Assembly: GCA_019689635.1 (NCBI GenBank)
Contig: JADGHB010000002.1
Location: forward strand, 1-64,000
Direction: 5' to 3'
DNA length: 64,000 bases
Source of the DNA: Nevskia sp.
Lineage (GTDB): Bacteria; Pseudomonadota; Gammaproteobacteria; Nevskiales; Nevskiaceae
The translations under genes and the position numbers were made by a program. Within the stretch, counting starts at the first letter, position 1, and each line of letters starts with the position of its first letter. Below are positions 1 to 64,000 of this stretch, piece after piece. The notes beneath the pieces were generated by a model that was given only the letters and a program-made list of their open reading frames with translations, was not told the origin of the DNA and did no database searches.

Positions 1-116
1 GCAGCGACGACGATCGAGCGCGTGACGTGCGCCTTGTCCGGCAGCACGTAGCCGATGGCGAAGAACAGCGCCGCCGACATCACCAGGGCGGCGACCCCAG
101 CGCGCAGGAATTTCAT
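1..116 (-). CDS. N-terminus of SRPBCC-like/hypothetical membrane-anchored protein (partial, runs off window start)
   Basis: Reverse strand from ATG at 116 reads MKFLRAGVAALVMSAALFFAIGYVLPDKAHVTRSIVVAA; N-terminal TM helix then SRPBCC-like start. Confidence 0.5.
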   Translation of the reverse strand, partial: MKFLRAGVAALVMSAALFFAIGYVLPDKAHVTRSIVVA

Positions 117-312
117 GTTTCGTCCTTGTTCTCGTGTAGATGCCCAGTTTACCGGCGCATCCTGGCGAGACAAGCGCCAAGCGCGTCTCCGCCGCCGCGC
201 CTTGCGCACGCGGACCATCGAGGGTCTGCCATGACTGCCTGGTCCAGTACGCGGCGCGGGCGGCAGGAGAAAACCCGCCCACGCCAGCGTCATCCTGCTA
301 CCCTCGACGAAA

Positions 313-336
313 AGGGCCGGTGTCGCCACCGGCCCT
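313..336 (-). terminator. Rho-independent terminator downstream of aceA
   Basis: Perfect 10-bp stem AGGGCCGGTG-tcgc-CACCGGCCCT; on the minus strand followed by TTTTCG, just after the aceA stop at 400. Confidence 0.8.
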
Positions 337-399
337 CGGACCTCACGTCGTCTCGCAAGCTCGGGAACCCAGGCCTGCGGGGTTCTCCGGCTTAGGGCT

Positions 400-1707
<1,308 letters not shown>

Positions 1708-1783
1708 TGCAGCGTCCTCGTGTGGGCGGTCATGCCCGGTGTGGTGAAAAAAAGCGTAGCCTCGCGCCCGGCGGCGCGGCGGT

Positions 1784-3361
1784 TCAATCCAGGTATTCGT
1801 AGGCGGGCAGCGTGAGGAAATCGGCGAGCTGCGGCGCGAGACTCATGCGCGCGAAGAGGCCGGCCGCTTCGGCGAAATGGCCGCGGTAATAGCGCTCTTC
1901 GCCGAGCTGGCTGCGATAGCCGGCCAGCTCCTCGTCGATGATCTTGAGCACCAGCTCGCGCGTGACCGGCCGGCCGTCGGCGAGCGCCGCGCCATGCGCC
2001 AGCCACTGCCACACCTGGGTGCGCGAAATCTCGGCGGTGGCCGCGTCTTCCATGAGATTGTGCAGCGGCACGCAGCCGTTGCCCGACAGCCAGGCCTCGA
2101 GGTAGCCGATCCCGACGTTGACGTTGTTGCGCAATCCAGCCTCGGTGATCTGGCCTTCGGGTTTCTGCAAGAGATCGGCGGCCTTGATGCGGTAATCGAA
2201 CTGCCGGTCGATCTGGTTCGGTCCGGGCATGTGCTCGTCGAACACGTCCATGGCCACTTTCACCAGACCCGGATGCGCGACCCAGGTGCCGTCGTGGCCG
2301 TTGTTCACCTCGCGCAGTTTGTCGGCGCGGACCTTGGCGAACACTTCCTCGTTTTTCGCCGGATCCTTGGTCGGGATGAAGGCGGCCATGCCGCCCATCG
2401 CCGAGGCGCCACGCCGGTGGCAGGTCTCGCACAACAGCTTGGAGTAGCTGTCGAGGAAATGCTTGTCCATGGTCACCGCCAGGCGGTCCGGCACCACCCA
2501 GTCGGCGCGGCGCTTGAGGGTCTTGATGCAGGAGAAGATGTAGTCCCAGCGCCCGCAGTTGAGGCCGACGATGTGCTCGCGCAGTTCGTAGAGAATCTCG
2601 TCCATCTCGAACGCGCCCCACAGCGTCTCGATCAACACCGTGGCCTTGATCGTGCCGCGCGGAATGCCCAGCGCCTTCTGCGCGTCGATGAAGATCGCGT
2701 TCCACAGCCGCGCTTCGAGGTGCGACTGCATCTTCGGCAGATAGAAGTACGGCCCGGTGCCGCGCCGCAGCAGTTCCTTGGCGTTATGGAAGAAATACAG
2801 CGCGAAATCGAAGATCGCCGCAGGCACCGGCTCGCCGTCGAGCCGCACGTGTTTTTCGTCCAGGTGCCAGCCGCGCGGCCGCACGATCAGCGTGGCGGTG
2901 CGCTCGTTGAGCTTGTACGCCTTGCCCTCCGGACTCGTGTACTCGATCGTGCGCCGCACGGCGTCGCGCAGATTGATCTGGCCCTCAATGACATTGCGCC
3001 AGGTGGGCGCCAGCGAATCCTCGAAATCCGCCATGAAGCACTTCGCGCCGGAGTTCAGGGCGTTGATGATCATCTTGCGGTCGACGGGACCGGTGATCTC
3101 CACGCGGCGATCCTGCAGGTCGGCGGGAATGCCTTTGATGGTCCAGTCGCCGGCGCGGATCTTTCTGGTCTCGGGGAGAAAGCCCGGCAGCTTGCCGGCG
3201 TCGATCCGTGCCTGGCGTTCGGCGCGCAGACGCAGCAGCTCGCGCCGCCGCCGGCCGTGCTTGCGCACCAGCGCGGCGACGAACTTCAACGCCGGTGGGG
3301 TGAGGATCCTGCGATACGCCGGAGACAACTCGCCGACGATCTCGATGCCGCTAACGCTCAT
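1784..3361 (-). CDS. aceB: Malate synthase A
   Basis: 525 aa, malate synthase motifs ([40 protein letters not shown]); upstream of aceA on same strand. Confidence 0.97.
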
Positions 3362-3441
3362 CCTAAACTCCTGCCTGTTCTTGGGCGCGCGTTATCGCGA
3401 AAGCGGCGCCGAGATCGGGCGAGGCGCCGCAAAGGCCGCGC

Positions 3442-3472
3442 ATTATAGACCAGATCGCGGCAGCGTTTGCAA
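3442..3472 (-). promoter_or_regulatory. Putative sigma70 promoter of aceB-aceA
   Basis: Minus strand TTGCAA - 19 nt - TATAAT (consensus -10), about 80 bp upstream of aceB start; spacing is long. Confidence 0.45.
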
Positions 3473-3641
3473 TGCACAAAATCGCGCCGACTCGCTCCTC
3501 GGCCGCAGCGCGAGCGGGGCATCCACGGACCCGAGCGGCGTTTGATGGCACGCCGCGGGAAATCAAGGATTCATCGGCATCCGCACCATCCCGACTCCAC
3601 GCCGCTGGCGACCATCGCCGGCTGGCGCGCAACCGGGCGGA

Positions 3642-4154
3642 TCAGGGCGCGACCGAACGGTTCGGCGGCCCCGAAGCATGGAGCGGCGCATCGGACACCA
3701 CGATGCCGTCGGCGTCCGCATAGAGCCAGCTTCCCGGCTTGAACGTCACGCCGGCGAAATGCACGACGCGGTCCTGCTGCGCGGAGTGCAGACCTTTTTC
3801 CGACTTGCGCGGATGCGCGGCCAGCGCCTTGATGCCGAGCGCCTGGCGCGCGAGTTCCTCGACGTCGCGCACGCAGCCATAAACCACGATGCCCGCCCAG
3901 CCGTTGCGGACGCCCAGCGCGCCCAGATTGCCGCCGACCAGAGCGCAGCGCCGCGAACCGCCGCCGTCCACCACCAGCACCGCGCCCTCGCCCGGCTGCT
4001 CCAGGGCCGCGCGCACCTGCGCGTTGTCCTCGAACACCTTGAGCGTGCGGATGCGGCCGTGGAAGGCGCGGCGCGCGCCGAAGTCGGAAAAAATCGGCTC
4101 GGCGACCTGCACTTCGGGGTGCGCGTCGCACAGATCGGTGGTGGCGATGGTCAT
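3642..4154 (-). CDS. rraA: RraA-family protein (ribonuclease E activity regulator / HMG aldolase-like)
   Basis: [44 protein letters not shown]...[14 protein letters not shown]; internal start in ORF 3642..4244. Confidence 0.88.
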
Positions 4155-4182
4155 GTCGGCAGTCGCGGGTGGAGATGCGATT

Positions 4183-4701
4183 TCAATGCGCCTCGCGGCG
4201 GGCCAGGATCGGCAGCGCCAAGGCAAACACGACCAGCCCCGCAAAGGCGATCAGCGTCCACGCCGGCAGCGTCAGGCCCAGCCATTGCGCGTCGATCTTG
4301 GCGCAGTCGCCATCGCCCTTGAAGATCAGTTCGGCGATGCGCCGGGACGCCTCGCCCGCGGGAAACATGTGCCACAGATACGCCGGCGTGGGGCCGCAGG
4401 CCGGAGCCTGGCCGGGCGGCAGCGACTGCAGCCACACCTGACGCGCGGCGACGGCTCCGCCCACCGCCGCCGTCAGCGCCGCGAGCAGGCCGTACAGCCA
4501 ACGCCCGAAGCGCAAGGGCGCGTGCAGCGCGGCGAGCAGAAACAAGATTCCGGTGGCGGTCATGGCCGCGCGCTGGCCGATGCACATCGCGCAGGGTTGG
4601 TAGCCGCGGACCATTTGCAGATAGACCACGGCGAAAATCATGGCGCCGGCGCACACCGCAACGCCGAGCGCGGCCAGAGTGCGGAAGCTGTAAGAAGTCA
4701 T
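4183..4701 (-). CDS. dsbB: Disulfide bond formation protein DsbB
   Basis: 172 aa, TM-rich, [12 protein letters not shown] CxxC motif, second Cys pair region. Confidence 0.9.
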
Positions 4702-4836
4702 GCCGGGATCCGTGGGCAGCGCCGGTCGAGGCGGCGCAAAAAGGCGTGCGGCAGATTAGCGGTTGGGCGATCCCGCCGCAACGCGGGCGGCGGGATTACA
4801 CTGGAGCCTCGCTCCATCCGGCGAAAAAACTCCCGC

Positions 4837-5811
4837 ATGTCCGTCCACATTCGCATCGAACGCCACGGCGGGCCCGAAGTGATGCAGCTCGCCGAGCTTT
4901 CCGTCCCCGCGCCCGGCCCCGGCGAAATCCGCCTGCGCCACGAGGCGATCGGGCTCAACTTCATCGACACCTATCATCGCAGCGGGCTATACAAGATTCC
5001 CTTGCCGAGCGGCCTGGGCAGCGAGGCGGCAGGCGTCGTCACCGCCGTGGGGCCCGGCGTGAAAGAATTCCGCGTCGGCGAGCGCGTGGCCTACGCGGGC
5101 GGCGCGCCGGGCAGCTATTGCGAGGAGCGCGTGATCCCCGCGGCGCTCGCGGTCAAGCTGCCGCCCGGGATTTCGTCCGAGACCGCCGCCGCCCTGCTGC
5201 TCAAGGGCATGACCGCCTATTACTTGTTGCACCTGACCTACCCGGTGCGCGCCGACACGACGCTGCTGGTACACGCCGCGGCCGGAGGCGTGGGCAGCGT
5301 GCTGGTACCCTGGGCGCGCCACCTCGGCGCCCGCGTCATCGGCACCGCCGGCGGCGCGGAGAAATGCGCGCTCGCGCGCCACTACGGCTGCCACGACGTG
5401 ATCGATTACCGCGCCCAGGATTTCGTGGCGGAAACACGGCGGCTCACGGACGGCGCGGGCGTGGACGTGGTGTACGACTCCGTGGGCCGCGACACGTTCC
5501 TGGGCTCGCTCGACTGCCTCAAGCGGCGCGGCACGATGGTCTCCTTCGGCAACGCCTCGGGCAAAGTGCCGGCCTTCGAGCCGATCCTGCTCACCGAAAA
5601 AGGCTCGCTGTTTTTCACCCGTCCCAAGCTCGGCGACTACACGGCCACGCGGCCGGAGCTGGAAGCGGCGGCGCAGGCCGTGTTCGACGCCGTGGCGCGC
5701 GGCGTGATCCGCGTCGACCTCCGCCACCGTTATCCGCTGCGCGACGCCGCGCGCGCCCACGCGGACCTGGAGGCGCGGCGCACGCAGGGTCTGTGCGTCT
5801 TGCGGCCTTGA
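4837..5811 (+). CDS. qor: Zinc-independent quinone oxidoreductase (MDR family)
   Basis: MSVHIRIERHGGPEVMQLAE...GLNFIDTYHRSGLY...HAAAGGVGSVLVPWARHLGARVIGT. Confidence 0.9.
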   Translation: MSVHIRIERHGGPEVMQLAELSVPAPGPGEIRLRHEAIGLNFIDTYHRSGLYKIPLPSGLGSEAAGVVTAVGPGVKEFRVGERVAYAGGAPGSYCEERVIPAALAVKLPPGISSETAAALLLKGMTAYYLLHLTYPVRADTTLLVHAAAGGVGSVLVPWARHLGARVIGTAGGAEKCALARHYGCHDVIDYRAQDFVAETRRLTDGAGVDVVYDSVGRDTFLGSLDCLKRRGTMVSFGNASGKVPAFEPILLTEKGSLFFTRPKLGDYTATRPELEAAAQAVFDAVARGVIRVDLRHRYPLRDAARAHADLEARRTQGLCVLRP

Positions 5812-5824
5812 GGCCGTCTGCGCT

Positions 5825-7142
5825 TCAAGCCGCCTCGTAGAGCTGGTAGCTGTGATGCGCCTTGGGCTCCCAGCGCAGGATGCCCTGCTCGATTTCCGGC
5901 GCCTGGATCAGATGGCTCGCGGGGCCGGTGGCGTTGTCCACGAAGGCGGATTCCAGCACGCGGATCAGGCCGCGGATGTTGCCGTGCCAGCGGCAGTCGC
6001 GCAGCGTCTTCCAGGCTTCCGTGGACAGCCCGGTCGGCGCCACCCAGTCGGTGCAGCGGGAAGCGAGCTTGGCCAGCGTCGCGGCGGTGACCGCGATCAT
6101 GTCCTCTTCGCGCCGCGACAGCTCGGGGACCTGCAGCACCGCCGCACCCATGCGCGTGAACTCGTCGATGTTGACGATGTTCTGTAAATGCGTCCAGCTG
6201 CGGTTGCTGGCGTAGAGCAGCGCGCATTCGAGCTGACGCTTGGCGGATGCGCCGAAGGGCATGTACTGACCGCTGTCCAGCGCTTCCATCAGCACCTCCA
6301 TCACCGCCCCGGAGATCTGGTGGCTTTCGTCGAGGAAGCACACGCCGTCGCGCGCCGTGGTGAAGGCACCGTTGCGCGCCGCCGCGCCGGGAAAGGCGCC
6401 GGTGACGTGACCGCACAGCAGGGATTTCACCGCCGCCTTGTCGCCGGTGTTCTCGGCGGCGAGGTTGACCGCCACGAACTGGCCGCGGCCGCGGACCAGA
6501 TAGTAGTAGTAGGCCAGCGAGGTTTTGCCGCTGCCCGGCCCCCCCTAGCAGGCAGGCGCGGGTGATGCCGTTCCTGGCAAAGCCACGCACGCGCGCCACC
6601 AGCGCCTGCAGCTCGGGACTGAAGACGTAGAAATTGAGGTAGGCGCTGTTCTCGACCTCGGCCGCCACCGGCATGCGGATGACGTTGCCCTCGGTGACTT
6701 TCTTCAGCCGCTCGGGCAGGGCGCGCGCGATGGCGGCGACGTCGGCGCCCACCATCAGGCGCACGCCGTCGAGGCGACCATCGTCGGCACGCCGCTGCAG
6801 CCACTGGCCCAGTGCGACCAGCTGCGCGCCGGTCACGGCGACGATCAACACCGTATCCTGCGCGGCCCGGCGCGCGGCCAGCACCGCGTCGGCCAGCGGA
6901 TCGAGCTGCGCCGGATCGTTGAACAGACTCAACACGAACTCGCTGCCGGCGGCGGCTTCGGCCGCGCCCGGCGTGGCGAGAAACTCGCAGCCGCGGCCCT
7001 CCGGCACCTGCTGGGCGATCGCGTCGAGCGCTTCGCGTTCGCGCAGATAGAGCTGCGGCGCGTAAACGGTGAGAAACGCCGGCTGGCGTTGGCGGGTGAA
7101 CTGCGGCGCTTCGTCCGGCTTGCGGAAACCTGAGCGGAACAT
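5825..7142 (-). pseudogene. Sigma54-activator-like AAA+ ATPase, frameshifted at the Walker A motif
   Basis: N-terminal part in ORF 5730..7142, C-terminal part in ORF 5825..6475; joining frames at the 7-G tract near 6539-6545 restores GGPGSGKTSLAYYYYLVRGRGQF...GHVTGAFPGA...VCFLDE. Confidence 0.8.
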
Positions 7143-7322
7143 GGGACGACCTCCCTGAGGACTTTTCCTCGTCGGCAGCAGCCTAGAAGCAAATCCGCAG
7201 AGATCGGCGGCGGCGCCGATGAGCGCGCCTAGGCCATCCGATCAGCGGTTCAGGTGGCGGGGTGGCGCTTCCGTTTGTCGGCCTGCGGCGACCGCTCGCA
7301 ACGCGGCGCGCAAGCCTCGACT

Positions 7323-8738
7323 TCAGGACTTGATGCCGCCTTCGGTCAGCGCTGCGGGATCGAGCAGCGCGCGCAGCTCGTCCTCGCTCAGCCTAGTGTG
7401 TTCCTTGGCCACCTCGAGGATCGGGCGGCCCTCCTGGTAGGCCTGTTTGGCGATCGCCGCGGCCTTGTCGTAACCGATCACCGGATTGAGCGCGGTGATG
7501 AGCATGGGGTTGCGCTCCAGGGCCGCCCGGACGCGCGCCTCCTCCACGACGAAGTCCGCGATCGCCCGGTCGGCGAGCAGGCGGCCGGCGTTCGCCAGCA
7601 GTTCGATGGATTGCAACAGGTTGTAGGCGATCACCGGCAGGTAGGTGTTGAGCTGGAAATTGCCGCCGGCGGCGGCGAAGGCGATGGTCGCGTCGTTGCC
7701 GATCACCTGCGCGGCGACCATCTGCACCGCCTCCGGGATCACCGGGTTGACCTTGCCGGGCATGATGCTCGAGCCCGGTTGCAGGGCCGGCAGGCTGATT
7801 TCGCCGAATCCCGCGAGCGGTCCGGAATTCATCAGCCGCAAGTCGTTGGCGATCTTGTAGAGGGCCACGGCCAGCGTGCGCAGCGCGCCGGACAGCTCCA
7901 GCGCGGTGTCCTGGCAGGACAGGCTCTCGAAGTAATTGGGGCTGGGCTCGAAGGCGATGTCGGTGCGCTTGGAAAGGAGCTTGGCGAACTTGGCGCCGAA
8001 CTTGGGATGCGCGTTGACGCCGGTGCCGACCGCGGTGCCGCCCTGGGCCAGGCACCGCAGCCGCGGAGCGCAGGCCTTGACGCGGTCGAGCGCGTCGCGC
8101 ACCTGCTGCGCCCAGCCGGACAGCTCCTGATCGAAGCGCAACGGCAGGGCGTCCATCAGGTGCGTGCGCCCGGTCTTGACCACGCCGCGCAGCGTCTTGG
8201 CCTTCTTGTCGATGGTCTTGGCCAGATGCTTGAAGGCCGGCTGCAAGTGCTCGCGCAGCGCCAGCGCGGCCGAGACGTGGATCGCCGTGGGAATGGTGTC
8301 GTTGGACGACTGGCCGAGATTGACGTGGTCGTTCGGATGGACCTTGACGCGCGCGGCCCTGGAAGCGAGGTGGGCGATCACCTCGTTGACGTTCATGTGC
8401 GTGGAAGTGCCCGAGCCGGTCTGGAACACGTCCACCGGGAAGTGCGCATCGTGTTTGCCGGAGGCCACCTCCAGCGCGGCGGCGACGATGGCCTGGGCGA
8501 TGGGCTCGTCGAGCAGGCCCAGTTCGGCGTTGACTTCGGCGGCGGTGGCCTTGATCAAACCCAGCGCGCGAATGAAGCCGCGCGGCATGCGCAGGCCGGA
8601 GATCGGGAAATTCTCCACCGCCCGCTGGGTCTGCGCCCCCCACAGCGCGTCTTCCGGCACCTTCAGCTCGCCCAGACTGTCGCGTTCGATGCGGTACCCG
8701 CCGCTGTGCTTGGCCACATTCCCTCCTTTGCGCCGCAA
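7323..8738 (-). CDS. fumC: Fumarate hydratase class II
   Basis: TGSGTSTHMNVNEVIAH, GSSIMPGKVNPVIPEA signature; true start may be GTG at 8717. Confidence 0.96.
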   Translation of the reverse strand: MRRKGGNVAKHSGGYRIERDSLGELKVPEDALWGAQTQRAVENFPISGLRMPRGFIRALGLIKATAAEVNAELGLLDEPIAQAIVAAALEVASGKHDAHFPVDVFQTGSGTSTHMNVNEVIAHLASRAARVKVHPNDHVNLGQSSNDTIPTAIHVSAALALREHLQPAFKHLAKTIDKKAKTLRGVVKTGRTHLMDALPLRFDQELSGWAQQVRDALDRVKACAPRLRCLAQGGTAVGTGVNAHPKFGAKFAKLLSKRTDIAFEPSPNYFESLSCQDTALELSGALRTLAVALYKIANDLRLMNSGPLAGFGEISLPALQPGSSIMPGKVNPVIPEAVQMVAAQVIGNDATIAFAAAGGNFQLNTYLPVIAYNLLQSIELLANAGRLLADRAIADFVVEEARVRAALERNPMLITALNPVIGYDKAAAIAKQAYQEGRPILEVAKEHTRLSEDELRALLDPAALTEGGIKS

Positions 8739-8789
8739 CCCCCTGCGGCAGCGCGACCGCGGCCGGCTCCGGCGCCGCCGGTCGGATAA

Positions 8790-10735
<1,946 letters not shown>

Positions 10736-10763
10736 CAAGCATTTGCGGCACACTGCGAGGGCG

Positions 10764-12254
10764 ATGAATCCGACCCTTTGGCCCCGGCTGCTGCCCCCAC
10801 CGCAACGCTACGCGGCGCTGGGCGAGCCCTATCTGGTGCCGGTGGCGACCACGCCGCTGCCCGAAGTGCGCCTGGTGCATGCTAATGTGGCGCTGGCGGC
10901 GGAACTCGGGTTCGATCCCGCGCTGCTGGAAACGCCGGCCTTCGTGAGCCTGATGGCCGGCAACGCTGGCTGGCCGGGTTACCCGACGGTCAGCTCGGCG
11001 TACGCCGGTCACCAGTTCGGCGTCTATGTCCCGCGGCTCGGCGACGGCCGCGCGCATTTCATCGCCGAGCTGGCCGCGGAGAACGGCCAGCGCTGGGAGC
11101 TGCAGCTCAAGGGCAGCGGCCGCACGCCGTGGTCGCGCTTCGGCGACGGCCGCGCGGTGCTGCGCGCCTCGATCCGCGAATACCTCGCCTGCGAAGCGAT
11201 GCACGCGCTGGGCGTGCCCACCACCCGGGCGCTGGCGCTGGTCGCCTCGCCCGAACCGGTGCAGCGCGAGACGCTGGAGACCGCCGCGGTGGTGTGCCGC
11301 GCGGCGCCGAGTTTCGTGCGCTTCGGCCATTTCGAATACTTTTATTACCTCGACCAGCACGCGCGGCTGGCACCACTGGCCGATCACGTCATCACCGCGC
11401 ATTTCCCCCAGTTCGCCGATCGCGCGGACCGTTACAGCGCCTGGCTCGGCGAAGTGATCGAGCGCACCGCGCGGCTGATGGCCGCCTGGCAGTCGCTGGG
11501 CTTCGTCCACGGCGTGATGAACACCGATAATTTCTCCATCCTGGGCTTGACGCTGGACTACGGCCCGTACGGCTTCATGGACGCCTTCGATGCGCGTCGC
11601 GTGTTCAATCACACCGACGAGACCGGTCACTACGCCTACGACCGCCAGCCTTTCATCGGTCATTGGAACTGCGCGCGCCTGTTGCAGGCGACGCTGCCGC
11701 TGCTGGCGGACGACGCCGAGCGCGCGGTCGAAATCGCCACCGCGCTGCTGGATCGCTATGCGGGCGCCTTCAACGCCGAAATGCTGCGCCGCTGGCGCGC
11801 CAAGCTCGGCTTGCGCCAAGCGCGCGCCGAAGACTCCGAGCTGATCAACCGCTTCCTCGATCTGCTCCATCGCAGCCGCGCCGACTTCCCGCGCGCGTTT
11901 CGCTGGCTGTCCGAAGTGCGCAGCGCCGACGAGACCGCGCCGCGCCTGCGCGACTGGATCGCCGACCCCGCCGCTTTCGACGCCTGGCTCGCCGACTACC
12001 GCGTGCGTCTGCGCGCGGAACACTCCGACGACGAGGCGCGCGCCGCGGCGATGAACGCGGTCAATCCCAAATACGTGCTGCGCAACCATCTCGCCCAGCG
12101 CGCCATCGAGCGCGCCCAAGGCGGCGACTTTTCCGAAGTCGCGCGGCTGTTCGAGCTGCTGCGGCGGCCCTACGACGAACAGCCCGGCATGGAAGCCTAT
12201 GCCGAGCCGCCCGCGCCGGATGCCGTGCCTGTCGAACTGAGCTGTTCGTCGTAG
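10764..12254 (+). CDS. selO: Protein adenylyltransferase SelO (YdiU/UPF0061 family)
   Basis: AYAGHQFGVYVPRLGDGRA, LKGSGRTPWSRFGDGRAVLR, GVMNTDNFSILGLTLDYGPYGFMD; C-terminal CSS. Confidence 0.95.
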   Translation: MNPTLWPRLLPPPQRYAALGEPYLVPVATTPLPEVRLVHANVALAAELGFDPALLETPAFVSLMAGNAGWPGYPTVSSAYAGHQFGVYVPRLGDGRAHFIAELAAENGQRWELQLKGSGRTPWSRFGDGRAVLRASIREYLACEAMHALGVPTTRALALVASPEPVQRETLETAAVVCRAAPSFVRFGHFEYFYYLDQHARLAPLADHVITAHFPQFADRADRYSAWLGEVIERTARLMAAWQSLGFVHGVMNTDNFSILGLTLDYGPYGFMDAFDARRVFNHTDETGHYAYDRQPFIGHWNCARLLQATLPLLADDAERAVEIATALLDRYAGAFNAEMLRRWRAKLGLRQARAEDSELINRFLDLLHRSRADFPRAFRWLSEVRSADETAPRLRDWIADPAAFDAWLADYRVRLRAEHSDDEARAAAMNAVNPKYVLRNHLAQRAIERAQGGDFSEVARLFELLRRPYDEQPGMEAYAEPPAPDAVPVELSCSS

Positions 12255-12415
12255 CTTGTTTTGCCCATATCCCCGCGCCCTGCCCCGCGATATGCTCCGC
12301 GCACCCTCACAGGCCAGGGCGTTCAGGGACGCCGCATGAAAATTCCTGTGTCGCGCGCCGCGCCGCGCGCGACAACACGAGACCGAGCGCGCGGCGAGAC
12401 CGTCACCCGCCGCCC

Positions 12416-14002
12416 ATGCGCGGACGCTCCGCGCGGGGTGCGCGCGTGAGCGGACGGCGGCGCAGACGGCTGTGGCTGAGCGCCGTGCTGAGCGCGGGGC
12501 TGGTGCCGCCCTTGCTGCTGCTCGCGGTCTCGTATTTTCAGACCGTCCAGCAAACGCGCGAGCGCCTCGAGCGCTATGCGGCGCTGACCCAGGAACGCGC
12601 CGACCAGATGTTCGGCGCCGCCCAGGACACGCTCGCGCAACTGGCGCAACAAATCGTGCCGCGCTGCACCGACGCCACCGTGTCGGCGCTGCGCCGCACG
12701 GTGTACGACTCGCTGTACTTCCGCGAAGCGGGCCTGATCGTCGACGGCGCGATCCGCTGCACCAGCGAGCGCGTGTACGACCCGCCGGTCCCGGTGCGCG
12801 TCGCCAGCCTGCGGGTGAACCCGGCGCAAGGCATTTACATCTCCGCGCCCGCGCTGACGCCGGAACACGCCGTGTCGATCATCATCGCCTACCGGCTGAA
12901 CGACGCGGCCGCGGTGAACGTGCTGCTCAATCCGGCGCTGATCGGCGAACCCTTGCAGAAGCTGTTCGCCGCCGACGCGGTCTCGGTGTCTTTGGAACGC
13001 AGCGACGGCACCGAACTGGCGCATATCGGCCCACCGCGGCCTGCGGACGCGCGCTTGCAGACGGTGCGCGCCTCCTCCCGCTTCCCGATCCGCGCCGTGG
13101 CGGTGACCTCGCGCGCGGCGCTGTTGCAGAGCTGGCGAGTGGATGCCCTGCTCTACGGCAGCGGCGGCCTGCTGCTGTCGGCCCTGCTGTTCCTGCTTTT
13201 GTTGCGCCTGGGCCGCGGGCAGTTGTCGCCCGAGGCGCGGCTCGAGGACGCCCTGAACGACGGCGAGTTCCAGGTCTACTACCAGCCGGTGACGGAAACC
13301 GCCACCGGCGTCTGCGTCGGCGCCGAGGCCCTGCTGCGCTGGCAGCACCCGCAGCTCGGCCTGCTGACGCCGAACGTATTCATCAAGACCGCCGAGGAAA
13401 GCGGTTTCATCGTGCCGCTGACCCACTGGCTGATGCAACGCATCGTCACCGACATGGCGGCGGTGTTCGACGCGCACCCGCGGTTCCACATCTCGCTCAA
13501 CCTCAGCGCCGGCCACTTCCTGGATCCGACGCTGATCGACAGCATCCGCGCCAGCCTGGGCGGCCGCGTGGCGCCGTCGCGGCTGATTTTCGAGATCACC
13601 GAGCACCAGTTGATCGACGAAGACCAGGATCTGGCGCAGCGCGTGCTCAACGAGATCCACGCCACCGGCGCGGGCATCGCCCTCGACGACTTCGGCACCG
13701 GTTATTCCAATCTCAAGACGCTCAGCCGCTTTCCCTTCGATTACCTCAAGATCGACAAGACCTTCATCGACGCCATCGGCACCGAGTCGGTCACCGCAGG
13801 CCTGGTGGAAAACATCGTGGACATCGCGCGGCGGCTCAAGCTGCGCACCATCGCCGAGGGCGTGGAGACGCGCGAGCAGCTCGAATACCTGCGTGCCATC
13901 CAGGTGGATTACATCCAGGGCTGGGTGTATTCCAAGGCGCTGCCGCCGGACGAGTTCTACGTCTATCTGCGCAACCATCTGCGCCCGGCGACCGCCGCCT
14001 AG
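12416..14002 (+). CDS. EAL-domain cyclic-di-GMP phosphodiesterase with N-terminal CSS-motif-like periplasmic sensor
   Basis: TM helix, periplasmic segment with VPRC and IRCTSE cysteines, second TM, intact EAL catalytic motifs (AEALLRWQHP, NLSAGHF, ALDDFGTGYSNL, KIDKTF). Confidence 0.88.
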   Translation: MRGRSARGARVSGRRRRRLWLSAVLSAGLVPPLLLLAVSYFQTVQQTRERLERYAALTQERADQMFGAAQDTLAQLAQQIVPRCTDATVSALRRTVYDSLYFREAGLIVDGAIRCTSERVYDPPVPVRVASLRVNPAQGIYISAPALTPEHAVSIIIAYRLNDAAAVNVLLNPALIGEPLQKLFAADAVSVSLERSDGTELAHIGPPRPADARLQTVRASSRFPIRAVAVTSRAALLQSWRVDALLYGSGGLLLSALLFLLLLRLGRGQLSPEARLEDALNDGEFQVYYQPVTETATGVCVGAEALLRWQHPQLGLLTPNVFIKTAEESGFIVPLTHWLMQRIVTDMAAVFDAHPRFHISLNLSAGHFLDPTLIDSIRASLGGRVAPSRLIFEITEHQLIDEDQDLAQRVLNEIHATGAGIALDDFGTGYSNLKTLSRFPFDYLKIDKTFIDAIGTESVTAGLVENIVDIARRLKLRTIAEGVETREQLEYLRAIQVDYIQGWVYSKALPPDEFYVYLRNHLRPATAA

Positions 14003-14124
14003 CGCGCATCGGTCATGGCGGAGGCGAATCTCCTCCGTCCGCCTCACTCAAATGGGTAGGCCGGCGCGCGCACGGCGCGCGCTAGAATTCCACTTGAATC
14101 TCCAACGCACGGAGTAGCGCCTGC

Positions 14125-17100
14125 ATGTCCCGCCCCGCGCCCACCGTCACCGAATCGCACCGCCCCGCCGGCCAGGCGCAAACCGCGCCCAGGGCGCCGT
14201 TGCGCTTCGTCACCGCCGCCAGCCTGTTCGACGGCCACGACGCCAGCATCAACATCATCCGCCGTCTGCTGATGGCGCACGGCTGCGAAGTGATCCACCT
14301 TGGTCACAACCGCTCGGTGGACGAGATCGTCACCGCCGCCTTGCAGGAAGACGCGCATGCCATCGCCATCTCGTCTTATCAAGGCGGGCACATGGAGTTC
14401 TTCCGCTACACGCTCGAAGAGTTGCGTCGCCGCGGCGGCGCGGACATCCGCGTGTTCGGCGGCGGCGGCGGCGTGATCGTGCCCGCAGAGATCGCGGCGC
14501 TGCACGAAGCCGGCGTGGCGCGCATCTACTCGCCGCACGACGGCCAGCAGCTCGGCCTGGACGGCATGATCCGCGACATGATCGAGCGCGCGCGCCATCC
14601 GCTGGAAGGCGATGCCGCCGCACTGCTGCTGAAGCTGCGCGCCGGTGACCGCCGCGCCCTGGCGCGGGTGATCACGCTGATCGAACAGCAGCGCTTCGAT
14701 CCCGCCCGCCTGCCGCCGCCGGCACGACCCGTGCCGGTGCTTGGCGTCACCGGCACCGGCGGCGCCGGCAAATCTTCGGTCACCGACGAACTGGTGCGGC
14801 GTCTGCGCTTGGATCAGGAGGACCGGCTCCACGTCGCGGTGATCGCGGTGGATCCGACGCGGCGCAAGTCCGGTGGCGCGCTGCTGGGCGACCGCATCCG
14901 CATGAATGCGCTCTACCCCGTGCGCGAGGGCGGCGAGACCCGATACCCGGTGTTCATGCGCTCGCTCGCCGCCCGCGAACCCGGCAGCGAAGTCTCGCCC
15001 GCCCTGCCCGGCGCGATCGCCGCGTGCAAGGCGGCGGGCTTCGACCTGATCGTCGTGGAAACCGCCGGCATCGGCCAGGGCGACGCGGCGATCACCGAGA
15101 TCGCCGACGTCTCGCTCTACGTGATGACGCCCGAGTACGGCGCCGCCAGCCAGCTCGAGAAGATCGACATGCTGGATTTCGCCGACGCCGTGGCGATCAA
15201 CAAATTCGACCGCCGCGGCGCGGAGGACGCGCTGCGCGAGGTGCGCAAGCAGGTGCAGCGCAACCGCGCGGCATTCAAGGAACGGCCCGAAGATCTGCCG
15301 GTGTATGGCACCATTGCCGCGCGTTTCAACGACGATGGCGTGACCGCGCTGTATTTCGAACTGCGCGAACGGCTGGCGGCCAAAGGGCTCAAGCTTCCCA
15401 CGCCCGCGGGCCGGCTGACCCGGCCGGGCATCAAGGCCTCCACGCGCGCGCACCCGGTGGTGCCCGGAGCGCGTGCGCGCTATCTGGCCGAAATCGCCGA
15501 CGTCGTGCGCGGCTACAAGCGCCACGCCGCGGCGCAGGCGCAGCTCGCGCGCGAGCGCGCCCATCTGCGCGAGTCCATCGCCCTGCTCGCCCACGCCGGC
15601 GAAGGCGCGGAGGCCACGCTCGCACCGCTCAAGCGCCAGCTCGAAAAGCGGCTCGACCACCTCACCGCCGAATCCAAACGACTGCTGCACGAGTGGCCGG
15701 CGGTCAAGGCGCAGTATTCCGGCGAGGAATATGTCTATACCGTGCGCGGACGCGAGATCAAGACGCCGCTGTACCGCGTCTCGCTCTCCGGCACGCGCAT
15801 CCCGCGCGTGGCGCTGCCGCGCTTCCACGACGAAGGCGACCTGCTCTACTGGCTGTACACCGAGAACCTGCCCGGCCGCTTTCCCTACACCGCGGGCGTG
15901 TTCCCGTTCAAGCGCGAAGGCGAAGACCCCACGCGCATGTTCGCCGGCGAAGGCGGACCGGCGCGCACCAATGCGCGCTTCCACCTGCTGTCCAAAGACC
16001 AGCCCGCGGCGCGGCTGTCCACCGCCTTCGACTCGGTCACGCTCTACGGCGAGAACCCCGACGAGCGTCCGGACATCTACGGCAAGATCGGCAACAGCGG
16101 GGTGTCCATCGCCACGCTCGACGACATGAAGCTGCTGTACCAGGGCTTCGATCTGTGCGCGCCGAACACTTCGGTGTCCATGACCATCAACGGCCCGGCG
16201 CCGACGATCCTGGCGATGTTCCTCAACACTGCCATCGACCAGCAGATCGAGCGCTTCAAGGAACAGCACGGACGTGACCCCGACGACCGCGAGCGGGCGC
16301 AGATCGAGGCGTACACGCTAGCCACCGTGCGCGGCACGGTGCAGGCCGACATCCTCAAGGAAGACCAGGGTCAGAACACCTGCATCTTCTCCACCGAGTT
16401 CGCGCTCAAGTGCATGGGCGACATCCAGGAATGGTTCATCGCCCACAACGTGCGCAACTTCTATTCCGTCTCGATCAGCGGCTATCACATCGCCGAAGCC
16501 GGCGCCAACCCGATTTCGCAGCTCGCCTTCACCCTCGCCAACGGCTTCACCTACGTCGAGGCCTATCTGGCGCGCGGCATGAAGATCGACGACTTCGCGC
16601 CCAATCTGTCGTTCTTCTTCAGCAACGGCATGGATGCGGAGTATTCGGTGCTCGGCCGGGTGGCGCGGCGCATCTGGGCGGTGGCGCTGCGCGAGAAATA
16701 CGGCGCCAACGCCCGCAGCCAGATGCTCAAGTACCACATCCAGACCTCCGGCCGTTCGCTGCACGCGCAGGAAATCGACTTCAACGACATCCGCACTACG
16801 CTGCAAGCGCTGATCGCCATCTACGACAACTGCAACTCGCTGCACACCAATGCCTACGACGAGGCGATCACCACGCCGACCGCGGACTCGGTGCGCCGCG
16901 CGCTGGCCATCCAGCTCATCATCAACAAAGAATGGGGCGTGGCCAAGAACGAGAATCCCAACCAGGGCAGCTTCCTGATCGAGACCTTGACCGACCTGGT
17001 CGAGGAGGCGGTGCTCGCCGAGTTCGAGCGCATCTCCGAGCGCGGCGGCGTGCTCGGCGCCATGGAAACCGGCTACCAGCGCAGCAAGATCCAGGAGGAG

Positions 17101-17433
17101 TCGCTGCACTACGAACATTTGAAGCACAGCGGCGCGCTGCCCATCGTCGGCGTCAATACCTTCCTCGACCCCGCGGGCGCGACCCACGAAGCCGAACGCA
17201 TCGAACTGGCGCGCTCCAGCGAGGAGGAAAAACAGGATCAGCTCCGGCGCCTGCGCGCCTTCCACGAACGCCACAAGAACGAGGCGCCGCAGGCGCTGGC
17301 GCGCCTGCGCGCGGCCTGCATCGAGAACCGCAACATCTTCGCCGAGCTGATGCGCGCGGTGCGCGTGTGTTCGCTCGGCCAGATCACGCACACGCTGTTC
17401 GAGGTCGGCGGACAGTATCGGCGCAACATGTAG
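14125..17433 (+). CDS. icmF: Fused isobutyryl-CoA/acyl-CoA mutase (B12 domain + MeaB-like GTPase + mutase)
   Basis: 1102 aa: B12-binding [15 protein letters not shown]-loop [14 protein letters not shown], mutase domain [19 protein letters not shown]. Confidence 0.95.
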
Positions 17434-17637
17434 CGGCGCTCGCGGCACGCCTGGCCGACAGACAGGCTGCGCGCATCGCGCGTCTCTGCGATCCGCCACG
17501 CCGAGGACCCGCCAGCGGCCTCGGCGGACTCGGCCACGGTTAGAATGGGGTACCGCCCACGACAAGAAACACCACTCGCGGTGTCCGCCGCCGGATCGGC
17601 TGGACCTCGGCCTCGTACACGCGCCCGCACCTCGGAT

Positions 17638-18424
17638 GATGCTGAATCTGGAAAATGCCATCGCCGGCCTGTGCGTCGGTAGCGTCGTCGGTCTGACCGG
17701 TGTCGGCGGCGGCGCGCTGATGGCACCGCTCATGATGCTGGTGTTCGGCGTGGCGCCGGTCACCGCAGTGGGCACCGACCTGTGGTTTGCCGCGATCACC
17801 AAGCTGTTCGGCGCCTGGGTTCACCACAAGAAAGGCACCGTCGACTGGCCGGTGCTGTGGCGTTTGTTCTGCGGCAGCCTGCCCGCCGCCCTGCTCACGC
17901 TGCTGTGGCTCTACTTGAGCGGCACCCGCCAGCACCACGACGGGCTGGTGATGAAGACGCTGGGCGCGACGCTGATCCTCACTTCGGCGGCGGCCACGTT
18001 CCGCTCGCGCTTTCACGCCATCGGCGAGCGCCTGCGCGCCACGCGCCCGGTACCCTTCAAGGCGATGCAGCCGGGGCTGACCGTGGTGGCCGGCGCCATC
18101 CTTGGCGTCCTGGTGACCTTGACCTCCATCGGCGCCGGCGCGCTCGGCGCGGTGATGCTGTTGTATCTCTACCCGCGGCGGCTCAAGTCCGCCTCGCTGG
18201 TCGGCACCGACATCGTCCACGCCATCCCGCTGACCCTCCTCGCCGGCACCGGTCACCTGCTGATGGGCAACGTCGATCTCGGTCTGCTGGCGAACCTCTT
18301 GCTCGGCTCGATCCCCGGCATCGTGCTCGGCTCGCTCGCCGCGGTCTATGCCCCGGCCGCGCTCATCCGCCTGCTCATCACCGTGATGCTGGCCCTGGTG
18401 GGCTTGAAGATGTTGACCGCCTAG
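17638..18424 (+). CDS. TSUP-family (TauE/SafE) sulfite/sulfonate permease
   Basis: GSVVGLTGVGGGALMAPLMMLVFGVAPVTAVGTDL...TLTSIGAGALG. Confidence 0.88.
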
Positions 18425-18438
18425 CCGCGGAGCCGCAT

Positions 18439-18885
18439 TCAGGCCGCCCGGGGTGGACCCGCGGTGCGCAGCCGGCGCTCGCGCAGACCCAGGTACAGCG
18501 CCACGGCGAAGGCGTAGCTGGTGAGCAGGCTCATGAAGAAGAACAAGCCGCTCGCACGCAGACCGACGCGACGGCCGTCCACGATCGTCCATAGCGGGTA
18601 GAGCACGACGTTGGCGATGATCAGATCCTGGCCGCCCGAGGCTGAAGCGGGATTGACGAACAGCAGTCGCGTCCAATGCGCCCAGCCGGCCTGCGTGCCG
18701 TATTCGCGCAGGTATTGGAAGTTGAAATACCAGCCGATCAGTAGGCCCGCGGCGGCCGCGAGGTAATACACGATCTCCAGCGCAGAAATGCCACCACGCA
18801 ACAGTCCGCGGTTGAAGTACAACAGCGCGGCGATGGACAGCAGCCCCAAAGCGACGTAGAACCACTCGGTCAGCGAAAATGTCAC
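18439..18885 (-). CDS. DUF2834-like membrane protein
   Basis: VTFSLTEWFYVALGLLSIAALLYFN...GWYFNFQYLREYG; internal GTG start chosen, earlier ATG at 18918 possible. Confidence 0.6.
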   Translation of the reverse strand: MTFSLTEWFYVALGLLSIAALLYFNRGLLRGGISALEIVYYLAAAAGLLIGWYFNFQYLREYGTQAGWAHWTRLLFVNPASASGGQDLIIANVVLYPLWTIVDGRRVGLRASGLFFFMSLLTSYAFAVALYLGLRERRLRTAGPPRAA

Positions 18886-19108
18886 GGCGGGTTCCTCCCT
18901 GGCGTTTCGGAATCGCATTTTCCGGATCGTCATGTCCGGCCGGGCGGCGCCGGACCATGCACAAGCGTTCATCCCTGCCTCAACTGCCGCGCAAAAGTCA
19001 AGCCGCATCCGTACGAGGCCGGCGCGCCGCCATGGGCGCATAGTGTCCAGCATGAATTCATGCGCCCGCATGGGCGCGGTGCGCGGCACAAGGCTCAAGG
19101 AGGCAGTC

Positions 19109-20131
19109 ATGACCGGCAATCCCAATCCCATCAATCTCAAGGTGCTGCTGGAATCGCAGGGTCTGGAACGCTGCCCCTTCCCGATCCCGGTGGGCTGGTA
19201 CTTCGTCGACTACTCCGAGAACCTCAAGCCGGGCGAGTTGCGCAACATCAACATCCTCGACCAGGAGTGGGTGCTGTTCCGCACCGAGAACGGCAAGGTC
19301 GGTGTCTCCGATCCCTACTGCGCCCATCTCGGCGCGCACCTCGGCCACGGCGGCAAGGTGGTCGGTGACCACATCCGTTGCCCGTTCCATCACTGGGAAT
19401 ACGATACCGAAGGCTGGTGCCGCAAGATTCCCTACGGCAAAACCATGCCGCCGATGTGCAAGAAGCAGCCGGTGCTGCGCATGCTGCCGACGGTGGAGAA
19501 GTACGGGATGATCTGGTCCTGGTACCACCCGCTGTGCGAAGCGCCGTCCTGGGAGCTGCCACACATCCCGGAGCTGGAAGATCCCGGCTACGCCTGCACG
19601 CGCCGGGGCAGCTGGAGCGCCAACACCTGCATCCAGGAAATCGCCGAGAACGGGCCGGACAACGCGCATCTCAAGTTCCTGCACGGCGCGCCGGTCATGC
19701 CGCCGGTGGAAACCAGCTATGACGGACCGCGCATGCGGCTGAACCTGGGGCAGGGCTACATCGTCGGCGACAGTTACGGCCCCGGGCTCAACGTCATGCG
19801 CTTCACGCAGCAGGGCGTGACCGCGACCATGATTTCCTACTCGGTGCCGATCACGCGCGAAAAGACGCAGATGAACATGAGCTTTCGCTACAAGGATTAT
19901 CCGGAAGGCTCGAAAGAACTGCAGATCGCCAAGCACCTCGTCGCCCACATGATCGGCGCCGCCGAAGGCGAAGAAAGCGCGGGCTTCGAGAGCGTGGATT
20001 TCATCGTCTGGAACCACAAGAAATACCGCCCGCACCCGCTGCTGTGCGACGGCGATGGGCCGATCATGCAGTTCCGACAATGGTTCAAGCAGTTCTACGT
20101 GACCGACGAGCAGACGCTGGCGCGCATTTGA
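19109..20131 (+). CDS. Rieske [2Fe-2S] non-haem iron oxygenase
   Basis: Rieske CAHLGAHLGHGGKVVGDHIRCPFHHW and mononuclear Fe motif DNAHLKFLH; overall layout resembles KshA / cholesterol-7-desaturase-like oxygenases. Confidence 0.88.
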   Translation: MTGNPNPINLKVLLESQGLERCPFPIPVGWYFVDYSENLKPGELRNINILDQEWVLFRTENGKVGVSDPYCAHLGAHLGHGGKVVGDHIRCPFHHWEYDTEGWCRKIPYGKTMPPMCKKQPVLRMLPTVEKYGMIWSWYHPLCEAPSWELPHIPELEDPGYACTRRGSWSANTCIQEIAENGPDNAHLKFLHGAPVMPPVETSYDGPRMRLNLGQGYIVGDSYGPGLNVMRFTQQGVTATMISYSVPITREKTQMNMSFRYKDYPEGSKELQIAKHLVAHMIGAAEGEESAGFESVDFIVWNHKKYRPHPLLCDGDGPIMQFRQWFKQFYVTDEQTLARI

Positions 20132-20335
20132 GCCAGACGTTGCGGGCCTAAGTGCGGCGTGCGATCGCCGTCGCCCGCGATGATGACGGTGCTCAGGCAT
20201 ACTGCGCGGCGTGCCGGTCCTTTGCAGGCAACCGCACGATCGATCAGAGCGTCCGGCTGGAGGCGCCGGAAAAGACTCTGACGGAGCACTGGCGCACCGA
20301 GGCTTTCGATCCGCAGCCCGTAGAGGGAACGACGC

Positions 20336-21169
20336 ATGGCGCGCAAGGTCTTCATCACCGGCGGCAATTCCGGCATCGGCTACGAGATGGCCAAGGCGCT
20401 CGCCGCACGCGGCGAGTGCGTGGTCATCGCCGGCCGCGACGCGGCCAAGTCGCAACGCGCACTCGCATCCATCCGCGCCGAGCATCCGCAGGCGTCGGCC
20501 GATGCCCTCGCGCTCGACCTGGCCGATTTCGCGGACATCGACCGCGCCGCCGCCGAGCTGCTGGCGAAAATGCCCGTGATCGATACGCTGATCCTCAACG
20601 CCGGTCTCTACACCTTGAAGCTGCGCCAGCTCCCCAACGGCTACGAAGCGATGATCGGCATCATGCACTTCGGCCATTTCCGCCTGACGCAAACGCTGCT
20701 GGAGGCGGTGAAGAAATCCGCTCAGGGCCGCATCGTCGTCACCAGTTCGGTGATGCACCAGTACGGCAAGATCGATGAGGCGAGCTTCACCGATCCCAGG
20801 CGCCATCGCACCGGCTTGTCCGCCTACGCGCAGGCCAAGCTCGCCAATTTGCTTTTCACGCGCGAGCTGGCGCGCCGGCTACAGGGCACGCGCGTGACGG
20901 TCAACGCCTTCCATCCGGGCGGCGTGGCCACCGGCATCTACCGCGAGGTGCCGCGCCTCGTTCAGCCGCTGATCCGGGCGTTCCTGCTGACGCCGGCGCA
21001 GGGTGCCGACACCGGGATCTGGCTCGCCACCGCGCCGGAGGTCACGAACGTCAGCGGCGAATACTTCTTCAAGCGCCGCCCGCGCGCCGGCAGCTCGGCC
21101 AGCCGCGATCCGGCGCTGGCGGCCCGGTTGTGGGAACTCAGTGAACGGGCCATGGCGCGCCCGGCCTGA
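20336..21169 (+). CDS. Short-chain dehydrogenase/reductase
   Basis: TGGNSGIGYEMAKAL, NAGLYT, YAQAKLANLLF. Confidence 0.92.
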   Translation: MARKVFITGGNSGIGYEMAKALAARGECVVIAGRDAAKSQRALASIRAEHPQASADALALDLADFADIDRAAAELLAKMPVIDTLILNAGLYTLKLRQLPNGYEAMIGIMHFGHFRLTQTLLEAVKKSAQGRIVVTSSVMHQYGKIDEASFTDPRRHRTGLSAYAQAKLANLLFTRELARRLQGTRVTVNAFHPGGVATGIYREVPRLVQPLIRAFLLTPAQGADTGIWLATAPEVTNVSGEYFFKRRPRAGSSASRDPALAARLWELSERAMARPA

Positions 21170-21254
21170 ACGACCGCGCCCGACACGGCGCTCGACACGC
21201 CTGGCTTTGAGCCGGCGCGTTGTGGCGCGACGCCGAGTCCGCCACAATCCGCAA

Positions 21255-22280
21255 ATGGACGACGGTTGTGCCCCCCGACCCGCCGACCCGATTGCCGGCT
21301 GGCAGCGCGCGCCTCATGTGACGCGGCCGGCGGAGCTGCTCGCGATCCTTAAGCTCGACCCCGCCTTGCCGACGCTCGCTTTCGACCGGCTGCGCGAGTT
21401 CCCGCTGCGCGTGCCGCTGTCCTTCGTGGCGCGCATGCGCAAGGGCGATCCGCGCGATCCGCTGTTCCTCCAGGTGTGGCCCAGCGCGCTGGAAGCCCGC
21501 GCCACGCCCGGTTATGCGCGCGACGCGGTCGGCGATCTTGCCTCGCTCAAACCCGGCGGGCTGATCCACAAATACCGCGGCCGCGCGCTGGTGATCGCCA
21601 CCGGCGCCTGCGCGATCCATTGCCGCTATTGTTTCCGTCGCCACTTTCCCTACGGCGCGGCGCTCGCCGCGCGCGGGAGCTTCCGCGAGACGCTCGCGCA
21701 GCTCGCCGCCGATCCGACCCTCGAAGAAGTGATCCTCTCCGGCGGCGATCCGCTGTCCTTGACCGACGACAAGCTCGCCGCCTTCGTCGCGGAACTCGAA
21801 CGCATTCCCCACGTCCGCCGGCTGCGCCTGCACACGCGCACGGCGATCGTGCTGCCGCAGCGCGTGGATGCGGGTTTGTGCGGCTGGCTGGGCCGCACGC
21901 GGCTGACCAAAGCGATCGTGGTGCACGTCAACCATGCCAACGAGCTCGACGGCGAAGTGGCGGCCGCGCTCGCCCGACTGCGTGCCACCGGCGCGACGCT
22001 GCTCAACCAATCGGTGCTGCTGGCCGGCGTCAACGACGACGCGCAAACCCTCGCCGCGCTGTCCGTGCGGCTTTTTGAGCTGGGCGTTTTGCCCTACTAT
22101 CTGCACCTGCTCGATCGCGTCCAGGGAGCGGGGCATTTCGAAGTGAGCGAAACCACCGCGCGCGCACTGCTCAAGGAACTGGCGGCCCGGCTGCCAGGGT
22201 ATCTCGTCCCGCGGCTGGCACGCGAGGAGGCCGGCGCGCCCGCCAAAACGTTATTGTCATGGTCGGCGACAAACCGATGA
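21255..22280 (+). CDS. epmB: EF-P beta-lysylation protein / lysine 2,3-aminomutase family radical SAM
   Basis: CAIHCRYCFRRHFPY radical SAM motif, PLSFVARMRKGDPRDPLFLQVWP. Confidence 0.93.
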   Translation: MDDGCAPRPADPIAGWQRAPHVTRPAELLAILKLDPALPTLAFDRLREFPLRVPLSFVARMRKGDPRDPLFLQVWPSALEARATPGYARDAVGDLASLKPGGLIHKYRGRALVIATGACAIHCRYCFRRHFPYGAALAARGSFRETLAQLAADPTLEEVILSGGDPLSLTDDKLAAFVAELERIPHVRRLRLHTRTAIVLPQRVDAGLCGWLGRTRLTKAIVVHVNHANELDGEVAAALARLRATGATLLNQSVLLAGVNDDAQTLAALSVRLFELGVLPYYLHLLDRVQGAGHFEVSETTARALLKELAARLPGYLVPRLAREEAGAPAKTLLSWSATNR

Positions 22281-24349
22281 CGCCGCTGCCCGCGACGCTC
22301 CTGCGCGAAGCCTCGGGGGCATTGCTGGTGGTGGCCCCCGCCGAAGAGATCGCCAAGCGCATCGAAAGCTTCCTGCGCAACGCCGGACACCCGCTGCACG
22401 CCGCCTGGATCAACGACCTCGAGGATCTCGAGGACGTGCTCAAACGCGACCCGCCGGATCTGGTGCTGTGCGACCAGGCGCTCGAGCACGCGCCGCCGGA
22501 GCGCGTGCTGGCGCTGTGCGCGCAGCTGCGTCCCGACCTGCCGGTGATCGTCATCGGTGCCGAGCACAGTCCCGACGACAGCACGCGCGCGCTCGTCGCC
22601 GGCGCCCAGGATTACGCCGCCTATGGCGATGCCGCGACGCTGCGCCACCTGGAACTGGTGGTGGTTCGCGAGTTCGTCAAACATCACTCCCTGCGCATGC
22701 TGCGGTTGACGCAACAGCGTCTGGCCGATTTCGAGTCGCGCCACCAGCAGCTCACCGCCGGCACCGCCGATGCGGTGGCCCACGTCCAGGAAGGCATTCT
22801 GGCCCAGGCCAACGCCGCCTTCGCCCGCCTGCTCGGCTACGACGATCCCGCCGAGTTGGCCGGCCAGCCGGTGATCGATCTGGTCGCGCCGCCGCAGCGC
22901 GACAAGGTCAAGGAACGTCTGCGCGCAGTGCTCAAAGGCAAACACAACGGCGAACCGCTGGAGCTCGAACTCACCGGCAAGCAGGGGCGGATCGGCGTCA
23001 GCGCGCAGTTGATCCTCGGCAACCAGGACGGCGAGCGCGTCATCGAATTCCTGATCCGGTCCGGCGGCGGCCGCGGCGAACCGGGCTCGACTCGCAGCGC
23101 ATTCCAGGCACGTGACGCGTTCGCCGACGCGCTGGCCGCGCCACCGCCCGACGCCAAGACCGCACGCACCGCGCTGCTGCTGAAGATCGACGCCTTCGAG
23201 CAACTGGAAAACCGCATCGGTTACGTCGAGGCCCAGCAGGTCGCCACACTGCTGGCGGAGTCGGTGCGGACCAGGCTCGCGCCGCAGGATCTGGCGTTCG
23301 CGTTTTCTACCGACGAGCTGGCACTGCTGATCGAACGCGGCGACTATGACGCGACCGAACAATGGGCCGAGTCCCTGCACAAGGAAATCGCCCATCAGGT
23401 GTTCGCCACGCGCGGCCACGAGGCGCAGATCACCGCGACCCTGGCGCTGTATCCGCTCGGTGGACAGGACTCCCCGGCGCAAGTCATCCGCGGTCTGGCC
23501 CAGGAGGTCCGCAAGGCCTCGGTCAAGGGCGGCAACCGAGTGGTCGCGCTGGGTGCGCAAGCCAAGGCCAACCTGGCCGAACGCGAAGACGCGCGGCGCG
23601 CTGCGGCGGTGCGCAAAGCCATCGAGGAAAACCGGCTCAAACTCGCCTATCAATCGATCGCCAGCCTCGAGGGCGAGGCGCGCAGCCACTTCGACGTGCT
23701 GGTACGCCTGCTCGACGAAACCGGCAAGGAATGGTACGCAAGCGAGTTCCTGCCGGCGGCCCAAAAGTTCGGACTCATGCGCGCCATCGACCGCTGGGTG
23801 ACGGCGCGCGCGCTCGCGGTGATCGCCAAGCGCGCCGCCTCCAAGCAGGCCGCCGTGTTGTTCGTCAAGCTGTCCGAGGACACGCTCAAGGACGGCGAGG
23901 CCTTCGTCGCCTGGCTCAAGCCGCTGCTCGCGGCTCAGCCGCTGAAGAACGATGAACTGGTATTCGAGCTGCAGGAGCCGTCGCTACAGAATCACGTGCG
24001 CAAAGCCAAGGCGCTGACCCAAGCTTTGCGCGAATGCGGGGCCGGCATCGCGGTGGAGCATTACGGCCTGAGCGTGAACTCCGCGCAGTTGCTCGACCAT
24101 ATCCCCGCGCAGTTCGTCAAGTTCCATCCTTCGTTCACGCAGAACTTTTCCGACAAAGAGGTGCAGAAAAAGCTCGGCGACCTGGTGGAGAACGCCAAGC
24201 AGCACGGCCGCAAGACCATCGTCTCGCACGTGGAGGACGCCAACGTGATGGCCCGGCTGTGGCAGATGGGGGTGAACTTCATCCAGGGCTTCCACGTACA
24301 GGAACCCGAAGTGGTCCTGATCGCCAGCGACATGGGCCAGCGCGGCTGA
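22259..24349 (+). CDS. Degenerate REC-PAS-GGDEF-EAL protein (FimX-like c-di-GMP effector)
   Basis: 696 aa; N-terminal receiver-like, PAS, GGDEF replaced by FSTDEL, EAL replaced by FDVLVRL, DDFG replaced by EHYG. Confidence 0.8.
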   Translation: MVGDKPMTPLPATLLREASGALLVVAPAEEIAKRIESFLRNAGHPLHAAWINDLEDLEDVLKRDPPDLVLCDQALEHAPPERVLALCAQLRPDLPVIVIGAEHSPDDSTRALVAGAQDYAAYGDAATLRHLELVVVREFVKHHSLRMLRLTQQRLADFESRHQQLTAGTADAVAHVQEGILAQANAAFARLLGYDDPAELAGQPVIDLVAPPQRDKVKERLRAVLKGKHNGEPLELELTGKQGRIGVSAQLILGNQDGERVIEFLIRSGGGRGEPGSTRSAFQARDAFADALAAPPPDAKTARTALLLKIDAFEQLENRIGYVEAQQVATLLAESVRTRLAPQDLAFAFSTDELALLIERGDYDATEQWAESLHKEIAHQVFATRGHEAQITATLALYPLGGQDSPAQVIRGLAQEVRKASVKGGNRVVALGAQAKANLAEREDARRAAAVRKAIEENRLKLAYQSIASLEGEARSHFDVLVRLLDETGKEWYASEFLPAAQKFGLMRAIDRWVTARALAVIAKRAASKQAAVLFVKLSEDTLKDGEAFVAWLKPLLAAQPLKNDELVFELQEPSLQNHVRKAKALTQALRECGAGIAVEHYGLSVNSAQLLDHIPAQFVKFHPSFTQNFSDKEVQKKLGDLVENAKQHGRKTIVSHVEDANVMARLWQMGVNFIQGFHVQEPEVVLIASDMGQRG

Positions 24350-24436
24350 CCGAAACGCACGCGGAAAGCCTGGTCCGACGAGCCAATCCGACACCCGCGG
24401 GCGCCGGGGAAGACCGCGGAAATCGGACTTGTGCGG

Positions 24437-25315
24437 CTATGCGCTCTGCTGCAGCCGCTGGATGCGCAGCTCCAGCGGCGGATGCGTGGCGAACAGTTGG
24501 CCGACGCCGCCGGCGATGCCGAAGGCGGCCATGTTCTGCGGCAGGGTGGACGGCTCGTGGAGCGCCTTGAGCCGCTCCAGCGCCGCGATCATCTTGCGCT
24601 TGCCGGCCAGCCGTGCGCCGCCGGCGTCGGCGTGGAACTCGCGCCAGCGCGAGAACCAGCACACGATCATCGTCGCCAGGAAGCCCAGCACGATCTGCAG
24701 CAGCATGGAGCTGACGTAATAGCCGATGCCCACGCCGCCGCCGCGGTCGTCGCGGCCGCCGCGCAGGGCGTTGTCGATGACAAATCCAATCACCCGCGAC
24801 AGGAAGATCACGAAGGTGTTGACCACGCCCTGGATCAGGGTCAGCGTGACCATGTCGCCGTTGGCGATGTGAGTGATCTCGTGGCCGAGCACCGCTTCGA
24901 TCTCGTCCTGGTTCATGCTGTTCAGCAGACCGCTGGAGACCGCCACCAGCGCGTGGTTCTTGCTCATGCCGGTGGCGAAGGCGTTGGGCTCCGGCGCGTC
25001 GTAGATCGCCACTTCCGGAGTGCCGATGCCGGCAGCGCGCGCCTCGCGCTCGACGGTGGCCAGCAGCCAGGCCTCGGCGGCCGAGCGCGGCTCATGGATC
25101 ACCTGCGCCCCAGTGCTCATCTTGGCCATCCACTTGGAGGTGGCGAGCGAAATGAACGCGCCGCCCATGCCGAACACCGCGGCGAAGATCAGCAGCATCT
25201 CGTAGTTGAGGCCGCGCTGGGTCAGATAGCGGTCCACGCCGAGCAGGCTGCACACCACCGACAGCACGATCAGCACGGCCAGGTTGGTCGCCAGGAACAG
25301 GACGATGCGCTTCAT
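24437..25315 (-). CDS. htpX: Membrane protease HtpX
   Basis: 292 aa; [14 protein letters not shown] zinc motif, TMs, [13 protein letters not shown]. Confidence 0.95.
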
Positions 25316-25374
25316 CGATTTTTACTCGCTTTTCACGGGTCGCCGGGGGAAATGTGGTGGCTTAGACGCCAGAC

Positions 25375-27615
25375 TCAAGGACCGAGTTCACCGCCGGTCG
25401 GCGGCGGCACGCGCAGGGCCTCCACCTGACGGTAGCCGCGCGGCAGGTGCAGGCCGCGCGCGGCGCGACTGCCGACGTAGTGCTCCAGATCCGCGGGTTT
25501 GAGCGTGAGCGTGCGCTTGCCGCTGAGCACCACGAGCGCCGCACCCGGCGGCAGCACCGCCGCGGCCACGATGCGATCCTCGCCCTTGAGCGTGACGAGC
25601 TTGTTGCCCTTGCCCTTGGCCAGCTCCGGCAGCTCCGCCACCGGAAAGACCAGCAGGCGCCCCTCGGCGGTGGCCAGCGCCAGCCGGTCGCGCGCCGGCT
25701 CGCGCGTGGCGCAGGGTGGAAAGGGCGGCAAGGCCAGGCTGATCACCGCCTTGCCGGCGCGGTTGCGGCCGGCCAAGTCTTCGAGCTTGACCACGAAGCC
25801 GTAGCCGTCGGCACCGCCGATCACGTAGCGGTCGGTCGCCTCGCCCAGCATCAGCCCCGCGACCGTCGCGCCGTCCTGCAAATCCAGCCGCGTGGTCACC
25901 GGCTCGCCCTGCCCGCGCGCGGAAGGCAGTTCGCGCGGATTGAGCGTGTAGGCGCGGCCGCGCGAGTCGAGCAGGATCAGGAGCTGGTTGCTGCGTCCTT
26001 CGACCGCGCACAGCAGCGCGTCGCCGGCCTTGTAGGACAGCGCTGCCGCGTCGATGCCGTGGCCCTTGGCGGCGCGGATCCAGCCGGCGCGCGACAGCAC
26101 CACGGTGAGCGGCTCGGCGGGGACGATTTCCTCGACCGCCAGGGCCTGCGCCGCGGGCCGCGCCACGATCGGGCAGCGGCGCGCGTCGCCGTATTTCTTC
26201 GCATCCTCGCCCAGCTCCTGGCCGACCTGCTTCTTGAGCCTGGCCTCGGCGCCGAGCAGCTCCTGAAGCGCCTGGCGCTCGGCGGCGAGCGCCTTCTGCT
26301 CGGTCTTGATCTGCACTTCTTCGATCTTCTGCAGGTGGCGCAGCTTGAGATCGAGGATCGCCTCGGCCTGGATCTCGCTTAACTTGAAGCGTCGCATCAG
26401 CTCGGCCTTGGGATCGTCCTCGTGGCGGATGATGCGGATCACCTCGTCGATGTTGAGATAGGCGATCAACAGGCCGTCGAGGACGTGCAGACGCTCCTCG
26501 ACTTTGGCGAGGCGGTGCTCCAGCCGCCGCCGCACGGTGGCGAGGCGGAAGCTCAGCCACTCGCTCAGGATCTCGCGCAGGTTCTTGACCCGCGGCCGGC
26601 CGTCCAGACCGATCATGTTGAGATTGACGCGCACGTTCTTCTCGAGATCGGTGGTGGCGAACAGGTGCGCCATCAGCGCCTCGACGTCCACGCGATTGCT
26701 GCGCGGGATGATGACGATGCGCGTGGGATTCTCGTGATCGGATTCGTCGCGCAGGTCTTCCACCAGCGGCAGCTTCTTGGCGCGCATCTGCTCGGCGATC
26801 TGTTCCAGCACGCGGGCCGGCGAGACCTGGTGCGGCAGATGGGTCACCACGATATTGCCGTCCTCCTCGCGCTCCCAGCGCGCGCGCAGCCGCACCTGGC
26901 CGGTGCCGGTCTCGTACAGCTTGCGCAGCTCCTCGGCGTCGCTGACGATCTCGCAGCCCGTGGGGAAATCCGGCGCCGGCAGGTGTTCCATCAGCTCAGC
27001 CACCGTTGCCCGGGGATGCTTGAGCAGGTGCTGGCAGGCCGCGGCCAGCTCGCGCAGATTGTGCGGCGGGATGTCGGTGGCCATGCCCACCGCGATGCCG
27101 GTGGTGCCATTGACCAGGATGTTGGGCAGCCGCGCCGGCAGGAGCTTCGGTTCCTGCAGGGTGCCGTCGAAGTTCGGCACCCAGTCGACCGTGCCCTGCT
27201 CGAGTTCGGCGAGCAGCGTGGCCGCGTAGGGCGCGAGCCGGGCCTCGGTGTAGCGCATCGCGGCGAAGGACTTGGGATCGTCCGGCGAGCCCCAGTTCCC
27301 CTGTCCGTCGATCAGCGGGTAGCGATAGGAAAACGGCTGGGCCATCGTCACCATCGCCTCGTAGCAGGCCGAGTCGCCGTGCGGATGGAACTTGCCGATG
27401 ACGTCGCCCACGGTGCGCGCGGATTTCTTCGGCTTGGACTGCGCCGACAGCCCCAGCTCGCTCATCGCGTAAACGATGCGCCGCTGCACGGGCTTGAGCC
27501 CGTCGGCGATGTGCGGCAGCGCGCGGTCCAGCACCACGTACATCGAGTAGTCGAGATACGCCTTCTCGGCGAAGACGCGCAGCGGCAGGCGTTCGATTTC
27601 GGTCGTTTCGGTCAT
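25375..27615 (-). CDS. parC: DNA topoisomerase IV subunit A
   Basis: [52 protein letters not shown]. Confidence 0.97.
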
Positions 27616-27648
27616 GACATTCGAATCCCTCGGCGGCGAGCGCGGCGA

Positions 27649-30115
<2,467 letters not shown>

Positions 30116-30118
30116 CGC

Positions 30119-30733
30119 TCAAGGTTCCCAGGCGTGCATCTGCGCCTTCAACTTCTGCTTGGCCCGTGCCAGGTGCGACTTCACGGTGCCGAGCGGACAG
30201 CCGAGCACATAGGCCGCCTCTTCGTGACTGCGATCCAGATAGTAGCACTGCACGATCGCGGCGCGTTCCGCGTCCGATAGCCGCGCCAGCGCGCGCTGCA
30301 GATCAGCGGAGAGTTCGGCCGCGGCGGCTTCCCGCTGCGGACCGGCCGCCCCGTCCGCCAGGGTCGTTTCCGGGTCCAGCCCCGATTCCTGCGACTCGTC
30401 CAGCGATTCCTGCGGGCGCTGCGTGCGCGCGTGCATGAGAAAGACGTTGTAGGCGATGCGGTAGATCCAGGTGGAGAAGCGCGCATCGCCGCGGAACTGG
30501 TCGAGCTTGCGCCAGGCCTGCAGAAACGCCTCTTGCGCCAGGTCATCGGCCAGCGCCTCGTCGCCTTTGCACAGGCGGCGCAGCAGCGCGCGCACCGCGC
30601 CCTGGTGGCGGCGCACCAGCACGGCGTAGGCATTGCGCTCGCCCAGCCGCACCCGCGCGACCAGCGCGGCATCGGGCGGACCGCCGTCGGCAGGCGGCGG
30701 TGCCGGCCTCGCCGTCCGCACGCCGGGACTCAC
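30119..30733 (-). CDS. ECF RNA polymerase sigma factor
   Basis: DDLAQEAFLQAWRKLDQFRGDARFSTWIYRIAYNVFLMHAR and region 4 ERAAIVQCYYLDRSHEEAAYVLGCPLGTVKSHLARAKQKLK. Confidence 0.95.
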   Translation of the reverse strand: MSPGVRTARPAPPPADGGPPDAALVARVRLGERNAYAVLVRRHQGAVRALLRRLCKGDEALADDLAQEAFLQAWRKLDQFRGDARFSTWIYRIAYNVFLMHARTQRPQESLDESQESGLDPETTLADGAAGPQREAAAAELSADLQRALARLSDAERAAIVQCYYLDRSHEEAAYVLGCPLGTVKSHLARAKQKLKAQMHAWEP

Positions 30734-31173
30734 GGGTTGGTCTTGTCGCGCTCAAGTTTCCAGGCGATCAGCCGCCCCAGGCCGATGAAGAACGGAATCA
30801 GGGCGAAACCGACCGCCTCCTCTCCGCCGGCGAAATAGAATCCCGCCGCAAGACCCAGGCCGACGCCGATCAGCGACAGCCCGCTACTCAGGTCCGAGCG
30901 CCCGCGCCGCGGCTCCATGAACAGCTCGGGCGGCACCGGTTGGCCCTTCTCCGCGAGCTTGAGCGCCGTTTCCTGCTGCAGGCGCATGCGGCGCGCGCGC
31001 GCCCACAGCACGGCGACGACGATCAGGATCGGCGTGAGAAAGGTCAGGATCACCGCCGTCAGGCCGATCAGCTCGCCCATGATGGCGGCATGCGAGTTCG
31101 CGACATCCCCGAGCTTGTCCAGCCCCTGGATGTTCACGGTGGCGGTTTCCGCATCGAGTATCGGCAGCAACAT
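30730..31173 (-). CDS. DUF6249-like membrane protein, coupled to ECF sigma gene
   Basis: 147 aa with TM segments; ATGA overlap with sigma start. Confidence 0.65.
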   Translation of the reverse strand: MLLPILDAETATVNIQGLDKLGDVANSHAAIMGELIGLTAVILTFLTPILIVVAVLWARARRMRLQQETALKLAEKGQPVPPELFMEPRRGRSDLSSGLSLIGVGLGLAAGFYFAGGEEAVGFALIPFFIGLGRLIAWKLERDKTNP

Positions 31174-31298
31174 TCGGTATTCCTCGCTTGCGCGCCGGCT
31201 GGCGCTGAACTGGCACGAGTTGGATGCACGCCCCCGTCCCGGCGGATGCAGATCCCGGCCGGCAGTTCTACACTAGCTCAAACCTTCGGCGAGCGCCC

Positions 31299-31586
31299 AT
31301 GAATTCCCGTTCGACCCGGCCCGACAAAGAAAGCGCCGACCCAAGCGCCGCATCCGCAAATTCCGACCCGGTGGCGCGTTTCGAAGCCGCGCTCAAGGAA
31401 CTGGAGGAGATCGTCGCGCGCATGGAAGACGGCGAGCTGCCGCTGGAGCAGTCGCTGCAACTGTTCGAGCGCGGCGTGGCCCTGGCCCGCGACTGCCGGG
31501 CGGCGCTCGACACTGCCGAGCTGCGCGTCAAGACCCTGCTGGACAACGAGTCCGCAACGACCCCGCCGGATCCCTCAGAAGACTGA
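31299..31586 (+). CDS. xseB: Exodeoxyribonuclease VII small subunit
   Basis: [36 protein letters not shown]. Confidence 0.94.
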
Positions 31587-32999
31587 GCCGGCGGCGCGGG
31601 GCGAGGGCTGCGCGTCCCAGCTCAGCTTTTCCCTCAAGCGCACCACCTCGCCCACGATCAACAGGCTCGCGCCGGCCACGCCCGCGGCGGCGACTTTTTC
31701 CGGCAGGTCGGAGAGCGTGCCGACGATCACCCGCTGCCGCGGCGTGGTGCCCTCCACCACCAGCGCGGCCGGCCAGTCGGCCGGCAGACCGTGGGCGGTG
31801 AACTGGGCGCACAGCTGCGGCAAGGTCTGCAATCCCATGTACACCACCACGGTCTGCCCGCGCTGCGTCAGCAGCGGCCAGTTGAGCGGCGGCACACCGC
31901 CGGCGTGGGCGTGGCCGGTGACGAACACGCAGGCTTGCGCGTAATCGCGGTGGGTGAGCGGAATGCCGGCATAGGCGGCGCAGCCGTTGGCGGCGGTGAT
32001 GCCCGGCACGATCTGGAAAGGGATGCCGTGGGCGGCCAGCGTCTCGATCTCTTCCCCGCCGCGGCCGAAGACGAAAGGATCGCCGCCCTTGAGCCGCAAC
32101 ACGCGTTGGCCGGCCTGCGCGCGCCGCACCAGCTCGGCGTTGATTTCTTCCTGGGACATCTCGTGCTGCCGGGCGCGCTTGCCGACGAACACGCGCTCGG
32201 CGTCGCGGCGCACGAGCTCCAGGATCGCCGGCGGCAGCAGTCGGTCGTAGAGCACCGCATCGGCCTGCTGCATGAGGCGCAGGGCGCGAAAGGTGAGCAG
32301 GTCGGGATCGCCCGGTCCGGCGCCGACCAGATAGACCTCGCCGCGCGGCGCCTGGCCTGCGAGCAGCCGCTCGAACTCGCTGCGCGCCAGCGCGTCATCG
32401 CCGCGCAGCACCGCCTCGGCGCCGGGACCGTCGAGAAAACGTTCCCAAAAGACGCGCCGCGCCGCTTCGGGCAAGCGTTCGGCCACGCGCGCGCGCAGCG
32501 CGCCCATGAACTCCGCCAGCTTGCCGTAGCGCGCCGGCAACCAGGCCTCCAGCCGCTCGCGGACCCGCCGCGCCAATAGCGGCGCGCTGCCGGCGCTGGC
32601 CACCGCCACGGTCAGCGGCGCGCGGTCCACGATCGCGGGCGTGATGAAGCTGGAATGCTCGGGATCGTCCACCGCGTTCACCGGCACGTTGGCGGCGTGC
32701 GCGGCGGCGGCCACGCTGCGATTCAGCGCGCGGTCATCGGTGGCGGCGATCACCAGCCGGCAACCGGCGACCTGCACGGGATCGAAGTCGCGGGCGAGAT
32801 GGCGGATCTGCCGCGCTTCGGCGAGCGCCTCGAGCTCGGCGTTGAGCAGGCGCGCGACCACTTCGATCTTCGGTCCGGCACGCAGCAGCAGCCGGATCTT
32901 GCGCGCCGCCACCTCGCCGCCGCCGACCACCAGCACGCGCGCGCCGCGCAAGCGCAGGAACACCGGGAAGTAGGACAGCGCGGGGCCGGACTCGGTCAT
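31575..32999 (-). CDS. cysG: Siroheme synthase (uroporphyrinogen-III methyltransferase/precorrin-2 dehydrogenase/ferrochelatase)
   Basis: Two-domain 474 aa: [18 protein letters not shown] and [33 protein letters not shown]. Confidence 0.97.
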
Positions 33000-33037
33000 G
33001 GCCCGATTGTGCGGCGAGTTTCCTGCGCAGGCAAAAG

Positions 33038-33897
33038 TCAGCGCATCTCGGCGTTCGCCGTACGGGCGGCGGCTCCCGAGGCGACGACCGCCGGCGTTTC
33101 GGGCGGCAGCAGCGCCTTGTACAGCGTCGTGCCGCCCACCACGAGCAGCAGACCGGCGACCGCCTGCTTGAGCGTGCGTCCGTCGAGTCCGAAAGCGAAC
33201 CGGCTGCCCAGCCAGATGCCGGGCAAGGCGCCGATCAACAGCCAGCCGAGATCGAATAATCCACCGTGCCGAGCCGGGCGTGGCCGAGGCCGGCGATGGC
33301 GGTGATCAGCACGGCGTGGGCAAGGTCGCTGCCGACCAGCTTGATCGGCTCGTGACGCGGATACAGCAACAGCAGCAGCATCATCCCGATGACGCCCGCG
33401 CCGACCGAGGAGATCGTCACCACCGTGCCGATCAATACCCCGGAGGCCACGGTGAGACCGCGTTGCCAACGCGGATCGTGTTTGGGCGAGTTCAGGCGCG
33501 CCGAGGGCCGCAGCCGTTCGGCGATGACCTCCTGGAACAGGGTGAACAGGGCCGTGATCACGATCGCCCCGGACAGCGTCAGCTTGATGAGGCGGTCGAG
33601 CGTCACGCCGTGATCGAGACTCTTGAGCCACCACAAAGTCACCAGCACGGCCGGCACGCTGCCCGCCGCCTGCCACGCGACGATGCGCCAGTCCACCGAG
33701 CCGTTGCGGCGGTGCAGCCACACGGCGAAGGACTTGCTGATCGCGGCAAAGAGCAGGTCGGTGCCCACCGCCAGCGCCGGGGCCACGCCGTAAAACAGGA
33801 TCAGCACCGGCGTCATCAACGAGCCGCCGCCGACGCCGGTGGCGCCGACCGCGGCGCCGACCAGCAGACCTGCCAGCGTATAGCCGATGCCGTGCAT
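33038..33897 (-). pseudogene. TSUP-family permease, frameshifted near its C-terminus
   Basis: N-terminal MHGIGYTLAGLLVGAAVGATGVGGGSLMTPV (ORF 33235..33987), C-terminal DLGWLLIGALPGIWLGSRF (ORF 33038..33721); junction about 33255. Confidence 0.8.
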
Positions 33898-33998
33898 GGG
33901 AGTTCCCAACGAGACGTCCCGCACCTTAGCGGCGGCCCGGATGATAAGAAAGGAATAGTTCGATATGCTTTCAGAACCGGAAGGCATATGGGTCCGAC

Positions 33999-34991
33999 AT
34001 GAAGCTGCGCCAGCTCCACTACATCCACGAGGTCGCCAACCGCGGACTGAACGTCACGGCGGCGGCGGAAGCCTTGTTCACCTCGCAGCCCGGCGTGTCC
34101 AAGCAGATCCGCCTGCTGGAAGAGGAGCTGGGCGTGGACATCTTCCTGCGCAACGGCAAGCAGTTGTCCGAAATCACGCCCGCCGGACAACGCATCCTCG
34201 AGTACGCCCGGCGGCTGCTGCGCGAGGAGCAGAACATCCGCAAAGTGGCCGAGGAGTTCCGCGACACCGACAGCGGCGATCTGGCGCTGGCCACCACCCA
34301 CACCCAGGCGCGCTACGCGCTGCCGCCGGTGATCGAAAAGTTCCGCAAGCGCTATCCCAAGGTCCGCCTGCACCTGCACCAGGGCAGTCCGCCGCAAATC
34401 GCCAAGTTCGCGGCCGAGGGCGGGGCCGATTTCGCCATCGCCACCGAGGCGCTTGAGCATTTCGAGCAGCTCGTGATGCTGCCCTGCTACCACTGGAACC
34501 GCTGCGTGCTGGTCCCGCCGCAGCATCCGCTGGCCCACAAGGCGCGCGGCCGCCATCGCCTGACGCTGGCCGAGATCGCGGCCCATCCGATCGTCACGTA
34601 CACCTTCGGCTTCACCGGCCGCTCCAAGCTCGACCAGGCCTTCGCCGCCCACGGACTCAAGCCCGACGTGGTGCTCACCGCGGTGGACGCCGACGTGATC
34701 AAGACCTACGTGCGGCTGGGACTGGGCATCGGCATCGTGGCGGCCATGGCCTATGACGAGAAGGCCGACCGCGATCTGGTGCGGCTGCCCGCCGATCACC
34801 TGTTCGAACCCAGCACCACCTACATCGGCTTCCGCCACGGCATGTTCTTGCGCGCCTACATGTACGACTTCATCGAGCTCTTCGCGCCCCACTTGACGCG
34901 CGAGCTGGTGGACGAGGTCGCCGCCATCGGCGACCACGATGCGCGCAGCCGCCGCATCCAGGATCTGGTCGCCAAGCTGCGGCTGGTGTAG
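33999..34991 (+). CDS. cysB: LysR-type regulator CysB
   Basis: MKLRQLHYIHEVANRGLNVTAAAEALFTSQPGVSKQIRLLEEELGVDIFLRNGK...TTHTQARYALP. Confidence 0.95.
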   Translation: MKLRQLHYIHEVANRGLNVTAAAEALFTSQPGVSKQIRLLEEELGVDIFLRNGKQLSEITPAGQRILEYARRLLREEQNIRKVAEEFRDTDSGDLALATTHTQARYALPPVIEKFRKRYPKVRLHLHQGSPPQIAKFAAEGGADFAIATEALEHFEQLVMLPCYHWNRCVLVPPQHPLAHKARGRHRLTLAEIAAHPIVTYTFGFTGRSKLDQAFAAHGLKPDVVLTAVDADVIKTYVRLGLGIGIVAAMAYDEKADRDLVRLPADHLFEPSTTYIGFRHGMFLRAYMYDFIELFAPHLTRELVDEVAAIGDHDARSRRIQDLVAKLRLV

Positions 34992-35008
34992 CGGCCCTCT
35001 CGAAATCG

Positions 35009-35030
35009 AATAAGAAGTTATTAACTTATA
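35009..35030. promoter_or_regulatory. AT-rich palindrome upstream of sulfite reductase (putative CysB site)
   Basis: AATAAGAAGTTATTAACTTATA; core AAGTTA-T-TAACTT is a perfect palindrome; ATAAGAA also present at 33944-33950 in cysB upstream region. Confidence 0.45.
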
Positions 35031-35081
35031 CCCGGCGGCGGACTCTACAGTGCGCTTCCCCGCGACCGCGACAGGGCTGCG

Positions 35082-36773
35082 ATGTACCGCTACGATCCAT
35101 ACGACCGGCAACTCGTCGCCGAACGGGTGGCGCAGTTCCGCGACCAGACCCGGCGTTATCTCGAAGGCCGGCTGACCGAGGACGAGTTCCGCGCGCTGCG
35201 GCTGCGCAACGGCCTCTACCAGCAGCGCTTCGCGCCCATGCTGCGCATCTCGGTGCCCTATGGCCTGCTGGAATCCGCGCAGCTGCGCAAGATGGCGCAC
35301 ATCGTGCGCGAGTACGACAAGGGCTACGCCCATTTCACCACGCGCCAGAACATCCAGCTCAACTGGCCGGAACTGCCGCGCGTGCCCGACCTGCTCGCCG
35401 AACTGGCCGAGGTGCAGCTCCACGGCATCCAGGCCTGCGGCAACGACACGCGCAACATCACCTGCGATTACCTGGCCGGAGTGGCCGCCGACGAATGGGT
35501 CGATCCGCGCCCTTATTGCGAGCTCCTGCGCCAGTTCACCGCGCTGCATCCGGAGTTTCTGTGGCTGCCGCGCAAGTTCAAGTTCGGGTTTTCCGGCGCG
35601 CGCGTGGACCGTGCGGCCACGCGCACCAACGACGTGGCGGTGCACGTGCTGGCCCGCGACGACGGCGCCATCGGCTTTCGCTTTTTCGTCGGCGGCGGGC
35701 TGGGCCGCCAGCCCATGCTGGGCCGGGTGACGAACGAGTTCGTGCCGGAGGAGGACCTGCTGATCTACGCCGCCGCCATTTTGCGCACCTTCAACCGCTT
35801 CGGACGGCGCGACAACATCCACAAGGCGCGCATCAAGATCGTGCTCAAGGAATGGGGCTACGAGCGCTTCCGCGCCGCGATCGAGGACGAATACGCCAAG
35901 ATCCGCGCCAGCGGCGAAGGCGCCGACCTCAAGCTGCGGCCGGAAGATCTCGAGCGGATGCGCGCCCATTTCACCGCCCCCGCCTACCGGCCGGCGGCCG
36001 AGGTCGCCGCGGACTGGAGCGCCGCGGCCCGACGCGAGCCGCGCTTCGCCGCCTGGCTCAAGCGCAACGTGCGCGACCACAAAGTGCCTGGCTATCGCGT
36101 GGTCTTCGTCTCGCTCAAGGCGCCCGGCGAACCGCCCGGAGACTGCTCGGCCGAGCAGTTCGCCGGCCTGGCCGAAATCACCGCGCGCTATTCCTTCGGC
36201 GAGCTGCGCTCCACCTACGACCAGAACCTGGTGCTGGCCGACGTGGCCGAGCGCGATCTCTATGAACTCTGGCGGGAACTCGACCGGCTGGCGCTGGCCA
36301 CACCGAACATCGGCCTGGTCACCGACCTGGTGTGCTGTCCGGGGCTGGACTTCTGTTCGCTGGCCAACGCCGGCTCGATCGGCGTGGCGCGCGAGATCTT
36401 CGAGCGCTTCGACTCGCTGGAGGCGCAGTACGAGATCGGCGAGATCCGCATCACCATGAGCGGCTGCATGAACGGCTGCGGCCACCACAGCGTGGGCCAC
36501 ATCGGCATCCTCGGCGTGGACAAGCATGGCGAGGAGTGGTACCAGGTCACGCTCGGTGGCAGCGCGGGCCACGATGCCGCGCTCGGCGAGCGCACCGGCC
36601 GCGCCCTGGCGCGCGGCGAGATCGCCGACGGCGTCGAGCGCCTGATTCGCGCCTACCTCGAGTTCCGGCTCGACGAGGACGAAACCTTCCTCGAGTGCTA
36701 TCGCCGCGTGGGCCTGGAACCGTTCAAACAGCGCTTGTACGCTGCCGACGCCGCGGTGGCCGCCGCCGCATGA
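35082..36773 (+). CDS. cysI: Nitrite/sulfite reductase hemoprotein
   Basis: 563 aa; HFTTRQNIQLNWPEL, siroheme/4Fe4S motifs CCPGLDFCSLANAGS and CMNGCGHH. Confidence 0.93.
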   Translation: MYRYDPYDRQLVAERVAQFRDQTRRYLEGRLTEDEFRALRLRNGLYQQRFAPMLRISVPYGLLESAQLRKMAHIVREYDKGYAHFTTRQNIQLNWPELPRVPDLLAELAEVQLHGIQACGNDTRNITCDYLAGVAADEWVDPRPYCELLRQFTALHPEFLWLPRKFKFGFSGARVDRAATRTNDVAVHVLARDDGAIGFRFFVGGGLGRQPMLGRVTNEFVPEEDLLIYAAAILRTFNRFGRRDNIHKARIKIVLKEWGYERFRAAIEDEYAKIRASGEGADLKLRPEDLERMRAHFTAPAYRPAAEVAADWSAAARREPRFAAWLKRNVRDHKVPGYRVVFVSLKAPGEPPGDCSAEQFAGLAEITARYSFGELRSTYDQNLVLADVAERDLYELWRELDRLALATPNIGLVTDLVCCPGLDFCSLANAGSIGVAREIFERFDSLEAQYEIGEIRITMSGCMNGCGHHSVGHIGILGVDKHGEEWYQVTLGGSAGHDAALGERTGRALARGEIADGVERLIRAYLEFRLDEDETFLECYRRVGLEPFKQRLYAADAAVAAAA

Positions 36774-37273
36774 GCCGCATCCTCAAAAACCGCCGCCTCG
36801 TCGAGGACGACTGGCGGCTGATCGAGGACGGCGCTCCGGTGTGCGCCGGGGAGAAAATCATCGTGCCGCTGCGGCGCTGGCGCGAAGAACGCTCCGCGCT
36901 GCTCGCGTCGGCCGCCGCCGTCGGCGTGCTGCTGCCCAACACCGAGGACGTCGAAGCGCTCTGGCCGGAGATCGCCGACCGGCCATTGATCGCCTTGCAG
37001 TTTCCGGTCTTCGGCGATGGCCGCGCGCTGTCCCAGGCGGTGGTCCTGCGGCGACGGTTGGGCTTTGGCGGCGAGCTGCGCGCGCTCGGCGACATCCTGC
37101 GCGACCAGGTCTTCGGGCTTCAACGCTGCGGTTTCGACGCCATCGTGCCGCGCGCCGATCAGGATCTCGAGGACTGCCTGCGCGCGCTGGCCGAATTCAG
37201 CGTGGTCTATCAGCCCGCCGCCGACGGCCTCGAGACGGTGTGGCAGAAACGACGCAGCGCCACACCCGCCTGA
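36770..37273 (+). CDS. DUF934 protein coupled to sulfite reductase
   Basis: ATGA overlap with cysI; MSRILKNRRLVEDDW...LLPNTEDVE...LQFPVFGDGRALSQAVVLRRRLGFGGELRALGDILRDQ. Confidence 0.85.
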   Translation: MSRILKNRRLVEDDWRLIEDGAPVCAGEKIIVPLRRWREERSALLASAAAVGVLLPNTEDVEALWPEIADRPLIALQFPVFGDGRALSQAVVLRRRLGFGGELRALGDILRDQVFGLQRCGFDAIVPRADQDLEDCLRALAEFSVVYQPAADGLETVWQKRRSATPA

Positions 37274-37329
37274 CCCCGCCCTGACCCCGGCGGCGGATCG
37301 TCCTACAATGGGGCGTGGATGACGCCGCC

Positions 37330-38370
37330 ATGACCCTGCTTCCCCGCCCCAGTCGCGTGCTGCCCCTGGCCGCGCTGCGGCCCGGTCCGCTCGCGGACCG
37401 TTACGGTCGCGTCAAGCGCAAGCTGCGCGTGTCGCTCACCGATCGCTGCAATTTCCGCTGCCCGTACTGCATGCCGGAGCATCCGCATTTCCTCCCGCGC
37501 AGCGCGCTGCTCACGCGCGCGGAACTGCGGCGGCTCCTGCGCTTGTTCGTCGGCGAGCTGGGGATCGCGCGCCTGCGCCTGACCGGCGGCGAACCGCTGC
37601 TGCGCCGCGACCTGGAACAGGTGCTCGAGGACTGCGCCGCGCTGCGGGCCGTGGGGCTGGAACGCATCTCGCTCACCACCAACGGCGCCCTGCTGGCGCC
37701 GCGCGCCGCGCGGTTGAAGGCCGCAGGCCTGGACGATCTCAACGTCAGCCTCGACGCCCTCGATCCCCAGACCTTCGCGCGCCTGTCCGGCGGCCGCGAA
37801 GTGCAGCCGGTGCTGGAAGGCATCGCGCAAGCGCGCGCGGTCGGGCTGCCGGTCAAGCTCAACGCCGTGATCGTGCGCGGCGTCAACGAGGACGAGATCC
37901 TGCCGCTGACGCGCTACGCGCTCGCGCAACAACTGCCGCTGCGCTTCATCGAGTTCATGCCGCTGGACGGCCGCGGCGCATGGTCGCGCGACAAGGTGGT
38001 GGGGGAGGCGGAAATCCTCGCCCGCCTGCGGCAGGAATTCGGCGTGCGCGAGCTGCCGCGCGGCGGCGATCCGGCCGCCTATTTCGCACTGACAAGCCGC
38101 GCCGGGCAGACCGAGATCGGCGTGATCGCCACCGTCACCAATCCCTTTTGCGCGAGCTGCGACCGCCTGCGCCTGACCGCCGACGGCGCGCTGTATCCCT
38201 GCCTGTTCTCCGAGCGCGGCGTGAATCTGCGCGATCCGCTGCGCGCCGGAGCCGACGACCGCACCCTCGCCGCCCTGATCCGCGACGGGGTGTGGCACAA
38301 GGACGCCGGCTTCGTCGCCCATCCCGGCTACACCCGGCGACCGATCGCGATGAACGCGCTGGGCGGGTGA
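37330..38370 (+). CDS. moaA: GTP 3',8-cyclase
   Basis: RVSLTDRCNFRCPYCMPE, LRLTGGEPLLRRDL, NPFCASCDRLRLTADG; C-terminal ...MNALGG. Confidence 0.97.
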   Translation: MTLLPRPSRVLPLAALRPGPLADRYGRVKRKLRVSLTDRCNFRCPYCMPEHPHFLPRSALLTRAELRRLLRLFVGELGIARLRLTGGEPLLRRDLEQVLEDCAALRAVGLERISLTTNGALLAPRAARLKAAGLDDLNVSLDALDPQTFARLSGGREVQPVLEGIAQARAVGLPVKLNAVIVRGVNEDEILPLTRYALAQQLPLRFIEFMPLDGRGAWSRDKVVGEAEILARLRQEFGVRELPRGGDPAAYFALTSRAGQTEIGVIATVTNPFCASCDRLRLTADGALYPCLFSERGVNLRDPLRAGADDRTLAALIRDGVWHKDAGFVAHPGYTRRPIAMNALGG

Positions 38371-38456
38371 GGGACCGCGCTTCGCGAGTGCCCGTGGCAC
38401 TCGCGGCGGACCCGAACGCTGCGCCAAGGACGGCAAGGATGCAGCACAATGGATCC

Positions 38457-38702
38457 ATGAAAGTCCACGTCGAATGCTGCGGCGCCGCCGCGCGCTGGTG
38501 CGGTGCCGAGGAACTCTCGCTGGACCTGGCGGACGACGCCACGGTCGAGACTTTGCTCGAGCGCCTGTCCGCCCTGCACCCGGAACTGGCGCGGCGACGC
38601 GATCGGCTTGCGGTCGCCGCCGGCGAGACCGTCGTGCCGCGCGACCACAAGCTCACGGCCAACGAGCGGCTGGCGCTGATCCCCCCGGTGAGCGGCGGCT
38701 GA
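38457..38702 (+). CDS. moaD: Molybdopterin synthase small subunit
   Basis: 81 aa ubiquitin-like protein ending in IPPVSGG. Confidence 0.92.
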   Translation: MKVHVECCGAAARWCGAEELSLDLADDATVETLLERLSALHPELARRRDRLAVAAGETVVPRDHKLTANERLALIPPVSGG

Positions 38703-38746
38703 GCGAACGCGCACCGGGCCAGGGGCGGCTGCGTTAAGCTTGAGCG

Positions 38747-39199
38747 ATGACCACGGGAAACCTCCGCCCGCCGCGCCTGCGCCCCGGCGCGCTGAACCTC
38801 GCCGAATTCCTGGCACAACCCGCACCGCCGCACTGCGGCGCGCTCGCCGTGTTCGCGGGCACCGTGCGCAACCTGCACGACGAGCGCGCGGTCACCGGCA
38901 TCCGCTATCACGCCTACGCCCCACTGGCGGAAAAACGGCTGGCGGAGATCGAGGAAGAAGGCGCGCGCCGTTACGGCGTGCGGCTCGCCGTGGCGCACGC
39001 CGTGGGCGAGCTGAAGGTGGGCGAGATCAGCGTGGTGGTGGTGGCCCGCGCCGGGCACCGCGGCGAGGCCTTCGCCGCCTGCCGCTGGGCGATCGACGCG
39101 ATCAAGCGCAGCGTGCCGATCTGGAAGGAGGAGCGCTACGCCGACGGCGCTGCCGAGTTCCTCGAAGGCAACCCGCTGCGTCCCGTGAGCGAACCGTGA
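38747..39199 (+). CDS. moaE: Molybdopterin synthase catalytic subunit
   Basis: GALAVFAGTVRNLHDERAVTGIRYHAY...VVVVARAGHRGEAFAACRWAIDAIKRSVPIWKEE. Confidence 0.94.
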   Translation: MTTGNLRPPRLRPGALNLAEFLAQPAPPHCGALAVFAGTVRNLHDERAVTGIRYHAYAPLAEKRLAEIEEEGARRYGVRLAVAHAVGELKVGEISVVVVARAGHRGEAFAACRWAIDAIKRSVPIWKEERYADGAAEFLEGNPLRPVSEP

Positions 39200-39639
39200 A
39201 AGACGTCTCCGAAAAAAACGTGAGCTTCCGCGTGGCGCGGGCGCAGGCGGTGCTGGAGATGCCGCCGCAAGTGCTGGCGCGGCTCAAGGCGCGCACCCTG
39301 GAAAAAGGCGACGCGCTGGAGATCGCGCGCGCCGCCGGCATCCTCGCCGCCAAGCGCACCGCTGAGCTGATTCCGCTATGCCACCCGCTGCCGCTGGAGC
39401 GGCTGGAGCTGCGCTACGCGTTCGGGGAACGCAGCGTCACCGTGCTCGCCGAGGTCGCCACCCACGCGCGGACCGGCGTGGAAATGGAAGCGCTGACCGC
39501 GGCGAGTCTCGCCGCGCTCACGCTCTACGACATGCTCAAGCCGCACGCCGGCACCGATCTCGTCATCCGCGAGGTGCTGTTGCTCGAAAAAACCGGCGGC
39601 AAGCGCGACTTCCGGCGCGCGGAGCCGGTCAGTATTTGA
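39196..39639 (+). CDS. moaC: Cyclic pyranopterin monophosphate synthase
   Basis: GTG start overlapping moaE stop; LIPLCHPLPLERLEL, TGVEMEALTAASLAALTLYDMLK. Confidence 0.94.
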   Translation: MKDVSEKNVSFRVARAQAVLEMPPQVLARLKARTLEKGDALEIARAAGILAAKRTAELIPLCHPLPLERLELRYAFGERSVTVLAEVATHARTGVEMEALTAASLAALTLYDMLKPHAGTDLVIREVLLLEKTGGKRDFRRAEPVSI

Positions 39640-41782
39640 GCGCGTTGAGCCAGTTGAGCAGCGGCGCGATCAGCCGGTAGCCCCAGGCTTTCACCCGCGC
39701 CCACCAGCCGGGCTGCGTCAGCGCCGCGCGCGTGGTCTGCGCGCGCGCGATCAAATAAGCGTCGATGGCCGCGACCTGCGTGGCGTCCAGCTGCCTGGAG
39801 AAATTCGGCATGCCGGCGTTCTCCAGCGCGCCGCCGAGCACGATGGCCTGGAGCATGCCGTGCTGGGCCTTCGACAGATAACGCAGATCGGGCAGCGCGC
39901 TGCCGGACACCGCATTGGCGCCATGGCATACGCCGCAGTGCTGGTTGAACAGCCGGCTGCCTTCGGCGATCTCCGCGGCGGAGGCGGTGGACGGCGGCGG
40001 ATCGGGCACGCCCAGCTCGCGCGGTTGCGGCGGCGGCAGCGTGGCCTGACCGTCCAGCTTGAACACCAGCAGGTGACCGCGGTAATCGCGGTCCGGCACC
40101 TTGGCGGCCTCGCCGCCGGCGAGCGCGAAGGCGCCGCCCCATCCCATCATCACCGCGAGATACTGCACGCCGCCGATCTCGTAGGTCATCGGCGGGGCGA
40201 TGACCCCGTTGGGCAGCCGGTATTCCCAGCGCTGCGCACCGCTGCGGGCGTCGTAGGCGCGCAGGAAGCCGTCGGCGGTGCCCTGGAACACCAGCCCGCC
40301 GCGCGTGGCGAGCGTGCCGCCGTTCCAGATCATCGGCTGCTCCACGCGCCAAGCCGCGCGCTGCGCGACCGGATCCCAGGCCACCAGCGCGCCGTGCACC
40401 GCGTCCTTCACCAGCGCCTTGAGCAGCAGCGGATCCATGTCCGCCGGCGCCGCCTGCGCGGCGAGATTCAAGCCCGTGTCCCAGGCACCGATCAGCGGCG
40501 AGAACTCCTTCTCGGGCGTGTAGAGGAACGGCACCGAGGCCGCGGGGATGTAAACCAGGCCGGTGTCCGGCGAGTAGCTCATGTCCTGCCAGTTGTGCGC
40601 GCCGAACGGCGCCGGCCGCACGATGCGCCCCTGCGCGCCGTCGTAGGGTGTCTGCGCGAGCTGCGGGCGGCCGGTCTTGGGGTCGATGCCGCGCGCCCAG
40701 TTCTGGTCGGCGAACGCGGCCGCCGAAATGAACTGGCCGGTGGCGCGGTCCAGCACGTAGAAAAAGCCGTTCTTGTTGGCCTGCAAAATGACCTTGCGCG
40801 GCTGGCCGTCGATCACCAGATCCGCGAGCACCAGGTGCTCGGCCGCATCGTAGTCCCAGGCGTCGCCGGGCGTGGTCTGGAAATGCCAGGCATAACGCCC
40901 GTCGTCGAGGTGCACCGCGAGGATGCAGGCCGAATAAAGATTGTCCGAGTCCTTGTCCGAGTCTGCGCCATTGCGCACGTAGCGATTCCAGGGATTGGCG
41001 TTGCCCGTGCCGAAATACACCAGGCGCAGTTGCGGATCGTAGGCGATGGCGTTCCACACCGTGCCGCCCACGCCCATCGGCAACCAGCGCGGATCGGGCC
41101 AGGTCTGGGCTGCGCGCGCCAGCGCCTGCGGATCGGAGGCGTCGGGCGCATCGCCGGGCACGGTGTAGAAGCGCCAGAGCAGGTGCCCGTCGTTCTCGTC
41201 GTAGGCGGACAGAGTGCCGCGCACGCCGGCGTACTCGGCGCCGCCGTTGCCGATCAGGACCTTCCCTTCGATGACGCGCGGCGCCATGGTGATCGTGTAG
41301 GGCCGGTCGGTGGGCGTGGTCTGCACCGACCACAGCAATCCACCCGTCTGCGCGTCGAGCGCGATCAGCCGGCCGTCGAGCGTGCCCACGAACACCTTGC
41401 CCGCGTCCACCGCCACGCCCCGGTTGACCACGTCGCAGCAGGCCCAGGCGCCGACGCGCCGCGGGACCTGCGGGTCATAGCGCCACTTGAGCCGGCCGCT
41501 GACCGCATCCAGCGCGTAAACCCGGCTCCAGGTGCCGGTGGTGTAGAGCGTGTCGCCCACCACCACCGGCGTGGCCTCCAGCCCGCGGGTGGACTCCATG
41601 TCGTAATACCAGGCCAGCCCCAGCCGCGACACGTTGCCGGCGTCGATCTGGTCGAGCGCGCTGTAGCGTTGTTCGTAGGGGCCGTTGGCCACGCTGGGCC
41701 AATCGGTGCCGGCGCGGGCGCCGAGCGCGAGCCCCAAAGACGCGAGGACAAACGTCGCAGAACCTAGGCGAATTTTTTGCAT
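39629..41782 (-). CDS. PQQ-dependent quinohemoprotein (alcohol-type) dehydrogenase
   Basis: Signal peptide, beta-propeller W motifs, vicinal WACCDVVNRG, catalytic region TPGDAWDYDAAEH, C-terminal cytochrome c CGVCH. Confidence 0.93.
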   Translation of the reverse strand: MQKIRLGSATFVLASLGLALGARAGTDWPSVANGPYEQRYSALDQIDAGNVSRLGLAWYYDMESTRGLEATPVVVGDTLYTTGTWSRVYALDAVSGRLKWRYDPQVPRRVGAWACCDVVNRGVAVDAGKVFVGTLDGRLIALDAQTGGLLWSVQTTPTDRPYTITMAPRVIEGKVLIGNGGAEYAGVRGTLSAYDENDGHLLWRFYTVPGDAPDASDPQALARAAQTWPDPRWLPMGVGGTVWNAIAYDPQLRLVYFGTGNANPWNRYVRNGADSDKDSDNLYSACILAVHLDDGRYAWHFQTTPGDAWDYDAAEHLVLADLVIDGQPRKVILQANKNGFFYVLDRATGQFISAAAFADQNWARGIDPKTGRPQLAQTPYDGAQGRIVRPAPFGAHNWQDMSYSPDTGLVYIPAASVPFLYTPEKEFSPLIGAWDTGLNLAAQAAPADMDPLLLKALVKDAVHGALVAWDPVAQRAAWRVEQPMIWNGGTLATRGGLVFQGTADGFLRAYDARSGAQRWEYRLPNGVIAPPMTYEIGGVQYLAVMMGWGGAFALAGGEAAKVPDRDYRGHLLVFKLDGQATLPPPQPRELGVPDPPPSTASAAEIAEGSRLFNQHCGVCHGANAVSGSALPDLRYLSKAQHGMLQAIVLGGALENAGMPNFSRQLDATQVAAIDAYLIARAQTTRAALTQPGWWARVKAWGYRLIAPLLNWLNALKY

Positions 41783-41948
41783 GCGCACAGCCGGCACTCG
41801 GGCGCTCCCCCTGAAGACGATGGATAAGAAACGACACACGGCGTCGCGCAAAGACGCCACAACCCAACTTTAACCGCGCGTAAACGATCGTTCAACGTCG
41901 CGTGCTGCTACCATGCGCGGCCGATTGCCGCAACGCGAGTGACTCAGC

Positions 41949-42347
41949 ATGTCCGCCACCGAACTGATCCGCCACTACTACGAAGCCTTCAACCGCGGCG
42001 ACTGGGACGCCATGCTGGGCTTGCTCGCCGAGGACGTCGCGCACGACATCAACCAGGGTGCGCGCGAAGTCGGCCGCGAGGCGTTCCGCGCCTTCCTGAC
42101 CCGCATGAACCGCTGCTACCGCGAGCGCCTGGAAGACATCGTGATTTTCGGCGAAGCCAGCGGCACGCGCGCGGCGGCGGAATACGTGGTGGTGGGCGAA
42201 TACCTCGCCACCGACGAAGGCCTGCCGCCGGCGCGCGGCCAGCGCTATCGCCTGCCGGGCGGGGCGTTCTTCGAGCTGCGCGGCGGCAAGATCGCGCGAG
42301 TGACGAACTACTACAATCTGCAAGACTGGTTGAAACAAATCCAATGA
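41949..42347 (+). CDS. NTF2-like/SnoaL-like protein
   Basis: 132 aa IRHYYEAFNRGDWDAMLGLLAEDVAHDINQG...FELRGGKIARVTNYYNLQDWL. Confidence 0.85.
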   Translation: MSATELIRHYYEAFNRGDWDAMLGLLAEDVAHDINQGAREVGREAFRAFLTRMNRCYRERLEDIVIFGEASGTRAAAEYVVVGEYLATDEGLPPARGQRYRLPGGAFFELRGGKIARVTNYYNLQDWLKQIQ

Positions 42348-42363
42348 GCTTCATTGTCAGCAC

Positions 42364-42963
42364 GTGAATACTCTGCGCATCGAAGTCTTGCACGGCCAAG
42401 AGATCGGACGGCAGCTCGACGCGCTCGCGGGGCTGCGCATCGAGGTGTTCCGCGACTGGCCCTACCTGTACGAAGGCAGCCTCGATTACGAGCGCCACTA
42501 CCTGCGCACCTACCTCGACTGTGCGGACAGCCTCGCGGTGCTCGTGTTCGACGGCGACGCCGCGATCGCCGCCACCACCTCGCTACCGCTGGCCGCAGCC
42601 GAGGAAGCGATGCGCAAGCCCTTCGAACAAGCGGGCTACGACGTGAGCAGGATCCACTACTTCGGCGAATCGGTGGTGCGCAAACCCTACCGCGGACGCG
42701 GGCTCGGCGTGCGTTTCTTCAACGAACGCGAGGCGCACGCACGGCGGCTCGGCCAGACGATCTGCACGTTCTGCTCCGTGGAGCGCGACCCGAACGACCC
42801 GCGCAAGCCGGCCGACTACGTGGGCAACGACCGTTTCTGGCACAAGCGCGGTTACGTGCGTCATCCCGAACTCGTGACCACCTATTCCTGGCCCGACCTC
42901 GGCAGCTCCACCTCGACCGACAAGCGCATGGTGTTCTGGCTGCGGGAGCTGCCGGCGCAATGA
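42364..42963 (+). CDS. GNAT-family N-acetyltransferase
   Basis: 199 aa, GTG start; IEVFRDWPYLYEGSLDYERHYL...VVRKPYRGRGLGVRFF acetyl-CoA motif. Confidence 0.85.
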   Translation: MNTLRIEVLHGQEIGRQLDALAGLRIEVFRDWPYLYEGSLDYERHYLRTYLDCADSLAVLVFDGDAAIAATTSLPLAAAEEAMRKPFEQAGYDVSRIHYFGESVVRKPYRGRGLGVRFFNEREAHARRLGQTICTFCSVERDPNDPRKPADYVGNDRFWHKRGYVRHPELVTTYSWPDLGSSTSTDKRMVFWLRELPAQ

Positions 42964-43859
42964 GCCGCTTCAATCTGGCGCTGGCCCAGTTCGGCGTGTA
43001 CGCGCCGCGCAGCTGGAGCGACGTCGAGGCGCGGCTCGCGCGCGAAGTGACCACCGCCGCCGCTCAGGGCGCGAAGCTGCTGGTGTTCCCCGAGTACGCC
43101 GCCATGACGCTGGCGGCGCTCTTGCCGCCGGCGGTGCAAGGCGATCTGCGCGGCCAGATCGCGCATCTGCAACGCTTCCGCGAGGACTATCTGTCCCTGC
43201 ACCGGCGCCTGGCGCGCGAGCATGGCGTGTATCTGCTGGCCGGCAGCTTTCCCTGGGAAGTCGCGCCCGGACGCTTCCGCAACCGCGCCTTCCTGTGCCC
43301 GCCGCACGAGGGCCGCGCGGATTACCAGGACAAGCGCGTGATGACGCGCTTCGAGCGCGAGGCCTGGAACATCGAAGGCGGGGCCGAGATCCCGCTCAAG
43401 GTCTTCGACACCGCGCTCGGCGCCTTGGCGATCGACATCTGCTACGACGTGGAATTCCCGGCATTGGCCGCCGCGCAGGCCGACACCGGCGCGGCCTTGA
43501 TCCTCGTGCCTTCCTGCACCGACACGCTCGCCGGTCATCATCGCGTGCACGTCGCCGCGCGCGCGCGCGCGCTGGAGAATCAGTGCCTGGTCGCGGTGGC
43601 CCCACTGGTCGGCGCGGCACCGTGGTCGCCGGCGATCGACGTCAACCGCGGCGCCGCCGCGCTCTACGGCCCGCCCGACCGCGGCTTTCCCGACGACGGC
43701 CTGCTCGCCTGCGGCACCCTGGATCAGCCGGGCTGGGTGTACGCCGAGGTCGATCTCGCGCGCGTCGCGCAGGTGCGCACGGAAGGCCAGGTGTTCAATT
43801 TCCGCCACGGGCGCGAACCGGCGGCCGGCCCCGCGATCGTGGAACGGCGGTCGTTGTAG
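42960..43859 (+). CDS. Carbon-nitrogen hydrolase (nitrilase superfamily)
   Basis: Glu/Lys/Cys triad context: LLVFPEYAAM, YQDKRVMTRFE, DICYDVEFP; ATGA overlap with GNAT gene. Confidence 0.9.
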   Translation: MSRFNLALAQFGVYAPRSWSDVEARLAREVTTAAAQGAKLLVFPEYAAMTLAALLPPAVQGDLRGQIAHLQRFREDYLSLHRRLAREHGVYLLAGSFPWEVAPGRFRNRAFLCPPHEGRADYQDKRVMTRFEREAWNIEGGAEIPLKVFDTALGALAIDICYDVEFPALAAAQADTGAALILVPSCTDTLAGHHRVHVAARARALENQCLVAVAPLVGAAPWSPAIDVNRGAAALYGPPDRGFPDDGLLACGTLDQPGWVYAEVDLARVAQVRTEGQVFNFRHGREPAAGPAIVERRSL

Positions 43860-43860
43860 C

Positions 43861-46181
<2,321 letters not shown>

Positions 46182-46771
46182 CGCCTGCGCCACGGCGGGA
46201 AGATCCGCCGCGTCATCGACGTCGCGCAGGCATGGCAGCTCGGCGATGGCGCCATGCGCGCGCAGTCCGCCGCGCAGCTGGTCGGCGGTGTCGGCCTGCG
46301 AATAGCGCACCGCAGTCCATACCGAGGCCGGTAGCGGCAAGCATCCGCCACACAGCCAGAACCCGCCGTCGGCAGACGCGCCCAGCGCGAACGGCGTGGC
46401 CGGATCCCGCACAGCGGCGCGCGCCGCGAGCAATAGCGCGGGCGTCAGTTGCGGGGTGTCGGCGCCGATCAGCAACACGGCGCCGTGGCGCGCGCGTAGT
46501 TCGGCATAGACCCGATGCAGCCGCTCGCCGAGGCCGCCCGCGCCTTGGGCGATCACGGGAAACCCGCTCCAAACCGACCAGGCCGCGGGATCGTTTTCCG
46601 CCACCGCCCAGTAAACGGCAAGCCTCGGCGCACAGGCGCGCGCCACCGCGGCCGTCGCGTCCACGGCCAGGCGGTAGAACGTTTCCGCTGCCTCGCGGCC
46701 AAGCGTCTGCGCGAGACGTGTTTTGACGGGGGAAAAACCCGGCGTCTTGACGAAGATCGCCAGCGCCGTCT

Positions 46772-47479
46772 TCATGGCTCGACCCGACGGGTTTCGCGCG
46801 CCGCCTGCCGGGCCTGGGCGAGCGTCAGCCGCCAGTGCCGGACGGTGGTGGCGGCCCAGCCGCGCTCGGCGTACTTGCGCGCGCTGGTGGCCAGCGCGGC
46901 CGGGATCTCGCGCAAGGGCAGACCGGCGGCGCGGGCGCGCCACACCAGGAAATGATCCTCGCCGCAGGCCAGGCGCTCGTCGTAACCGCCCAAGCGGGCG
47001 AAGTCCTCCGCGCGCAGCACGAAGCCCTGGTCGCCGAAGGGCAGCCCCAGCCAGCGCGCGCGCAGGTTGGCGCCCAGGGCGTTGAGCGCGGCGAGCCGCG
47101 GCCCGTCGCGCAGGAACTTCAGACGGAAATAACCCAGCGCCGGCGCGCCGGCGGCGATGAACGCCTGCAACGCCGGCCAGGTCTGCGGCGTCAGCCGCGA
47201 GTCGGCGTGCAGGAACCACAGCCAACGCCCGCGCGCGACCCGCGCGCCGGCATTCATCTGCGCCGCGCGGCCGGGCCGGCTCCGGCATTGCCGCAGCCTG
47301 GGCCCGGTGGGCCAAGCGGCGGGAAGTGCCAGCAAAGCTTCCTCCACACGCACCAGGACGATCTCGCTATCCGCCGGCAGGGCGCGCAGTTGTTCGAGCA
47401 GCCCGCACCAGGCCGTCTCGCTTGGTGCGAGCGGCATGACGATCGACAGCCGTACGGGCGGCAAAGGGCATCCCTCCAC
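46772..47479 (-). CDS. TIGR04283-type (arsenosugar-associated) glycosyltransferase family 2
   Basis: LSIVMPLAPSE...SRPGRAAQMNAGARVARGRWLWFLHADSRL...FGDQGFVLRAEDFARLGGYDE; ATGA overlap with next gene. Confidence 0.85.
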   Translation of the reverse strand: MEGCPLPPVRLSIVMPLAPSETAWCGLLEQLRALPADSEIVLVRVEEALLALPAAWPTGPRLRQCRSRPGRAAQMNAGARVARGRWLWFLHADSRLTPQTWPALQAFIAAGAPALGYFRLKFLRDGPRLAALNALGANLRARWLGLPFGDQGFVLRAEDFARLGGYDERLACGEDHFLVWRARAAGLPLREIPAALATSARKYAERGWAATTVRHWRLTLAQARQAARETRRVEP

Positions 47480-47600
47480 AAATGCGACGCGGCAGTGTAA
47501 AACGGCCGGGGAAAGCGCTGCGCTGCGGCCCGCGTTCGGATTTCTCCACCCGGCGTCCGCCGCGTCTCCACAAGCTCAAGCCAGCCGCTAAGCTCGGGGC

Positions 47601-48194
47601 ATGCGTTCCCGAACTCGTGCGACGGCGCGGCTGCCCAAGCGGCCGGATCTGGCCGACGTGTTCCGCGCCTATCCGCTTGGCGTGGCGGAATTGCTCGCCT
47701 ATCACGACGCGCTGTTGCGCGGAGATTCTCCGCTCAGCGTCGGCGAACGCGAGTTGATCGCCGTCTTCGTCTCCAGCTTGAACGCCTGCGGATTTTGTTT
47801 CGGCGCCCATCGCATCATCGCGGAACGTTTCGGCGTGCAGCCCGACGTCGTCGAGCACTTGCTCACCGACATCGACCGCGCCCCGATCCCGGCACGGCTC
47901 AAGCCGATCTTCAAACTCCTCGCCAAGCTCACGCGCGCACCGGCTTCGGTAGAGGCTGCGGACCGGGAGGCGGTATTCGCCGCCGGCTGGAACGAACGCG
48001 CCTAGCACGACGCGATCGCGGTGTGCGCGCTGTTCAATTTCATGAACCGTCTGGTCGAGGGCATGGGCGTGGTCACCACGCCAGCGATCCGGGCCGCGCA
48101 GCGCGCCCGCCATGCGCGCGGCGCGTTGGCCGACTCCAAGACGCCCTACCAAGACTACGGCCGTCTGATCGGCGTACTGCCCCGCCATGGCTGA
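47601..48194 (+). pseudogene. CMD/AhpD-like peroxidase-related protein interrupted by in-frame TAG at 48003-48005
   Basis: First 134 aa incl. CGFCFGAH motif; same frame continues after TAG as HDAIAVCALFNFMNRLVEGMGVVTTPAIRAAQ... Confidence 0.8.
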
Positions 48195-48918
48195 ACCGAA
48201 AACGCTCTGGGTTTTGGCCGGCGGCGGCAGCCTTGGTGCGGTGCAAGTGGGCATGCTCAAAGCGCTGGTCGACGCCGGAGTCGCCTGCCATGGTGTCGTG
48301 GGCGCTTCGGTCGGAGCGCTGAACGGCGCCTGGTTCGCCACCCGGCCCGACGCCGCGGGCATCGCGGACCTGGCACGGATCTGGTGCGGCTTGCGCCGCG
48401 AAGACGTGTTTCCGCTGTCGCTCAGCGGCGTACTGCGGTGCTGGCTGTCCGGCACCGCTGCAGTGAGTTCGCCAAAGGGCCTGCACCGCCTGATCCGCCA
48501 GGAACTCCCGCTTTCCGATCTCGAACGGGCGCGCCTGCCATTGACCGTCATCGCCACCGATCTGCTGGATGGCAGCGAGGTGCACCTGGAGCGTGGCGCC
48601 GCCGAACCGGCGCTGCTGGCTTCGACGGCGATTCCCGGCGTGTTTCCACCGGTCTGTCACGAACGGCGCTGGCTGGTTGATGGCGGCATCGCCAGCAATA
48701 CGCCGATCGCAGCCGCAGTGGCACAGCACGCCGAACGCATCCTGGTGTTGCCCACCGGCATGAGCTGCGCGCTCCAAACGCCACCGCGCGGCGTGATCGG
48801 CGAGGCGCTGCTCGCCGGCCAGTGGATCCTGCGCCTGGCGATCAAGATTGCGCTCAACGTCCTGACGCCTTTCGTCGTCGCTAACCTCGGCCTGCTGTCG
48901 CGCCAAGAGCATTATTGA
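48187..48918 (+). CDS. Patatin-like phospholipase
   Basis: GGGSLGAVQVGML oxyanion hole, GASVGALNG GxSxG, LVDGGIASNTP DG dyad. Confidence 0.92.
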   Translation: MAEPKTLWVLAGGGSLGAVQVGMLKALVDAGVACHGVVGASVGALNGAWFATRPDAAGIADLARIWCGLRREDVFPLSLSGVLRCWLSGTAAVSSPKGLHRLIRQELPLSDLERARLPLTVIATDLLDGSEVHLERGAAEPALLASTAIPGVFPPVCHERRWLVDGGIASNTPIAAAVAQHAERILVLPTGMSCALQTPPRGVIGEALLAGQWILRLAIKIALNVLTPFVVANLGLLSRQEHY

Positions 48919-48948
48919 AGCGTCCGGATCAATAACCCGGAGCGTCCC

Positions 48949-50019
48949 TCAAGAGAGCAGGCGGTACGCAGCCGTGCCGAAGGCCGCGCCAAGCGGCAGC
49001 GTCACCAGCCAGGCGGCAACGATGCCGCCGAGCACGCCGCGGTCGGGCGACTGACCGGCGCCGGCCAGGGCGCCGACCGCGACGTGGGTGGTGGACACGG
49101 GCAAGCCGTCGAAGCTGGCGCTGCCGACCAGCGCCGCGGTGGTGAGGCTTGCCGCCAGTGCATCGCCGACCTGCAGCCGACTGATCCGGCGAGCGAGCGT
49201 GTGTGCGACGCGGCGCGCGCCGAGCAAGGCGCCAAGCAGCATGCTGACGCCGACTAGACTGACGGCGAGTTGCGGCGGCATCGCCAGCGCCATCAGCAGA
49301 GCCGCGATCTTCGGCGTGTCGTTGAGGCCGCGCGCGAAACCGACCGCGCCGGCCGCGCCCCAGTGGAGCCAGTCGATCATCCGGCGTGCGTCCAGTCGGA
49401 CCAAGGCCGGCGCGCCGTCCGCTTCGCAGGCGGCGCTGCGGTCCAGGCGCAGGGTCGCCGGCGCGAGCAGCATCGCCTGCCCTTGCGTTGCCACCAGCGC
49501 CGGCTCCGCGCAGGCACAGACACTGCGGCTGCCCGCCCAGGCCGCCAGCCGCAGCAGCGGCGCGCGCAGCAGGCGCGCCGGCACCCAGGCCAATAACGGG
49601 CTTACCAGCAAGGGCAGCAGGAAACTCCCCGACAGGGTCGCCCAGCGCAGGCCGCCGTCCGCGAACAAGCCGACGCCGCACATCGCCCCGATCAAGGCAT
49701 GCGTGGTCGAGATCGGCAGGCCGCGCCAGGCCGCCAGCGCCACGCTGAAGGCGCCGCCAAGGGCGACCGCGGCGGCGAACCGCGGCGTCAAAGCGAGCGC
49801 CGGCGCAACCAGCCCGGCGCCGGTGAACGCGGAGAGCAGTTTCGCCGCCAGCGCCGCCGACAACAGCGAACCGGCCAGCGTGGTGATGCAGCCCCAGGCC
49901 AGCGCGCTGCGGTAGCCGGCGACCCCGCTGCCGTAGAGGCCGGCGACGCCCTTGAAGTTGTCGTTGGCGCCGTTAGCGCCGGCGAGAAAAGCGACAGCCA
50001 GGATCAGCAGACCCGTCAT
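48949..50019 (-). CDS. Pit-type inorganic phosphate (arsenate?) transporter
   Basis: FLAGANGANDNFKGVAGLYGSG, GLPISTTHALIGA, FARGLNDTPKIAAL, GLPVSTTHVAVGA. Confidence 0.88.
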   Translation of the reverse strand: MTGLLILAVAFLAGANGANDNFKGVAGLYGSGVAGYRSALAWGCITTLAGSLLSAALAAKLLSAFTGAGLVAPALALTPRFAAAVALGGAFSVALAAWRGLPISTTHALIGAMCGVGLFADGGLRWATLSGSFLLPLLVSPLLAWVPARLLRAPLLRLAAWAGSRSVCACAEPALVATQGQAMLLAPATLRLDRSAACEADGAPALVRLDARRMIDWLHWGAAGAVGFARGLNDTPKIAALLMALAMPPQLAVSLVGVSMLLGALLGARRVAHTLARRISRLQVGDALAASLTTAALVGSASFDGLPVSTTHVAVGALAGAGQSPDRGVLGGIVAAWLVTLPLGAAFGTAAYRLLS

Positions 50020-50037
50020 TCCTTGCGCTCCTTCGAG

Positions 50038-51090
50038 TCAGCAGCAGCCGGGGCCGCAGACTTTGGCGTCGCCCGGAATCGCGGCCGGCGCGCAGTCAAA
50101 CAAGCCGAAGTGGCGCGCCTTGTCGCCTTCGACGCGAAAATGCGGCGCGTAGCGGCTGCGCGAAAGCATGTCGGCGGTGTTGCCGCACACGCGCAGCGGC
50201 CGGTGCGCCTCGAAGCGGTGGTGGTCGTCGAGCGCGAAAACGTGCGGCGCCTCCGGCAGCGAACCCAAGTAGGTCGCCACCTGGCCGTAATCCTCGCAGC
50301 GGTCTTCCAGCGGCAGCTTGAACACCCGCCAGGTGATGGATTCGAAGCGCGCCGCGCCGAGCTTGGATTCGATGGCGGCATCCTGGATCGCGATCGGACT
50401 GCGCGCGACGACGCGTGCGTCCGCGACGCCCAGGCGCGCCAGCAGCCGGCGGAAGTCCTCCACGTACAACGCACCGGCCAGACATTCGCCGACCAGCACC
50501 GGATCGGCGAGCAGGGCCAGCGGCAGACGCCGGTCGCAGAACACGTCGGCGAAGTACAGCTCTCCGCCGGTTTTCAGCACCCGCAGCGCCTCGGCGAACG
50601 CGCGCGCCTTGTCGGCGACCAGGTTGAGCACGCAGTTGGAGACGATCACGTCCACCGAGCCGTCCTCGAGACCCGCCGCCGCGAGGTCGCACCAGTCGCC
50701 GAGCCGGAACTCGACGTTGGAGCGCGCGTAGCCGAACGCCGCCGCGTGATAGGCGCGGTGTTTCTCGGCCACCGCGAGCTGCTCGGGCGTCATGTCCACG
50801 CCGATCACGCGGCCGCGCTCGCCGACGAGCCTGGACAACAGATAGCAGTCGCGCCCCGCGCCGCAGCCCAGGTCCAGCACGGTGGCGCCGGTCAGCGCCA
50901 ACGGAAAGGGCGAGCCGCAGCCGTAGAAGCGCGCCTTGACTTCCTCGTGCAGCAGCGGCAGCAGCGCCCGCAGATGCGCCGGCAACGCCTCGGCGGCACA
51001 ACAGGCGGAAGTCTTCAGATCGGCGCTGGTGCGCAGGGTCTGGCCGTAATAAGTGCGTACCAGCTCGCGCTGTTCGTTCAAGTCGTTCAT
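50038..51090 (-). CDS. arsM: Arsenite S-adenosylmethionine methyltransferase
   Basis: VLDLGCGAGRDCYLLSRLVGERGRVIGVDMT; conserved Cys in TSACCAAE, SNCVLNL, GECLAGALY; C-terminal GPGCC. Confidence 0.92.
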   Translation of the reverse strand: MNDLNEQRELVRTYYGQTLRTSADLKTSACCAAEALPAHLRALLPLLHEEVKARFYGCGSPFPLALTGATVLDLGCGAGRDCYLLSRLVGERGRVIGVDMTPEQLAVAEKHRAYHAAAFGYARSNVEFRLGDWCDLAAAGLEDGSVDVIVSNCVLNLVADKARAFAEALRVLKTGGELYFADVFCDRRLPLALLADPVLVGECLAGALYVEDFRRLLARLGVADARVVARSPIAIQDAAIESKLGAARFESITWRVFKLPLEDRCEDYGQVATYLGSLPEAPHVFALDDHHRFEAHRPLRVCGNTADMLSRSRYAPHFRVEGDKARHFGLFDCAPAAIPGDAKVCGPGCC

Positions 51091-52067
51091 ACCAGGGCTC
51101 CCGAGCAGGAACTGCCCGCACCGGCGGTGCAGCCGTAGCAGTGATCGGCGAAGGCGATGGGTTGGTCTTGGAGCTGATCCAGGGTCTCGATGTCCCACAG
51201 GGTGCGCGGCGTGCCGCCCAAGGGCAGCTCCAGCATCTGGTTGAAGTCGCAGTCGTAGAGCCCGCCGTCCCAGCTCACCGACACCAGGTTGCGGCACATC
51301 ACCTGCGGCGCCGCCTGAGGGTTGAAGGCATCGCGCAGGGTGTGCATGTAGGTCTCGTAGCGGCCTTCGCGCTCGAGCTGGTGGAGGAAACGTTTGATGG
51401 GCATGTTGGTGAGGGTGTAGAGGCGGTTGAAGACGATGCCGAAGCGCTCGGAGAGTTCGCGCCGGTAGTCGGCTTCGAGCTGCGCCTGCGGCGGCGGCAG
51501 GCGCGCGCCGAGCGGGTTATAGACCAGATCGAGCTCGAGGTCCGAGCCTTCGCGCCCGTAACCGAGGGCGTTGAGCCTTTGCAGCGCCCGGATGGAGGGC
51601 GCGAACACGCCGCGGCCGCGTTGCTTTTCCACGTTGTCGCGCGTGTAGCAGGGCAGCGAGGCGACCACGCGCACCCGATGGGCGGCGAGGAACTCGGCGG
51701 TGTCCTCCTGGCCCGGCAGGAACAGCACGGTGAGATTGCAGCGGTCGATGACCTGCTTGCCGAGCCGACGCGCTGCGCTCACCAGGCGCCGGAAGTGGGG
51801 ATTCATCTCCGGCGCGCCGCCGGTCAGATCCACCGTGTGCACCTGCGGCGCGCGCGCGAGCAACTCCAGCAGACGCTCGACGGTGGCCGCCGACATGATC
51901 TCGGTGCGCTTGGGGCCGGCCTCCACGTGGCAATGGGTGCAGGCCAGGTCGCACAGCCGGCCGAGGTTGATCTGCAAGATCTCCAGCGGCAGCCGACGCA
52001 GCTGCAGGCCGTGCCGGCGCAAGGTATCGGTAAAGCTCGTGGACATCGGTTGGGGGATCGCGCTCAT
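51087..52067 (-). CDS. arsS: Arsenosugar biosynthesis radical SAM protein
   Basis: CDLACTHCHVEAGPKRTE radical SAM motif; C-terminal HCYGCTAGAGSSCSGALV; ATGA overlap with arsM. Confidence 0.92.
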   Translation of the reverse strand: MSAIPQPMSTSFTDTLRRHGLQLRRLPLEILQINLGRLCDLACTHCHVEAGPKRTEIMSAATVERLLELLARAPQVHTVDLTGGAPEMNPHFRRLVSAARRLGKQVIDRCNLTVLFLPGQEDTAEFLAAHRVRVVASLPCYTRDNVEKQRGRGVFAPSIRALQRLNALGYGREGSDLELDLVYNPLGARLPPPQAQLEADYRRELSERFGIVFNRLYTLTNMPIKRFLHQLEREGRYETYMHTLRDAFNPQAAPQVMCRNLVSVSWDGGLYDCDFNQMLELPLGGTPRTLWDIETLDQLQDQPIAFADHCYGCTAGAGSSCSGALV

Positions 52068-52813
52068 CGAGAGCTCCTCGGCGTTTGGCTCGCGGATTCG
52101 GATTGCGGCTGGAAACGGAAGTCGGCATACCAGGCGGTGACGGAATCGCCGGTCTGGTCCGTGTCGCTCATCAAGGCGATGCCGGTCAGGCGCGGCACCG
52201 GCTGACCGAACGCGGCGCGATAGTCGGCGGCCACGTCGCGGCTCTCCTCGCGCCACTCGCCTGCGTGGGCACCGCCGCTCTCCAGCACGATCATGCGCAC
52301 GCGGTCGGTGTAGGCGCTGGGCACGACAGTGCCCACCGGCGTGTGGTTGTCCCAGACATAGCACAGCGCCGCCGAGGGCAAGGTCGGGTCGTAGGTCAGG
52401 CGAGCGAGCGAAAGCCCCAGCCGGTCGGCCAGCGAAAAACCGGTCTCGGGCGCGTCGAACGTGAGATACACCCGCGCGGCGAAGTCGTCGCCGGATTTGT
52501 GCCTGAGATCGGCCTTCGTCAAGACATGGCTGACTTTCCACCGCCAAGACAGGCGCCCGGCACCGGGCAGATCGAGTCGGCGCAGCAGGCTGGAAGCGGC
52601 GCCCGCCGATTCCGCGCGGACCACCGCCCGCCCGTCGTCCGTCTCCAGTGCGTAGCGCACCGGCTTGGCCTTGGACAGGCGCTGTTCGCTCCAGCCCTGC
52701 GGCAAACCGTTCTGACCGCCGGTCGCAAAGCCGAGCTCGATGACTTCGGCTCGCGTCGTGCCCACGGCGAACGCAAGGCATGCGAGCAGCGCGTGACGGA
52801 TTCTGGCCTTCAA
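52064..52813 (-). CDS. DUF3047 exported protein
   Basis: TTG start overlapping upstream stop, signal peptide, ...RLSWRWKVSHVLTKADLRHKSGDDFAARVYLTFD... Confidence 0.85.
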   Translation of the reverse strand: MKARIRHALLACLAFAVGTTRAEVIELGFATGGQNGLPQGWSEQRLSKAKPVRYALETDDGRAVVRAESAGAASSLLRRLDLPGAGRLSWRWKVSHVLTKADLRHKSGDDFAARVYLTFDAPETGFSLADRLGLSLARLTYDPTLPSAALCYVWDNHTPVGTVVPSAYTDRVRMIVLESGGAHAGEWREESRDVAADYRAAFGQPVPRLTGIALMSDTDQTGDSVTAWYADFRFQPQSESASQTPRSSR

Positions 52814-55092
52814 GGGGCGCGCTCCCTGCGCGCGGCGGATGGCGCGCCGCGGCGAAAGCGGTGGAAGCGCTCCAGCAACGCCAGGATTTTTTCCGGCCGG
52901 TGCGCCTGGCGCCACAGACCCGCGGCGTACTTGTTCGCTTCGGCCAGCGTCGGATAAACATGGATGGTGCCGAGGAGCTTGTTGAGGCCGATGCGCTGGC
53001 GCATGGCCAGCACGAATTCGGCGATCAGCTCGCCGGCTTGGGCGCCGACGATCGTGGCGCCGAGCACGCGGTCGCGGCCCGGCGCGGTGAGCACTTTGAC
53101 GAACCCCTCGGTCTCGCCCTCGGCGATGGCGCGGTCGAGCTCCGCGAGCTCGTAGCGCACCGCTTCGTAGGGAATGTTTTTCTCCCGGGCCTCGGTCTCG
53201 TTGAGGCCCACGCGCGCCACCTCCGGTTCGGTGAAGGTGGTCCAGGGGATGACCGAGAAATCGGCCTTGAAGCGTCCGCCGCGCAGCGCGAGCCAGGGCC
53301 CGAACAGCGCGTTGATCGCGGCGTACCAGGCGGTGTGCGCGCCGACGTGGGTGAACTGGTACGGACTGGCGACGTCGCCGCAGGCGTAAATGTTCGGAAA
53401 GTTGGTCTGCATGAACGCGTTGACTTCGAGGGTCTTGCCGCAGCGCACGCCCAGTTCCTCCAGGCCATAACCGGTCAGGCGCGCGCGGCGGCCCACCGCG
53501 ACCAGGAGGTGGTCGAAAGCGATGCGCTCCTCGCGCCCGTCGGCCGCGCACACCAGGAATTTCGTGCCGTTTTCGACCCATACGGCTTTGGCCTGCGTTC
53601 CGATGCGCAGGTCCACGCCTTCGGCGCGGAATTTTTCGGCGACGAGCGCGGAGACTTCGGGATCCTCGCGCGGCAGCAGGCGCGGCAGCATCTCCACCTG
53701 GGTCACCCGTGCGCCCAGCCGCGCGAACGCCTGGGTCAGCTCGCAACCGATCGGCCCGCCGCCCAGCACCACCAGACGCCGCGGCAGTTCGCGCAGCGAC
53801 CACAGCGTATCCGAGGTCAGATAACCGGCCTCCTGCAAACCCGGAATCGGCGGCACGAAAGTCTCGGCGCCGGTGGCGATGACCAGGCTGCGCGCGCTGA
53901 GCCGGCGCGTTCCGCCGTCCGGCGTGCGCACCTCGACGGTCCACGGATCGACCAGGCGCGCCCGGCCCATCAGCACCTCCACGCCGAGCGCGGTGTAGCG
54001 CTCCACCGAGTCGTGCGGCGCCACGGCCCGCACCACGCCGGCCACGCGCTCCATCACTCGCGCGAAATCCGGCCGACCCTGCACGTCGACAAAACCGTAC
54101 TCGGCGGCGCGCCGCAACTGGCTGGCGTAGCGCGCGGAGCGGATCAGCGCCTTGGACGGCACGCAGCCGGTGTTGAGGCAGTCACCGCCCATGCGCTGGC
54201 CTTCGATCAGCGTGACCTTGGCCTTCAGCGCGGCGGCGATATAACTGGCCACCAGGCCGGCGGCGCCCGCGCCGATCACGATCAGGTTGCGGTCGAAGGC
54301 GCGCGGCCGCACGTAAGGGCGATACACGCGCCGCGCCTGCAGCATGTCCAGCGACTTGCGCGCGCCCAGCGGAAACACGCCGAGCAGCGCCAGGGAAGCG
54401 AGCAGCGCGGGCGAAAGGATGCCGTGCAAGGAATGCAGCCGCGCCAACTGCGTGCCGGCATTCACGTACAGCAGCGTGGCCGGCAGCATGCCGAGCTGGC
54501 TGACCCAGGCGTAGGTGCGCAACCGCAGCGGCGTCAAGCCGAACAGCAGATTGACCACGAAAAAGGGAAACACCGGGATCAGCCGCAGGCTGAACAAGTA
54601 AAACGCGCCGTCGCGCGCCACGCCCGTGTCGATGGCGCGCAGCGCCTGGCCATAACGGGCTTCGAGCCAGCCGCGCAGGACGAAGCGCGAAGCCAGAAAC
54701 GCCAGGCAGGCGCCGGCGGTGGACGCGAACGACACGAGCAGCGTGCCCCAGACCAGGCCGAAGAGCGCGCCGCCGGCCAGGGTCATCACCAAGGCGCCGG
54801 GCAGGGACAAGCCGGCGACGACGACGTAGGCCGAAAAATACGCGAGCGCGAACGCCCAGGGATGCGCAGCCCGCAACGCGGCCAGCGCCTGGCGCTGCGC
54901 TTGAAGCTCATCGAGCGAAAGAAACCGGCCGAGATGGAAATAAACGAACGCCGCCGCCAAGGCAGCGGCGATCGCCAGCACCGCCAGTGCGCGGCGCGCA
55001 TTCTGGCGTGCGGCACGGCGCTCTACGTCAGACGGCGGACGCGCGGGGCTTGCGGACGACACGGATGCCATTGGGGGATCGGTCGGATTCAT
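52810..55092 (-). CDS. Fusion of TVP38/TMEM64 membrane domain with mercuric-reductase-like FAD/NAD(P) disulfide oxidoreductase
   Basis: N-terminal TM domain (SAYVVVAGLSLPGALVMTLAGGALFG..., RLIPVFPFFVVNLLFGLT), then VIGAGAAGLVASYIAAAL, GGDCLNTGCVPSKALIR. Confidence 0.92.
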   Translation of the reverse strand: MNPTDPPMASVSSASPARPPSDVERRAARQNARRALAVLAIAAALAAAFVYFHLGRFLSLDELQAQRQALAALRAAHPWAFALAYFSAYVVVAGLSLPGALVMTLAGGALFGLVWGTLLVSFASTAGACLAFLASRFVLRGWLEARYGQALRAIDTGVARDGAFYLFSLRLIPVFPFFVVNLLFGLTPLRLRTYAWVSQLGMLPATLLYVNAGTQLARLHSLHGILSPALLASLALLGVFPLGARKSLDMLQARRVYRPYVRPRAFDRNLIVIGAGAAGLVASYIAAALKAKVTLIEGQRMGGDCLNTGCVPSKALIRSARYASQLRRAAEYGFVDVQGRPDFARVMERVAGVVRAVAPHDSVERYTALGVEVLMGRARLVDPWTVEVRTPDGGTRRLSARSLVIATGAETFVPPIPGLQEAGYLTSDTLWSLRELPRRLVVLGGGPIGCELTQAFARLGARVTQVEMLPRLLPREDPEVSALVAEKFRAEGVDLRIGTQAKAVWVENGTKFLVCAADGREERIAFDHLLVAVGRRARLTGYGLEELGVRCGKTLEVNAFMQTNFPNIYACGDVASPYQFTHVGAHTAWYAAINALFGPWLALRGGRFKADFSVIPWTTFTEPEVARVGLNETEAREKNIPYEAVRYELAELDRAIAEGETEGFVKVLTAPGRDRVLGATIVGAQAGELIAEFVLAMRQRIGLNKLLGTIHVYPTLAEANKYAAGLWRQAHRPEKILALLERFHRFRRGAPSAARRERAP

Positions 55093-55278
55093 CGTGCTAG
55101 GGTAAGCGCTCGGGGAGCTTCCCAAGAAGGGCCGCGCGTCCGGGCGTTATGTCCGTGAGTTCGCGGCGCGGTGGCTGCCTCGCGCGGCTGCGGCCGACGG
55201 AAACGGAGCCGAAACTCGGCCTGAACCCATTTCGCCCATGACATCGCCCGCCAGGCGGAAATGCCGCCCATGCGCGAA

Positions 55279-55292
55279 TTGATCCAGATCAA
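55279..55292. promoter_or_regulatory. FNR/Anr-type binding site
   Basis: TTGATCCAGATCAA, exact match to TTGAT-N4-ATCAA, 52 bp upstream of the truncated haemoglobin start. Confidence 0.75.
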
Positions 55293-55343
55293 TGCACGGA
55301 GCGCACCTCTAGGATAAAGAGCGAAGTTTCCACGGGGACGAGC

Positions 55344-55754
55344 ATGGACAAAGCACCGAAGTCGGCTCCCGCATCGGCCGGCGAAGACCGAAAGCTTTAC
55401 GAGAGCATCGGGGGCGCCACCGGCGTGAACGCTCTGGTGGAGCGTTTTTATGCGAACGTGCTCAACGATCCGCAGCTTGCCCCGTTTTTCGAGCACGCGC
55501 GCATGGACCGGCTGCGCCGCATGCAAAGGGAGTTCTTCGCCGCTGCCCTGGGCGGTCCGGTGGACTACAGCGGCGATCACATCGCCCATGCGCACCACGG
55601 CCGGGGCATCGGTCGCGCCGAATTCCAGCGCTTCGTGCAGCACCTGTTCGATACGCTGGCCGAGTTCCGCCTCACCGAAAACGAGCGTTACGCGATCATC
55701 GAACGCATCAATCGCTACGTGAACGAAGTCACCGGGGCCCCCGCCGGTACCTGA
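55344..55754 (+). CDS. Group 1 truncated haemoglobin
   Basis: LYESIGGATGVNALVERFYANVLNDPQLAPFFEHARMDRLRRMQREFFAAALGGP...HAHHGRGIGRAEFQRF. Confidence 0.93.
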   Translation: MDKAPKSAPASAGEDRKLYESIGGATGVNALVERFYANVLNDPQLAPFFEHARMDRLRRMQREFFAAALGGPVDYSGDHIAHAHHGRGIGRAEFQRFVQHLFDTLAEFRLTENERYAIIERINRYVNEVTGAPAGT

Positions 55755-55892
55755 AGCCCGGCACCCCCTGTCGGCGCGCAAGCAGGCGGCGAGGGTGCGA
55801 CGGATCGGTCAAGGATCGGGCAAGGCGGACGAGGTCTGCGCTAGTGCGCCAATGTCGGCGCGCGCTTCATCGCCGGACCCTCCAAAAAACGC

Positions 55893-55922
55893 TTGCCGGA
55901 CCCCGCGCACGCTCGCTATAGT
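55893..55922 (+). promoter_or_regulatory. Putative sigma70 promoter of Ehr-like operon
   Basis: TTGCCG - 18 nt - TATAGT, about 185 nt upstream of first structural gene. Confidence 0.55.
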
Positions 55923-56105
55923 GCGAACAGGAGATGGCATTCCTCCTCTAACCGCCTTAACCGGCTAATGATGCCTACCAATTTCCGATTCCAAGGACAA
56001 CAAAGGAATTGGTGGCAACGATGCGAGCCGGCGATCCGCTGACCCGAAACACACCGACTGCGCGCGCGATGTCGCGTCGCGCCCCCGGCCTGCGAGGGCG
56101 CGACC

Positions 56106-57047
56106 GTGCGTGACGTGGGGCTACAGATCGCACAGGTGGCGACCGTGCTGTTCCTCGCGCCGCTGTTGCAGGGCGTGATCGTGCAATGGCAGGAGCGCGT
56201 GCAGCGCGCGCAGGGTCCCGGCATTTTCCAGCCCTACCGCGACCTGTGGAAGCTGTTCCACAAACAGCTCGTGGTGCCGGAGACGGCGAGTTTCGTCTAT
56301 TGGATCGCCCCGATCGTCGCCTTCACTTGCGTGTTGACCGTGCCGATCCTGATCCCGGTGTTGACCAACTACCCGCTGCCGCAGTCGGACATGGGCGACA
56401 TCCTGGGCGGCGGCCTGATCCTGACCCTGGGCTCGTTCATGGTCACGCTCGCCGGGCTCGACTCCGGCAGCGCCTACGGCGGCATCGGCAGCTCGCGTGC
56501 GGTGCTGCTGGCAATCCTCGCCGAGCCAACGCTGATCCTGGTGTTCGTCGGCATCACGCTGCTGGCCAAGGCCATGCTGCCTTTCGTCGTGAACCACCTG
56601 CTGGTCGCGGACCCCGCGCTGTACTGGAGCCCGGCGCACCTGTTTCTCGTGGCGGCCTTCTTCATCCTGCTGCTGGTCGAGACGGACCGCCTGCCGATCC
56701 ACTCCAGCACGCATCTGGAGGTGTACATGATCGAGGAGGCGCGGATTCTGGAATATTCCGGCCCGCTGCTGGCGTTGCTCAAGTGGGCAGGGATGATGAA
56801 GCAGTTCATCCTCTACACCATCTTCTGCAACGTGCTGCTGCTCCCCTGGGGCCTGTCGGTGCAGGGTACGGCGCTGGGCGCGCTCGCCGCGGCGGTCGCG
56901 TTGTTCGCCAAGTTCCTGCTCGTCGCGGCGGCGGTGGTGGTCGTGGAAACCATGCAGTCGCGCCTACGCTACTACCGCTACCAGGAACCGTTGGCCGCCT
57001 CTTTTCTGCTGGCGGTGCTGGCCATCGTCGCCGACCAACTGAGATAG
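56106..57047 (+). CDS. NuoH/HyfC-like membrane subunit
   Basis: ERVQRAQGPGIFQPYRDLWKLFHKQ, HLEVYMIEEARILEYSGPLLALLKW; GTG start. Confidence 0.92.
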   Translation: MRDVGLQIAQVATVLFLAPLLQGVIVQWQERVQRAQGPGIFQPYRDLWKLFHKQLVVPETASFVYWIAPIVAFTCVLTVPILIPVLTNYPLPQSDMGDILGGGLILTLGSFMVTLAGLDSGSAYGGIGSSRAVLLAILAEPTLILVFVGITLLAKAMLPFVVNHLLVADPALYWSPAHLFLVAAFFILLLVETDRLPIHSSTHLEVYMIEEARILEYSGPLLALLKWAGMMKQFILYTIFCNVLLLPWGLSVQGTALGALAAAVALFAKFLLVAAAVVVVETMQSRLRYYRYQEPLAASFLLAVLAIVADQLR

Positions 57048-57052
57048 CGAGG

Positions 57053-57733
57053 ATGATTGCCACGCAATTCCCGCCGCTGGCCGCATCGCTGTTCAGTCTG
57101 ATGGCGATCGGCAGCCTGTTGCTCGCCTTCGTCATGCTCGGCTCGCGCTGGCTCAAGGACTACTTGCTCGCCTTCGCCGCGCAATCCTGGCTGATTGCGC
57201 TGCTGTCGGCCGCGGTCGGCTACTACGGCAACTTCCCGGAGCTGTACTTCATCGCGGCGCTGACCGCGCTGTTCCGCGGCGTGGTACTGCCCTGGCTGAT
57301 CCTGCGCATCATCGCGCGCCTTAAGGTGGACCGCGAACTGCACGAACGCCTGAGCCCGAGTTCGTCGCTGGTCATCGGCGCGGCGCTGGTGCTGTTCGCC
57401 TTCGTCGTCTCCAGCCACCTCGGACGCACTCTGCATCTGGAAGGCAGCGTGGCGGTGCTGGCGCTGACCGTGATGCTGTCGATGAAGCTGATCGGCTTCC
57501 TCATGCTCGCGGTGCGCGGCGAAGCGCTCAGCCAGATTCTCGGCATCCTGGTGCTGGAAAACGGCATCTTCCTCGGCAGCCAGATCCTGGTGCCGGGCAT
57601 GCCACTGTTGCTCGAGCTGGTGATCCTGTTCGATCTGCTGGTGATCGTGGCCTGCTTCGGCGTGCTGGTGCGCTATCTCGTGACCCACGCCGGCGTCACC
57701 CACGCACGCGCGCTGCGGAGACTTGTGGGATGA
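57053..57733 (+). CDS. HyfE-like (NuoK-type) membrane subunit
   Basis: 227 aa hydrophobic; ILGILVLENGIFLGSQILVPGMPLLLELVILFDLLV. Confidence 0.88.
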   Translation: MIATQFPPLAASLFSLMAIGSLLLAFVMLGSRWLKDYLLAFAAQSWLIALLSAAVGYYGNFPELYFIAALTALFRGVVLPWLILRIIARLKVDRELHERLSPSSSLVIGAALVLFAFVVSSHLGRTLHLEGSVAVLALTVMLSMKLIGFLMLAVRGEALSQILGILVLENGIFLGSQILVPGMPLLLELVILFDLLVIVACFGVLVRYLVTHAGVTHARALRRLVG

Positions 57734-59238
57734 GTAGCGAAAGCCTGATCGCCGTGATCCTGCTCGCGCCGCTGGCGGCGGTGCTCTTGTGTCTGCTCGT
57801 GCAGCGCCCGCGGCCGGCGGAGTTCTTCAACCTCGCCGCGGCAGTCGTGGTGTTCCTCGCGGTGCTCGCCTTGCTGCCGCACAGTCTCTCCGGCCCGCAA
57901 CGGCTGGCCGACGATTACCTGATCGTGGACGCGCTCAGCACCTGGGGACTGCTGTGTGTAGCCAGCGTCTACCTGCTCTCCTCGATCTATGCGATCGGCT
58001 ACATGCGCCGGCTTTCCGAGGATGCGCGCTTGCACCGCTTCTACGCCCTGTTCGCCGGCTTTGCGCTGACCACGCTGTCCGGCCCGTTGATGAACAACGT
58101 GGGCGTGTACTGGATCGCCATCGAACTGACCACGCTGGTCTCGACCTTCCTGGTGTGCTTCGAGCTGGGCGCGGAAAGCATCGAGGCGGCATGGAAATAC
58201 CTCGTCATCGTCTCCGCCGGCATCAGTCTGGCTCTGCTCGGCACCGTGCTGTACTACTGGGCCGGCAGCTTCGCGCTCGGCCCCAGCTACTCGCTCACTT
58301 GGGCCGCGCTGCGCGAGGTGGCGCCGCGCCTCGATCCCGCCATCGCCACCACCGCGTTTCTGCTGGTGACCATCGGCTTCGGCACCAAGGTCGGCCTGGC
58401 GCCCATGCACACCTGGCTGCCGGACGCGCACAGCGAAGGCCCGGCACCGGTGTCGGCCATGCTCTCCGGCGCGCTGCTCAACACCGCGATGATCGGCATC
58501 GCACGCTTCCTCCAGGTCAGCGATGCCGCCGGCAGCGGCGCGCTGCCGCGGGCGGCGGTGGTGGCGCTGGGCGCCTTCTCGCTGTTCGTGGCGGCGCTGT
58601 TCATCGTGCGCCAGACCGGCATCAAGCGATTGATGGCCTATTCCAGCGTGGAGCACATGGGGGTGCTGGCGCTAGGGTTCGGATTCGGCGGACCGTTAGG
58701 GATCGCGGGCGCGCTCTACCACATGCTCAACCACTCGCTGAACAAGTCGCTGATGTTCTTCGGCGCCGGCAATGCCATGCGCGCCTACGGCAGCAAGCGC
58801 ATCGGCGCGATCCGCGGCCTGCCGACGCGCATGCCGGTGTCGGGCTGGCTGTGGCTGGCCGGCGCGGTGGCGATCACCGGCGCCCCGCCCTTCGGCCTGT
58901 TCCGCAGCGAACTCACCGTGCTGCGCGCGGGCTTGCGCAGCGATCACGCCTGGGCGGTATACCTCATGTTGGTCTTGCTGATCGTGATCTTCGTCGGTTT
59001 CCTCGCCCACTTCCGCGCCATGTACTTCGAGCGCGCGCCCGCCGCGGCAGAAGAACTCCAGTCCGAGGAGGACATCGAGCGCGCACAACCGCTGCGCGAT
59101 TTTCCCGACGCCTGGTGCGTGGTGCCGATGGCGCTGGCGCTGATTCCGCTGCTGGCGCTAGGCCTGTGGTGGCCGGACTTCTTCGCGCGCTGCTTCGCCG
59201 CGGTAGCGGCGAACCTGTCGGTCGGTGGGCGGTCCTGA
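57730..59238 (+). CDS. HyfF/NuoN-type antiporter-like subunit
   Basis: 502 aa; FGTKVGLAPMHTWLPDAHSEGPAPVSAMLSGALLNTAM. Confidence 0.93.
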   Translation: MSSESLIAVILLAPLAAVLLCLLVQRPRPAEFFNLAAAVVVFLAVLALLPHSLSGPQRLADDYLIVDALSTWGLLCVASVYLLSSIYAIGYMRRLSEDARLHRFYALFAGFALTTLSGPLMNNVGVYWIAIELTTLVSTFLVCFELGAESIEAAWKYLVIVSAGISLALLGTVLYYWAGSFALGPSYSLTWAALREVAPRLDPAIATTAFLLVTIGFGTKVGLAPMHTWLPDAHSEGPAPVSAMLSGALLNTAMIGIARFLQVSDAAGSGALPRAAVVALGAFSLFVAALFIVRQTGIKRLMAYSSVEHMGVLALGFGFGGPLGIAGALYHMLNHSLNKSLMFFGAGNAMRAYGSKRIGAIRGLPTRMPVSGWLWLAGAVAITGAPPFGLFRSELTVLRAGLRSDHAWAVYLMLVLLIVIFVGFLAHFRAMYFERAPAAAEELQSEEDIERAQPLRDFPDAWCVVPMALALIPLLALGLWWPDFFARCFAAVAANLSVGGRS

Positions 59239-60719
59239 TGAACGCGCCGCTTCTACAAGACCTCGCACCGTCGCAACTGCCGGAACGCGCACGTGCCCTG
59301 CTGGAATCCGGCGGTCGCCTGCAGATGGCCTACGCCTGGTTCCCGGACGGTGCCATCGAACTGCGCTACCTCGCGGCGGCGAGGCCGAAGGTCTTCGAGA
59401 TCTGGCGCGTGCGGCCGGAAAACGGAACCGCCCCGAGCCTCGCCGCCGTCGCGCCGCTGTTGTCCTGGTACGAGCGCGAGATCGCCGACCTGTGCGGCGT
59501 GCGCTTCGAGGGCCGTCCGGAACCCGACCCGCTGGTGCTGCTGCCCGGCGCCCGCGCCTCCGCGCCACCGCTCACGCCGGGCGCGGACCTCCGTATCGAC
59601 TACACGCCGCAGTTTGCGCGGCTGCCGGAGATCGCCGGCCCCGACCGCGCCGATGTGCAGGTGCTGCCCTTCGGGCCGGTGCGCGGCGACGTGTTGGAGT
59701 CGGCGCAGTTCTTGTTCTTGTACATCGGCGAGGCGATCCTGCACTACCTCCCGAAGCTGTTCTTCAAGCATCGCGGCATGGAGAAGCGCTTCGAAGGCTT
59801 GAACGCGCCGTTCGCGCCGGTGCTGGCCGAACGCGTGTCGGGCGTGGACAGCGTGGCGCACGCGCTGGCCTGCTGCCAGGCGCTGGAAGCGGCCGCCGGC
59901 TGCGCGGTGCCGCCGCGTGCCCACTGGCTGCGCGTGCTGCTCGCCGAGCTCGAACGCCTCTACAACCACCTCCACTATCTGGGCCACCTGTGCCACACCA
60001 CCACGCTCAAGGTGGGCGAAGCACAGGGGAAATATCTGGAGGAGCTTGCCAAGCAGATCAACGGCCGTCTCGCTGGCAGCCGTTTTCTGCGTGGCCTCGT
60101 TATTCCCGGTGGCCTGCACCGCGAGCCGCGGCTCGACGGCCTGCGCGAATCGCTCGCCCGTCTGCAGGAGCAGTTCGCGCCCTATGCGGAAATGCTGGAA
60201 ACCAGCACCACCCATCTCGACCGCCTGATCACCACCGGCGTGCTCCCGCGCCGCACCGCCTTCGACCAGGGAGCGAGCGGGCCAATCGAGCGCGCTTCGG
60301 GACTCGACCGCGACCTGCGCCGCGATCACCCGTATGCCGCCTATGACGAGCTGAAATTTCCCGTGGCGCTGCGCACGGCCGGCGACGCCCACGCGCGCCA
60401 GCAGGTGCGGCTCGCCGAAATCGAGTCGAGCTTGGCCTTGATCCGCGCGGTGCTCGACGAACTGCCGGAGGGTCCTGTGCACGCCGAGTGCACACCGCCG
60501 CCAGGCAGCGAAGGGCTGGGCTGGGCCGAGTCGCCGCGCGGTTCGCTGTACTACGCCGTCCACGTAGGCAGCGACGGCCGCATCGCGCGCATGAAGATCA
60601 AGTCGCCGAGCTTCTCCAACTGGCGTGCGTTTCCCTTCACCGTGCACGACACCAACATGATGGACTACGCCATCGACGAAGCGAGCTTCGGCCTGACCGT
60701 GGCCGGCTGCGATCGTTGA
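59238..60719 (+). CDS. HyfG-like fused NuoC/NuoD (hydrogenase large-subunit-like, NiFe motifs absent)
   Basis: 493 aa; ERVSGVDSVAHALACCQALE in place of the CxxC motif; C-terminus DEASFGLTVAGCDR lacks DPCxxC. Confidence 0.9.
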   Translation: MNAPLLQDLAPSQLPERARALLESGGRLQMAYAWFPDGAIELRYLAAARPKVFEIWRVRPENGTAPSLAAVAPLLSWYEREIADLCGVRFEGRPEPDPLVLLPGARASAPPLTPGADLRIDYTPQFARLPEIAGPDRADVQVLPFGPVRGDVLESAQFLFLYIGEAILHYLPKLFFKHRGMEKRFEGLNAPFAPVLAERVSGVDSVAHALACCQALEAAAGCAVPPRAHWLRVLLAELERLYNHLHYLGHLCHTTTLKVGEAQGKYLEELAKQINGRLAGSRFLRGLVIPGGLHREPRLDGLRESLARLQEQFAPYAEMLETSTTHLDRLITTGVLPRRTAFDQGASGPIERASGLDRDLRRDHPYAAYDELKFPVALRTAGDAHARQQVRLAEIESSLALIRAVLDELPEGPVHAECTPPPGSEGLGWAESPRGSLYYAVHVGSDGRIARMKIKSPSFSNWRAFPFTVHDTNMMDYAIDEASFGLTVAGCDR

Positions 60720-60731
60720 AGGAGAACGAAC

Positions 60732-61544
60732 ATGCCAGTCTGGACACTCTACGGATTGAAGCAAGGCAAGGTGAGCCAGCGCTGGCCGGCGGTCGGCGGC
60801 GACGACGGTCAGTCCGGCGTGCTCGGCTTCCCGCGGTTCGATCCGGCGCAATGTCAAAGCGGTTGCCGCGACTGCGCCGACGCCTGCCTGCCCCAGGCGA
60901 TCACGCTCAAAGAGGGTGGCGGCGTGAACGTGGACTACGGCCGCTGCGTGCAATGCCAGTTGTGCGTCACCGCCTGTCCGAGCGGCGCGTTCACCCTGTC
61001 CAGCGACTGGGCCTTCGGCGTGCGTGCCCGCGAAGACCTGGTGTGGGCACAAGCCGCGAACAGCGCCGCAGGACAGACGCTCAAGCGCGAAATCCGCAAA
61101 GTGTTCGGCCGCAGCCTGCATGTGCGCCACGTGGATGCCGGCTCCTGCAATGGCTGCGAATCGGAATTGCAGGCGTTGAACAATCCCTACTACAACCTGC
61201 ACCGGCTGGGCGTGTTTTTCACCCCCAGTCCGCGCTTCGCCGACCTGCTGCTGGTCACCGGACCGGTGACCTATGCGATGAAAGGACCGCTGCTCGCCGC
61301 CTACGAGGGCATGCCGGAGCCGCGCTTCGTGATGGCGGCCGGCACCTGCGCCTGCTCGGGCGGCACCAACGGCGGCGGCTACGCCTGCGGCCGCGGACTG
61401 GACGGCCTGCTGCCGGTGGACGTATGGCTGCCCGGTTGTCCGCCGAACCCTGCGGCGTTCATCCACGCCCTGCTGATGCTGCTGCAACGCCTGCCTCAGC
61501 GCGTGCGCGGTGGACACTTGATGGAGGATGGCGATGGCCGCTGA
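60732..61544 (+). CDS. HyfI/NuoB-like small subunit fused to N-terminal ferredoxin domain
   Basis: CQSGCRDCADACLP and CVQCQLCVTACPSG ferredoxin motifs, then GSCNGCESE, GTCACSGG, LPGCPPNP. Confidence 0.93.
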   Translation: MPVWTLYGLKQGKVSQRWPAVGGDDGQSGVLGFPRFDPAQCQSGCRDCADACLPQAITLKEGGGVNVDYGRCVQCQLCVTACPSGAFTLSSDWAFGVRAREDLVWAQAANSAAGQTLKREIRKVFGRSLHVRHVDAGSCNGCESELQALNNPYYNLHRLGVFFTPSPRFADLLLVTGPVTYAMKGPLLAAYEGMPEPRFVMAAGTCACSGGTNGGGYACGRGLDGLLPVDVWLPGCPPNPAAFIHALLMLLQRLPQRVRGGHLMEDGDGR

Positions 61545-63501
61545 AGCGCTGGGACTCGCCCTGCTGCTGTGGCTGGCCGGCGGCTTGCTGGCCATTTCCA
61601 GCGCCGGCGGCGCGGCGCGCGCGCCTCTAGTGCTCGGTTGCGCGGCTGGTATCGTCGGCTGCCTCGCAGGACTCGCCGACGAGGGCCTGTCCCTGACGAT
61701 CGGATCCTGGACACTCGCCTATTCCAACAGCGCGCTGTGGTTGTTCGGCTTTGGACTGCTGCCGGCGGGGCTGGCGGCGGCGCTCGGCTCGCCGGTGCGT
61801 GAGGGACATGCGGGCTGGTGCTTCGGCGTGGCTACCTCGCTGCTCGGCGCCGCCGGCGTGTTCGGGGCACAGGACGGCGTCGCGCTGCTGATCGCCTGGG
61901 AGCTGATGAGCCTGGGCGGTGCCGCCCTGCTTCTTTCCGAAAAGCGGGCGTCGGACAGTGGCCGACCGGTGCTGTTCATGCTGGCGCTGCTCGAAGTCGG
62001 CGCGGTGGCCTTGCTGCTCGCAGTGCTCCTGCTCGACCGCGCCGGCGGCGGAATGGGCGCGGCAGCACTGAGCGGCGGCGCGCAGGCGCTGTCCGGCGGC
62101 GCGTGCGCGTTCGTCGGCGCGTTGTTCGTGATCGCTTTCGGTGCCAAGCTCGGCCTGTTGCCGTTCTACGAGTGGTTCCCCTCCGCTTATGCGTCCGGCA
62201 GCGGCGCCACGGGTGCGCTGCTGTCCGGCGTGGTGCTCAACGCCGCCTACTTCGCCCTGACGCGGGCACTGATCGAGTGGCTGCCGGGCAGCGGCGGCTG
62301 GCTGTTCACGCTCGGCGTCGGCGTGGTCATCGTGGGGGTGTGCTCGGCCATCCTCACCGCGCTGTACGCCTTCCAGCAGGACGACTGGCGCGGCCTGCTG
62401 TCCTTTTCATCGGCAGAGAACGCTTCGATCGCGGTCGCCACGCTCGGCGCCGCGCTGCTGTTCCGCGCGGACGGTCACGACGATCTGGCCGCGCTGGCCT
62501 GGTGCGTGGCGCTGCTGCATCTCGCCGGGCACGCGCTTGCCAAAGGCACGCTGTTTCTCGCCGCCGACGGCGTGGCCGCGGCCGGTGGTGACTACCGCAT
62601 CGCCCAGGGCGGCTGGCTGAAACGCGGCGGGCTGCTGTTTGGCGTCGGCGCGCTGTGCGCCGCGATGTCGCTCGCCGCCCTGCCGCCGCAGGCCGGCTTC
62701 ACCAGCGAATGGTTCGTGTTCCAGACGCTGTTCCAGGGTTTTCATCTTGGACACCTGGGCGGGCGCCTGACGTTGGCGCTGGCCGGCGCGGGTCTTGCGC
62801 TCACCGCGGCGATCGCGTTTGCCACTTTCGTCAAGCTGTTCGGTCTGGGACTGCTGGGCGCGCCCGATGCCCCGCGCACGCCGCAGCCGATCGGCGCGGG
62901 GCGTGCGCTGTGCGTGTTCGCCCTCGGTTTCGCAGTGCTGGCGCTGGCGATCGGCCTGCCGTGGTGGCTGCTGGTGCTCGACGCGCAGAGCGCGTCGCTG
63001 TTCGGCGGGCATTACGCTGCGCAACTGCGTTCGGATTGGCTGCTGGTGCCGCTGACCGCCAAGTTCGCCTTCATCTCACCCTCCAAGCTGGTCATCGCCC
63101 TGCCGCTGCTCGCGTTGCTGCCGCTACTGCTGTTGCTCAACGCGCGGCGCCACGCCGTGCGGCGCGTGCCGATCTGGTACGGTGGCCTGCGTCAGAATCC
63201 GCGGCGTTCCTCGACCACGGCGCTGACTTTCTCCAATGCCCTGCGCACCTTCTACAGCTTCATCTACCGCCCCACCGCCGACACCGCACGCGAGCACGGC
63301 GCGCACGTGTATTTCGTGAAGAAACTCCAGTTCGACGCCGAGGTCGCTCCCGTGTTCGGCCCGCTGCTGTTCGCGCCGCTGGAGCGCCTAGTGTGGAAGC
63401 TCGCCGGCCGTCTGCGCGCGCTGCAATCCGGCGACCTGAATTTCTATCTCGCGCTGATCGGCGCGTTGCTGGTGCTGATCCTGGCGGCGACGCTGCGCTG
63501 A
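61534..63501 (+). CDS. HyfB/NuoL-type proton-conducting subunit
   Basis: 655 aa; AFGAKLGLLPFYEWFPSAYASGSGATGALLSGVVLNAAYF, long C-terminal extension; alternative ATG at 61528. Confidence 0.9.
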   Translation: MAAEALGLALLLWLAGGLLAISSAGGAARAPLVLGCAAGIVGCLAGLADEGLSLTIGSWTLAYSNSALWLFGFGLLPAGLAAALGSPVREGHAGWCFGVATSLLGAAGVFGAQDGVALLIAWELMSLGGAALLLSEKRASDSGRPVLFMLALLEVGAVALLLAVLLLDRAGGGMGAAALSGGAQALSGGACAFVGALFVIAFGAKLGLLPFYEWFPSAYASGSGATGALLSGVVLNAAYFALTRALIEWLPGSGGWLFTLGVGVVIVGVCSAILTALYAFQQDDWRGLLSFSSAENASIAVATLGAALLFRADGHDDLAALAWCVALLHLAGHALAKGTLFLAADGVAAAGGDYRIAQGGWLKRGGLLFGVGALCAAMSLAALPPQAGFTSEWFVFQTLFQGFHLGHLGGRLTLALAGAGLALTAAIAFATFVKLFGLGLLGAPDAPRTPQPIGAGRALCVFALGFAVLALAIGLPWWLLVLDAQSASLFGGHYAAQLRSDWLLVPLTAKFAFISPSKLVIALPLLALLPLLLLLNARRHAVRRVPIWYGGLRQNPRRSSTTALTFSNALRTFYSFIYRPTADTAREHGAHVYFVKKLQFDAEVAPVFGPLLFAPLERLVWKLAGRLRALQSGDLNFYLALIGALLVLILAATLR

Positions 63502-63528
63502 GAGTGCGGCACCCAGCCCCTGTGCCAA

Positions 63529-63678
63529 TGGTCCGCGCCTCCCGGCCACGTCCCTTCCAACATCTGGGTGCTGGGCTTCGTCAGCTTGCTGATGGACACT
63601 TCGTCCGAGCCGATTCACAGCCTGCTGCCGGTGTTTCTGGTCGGCACGCTCGGCACCCGCGTGTTCGTGGCAGGAACC
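63529..63678 (+). pseudogene. N-terminal remnant of an MFS transporter
   Basis: PPGHVPSNIWVLGFVSLLMDTSSEPIHSLLPVFLVGTLGTRVFVAG, then similarity lost; no upstream ATG in frame. Confidence 0.65.
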
Positions 63679-63754
63679 TGGCTTTGGCGATGGCGCGGCG
63701 AACTCATCGCCTTGCAGCGCTTGCACCGCGATTCGGCAAAGCTCGCAAGACACC

Positions 63755-64000
63755 TCAGGAAGATCGCGCGTGTTGCTTCCAAAGCGCAAGGGCCACGACG
63801 CGCACCGTGGCGTAGGCGTGTGTGCGCGCCTCGCGCACCGCGCTCCATGCGGTTTTGCCGCCGAGCTGCGCGAGCGCTGCGCAAGCCTCGGCGGCGACGT
63901 AGGGATCGCCCTGCTTGAGCGCCTCGATCAGCGCCGGCACCGCGCGCCGGTCGCCGAGCCGGCCGAGCAGATACGCGGCACGGCGCGCGGTCAGCGCTTC
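63755..64000 (-). CDS. C-terminus of HEAT-repeat protein (partial, runs off window end)
   Basis: EALTARRAAYLLGRLGDRRAVPALIEALKQGDPYVAAEACAALAQLGGKTAWSAVREARTH. Confidence 0.8.
   Translation of the reverse strand, partial: EALTARRAAYLLGRLGDRRAVPALIEALKQGDPYVAAEACAALAQLGGKTAWSAVREARTHAYATVRVVALALWKQHARSS

Follow-up and report, generated by a model that had tools for sequence, protein, structure and literature searches.

What does an operon that resembles a hydrogenase, but that lacks the site at which hydrogen is made, do for the cell, and what would call for its expression? The question is raised by 56106-63501 of the window, the 64,000-nucleotide stretch from Nevskia sp. analysed here (assembly GCA_019689635.1, contig JADGHB010000002.1, positions 1 to 64,000). 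A preliminary description, made from the sequence alone, had proposed that six tightly packed genes at this locus encode an energy-converting hydrogenase-related (Ehr) complex without a NiFe site, with the HyfB-like gene last rather than first, and that electron input from ferredoxin was plausible. What it described at the locus proved to be correct. Its interpretation was supported only in part, and it overlooked a fluoride riboswitch immediately upstream and a second, classic Ehr operon elsewhere in the same genome.

The operon and its large subunit

The six genes are tightly packed or overlapping and agree with family assignments from profile searches:

56106..57047 (+), NuoH/HycD-like membrane subunit with a GTG start (PF00146, E 3.3e-33; aligned with HycD, HyfC and NuoH)
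57053..57733 (+), HyfE-like membrane subunit (NF008556, hydrogenase 4 membrane subunit, E 3e-12)
57730..59238 (+), HyfF-like antiporter-type subunit (hydrogenase 4 subunit F, E 4e-109)
59238..60719 (+), large subunit, NuoCD/HycE-like, without NiFe ligands (PF00346, E 5e-41; also PF00374 and PF00329)
59838..59849 (+), L1 motif of the large subunit, SGVD (residues 201-204) in place of CxxC
60696..60707 (+), L2 motif of the large subunit, TVAG (residues 487-490) in place of CxxC
60732..61544 (+), small subunit, an N-terminal two-cluster ferredoxin domain fused to a NuoB/HycG-like N2-cluster domain (PF01058, E 2e-26, and Fer4 families)
60852..60977 (+), ferredoxin-domain cysteines C41, C45, C48, C52, C72, C75, C78 and C82, for two [4Fe-4S] clusters
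61528..63501 (+), HyfB-like antiporter-type subunit, the last gene of the operon (hydrogenase 4 subunit B, E 3.5e-82)

The best solved relative of the large subunit is HycE of E. coli (7z0s_E, E 1.7e-46), and an AlphaFold2 model (pTM 0.90) has a TM-score of 0.90 to HycE. When the protein is aligned with E. coli HycE and HyfG, RVCGICGFAH reads RVSGVDSVAH and DPCYSCTDR reads GLTVAGCDR, so that all four ligands of the NiFe centre are gone. The protein ends at ..DR, as NuoD does, with no cleavable extension. At the four ligand positions 87 members of the clade carry S/V, G/D/A, T/S and G, and never cysteine, though one of these sequences was not aligned over the last two positions. The cysteine that follows the L2 motif, Cys491, is conserved in 84 of the 87. 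Consistent with the loss of the cofactor, a search for HypD (PF01924) gave no hit in the genome, which is 98.5% complete, while four control genomes did give hits. The quinone head-group ligands of NuoD, the His of HPSAHG and the Tyr of EYLG, are not conserved either. In the model the loop at residues 146-154 and the C-terminus, which would line the site, are of low confidence and no acceptor pocket could be judged.

The small subunit, for which the best solved relative is HycG (7z0s_G, E 1.8e-35), retains the N2-type cysteines and the two-cluster ferredoxin domain, and its cysteine pattern is conserved. Clade M (see below) and one member of clade W (locus L144) have lost ligands of ferredoxin cluster I, though C52, C72, C75 and C78 are kept even in the clade M sequences. 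A structure model of this subunit was poor (pLDDT 61) and was not used. The HyfF-like subunit, aligned with NuoL, NuoM, NuoN and HyfF, keeps the Glu on TM5, the Lys on TM7 and the His and Glu residues of the proton path. The position of the HyfB-like gene at the end of the operon is a trait of the clade.

In a tree of large subunits the operon falls into a clade, here called W (support 100/100), which joins a sister clade M (W+M, 99/96); W, M and classic Ehr-like operons (C) group apart from HycE/HyfG (98/95) and from complex I, in a tree that included only two NiFe references and no named Ehr reference sequence. A search for E. coli HycE-type relatives in the class listed only places already known as NiFe-less Ehr of types C and M, as far as these were compared, so the tree has just these two NiFe references. 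The second Ehr operon of the genome, on contig C12, is of type C.

A fluoride riboswitch upstream of nuoH

Three features of interest lie in the leader of the operon:

55921..55984 (+), fluoride riboswitch aptamer (crcB motif, RF01734)
55972..56017 (+), putative expression platform, a hairpin that takes up the 3' strand of the aptamer (GCCUACCAAUU/GGAAUUGGUGGC)
56021..56113 (+), leader ORF of 30 codons overlapping the nuoH start

In a scan against Rfam the aptamer scores 56.7 bits against a gathering score of 34 (E 4.5e-13), covers the full model (1-64) and lies 121 nt before nuoH on the same strand. There are only two such aptamers in the genome, and the only CrcB of the genome lies behind the second, 3.7 kb away. 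The hairpin and the aptamer exclude each other, with a local fold of -16.9 kcal/mol, and the hairpin is also seen in the minimum free energy fold of the leader, although the leader as a whole is not more stable than shuffled sequences (z -0.91). Analogous hairpins occur in most of the 14 leaders examined, with a terminator-like U-run in one of them (locus L138), though a regulatory function is inferred. The leader ORF might allow translational coupling, but it is not conserved as a peptide and is therefore only suggestive.

To investigate whether the riboswitch belongs to the operon, relatives were collected by the large-subunit protein and not by the RNA. All 70 testable operons of clade W carry a fluoride aptamer upstream of nuoH, at a median of 121 nt, as detected with our own model. 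The aptamer is found in 6 of 9 operons of clade M and in 0 of 6 of type C. Rfam independently confirmed 8 of the 9 mostly weak-scoring loci that were re-tested, and 8 aptamers in 25 kb of an island on a Burkholderia plasmid, including one before nuoH. The searched loci gave 189 aptamer hits in 1.6 Mb, against 65 over the cut-off in 398 Pseudomonadota genomes. The Nevskia genome and four others (G099, G292, G415 and G177) act as paired controls, as each has a W operon with the switch and a C operon without it.

In 49 of 54 loci of at least 15 kb the W operons lie with fluoride genes (CrcB, DUF190, enolase, MutS-like, dynamin), and one lies on a conjugative Burkholderia plasmid. Cultivable, non-pathogenic carriers include Ancylobacter dichloromethanicus, Candidimonas and Acidicapsa. 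The association is strong from the side of the operon but rare from the side of the riboswitch: when 60 downstream regions from an unbiased census of fluoride riboswitches in the 398 genomes were read, none contained an Ehr or formate hydrogenlyase operon. Only a minority of fluoride riboswitches control such operons.

A possible role under fluoride stress

It would seem most likely that the operon encodes a fluoride-induced, NiFe-less energy-converting complex, a distinct fluoride-linked clade of the Ehr-type complexes rather than the generic Ehr type also present in this genome; we put the probability of this reading at roughly 0.55. The sequences themselves establish that the operon lies behind a fluoride riboswitch, that the large subunit lacks every ligand of the NiFe(CN)2CO centre and that in relatives the operon is a regular member of fluoride-resistance islands. 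The remainder is inference, including fluoride-dependent expression, redox activity, the electron donor and acceptor, and ion pumping. In this view fluoride binding to the leader would release expression, electrons would enter through the ferredoxin domain of the small subunit and pass the N2-type cluster to an acceptor at the interface of the small and large subunits, most likely a quinone by analogy with complex I, and the redox step would drive export of H+ (or Na+) through the NuoH, HyfF and HyfB subunits. HF diffuses in and releases H+, while F- leaves by the CrcB channel at the cost of membrane potential, so that HF/F- cycling acts as an uncoupler. An extra pump would offset the resulting loss of proton-motive force and acidification, and would keep the driving force for F- efflux. 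The quinone acceptor remains only an analogy given that the NuoD ligands are not conserved. Similarly, ferredoxin as donor is plausible from the fused domain, but the genome has no pyruvate:ferredoxin oxidoreductase-type gamma domain (PF01558) and no Rnf, so a low-potential ferredoxin pool is not evident, and the loss of cluster I ligands in clade M and in L144 suggests that the donor may not be a classical ferredoxin.

Other explanations were considered. Genes of this kind behind fluoride riboswitches have been named formate hydrogenlyase (PMC2864571, PMC11139923, PMC8752731), which would imply that fluoride shifts cells to fermentation, and the subunits do resemble HycE, HyfF and HyfB. For this clade, however, the reading is refuted by the missing ligands; in addition there is no C-terminal extension, no HypD in the genome, and queries with E. 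coli HycI, HycB, HypB and HypD gave no match in W loci. That the riboswitch is a chance neighbour of a generic Ehr complex is also very unlikely: although the second Ehr operon of the genome has no switch, the split by clade of 70/70 against 0/6 extends across Alpha-, Gamma/Betaproteobacteria and Acidobacteriota, and the island context points the same way.

Of the remaining possibilities, the least unlikely is a fluoride-tolerant bypass, in which the complex oxidises reduced carriers that pile up when fluoride blocks enolase, pyrophosphatase or the ATP synthase, so that its main value would be redox balance. Enolase is often in the same islands, the metabolic effects of fluoride have been reviewed (PMC11139923) and the entry domain is of ferredoxin type, though redox balance alone would not need NuoH and two antiporter-type subunits that keep their proton-path residues. 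Operation in reverse, with proton-motive force driving reduction of ferredoxin for a repair or biosynthetic reaction, is improbable: relatives of complex I can run in reverse and the ferredoxin domain is fused to the small subunit, but fluoride lowers the proton-motive force (PMC11139923) and no ferredoxin-consuming gene was seen among the conserved island genes. Direct export of F- or HF by the antiporter-like arm, driven by electron transfer or by the H+ gradient, is similarly improbable. It would fit the company of fluoride exporters and the relationship of the membrane arm to ion antiporters, but family members of known function move H+ or Na+, no fluoride-specific residues were identified and CrcB is often present as well.

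Ehr complexes have been listed for years with no known role, and the riboswitch gives one clade a physiological context that can be tested with one chemical. If, as we consider about as likely as not, clade W with its sister M is a dedicated fluoride-stress respiratory pump that defends proton-motive force against HF/F- cycling, this would give an Ehr-type complex a physiological role and would mean that the formate hydrogenlyase of the fluoride regulon has been misidentified. That assignment has been cited as evidence for a switch to fermentation (PMC11139923), whereas in the clade examined here the complex has no hydrogen-making site, though current annotation still names its large subunit "nickel-dependent hydrogenase large subunit". 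The idea that HF/F- cycling needs its own pump bears on fluoride tolerance in acid habitats and on the engineering of bacteria that degrade organofluorines.

Comparison with known systems

The Ehr complexes, such as Geobacter GSU0739-45, have a similar group-4-hydrogenase-like subunit set with no NiFe-binding cysteines, with an N2-type cluster in the small subunit and antiporter-like membrane subunits, and no function is assigned to them in the literature (PMC6349859, PMC7894505, PMC10284858). The operon described here differs in forming a separate clade with a fluoride riboswitch, in the fusion of the ferredoxin domain to the small subunit and in having the HyfB-like gene last. With E. coli formate hydrogenlyase (Hyc) and hydrogenase 4 (Hyf) it shares the predicted fold of the large subunit, a HyfE/HyfF/HyfB/HycD-like arm and the N2 cluster of HycG, while the NiFe ligands, HycB, a separate HycF and the maturation genes are missing. 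With respiratory complex I it shares NuoH, NuoCD, NuoB and NuoL/M/N-type subunits and a large subunit that ends as NuoD does, but there is no NuoEFG, NuoA or NuoJ in the operon, the quinone ligands of NuoD are not conserved and a true nuoD is on another contig. Finally, the formate hydrogenlyase of the fluoride (crcB) riboswitch regulon is very probably what earlier surveys saw of such operons, that is a hydrogenase-like operon after a crcB motif (PMC2864571), although this is inferred; the complex examined here lacks the catalytic NiFe site, and so is neither a hydrogenase nor a formate hydrogenlyase.

Absence of the nickel-iron ligands

The six genes named in the preliminary description lie where it placed them, on one strand, separated by gaps of 5 and 12 nt or by short overlaps, and profile searches identify their products as NuoH, HyfE, HyfF, a NuoC/NuoD fusion, a ferredoxin-NuoB fusion and HyfB. 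In an alignment with E. coli HycE and HyfG, the two CxxC motifs that hold nickel and iron are replaced in the large subunit by SGVD and TVAG. The same four positions were examined in 87 relatives, where they are occupied by Ser/Val, Gly/Asp/Ala, Thr/Ser and Gly and never by cysteine. A cysteine is, however, conserved in 84 of the 87 directly after the position of the lost fourth ligand (residue 491) and may be a new functional residue. No gene for HypD was found in the 98.5%-complete genome, although the same search found it in four control genomes. The presence of the ligands elsewhere in the protein had been set beforehand as a finding that would count against a NiFe-less complex, but no CxxC occurs at equivalent places, and the few CxxC pairs elsewhere in single sequences are not conserved. 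The observation of a six-gene operon without a NiFe site is confirmed.

A fluoride riboswitch upstream of the operon

By investigating the neighbours of related operons we found that genes for CrcB (the fluoride channel), DUF190, enolase, MutS-like, dynamin-like and MFS proteins are conserved. This pointed to fluoride, and a search against Rfam gave a complete fluoride riboswitch (56.7 bits, E 4.5e-13), which was the only RNA family hit of the window. Only two such riboswitches are present in the genome, the other preceding the genome's only crcB and a DUF190 gene on the same contig. The truncated globin gene just upstream of the operon's riboswitch shows no apparent link to fluoride. The features concerned are as follows.

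52810-55125, minus strand: fusion of a VTT (SNARE-associated) membrane domain with a pyridine nucleotide-disulphide oxidoreductase
55344-55754, plus strand: truncated globin gene (PF01152)
55921-55984: fluoride riboswitch upstream of nuoH
55972-56017: predicted hairpin that takes up the 3' strand of the aptamer
60708-60710: codon of Cys491 of the large subunit
67230-67745, minus strand (4231-4746 of the extracted locus L006): crcB-DUF190 operon behind the second riboswitch, convergent with the Ehr operon
67230-67568: crcB
67681-67745, minus strand: second fluoride riboswitch
Contig C12 of the same genome, 9070-16235 of the extracted locus L005, minus strand: second Ehr-type operon

To investigate whether the association is general, relatives were gathered through the large-subunit protein in three ways, namely as relatives, from a class sample, and by a scan of a collection of 84,980 species that gave 199 relatives, of which the best 80 were kept. 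The gene order H-E-F-D-B-A, with the ferredoxin-fused small subunit, is kept in essentially all. A covariance model made from 20 aptamers was then run over 100 loci. The aptamer lies upstream of nuoH in 70 of 70 operons of the clade to which this operon belongs (W), in 6 of 9 of the M type and in 0 of 6 of the C type. As some of these leaders had been used to build the model, nine loci, mostly weak-scoring, were re-tested with Rfam; eight pass, while one (L119) does not. In the genomes that carry both W and C operons, which are the present one and those denoted G099, G292, G415 and G177, only W has the switch. The C-type operon of the present genome, on contig C12, also lacks the NiFe ligands, but has its HyfB-like gene first and a small subunit without the ferredoxin domain. 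From the side of the riboswitch the association is rare, since none of 60 other riboswitch regions sampled had such an operon.

Of the loci of 15 kb or more, W operons lie with at least one recognised fluoride gene in 49 of 54. The fullest picture is shown by a conjugative plasmid of Burkholderia cenocepacia (NZ_CP073671.1), where MutS, dynamin, pyrophosphatase, HAD, DUF190, the W operon, CrcB, histidine phosphatase, CLC and MFS genes form a fluoride-resistance island of 25 kb with eight fluoride riboswitches, one of them before nuoH. The large subunit encoded there is mis-annotated as a nickel-dependent hydrogenase. A conserved protein of about 220 residues with no Pfam family is found in fluoride islands at 13 loci (5653-6339 of locus L134 and 12 others) and is a candidate for an unknown fluoride gene.

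Relationship to other complexes

A phylogenetic tree that includes only two NiFe references and no named Ehr sequence separates W (100/100), M (100/99), C (100/100), the NiFe sequences (100/99) and complex I (100/100). W and M are sisters (99/96), and W, M and C together stand apart from HycE and HyfG (98/95), so that there is a fluoride-linked branch of Ehr-like complexes. Within W, sequences from Acidobacteriota and Proteobacteria intermix, which fits horizontal transfer. In several of the loci (L074, L082, L089, L108, L143 and L153) W and M operons sit side by side, in most of them with an aptamer before each operon whose start is on the contig. The small subunit of M keeps the ligands for only one ferredoxin-domain cluster, the set C52/C72/C75/C78.

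Possible mechanism

The riboswitch, the loss of the NiFe ligands, the intact N2-type and ferredoxin cysteines, the proton-path residues in both antiporter-type subunits and the acidic residues kept in NuoH are all seen in the sequence. The predicted hairpin that takes up the 3' strand of the aptamer has similar counterparts in most of the 14 leaders read, one of which ends in a U-run, and this is the layout of a switch that turns expression on with ligand, as described for crcB RNAs (PMC2864571). The response of expression to fluoride is inferred from the sequence, and it is likewise an inference that electrons enter by the ferredoxin domain and leave to an acceptor, perhaps quinone, with H+ or Na+ exported. 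The donor is uncertain, since POR and Rnf are absent from this genome, and so is the acceptor, since the quinone ligands of NuoD are not kept. The reason to want such a complex under fluoride would be one of general physiology: HF enters as a weak acid, F- leaves through CrcB on the membrane potential, and the cycle consumes proton-motive force. The components of this argument are described in PMC11139923, though the argument for uncoupling is ours. While the case for the identity of the complex and for its regulation, as judged from sequence, is strong, the pump remains a hypothesis, albeit the best available and one that is directly testable.

Comparison with known systems

Ehr complexes have been described as lacking the NiFe ligands and as being of unknown function. 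The preliminary interpretation of the operon as Ehr-like was right as far as it went and is supported in part, but it missed the regulation; what distinguishes the present operon from the C-type Ehr operon of the same genome is the fluoride riboswitch, the ferredoxin domain of the small subunit and the position of the HyfB-like gene. No paper in the literature collection searched, which is incomplete, links Ehr complexes with the fluoride riboswitch. Fluoride riboswitches were noted upstream of 'formate hydrogen lyase' genes in 2010 (PMC2864571), and a 2024 review explains this as fermentation (PMC11139923). For the clade studied here the label is wrong.
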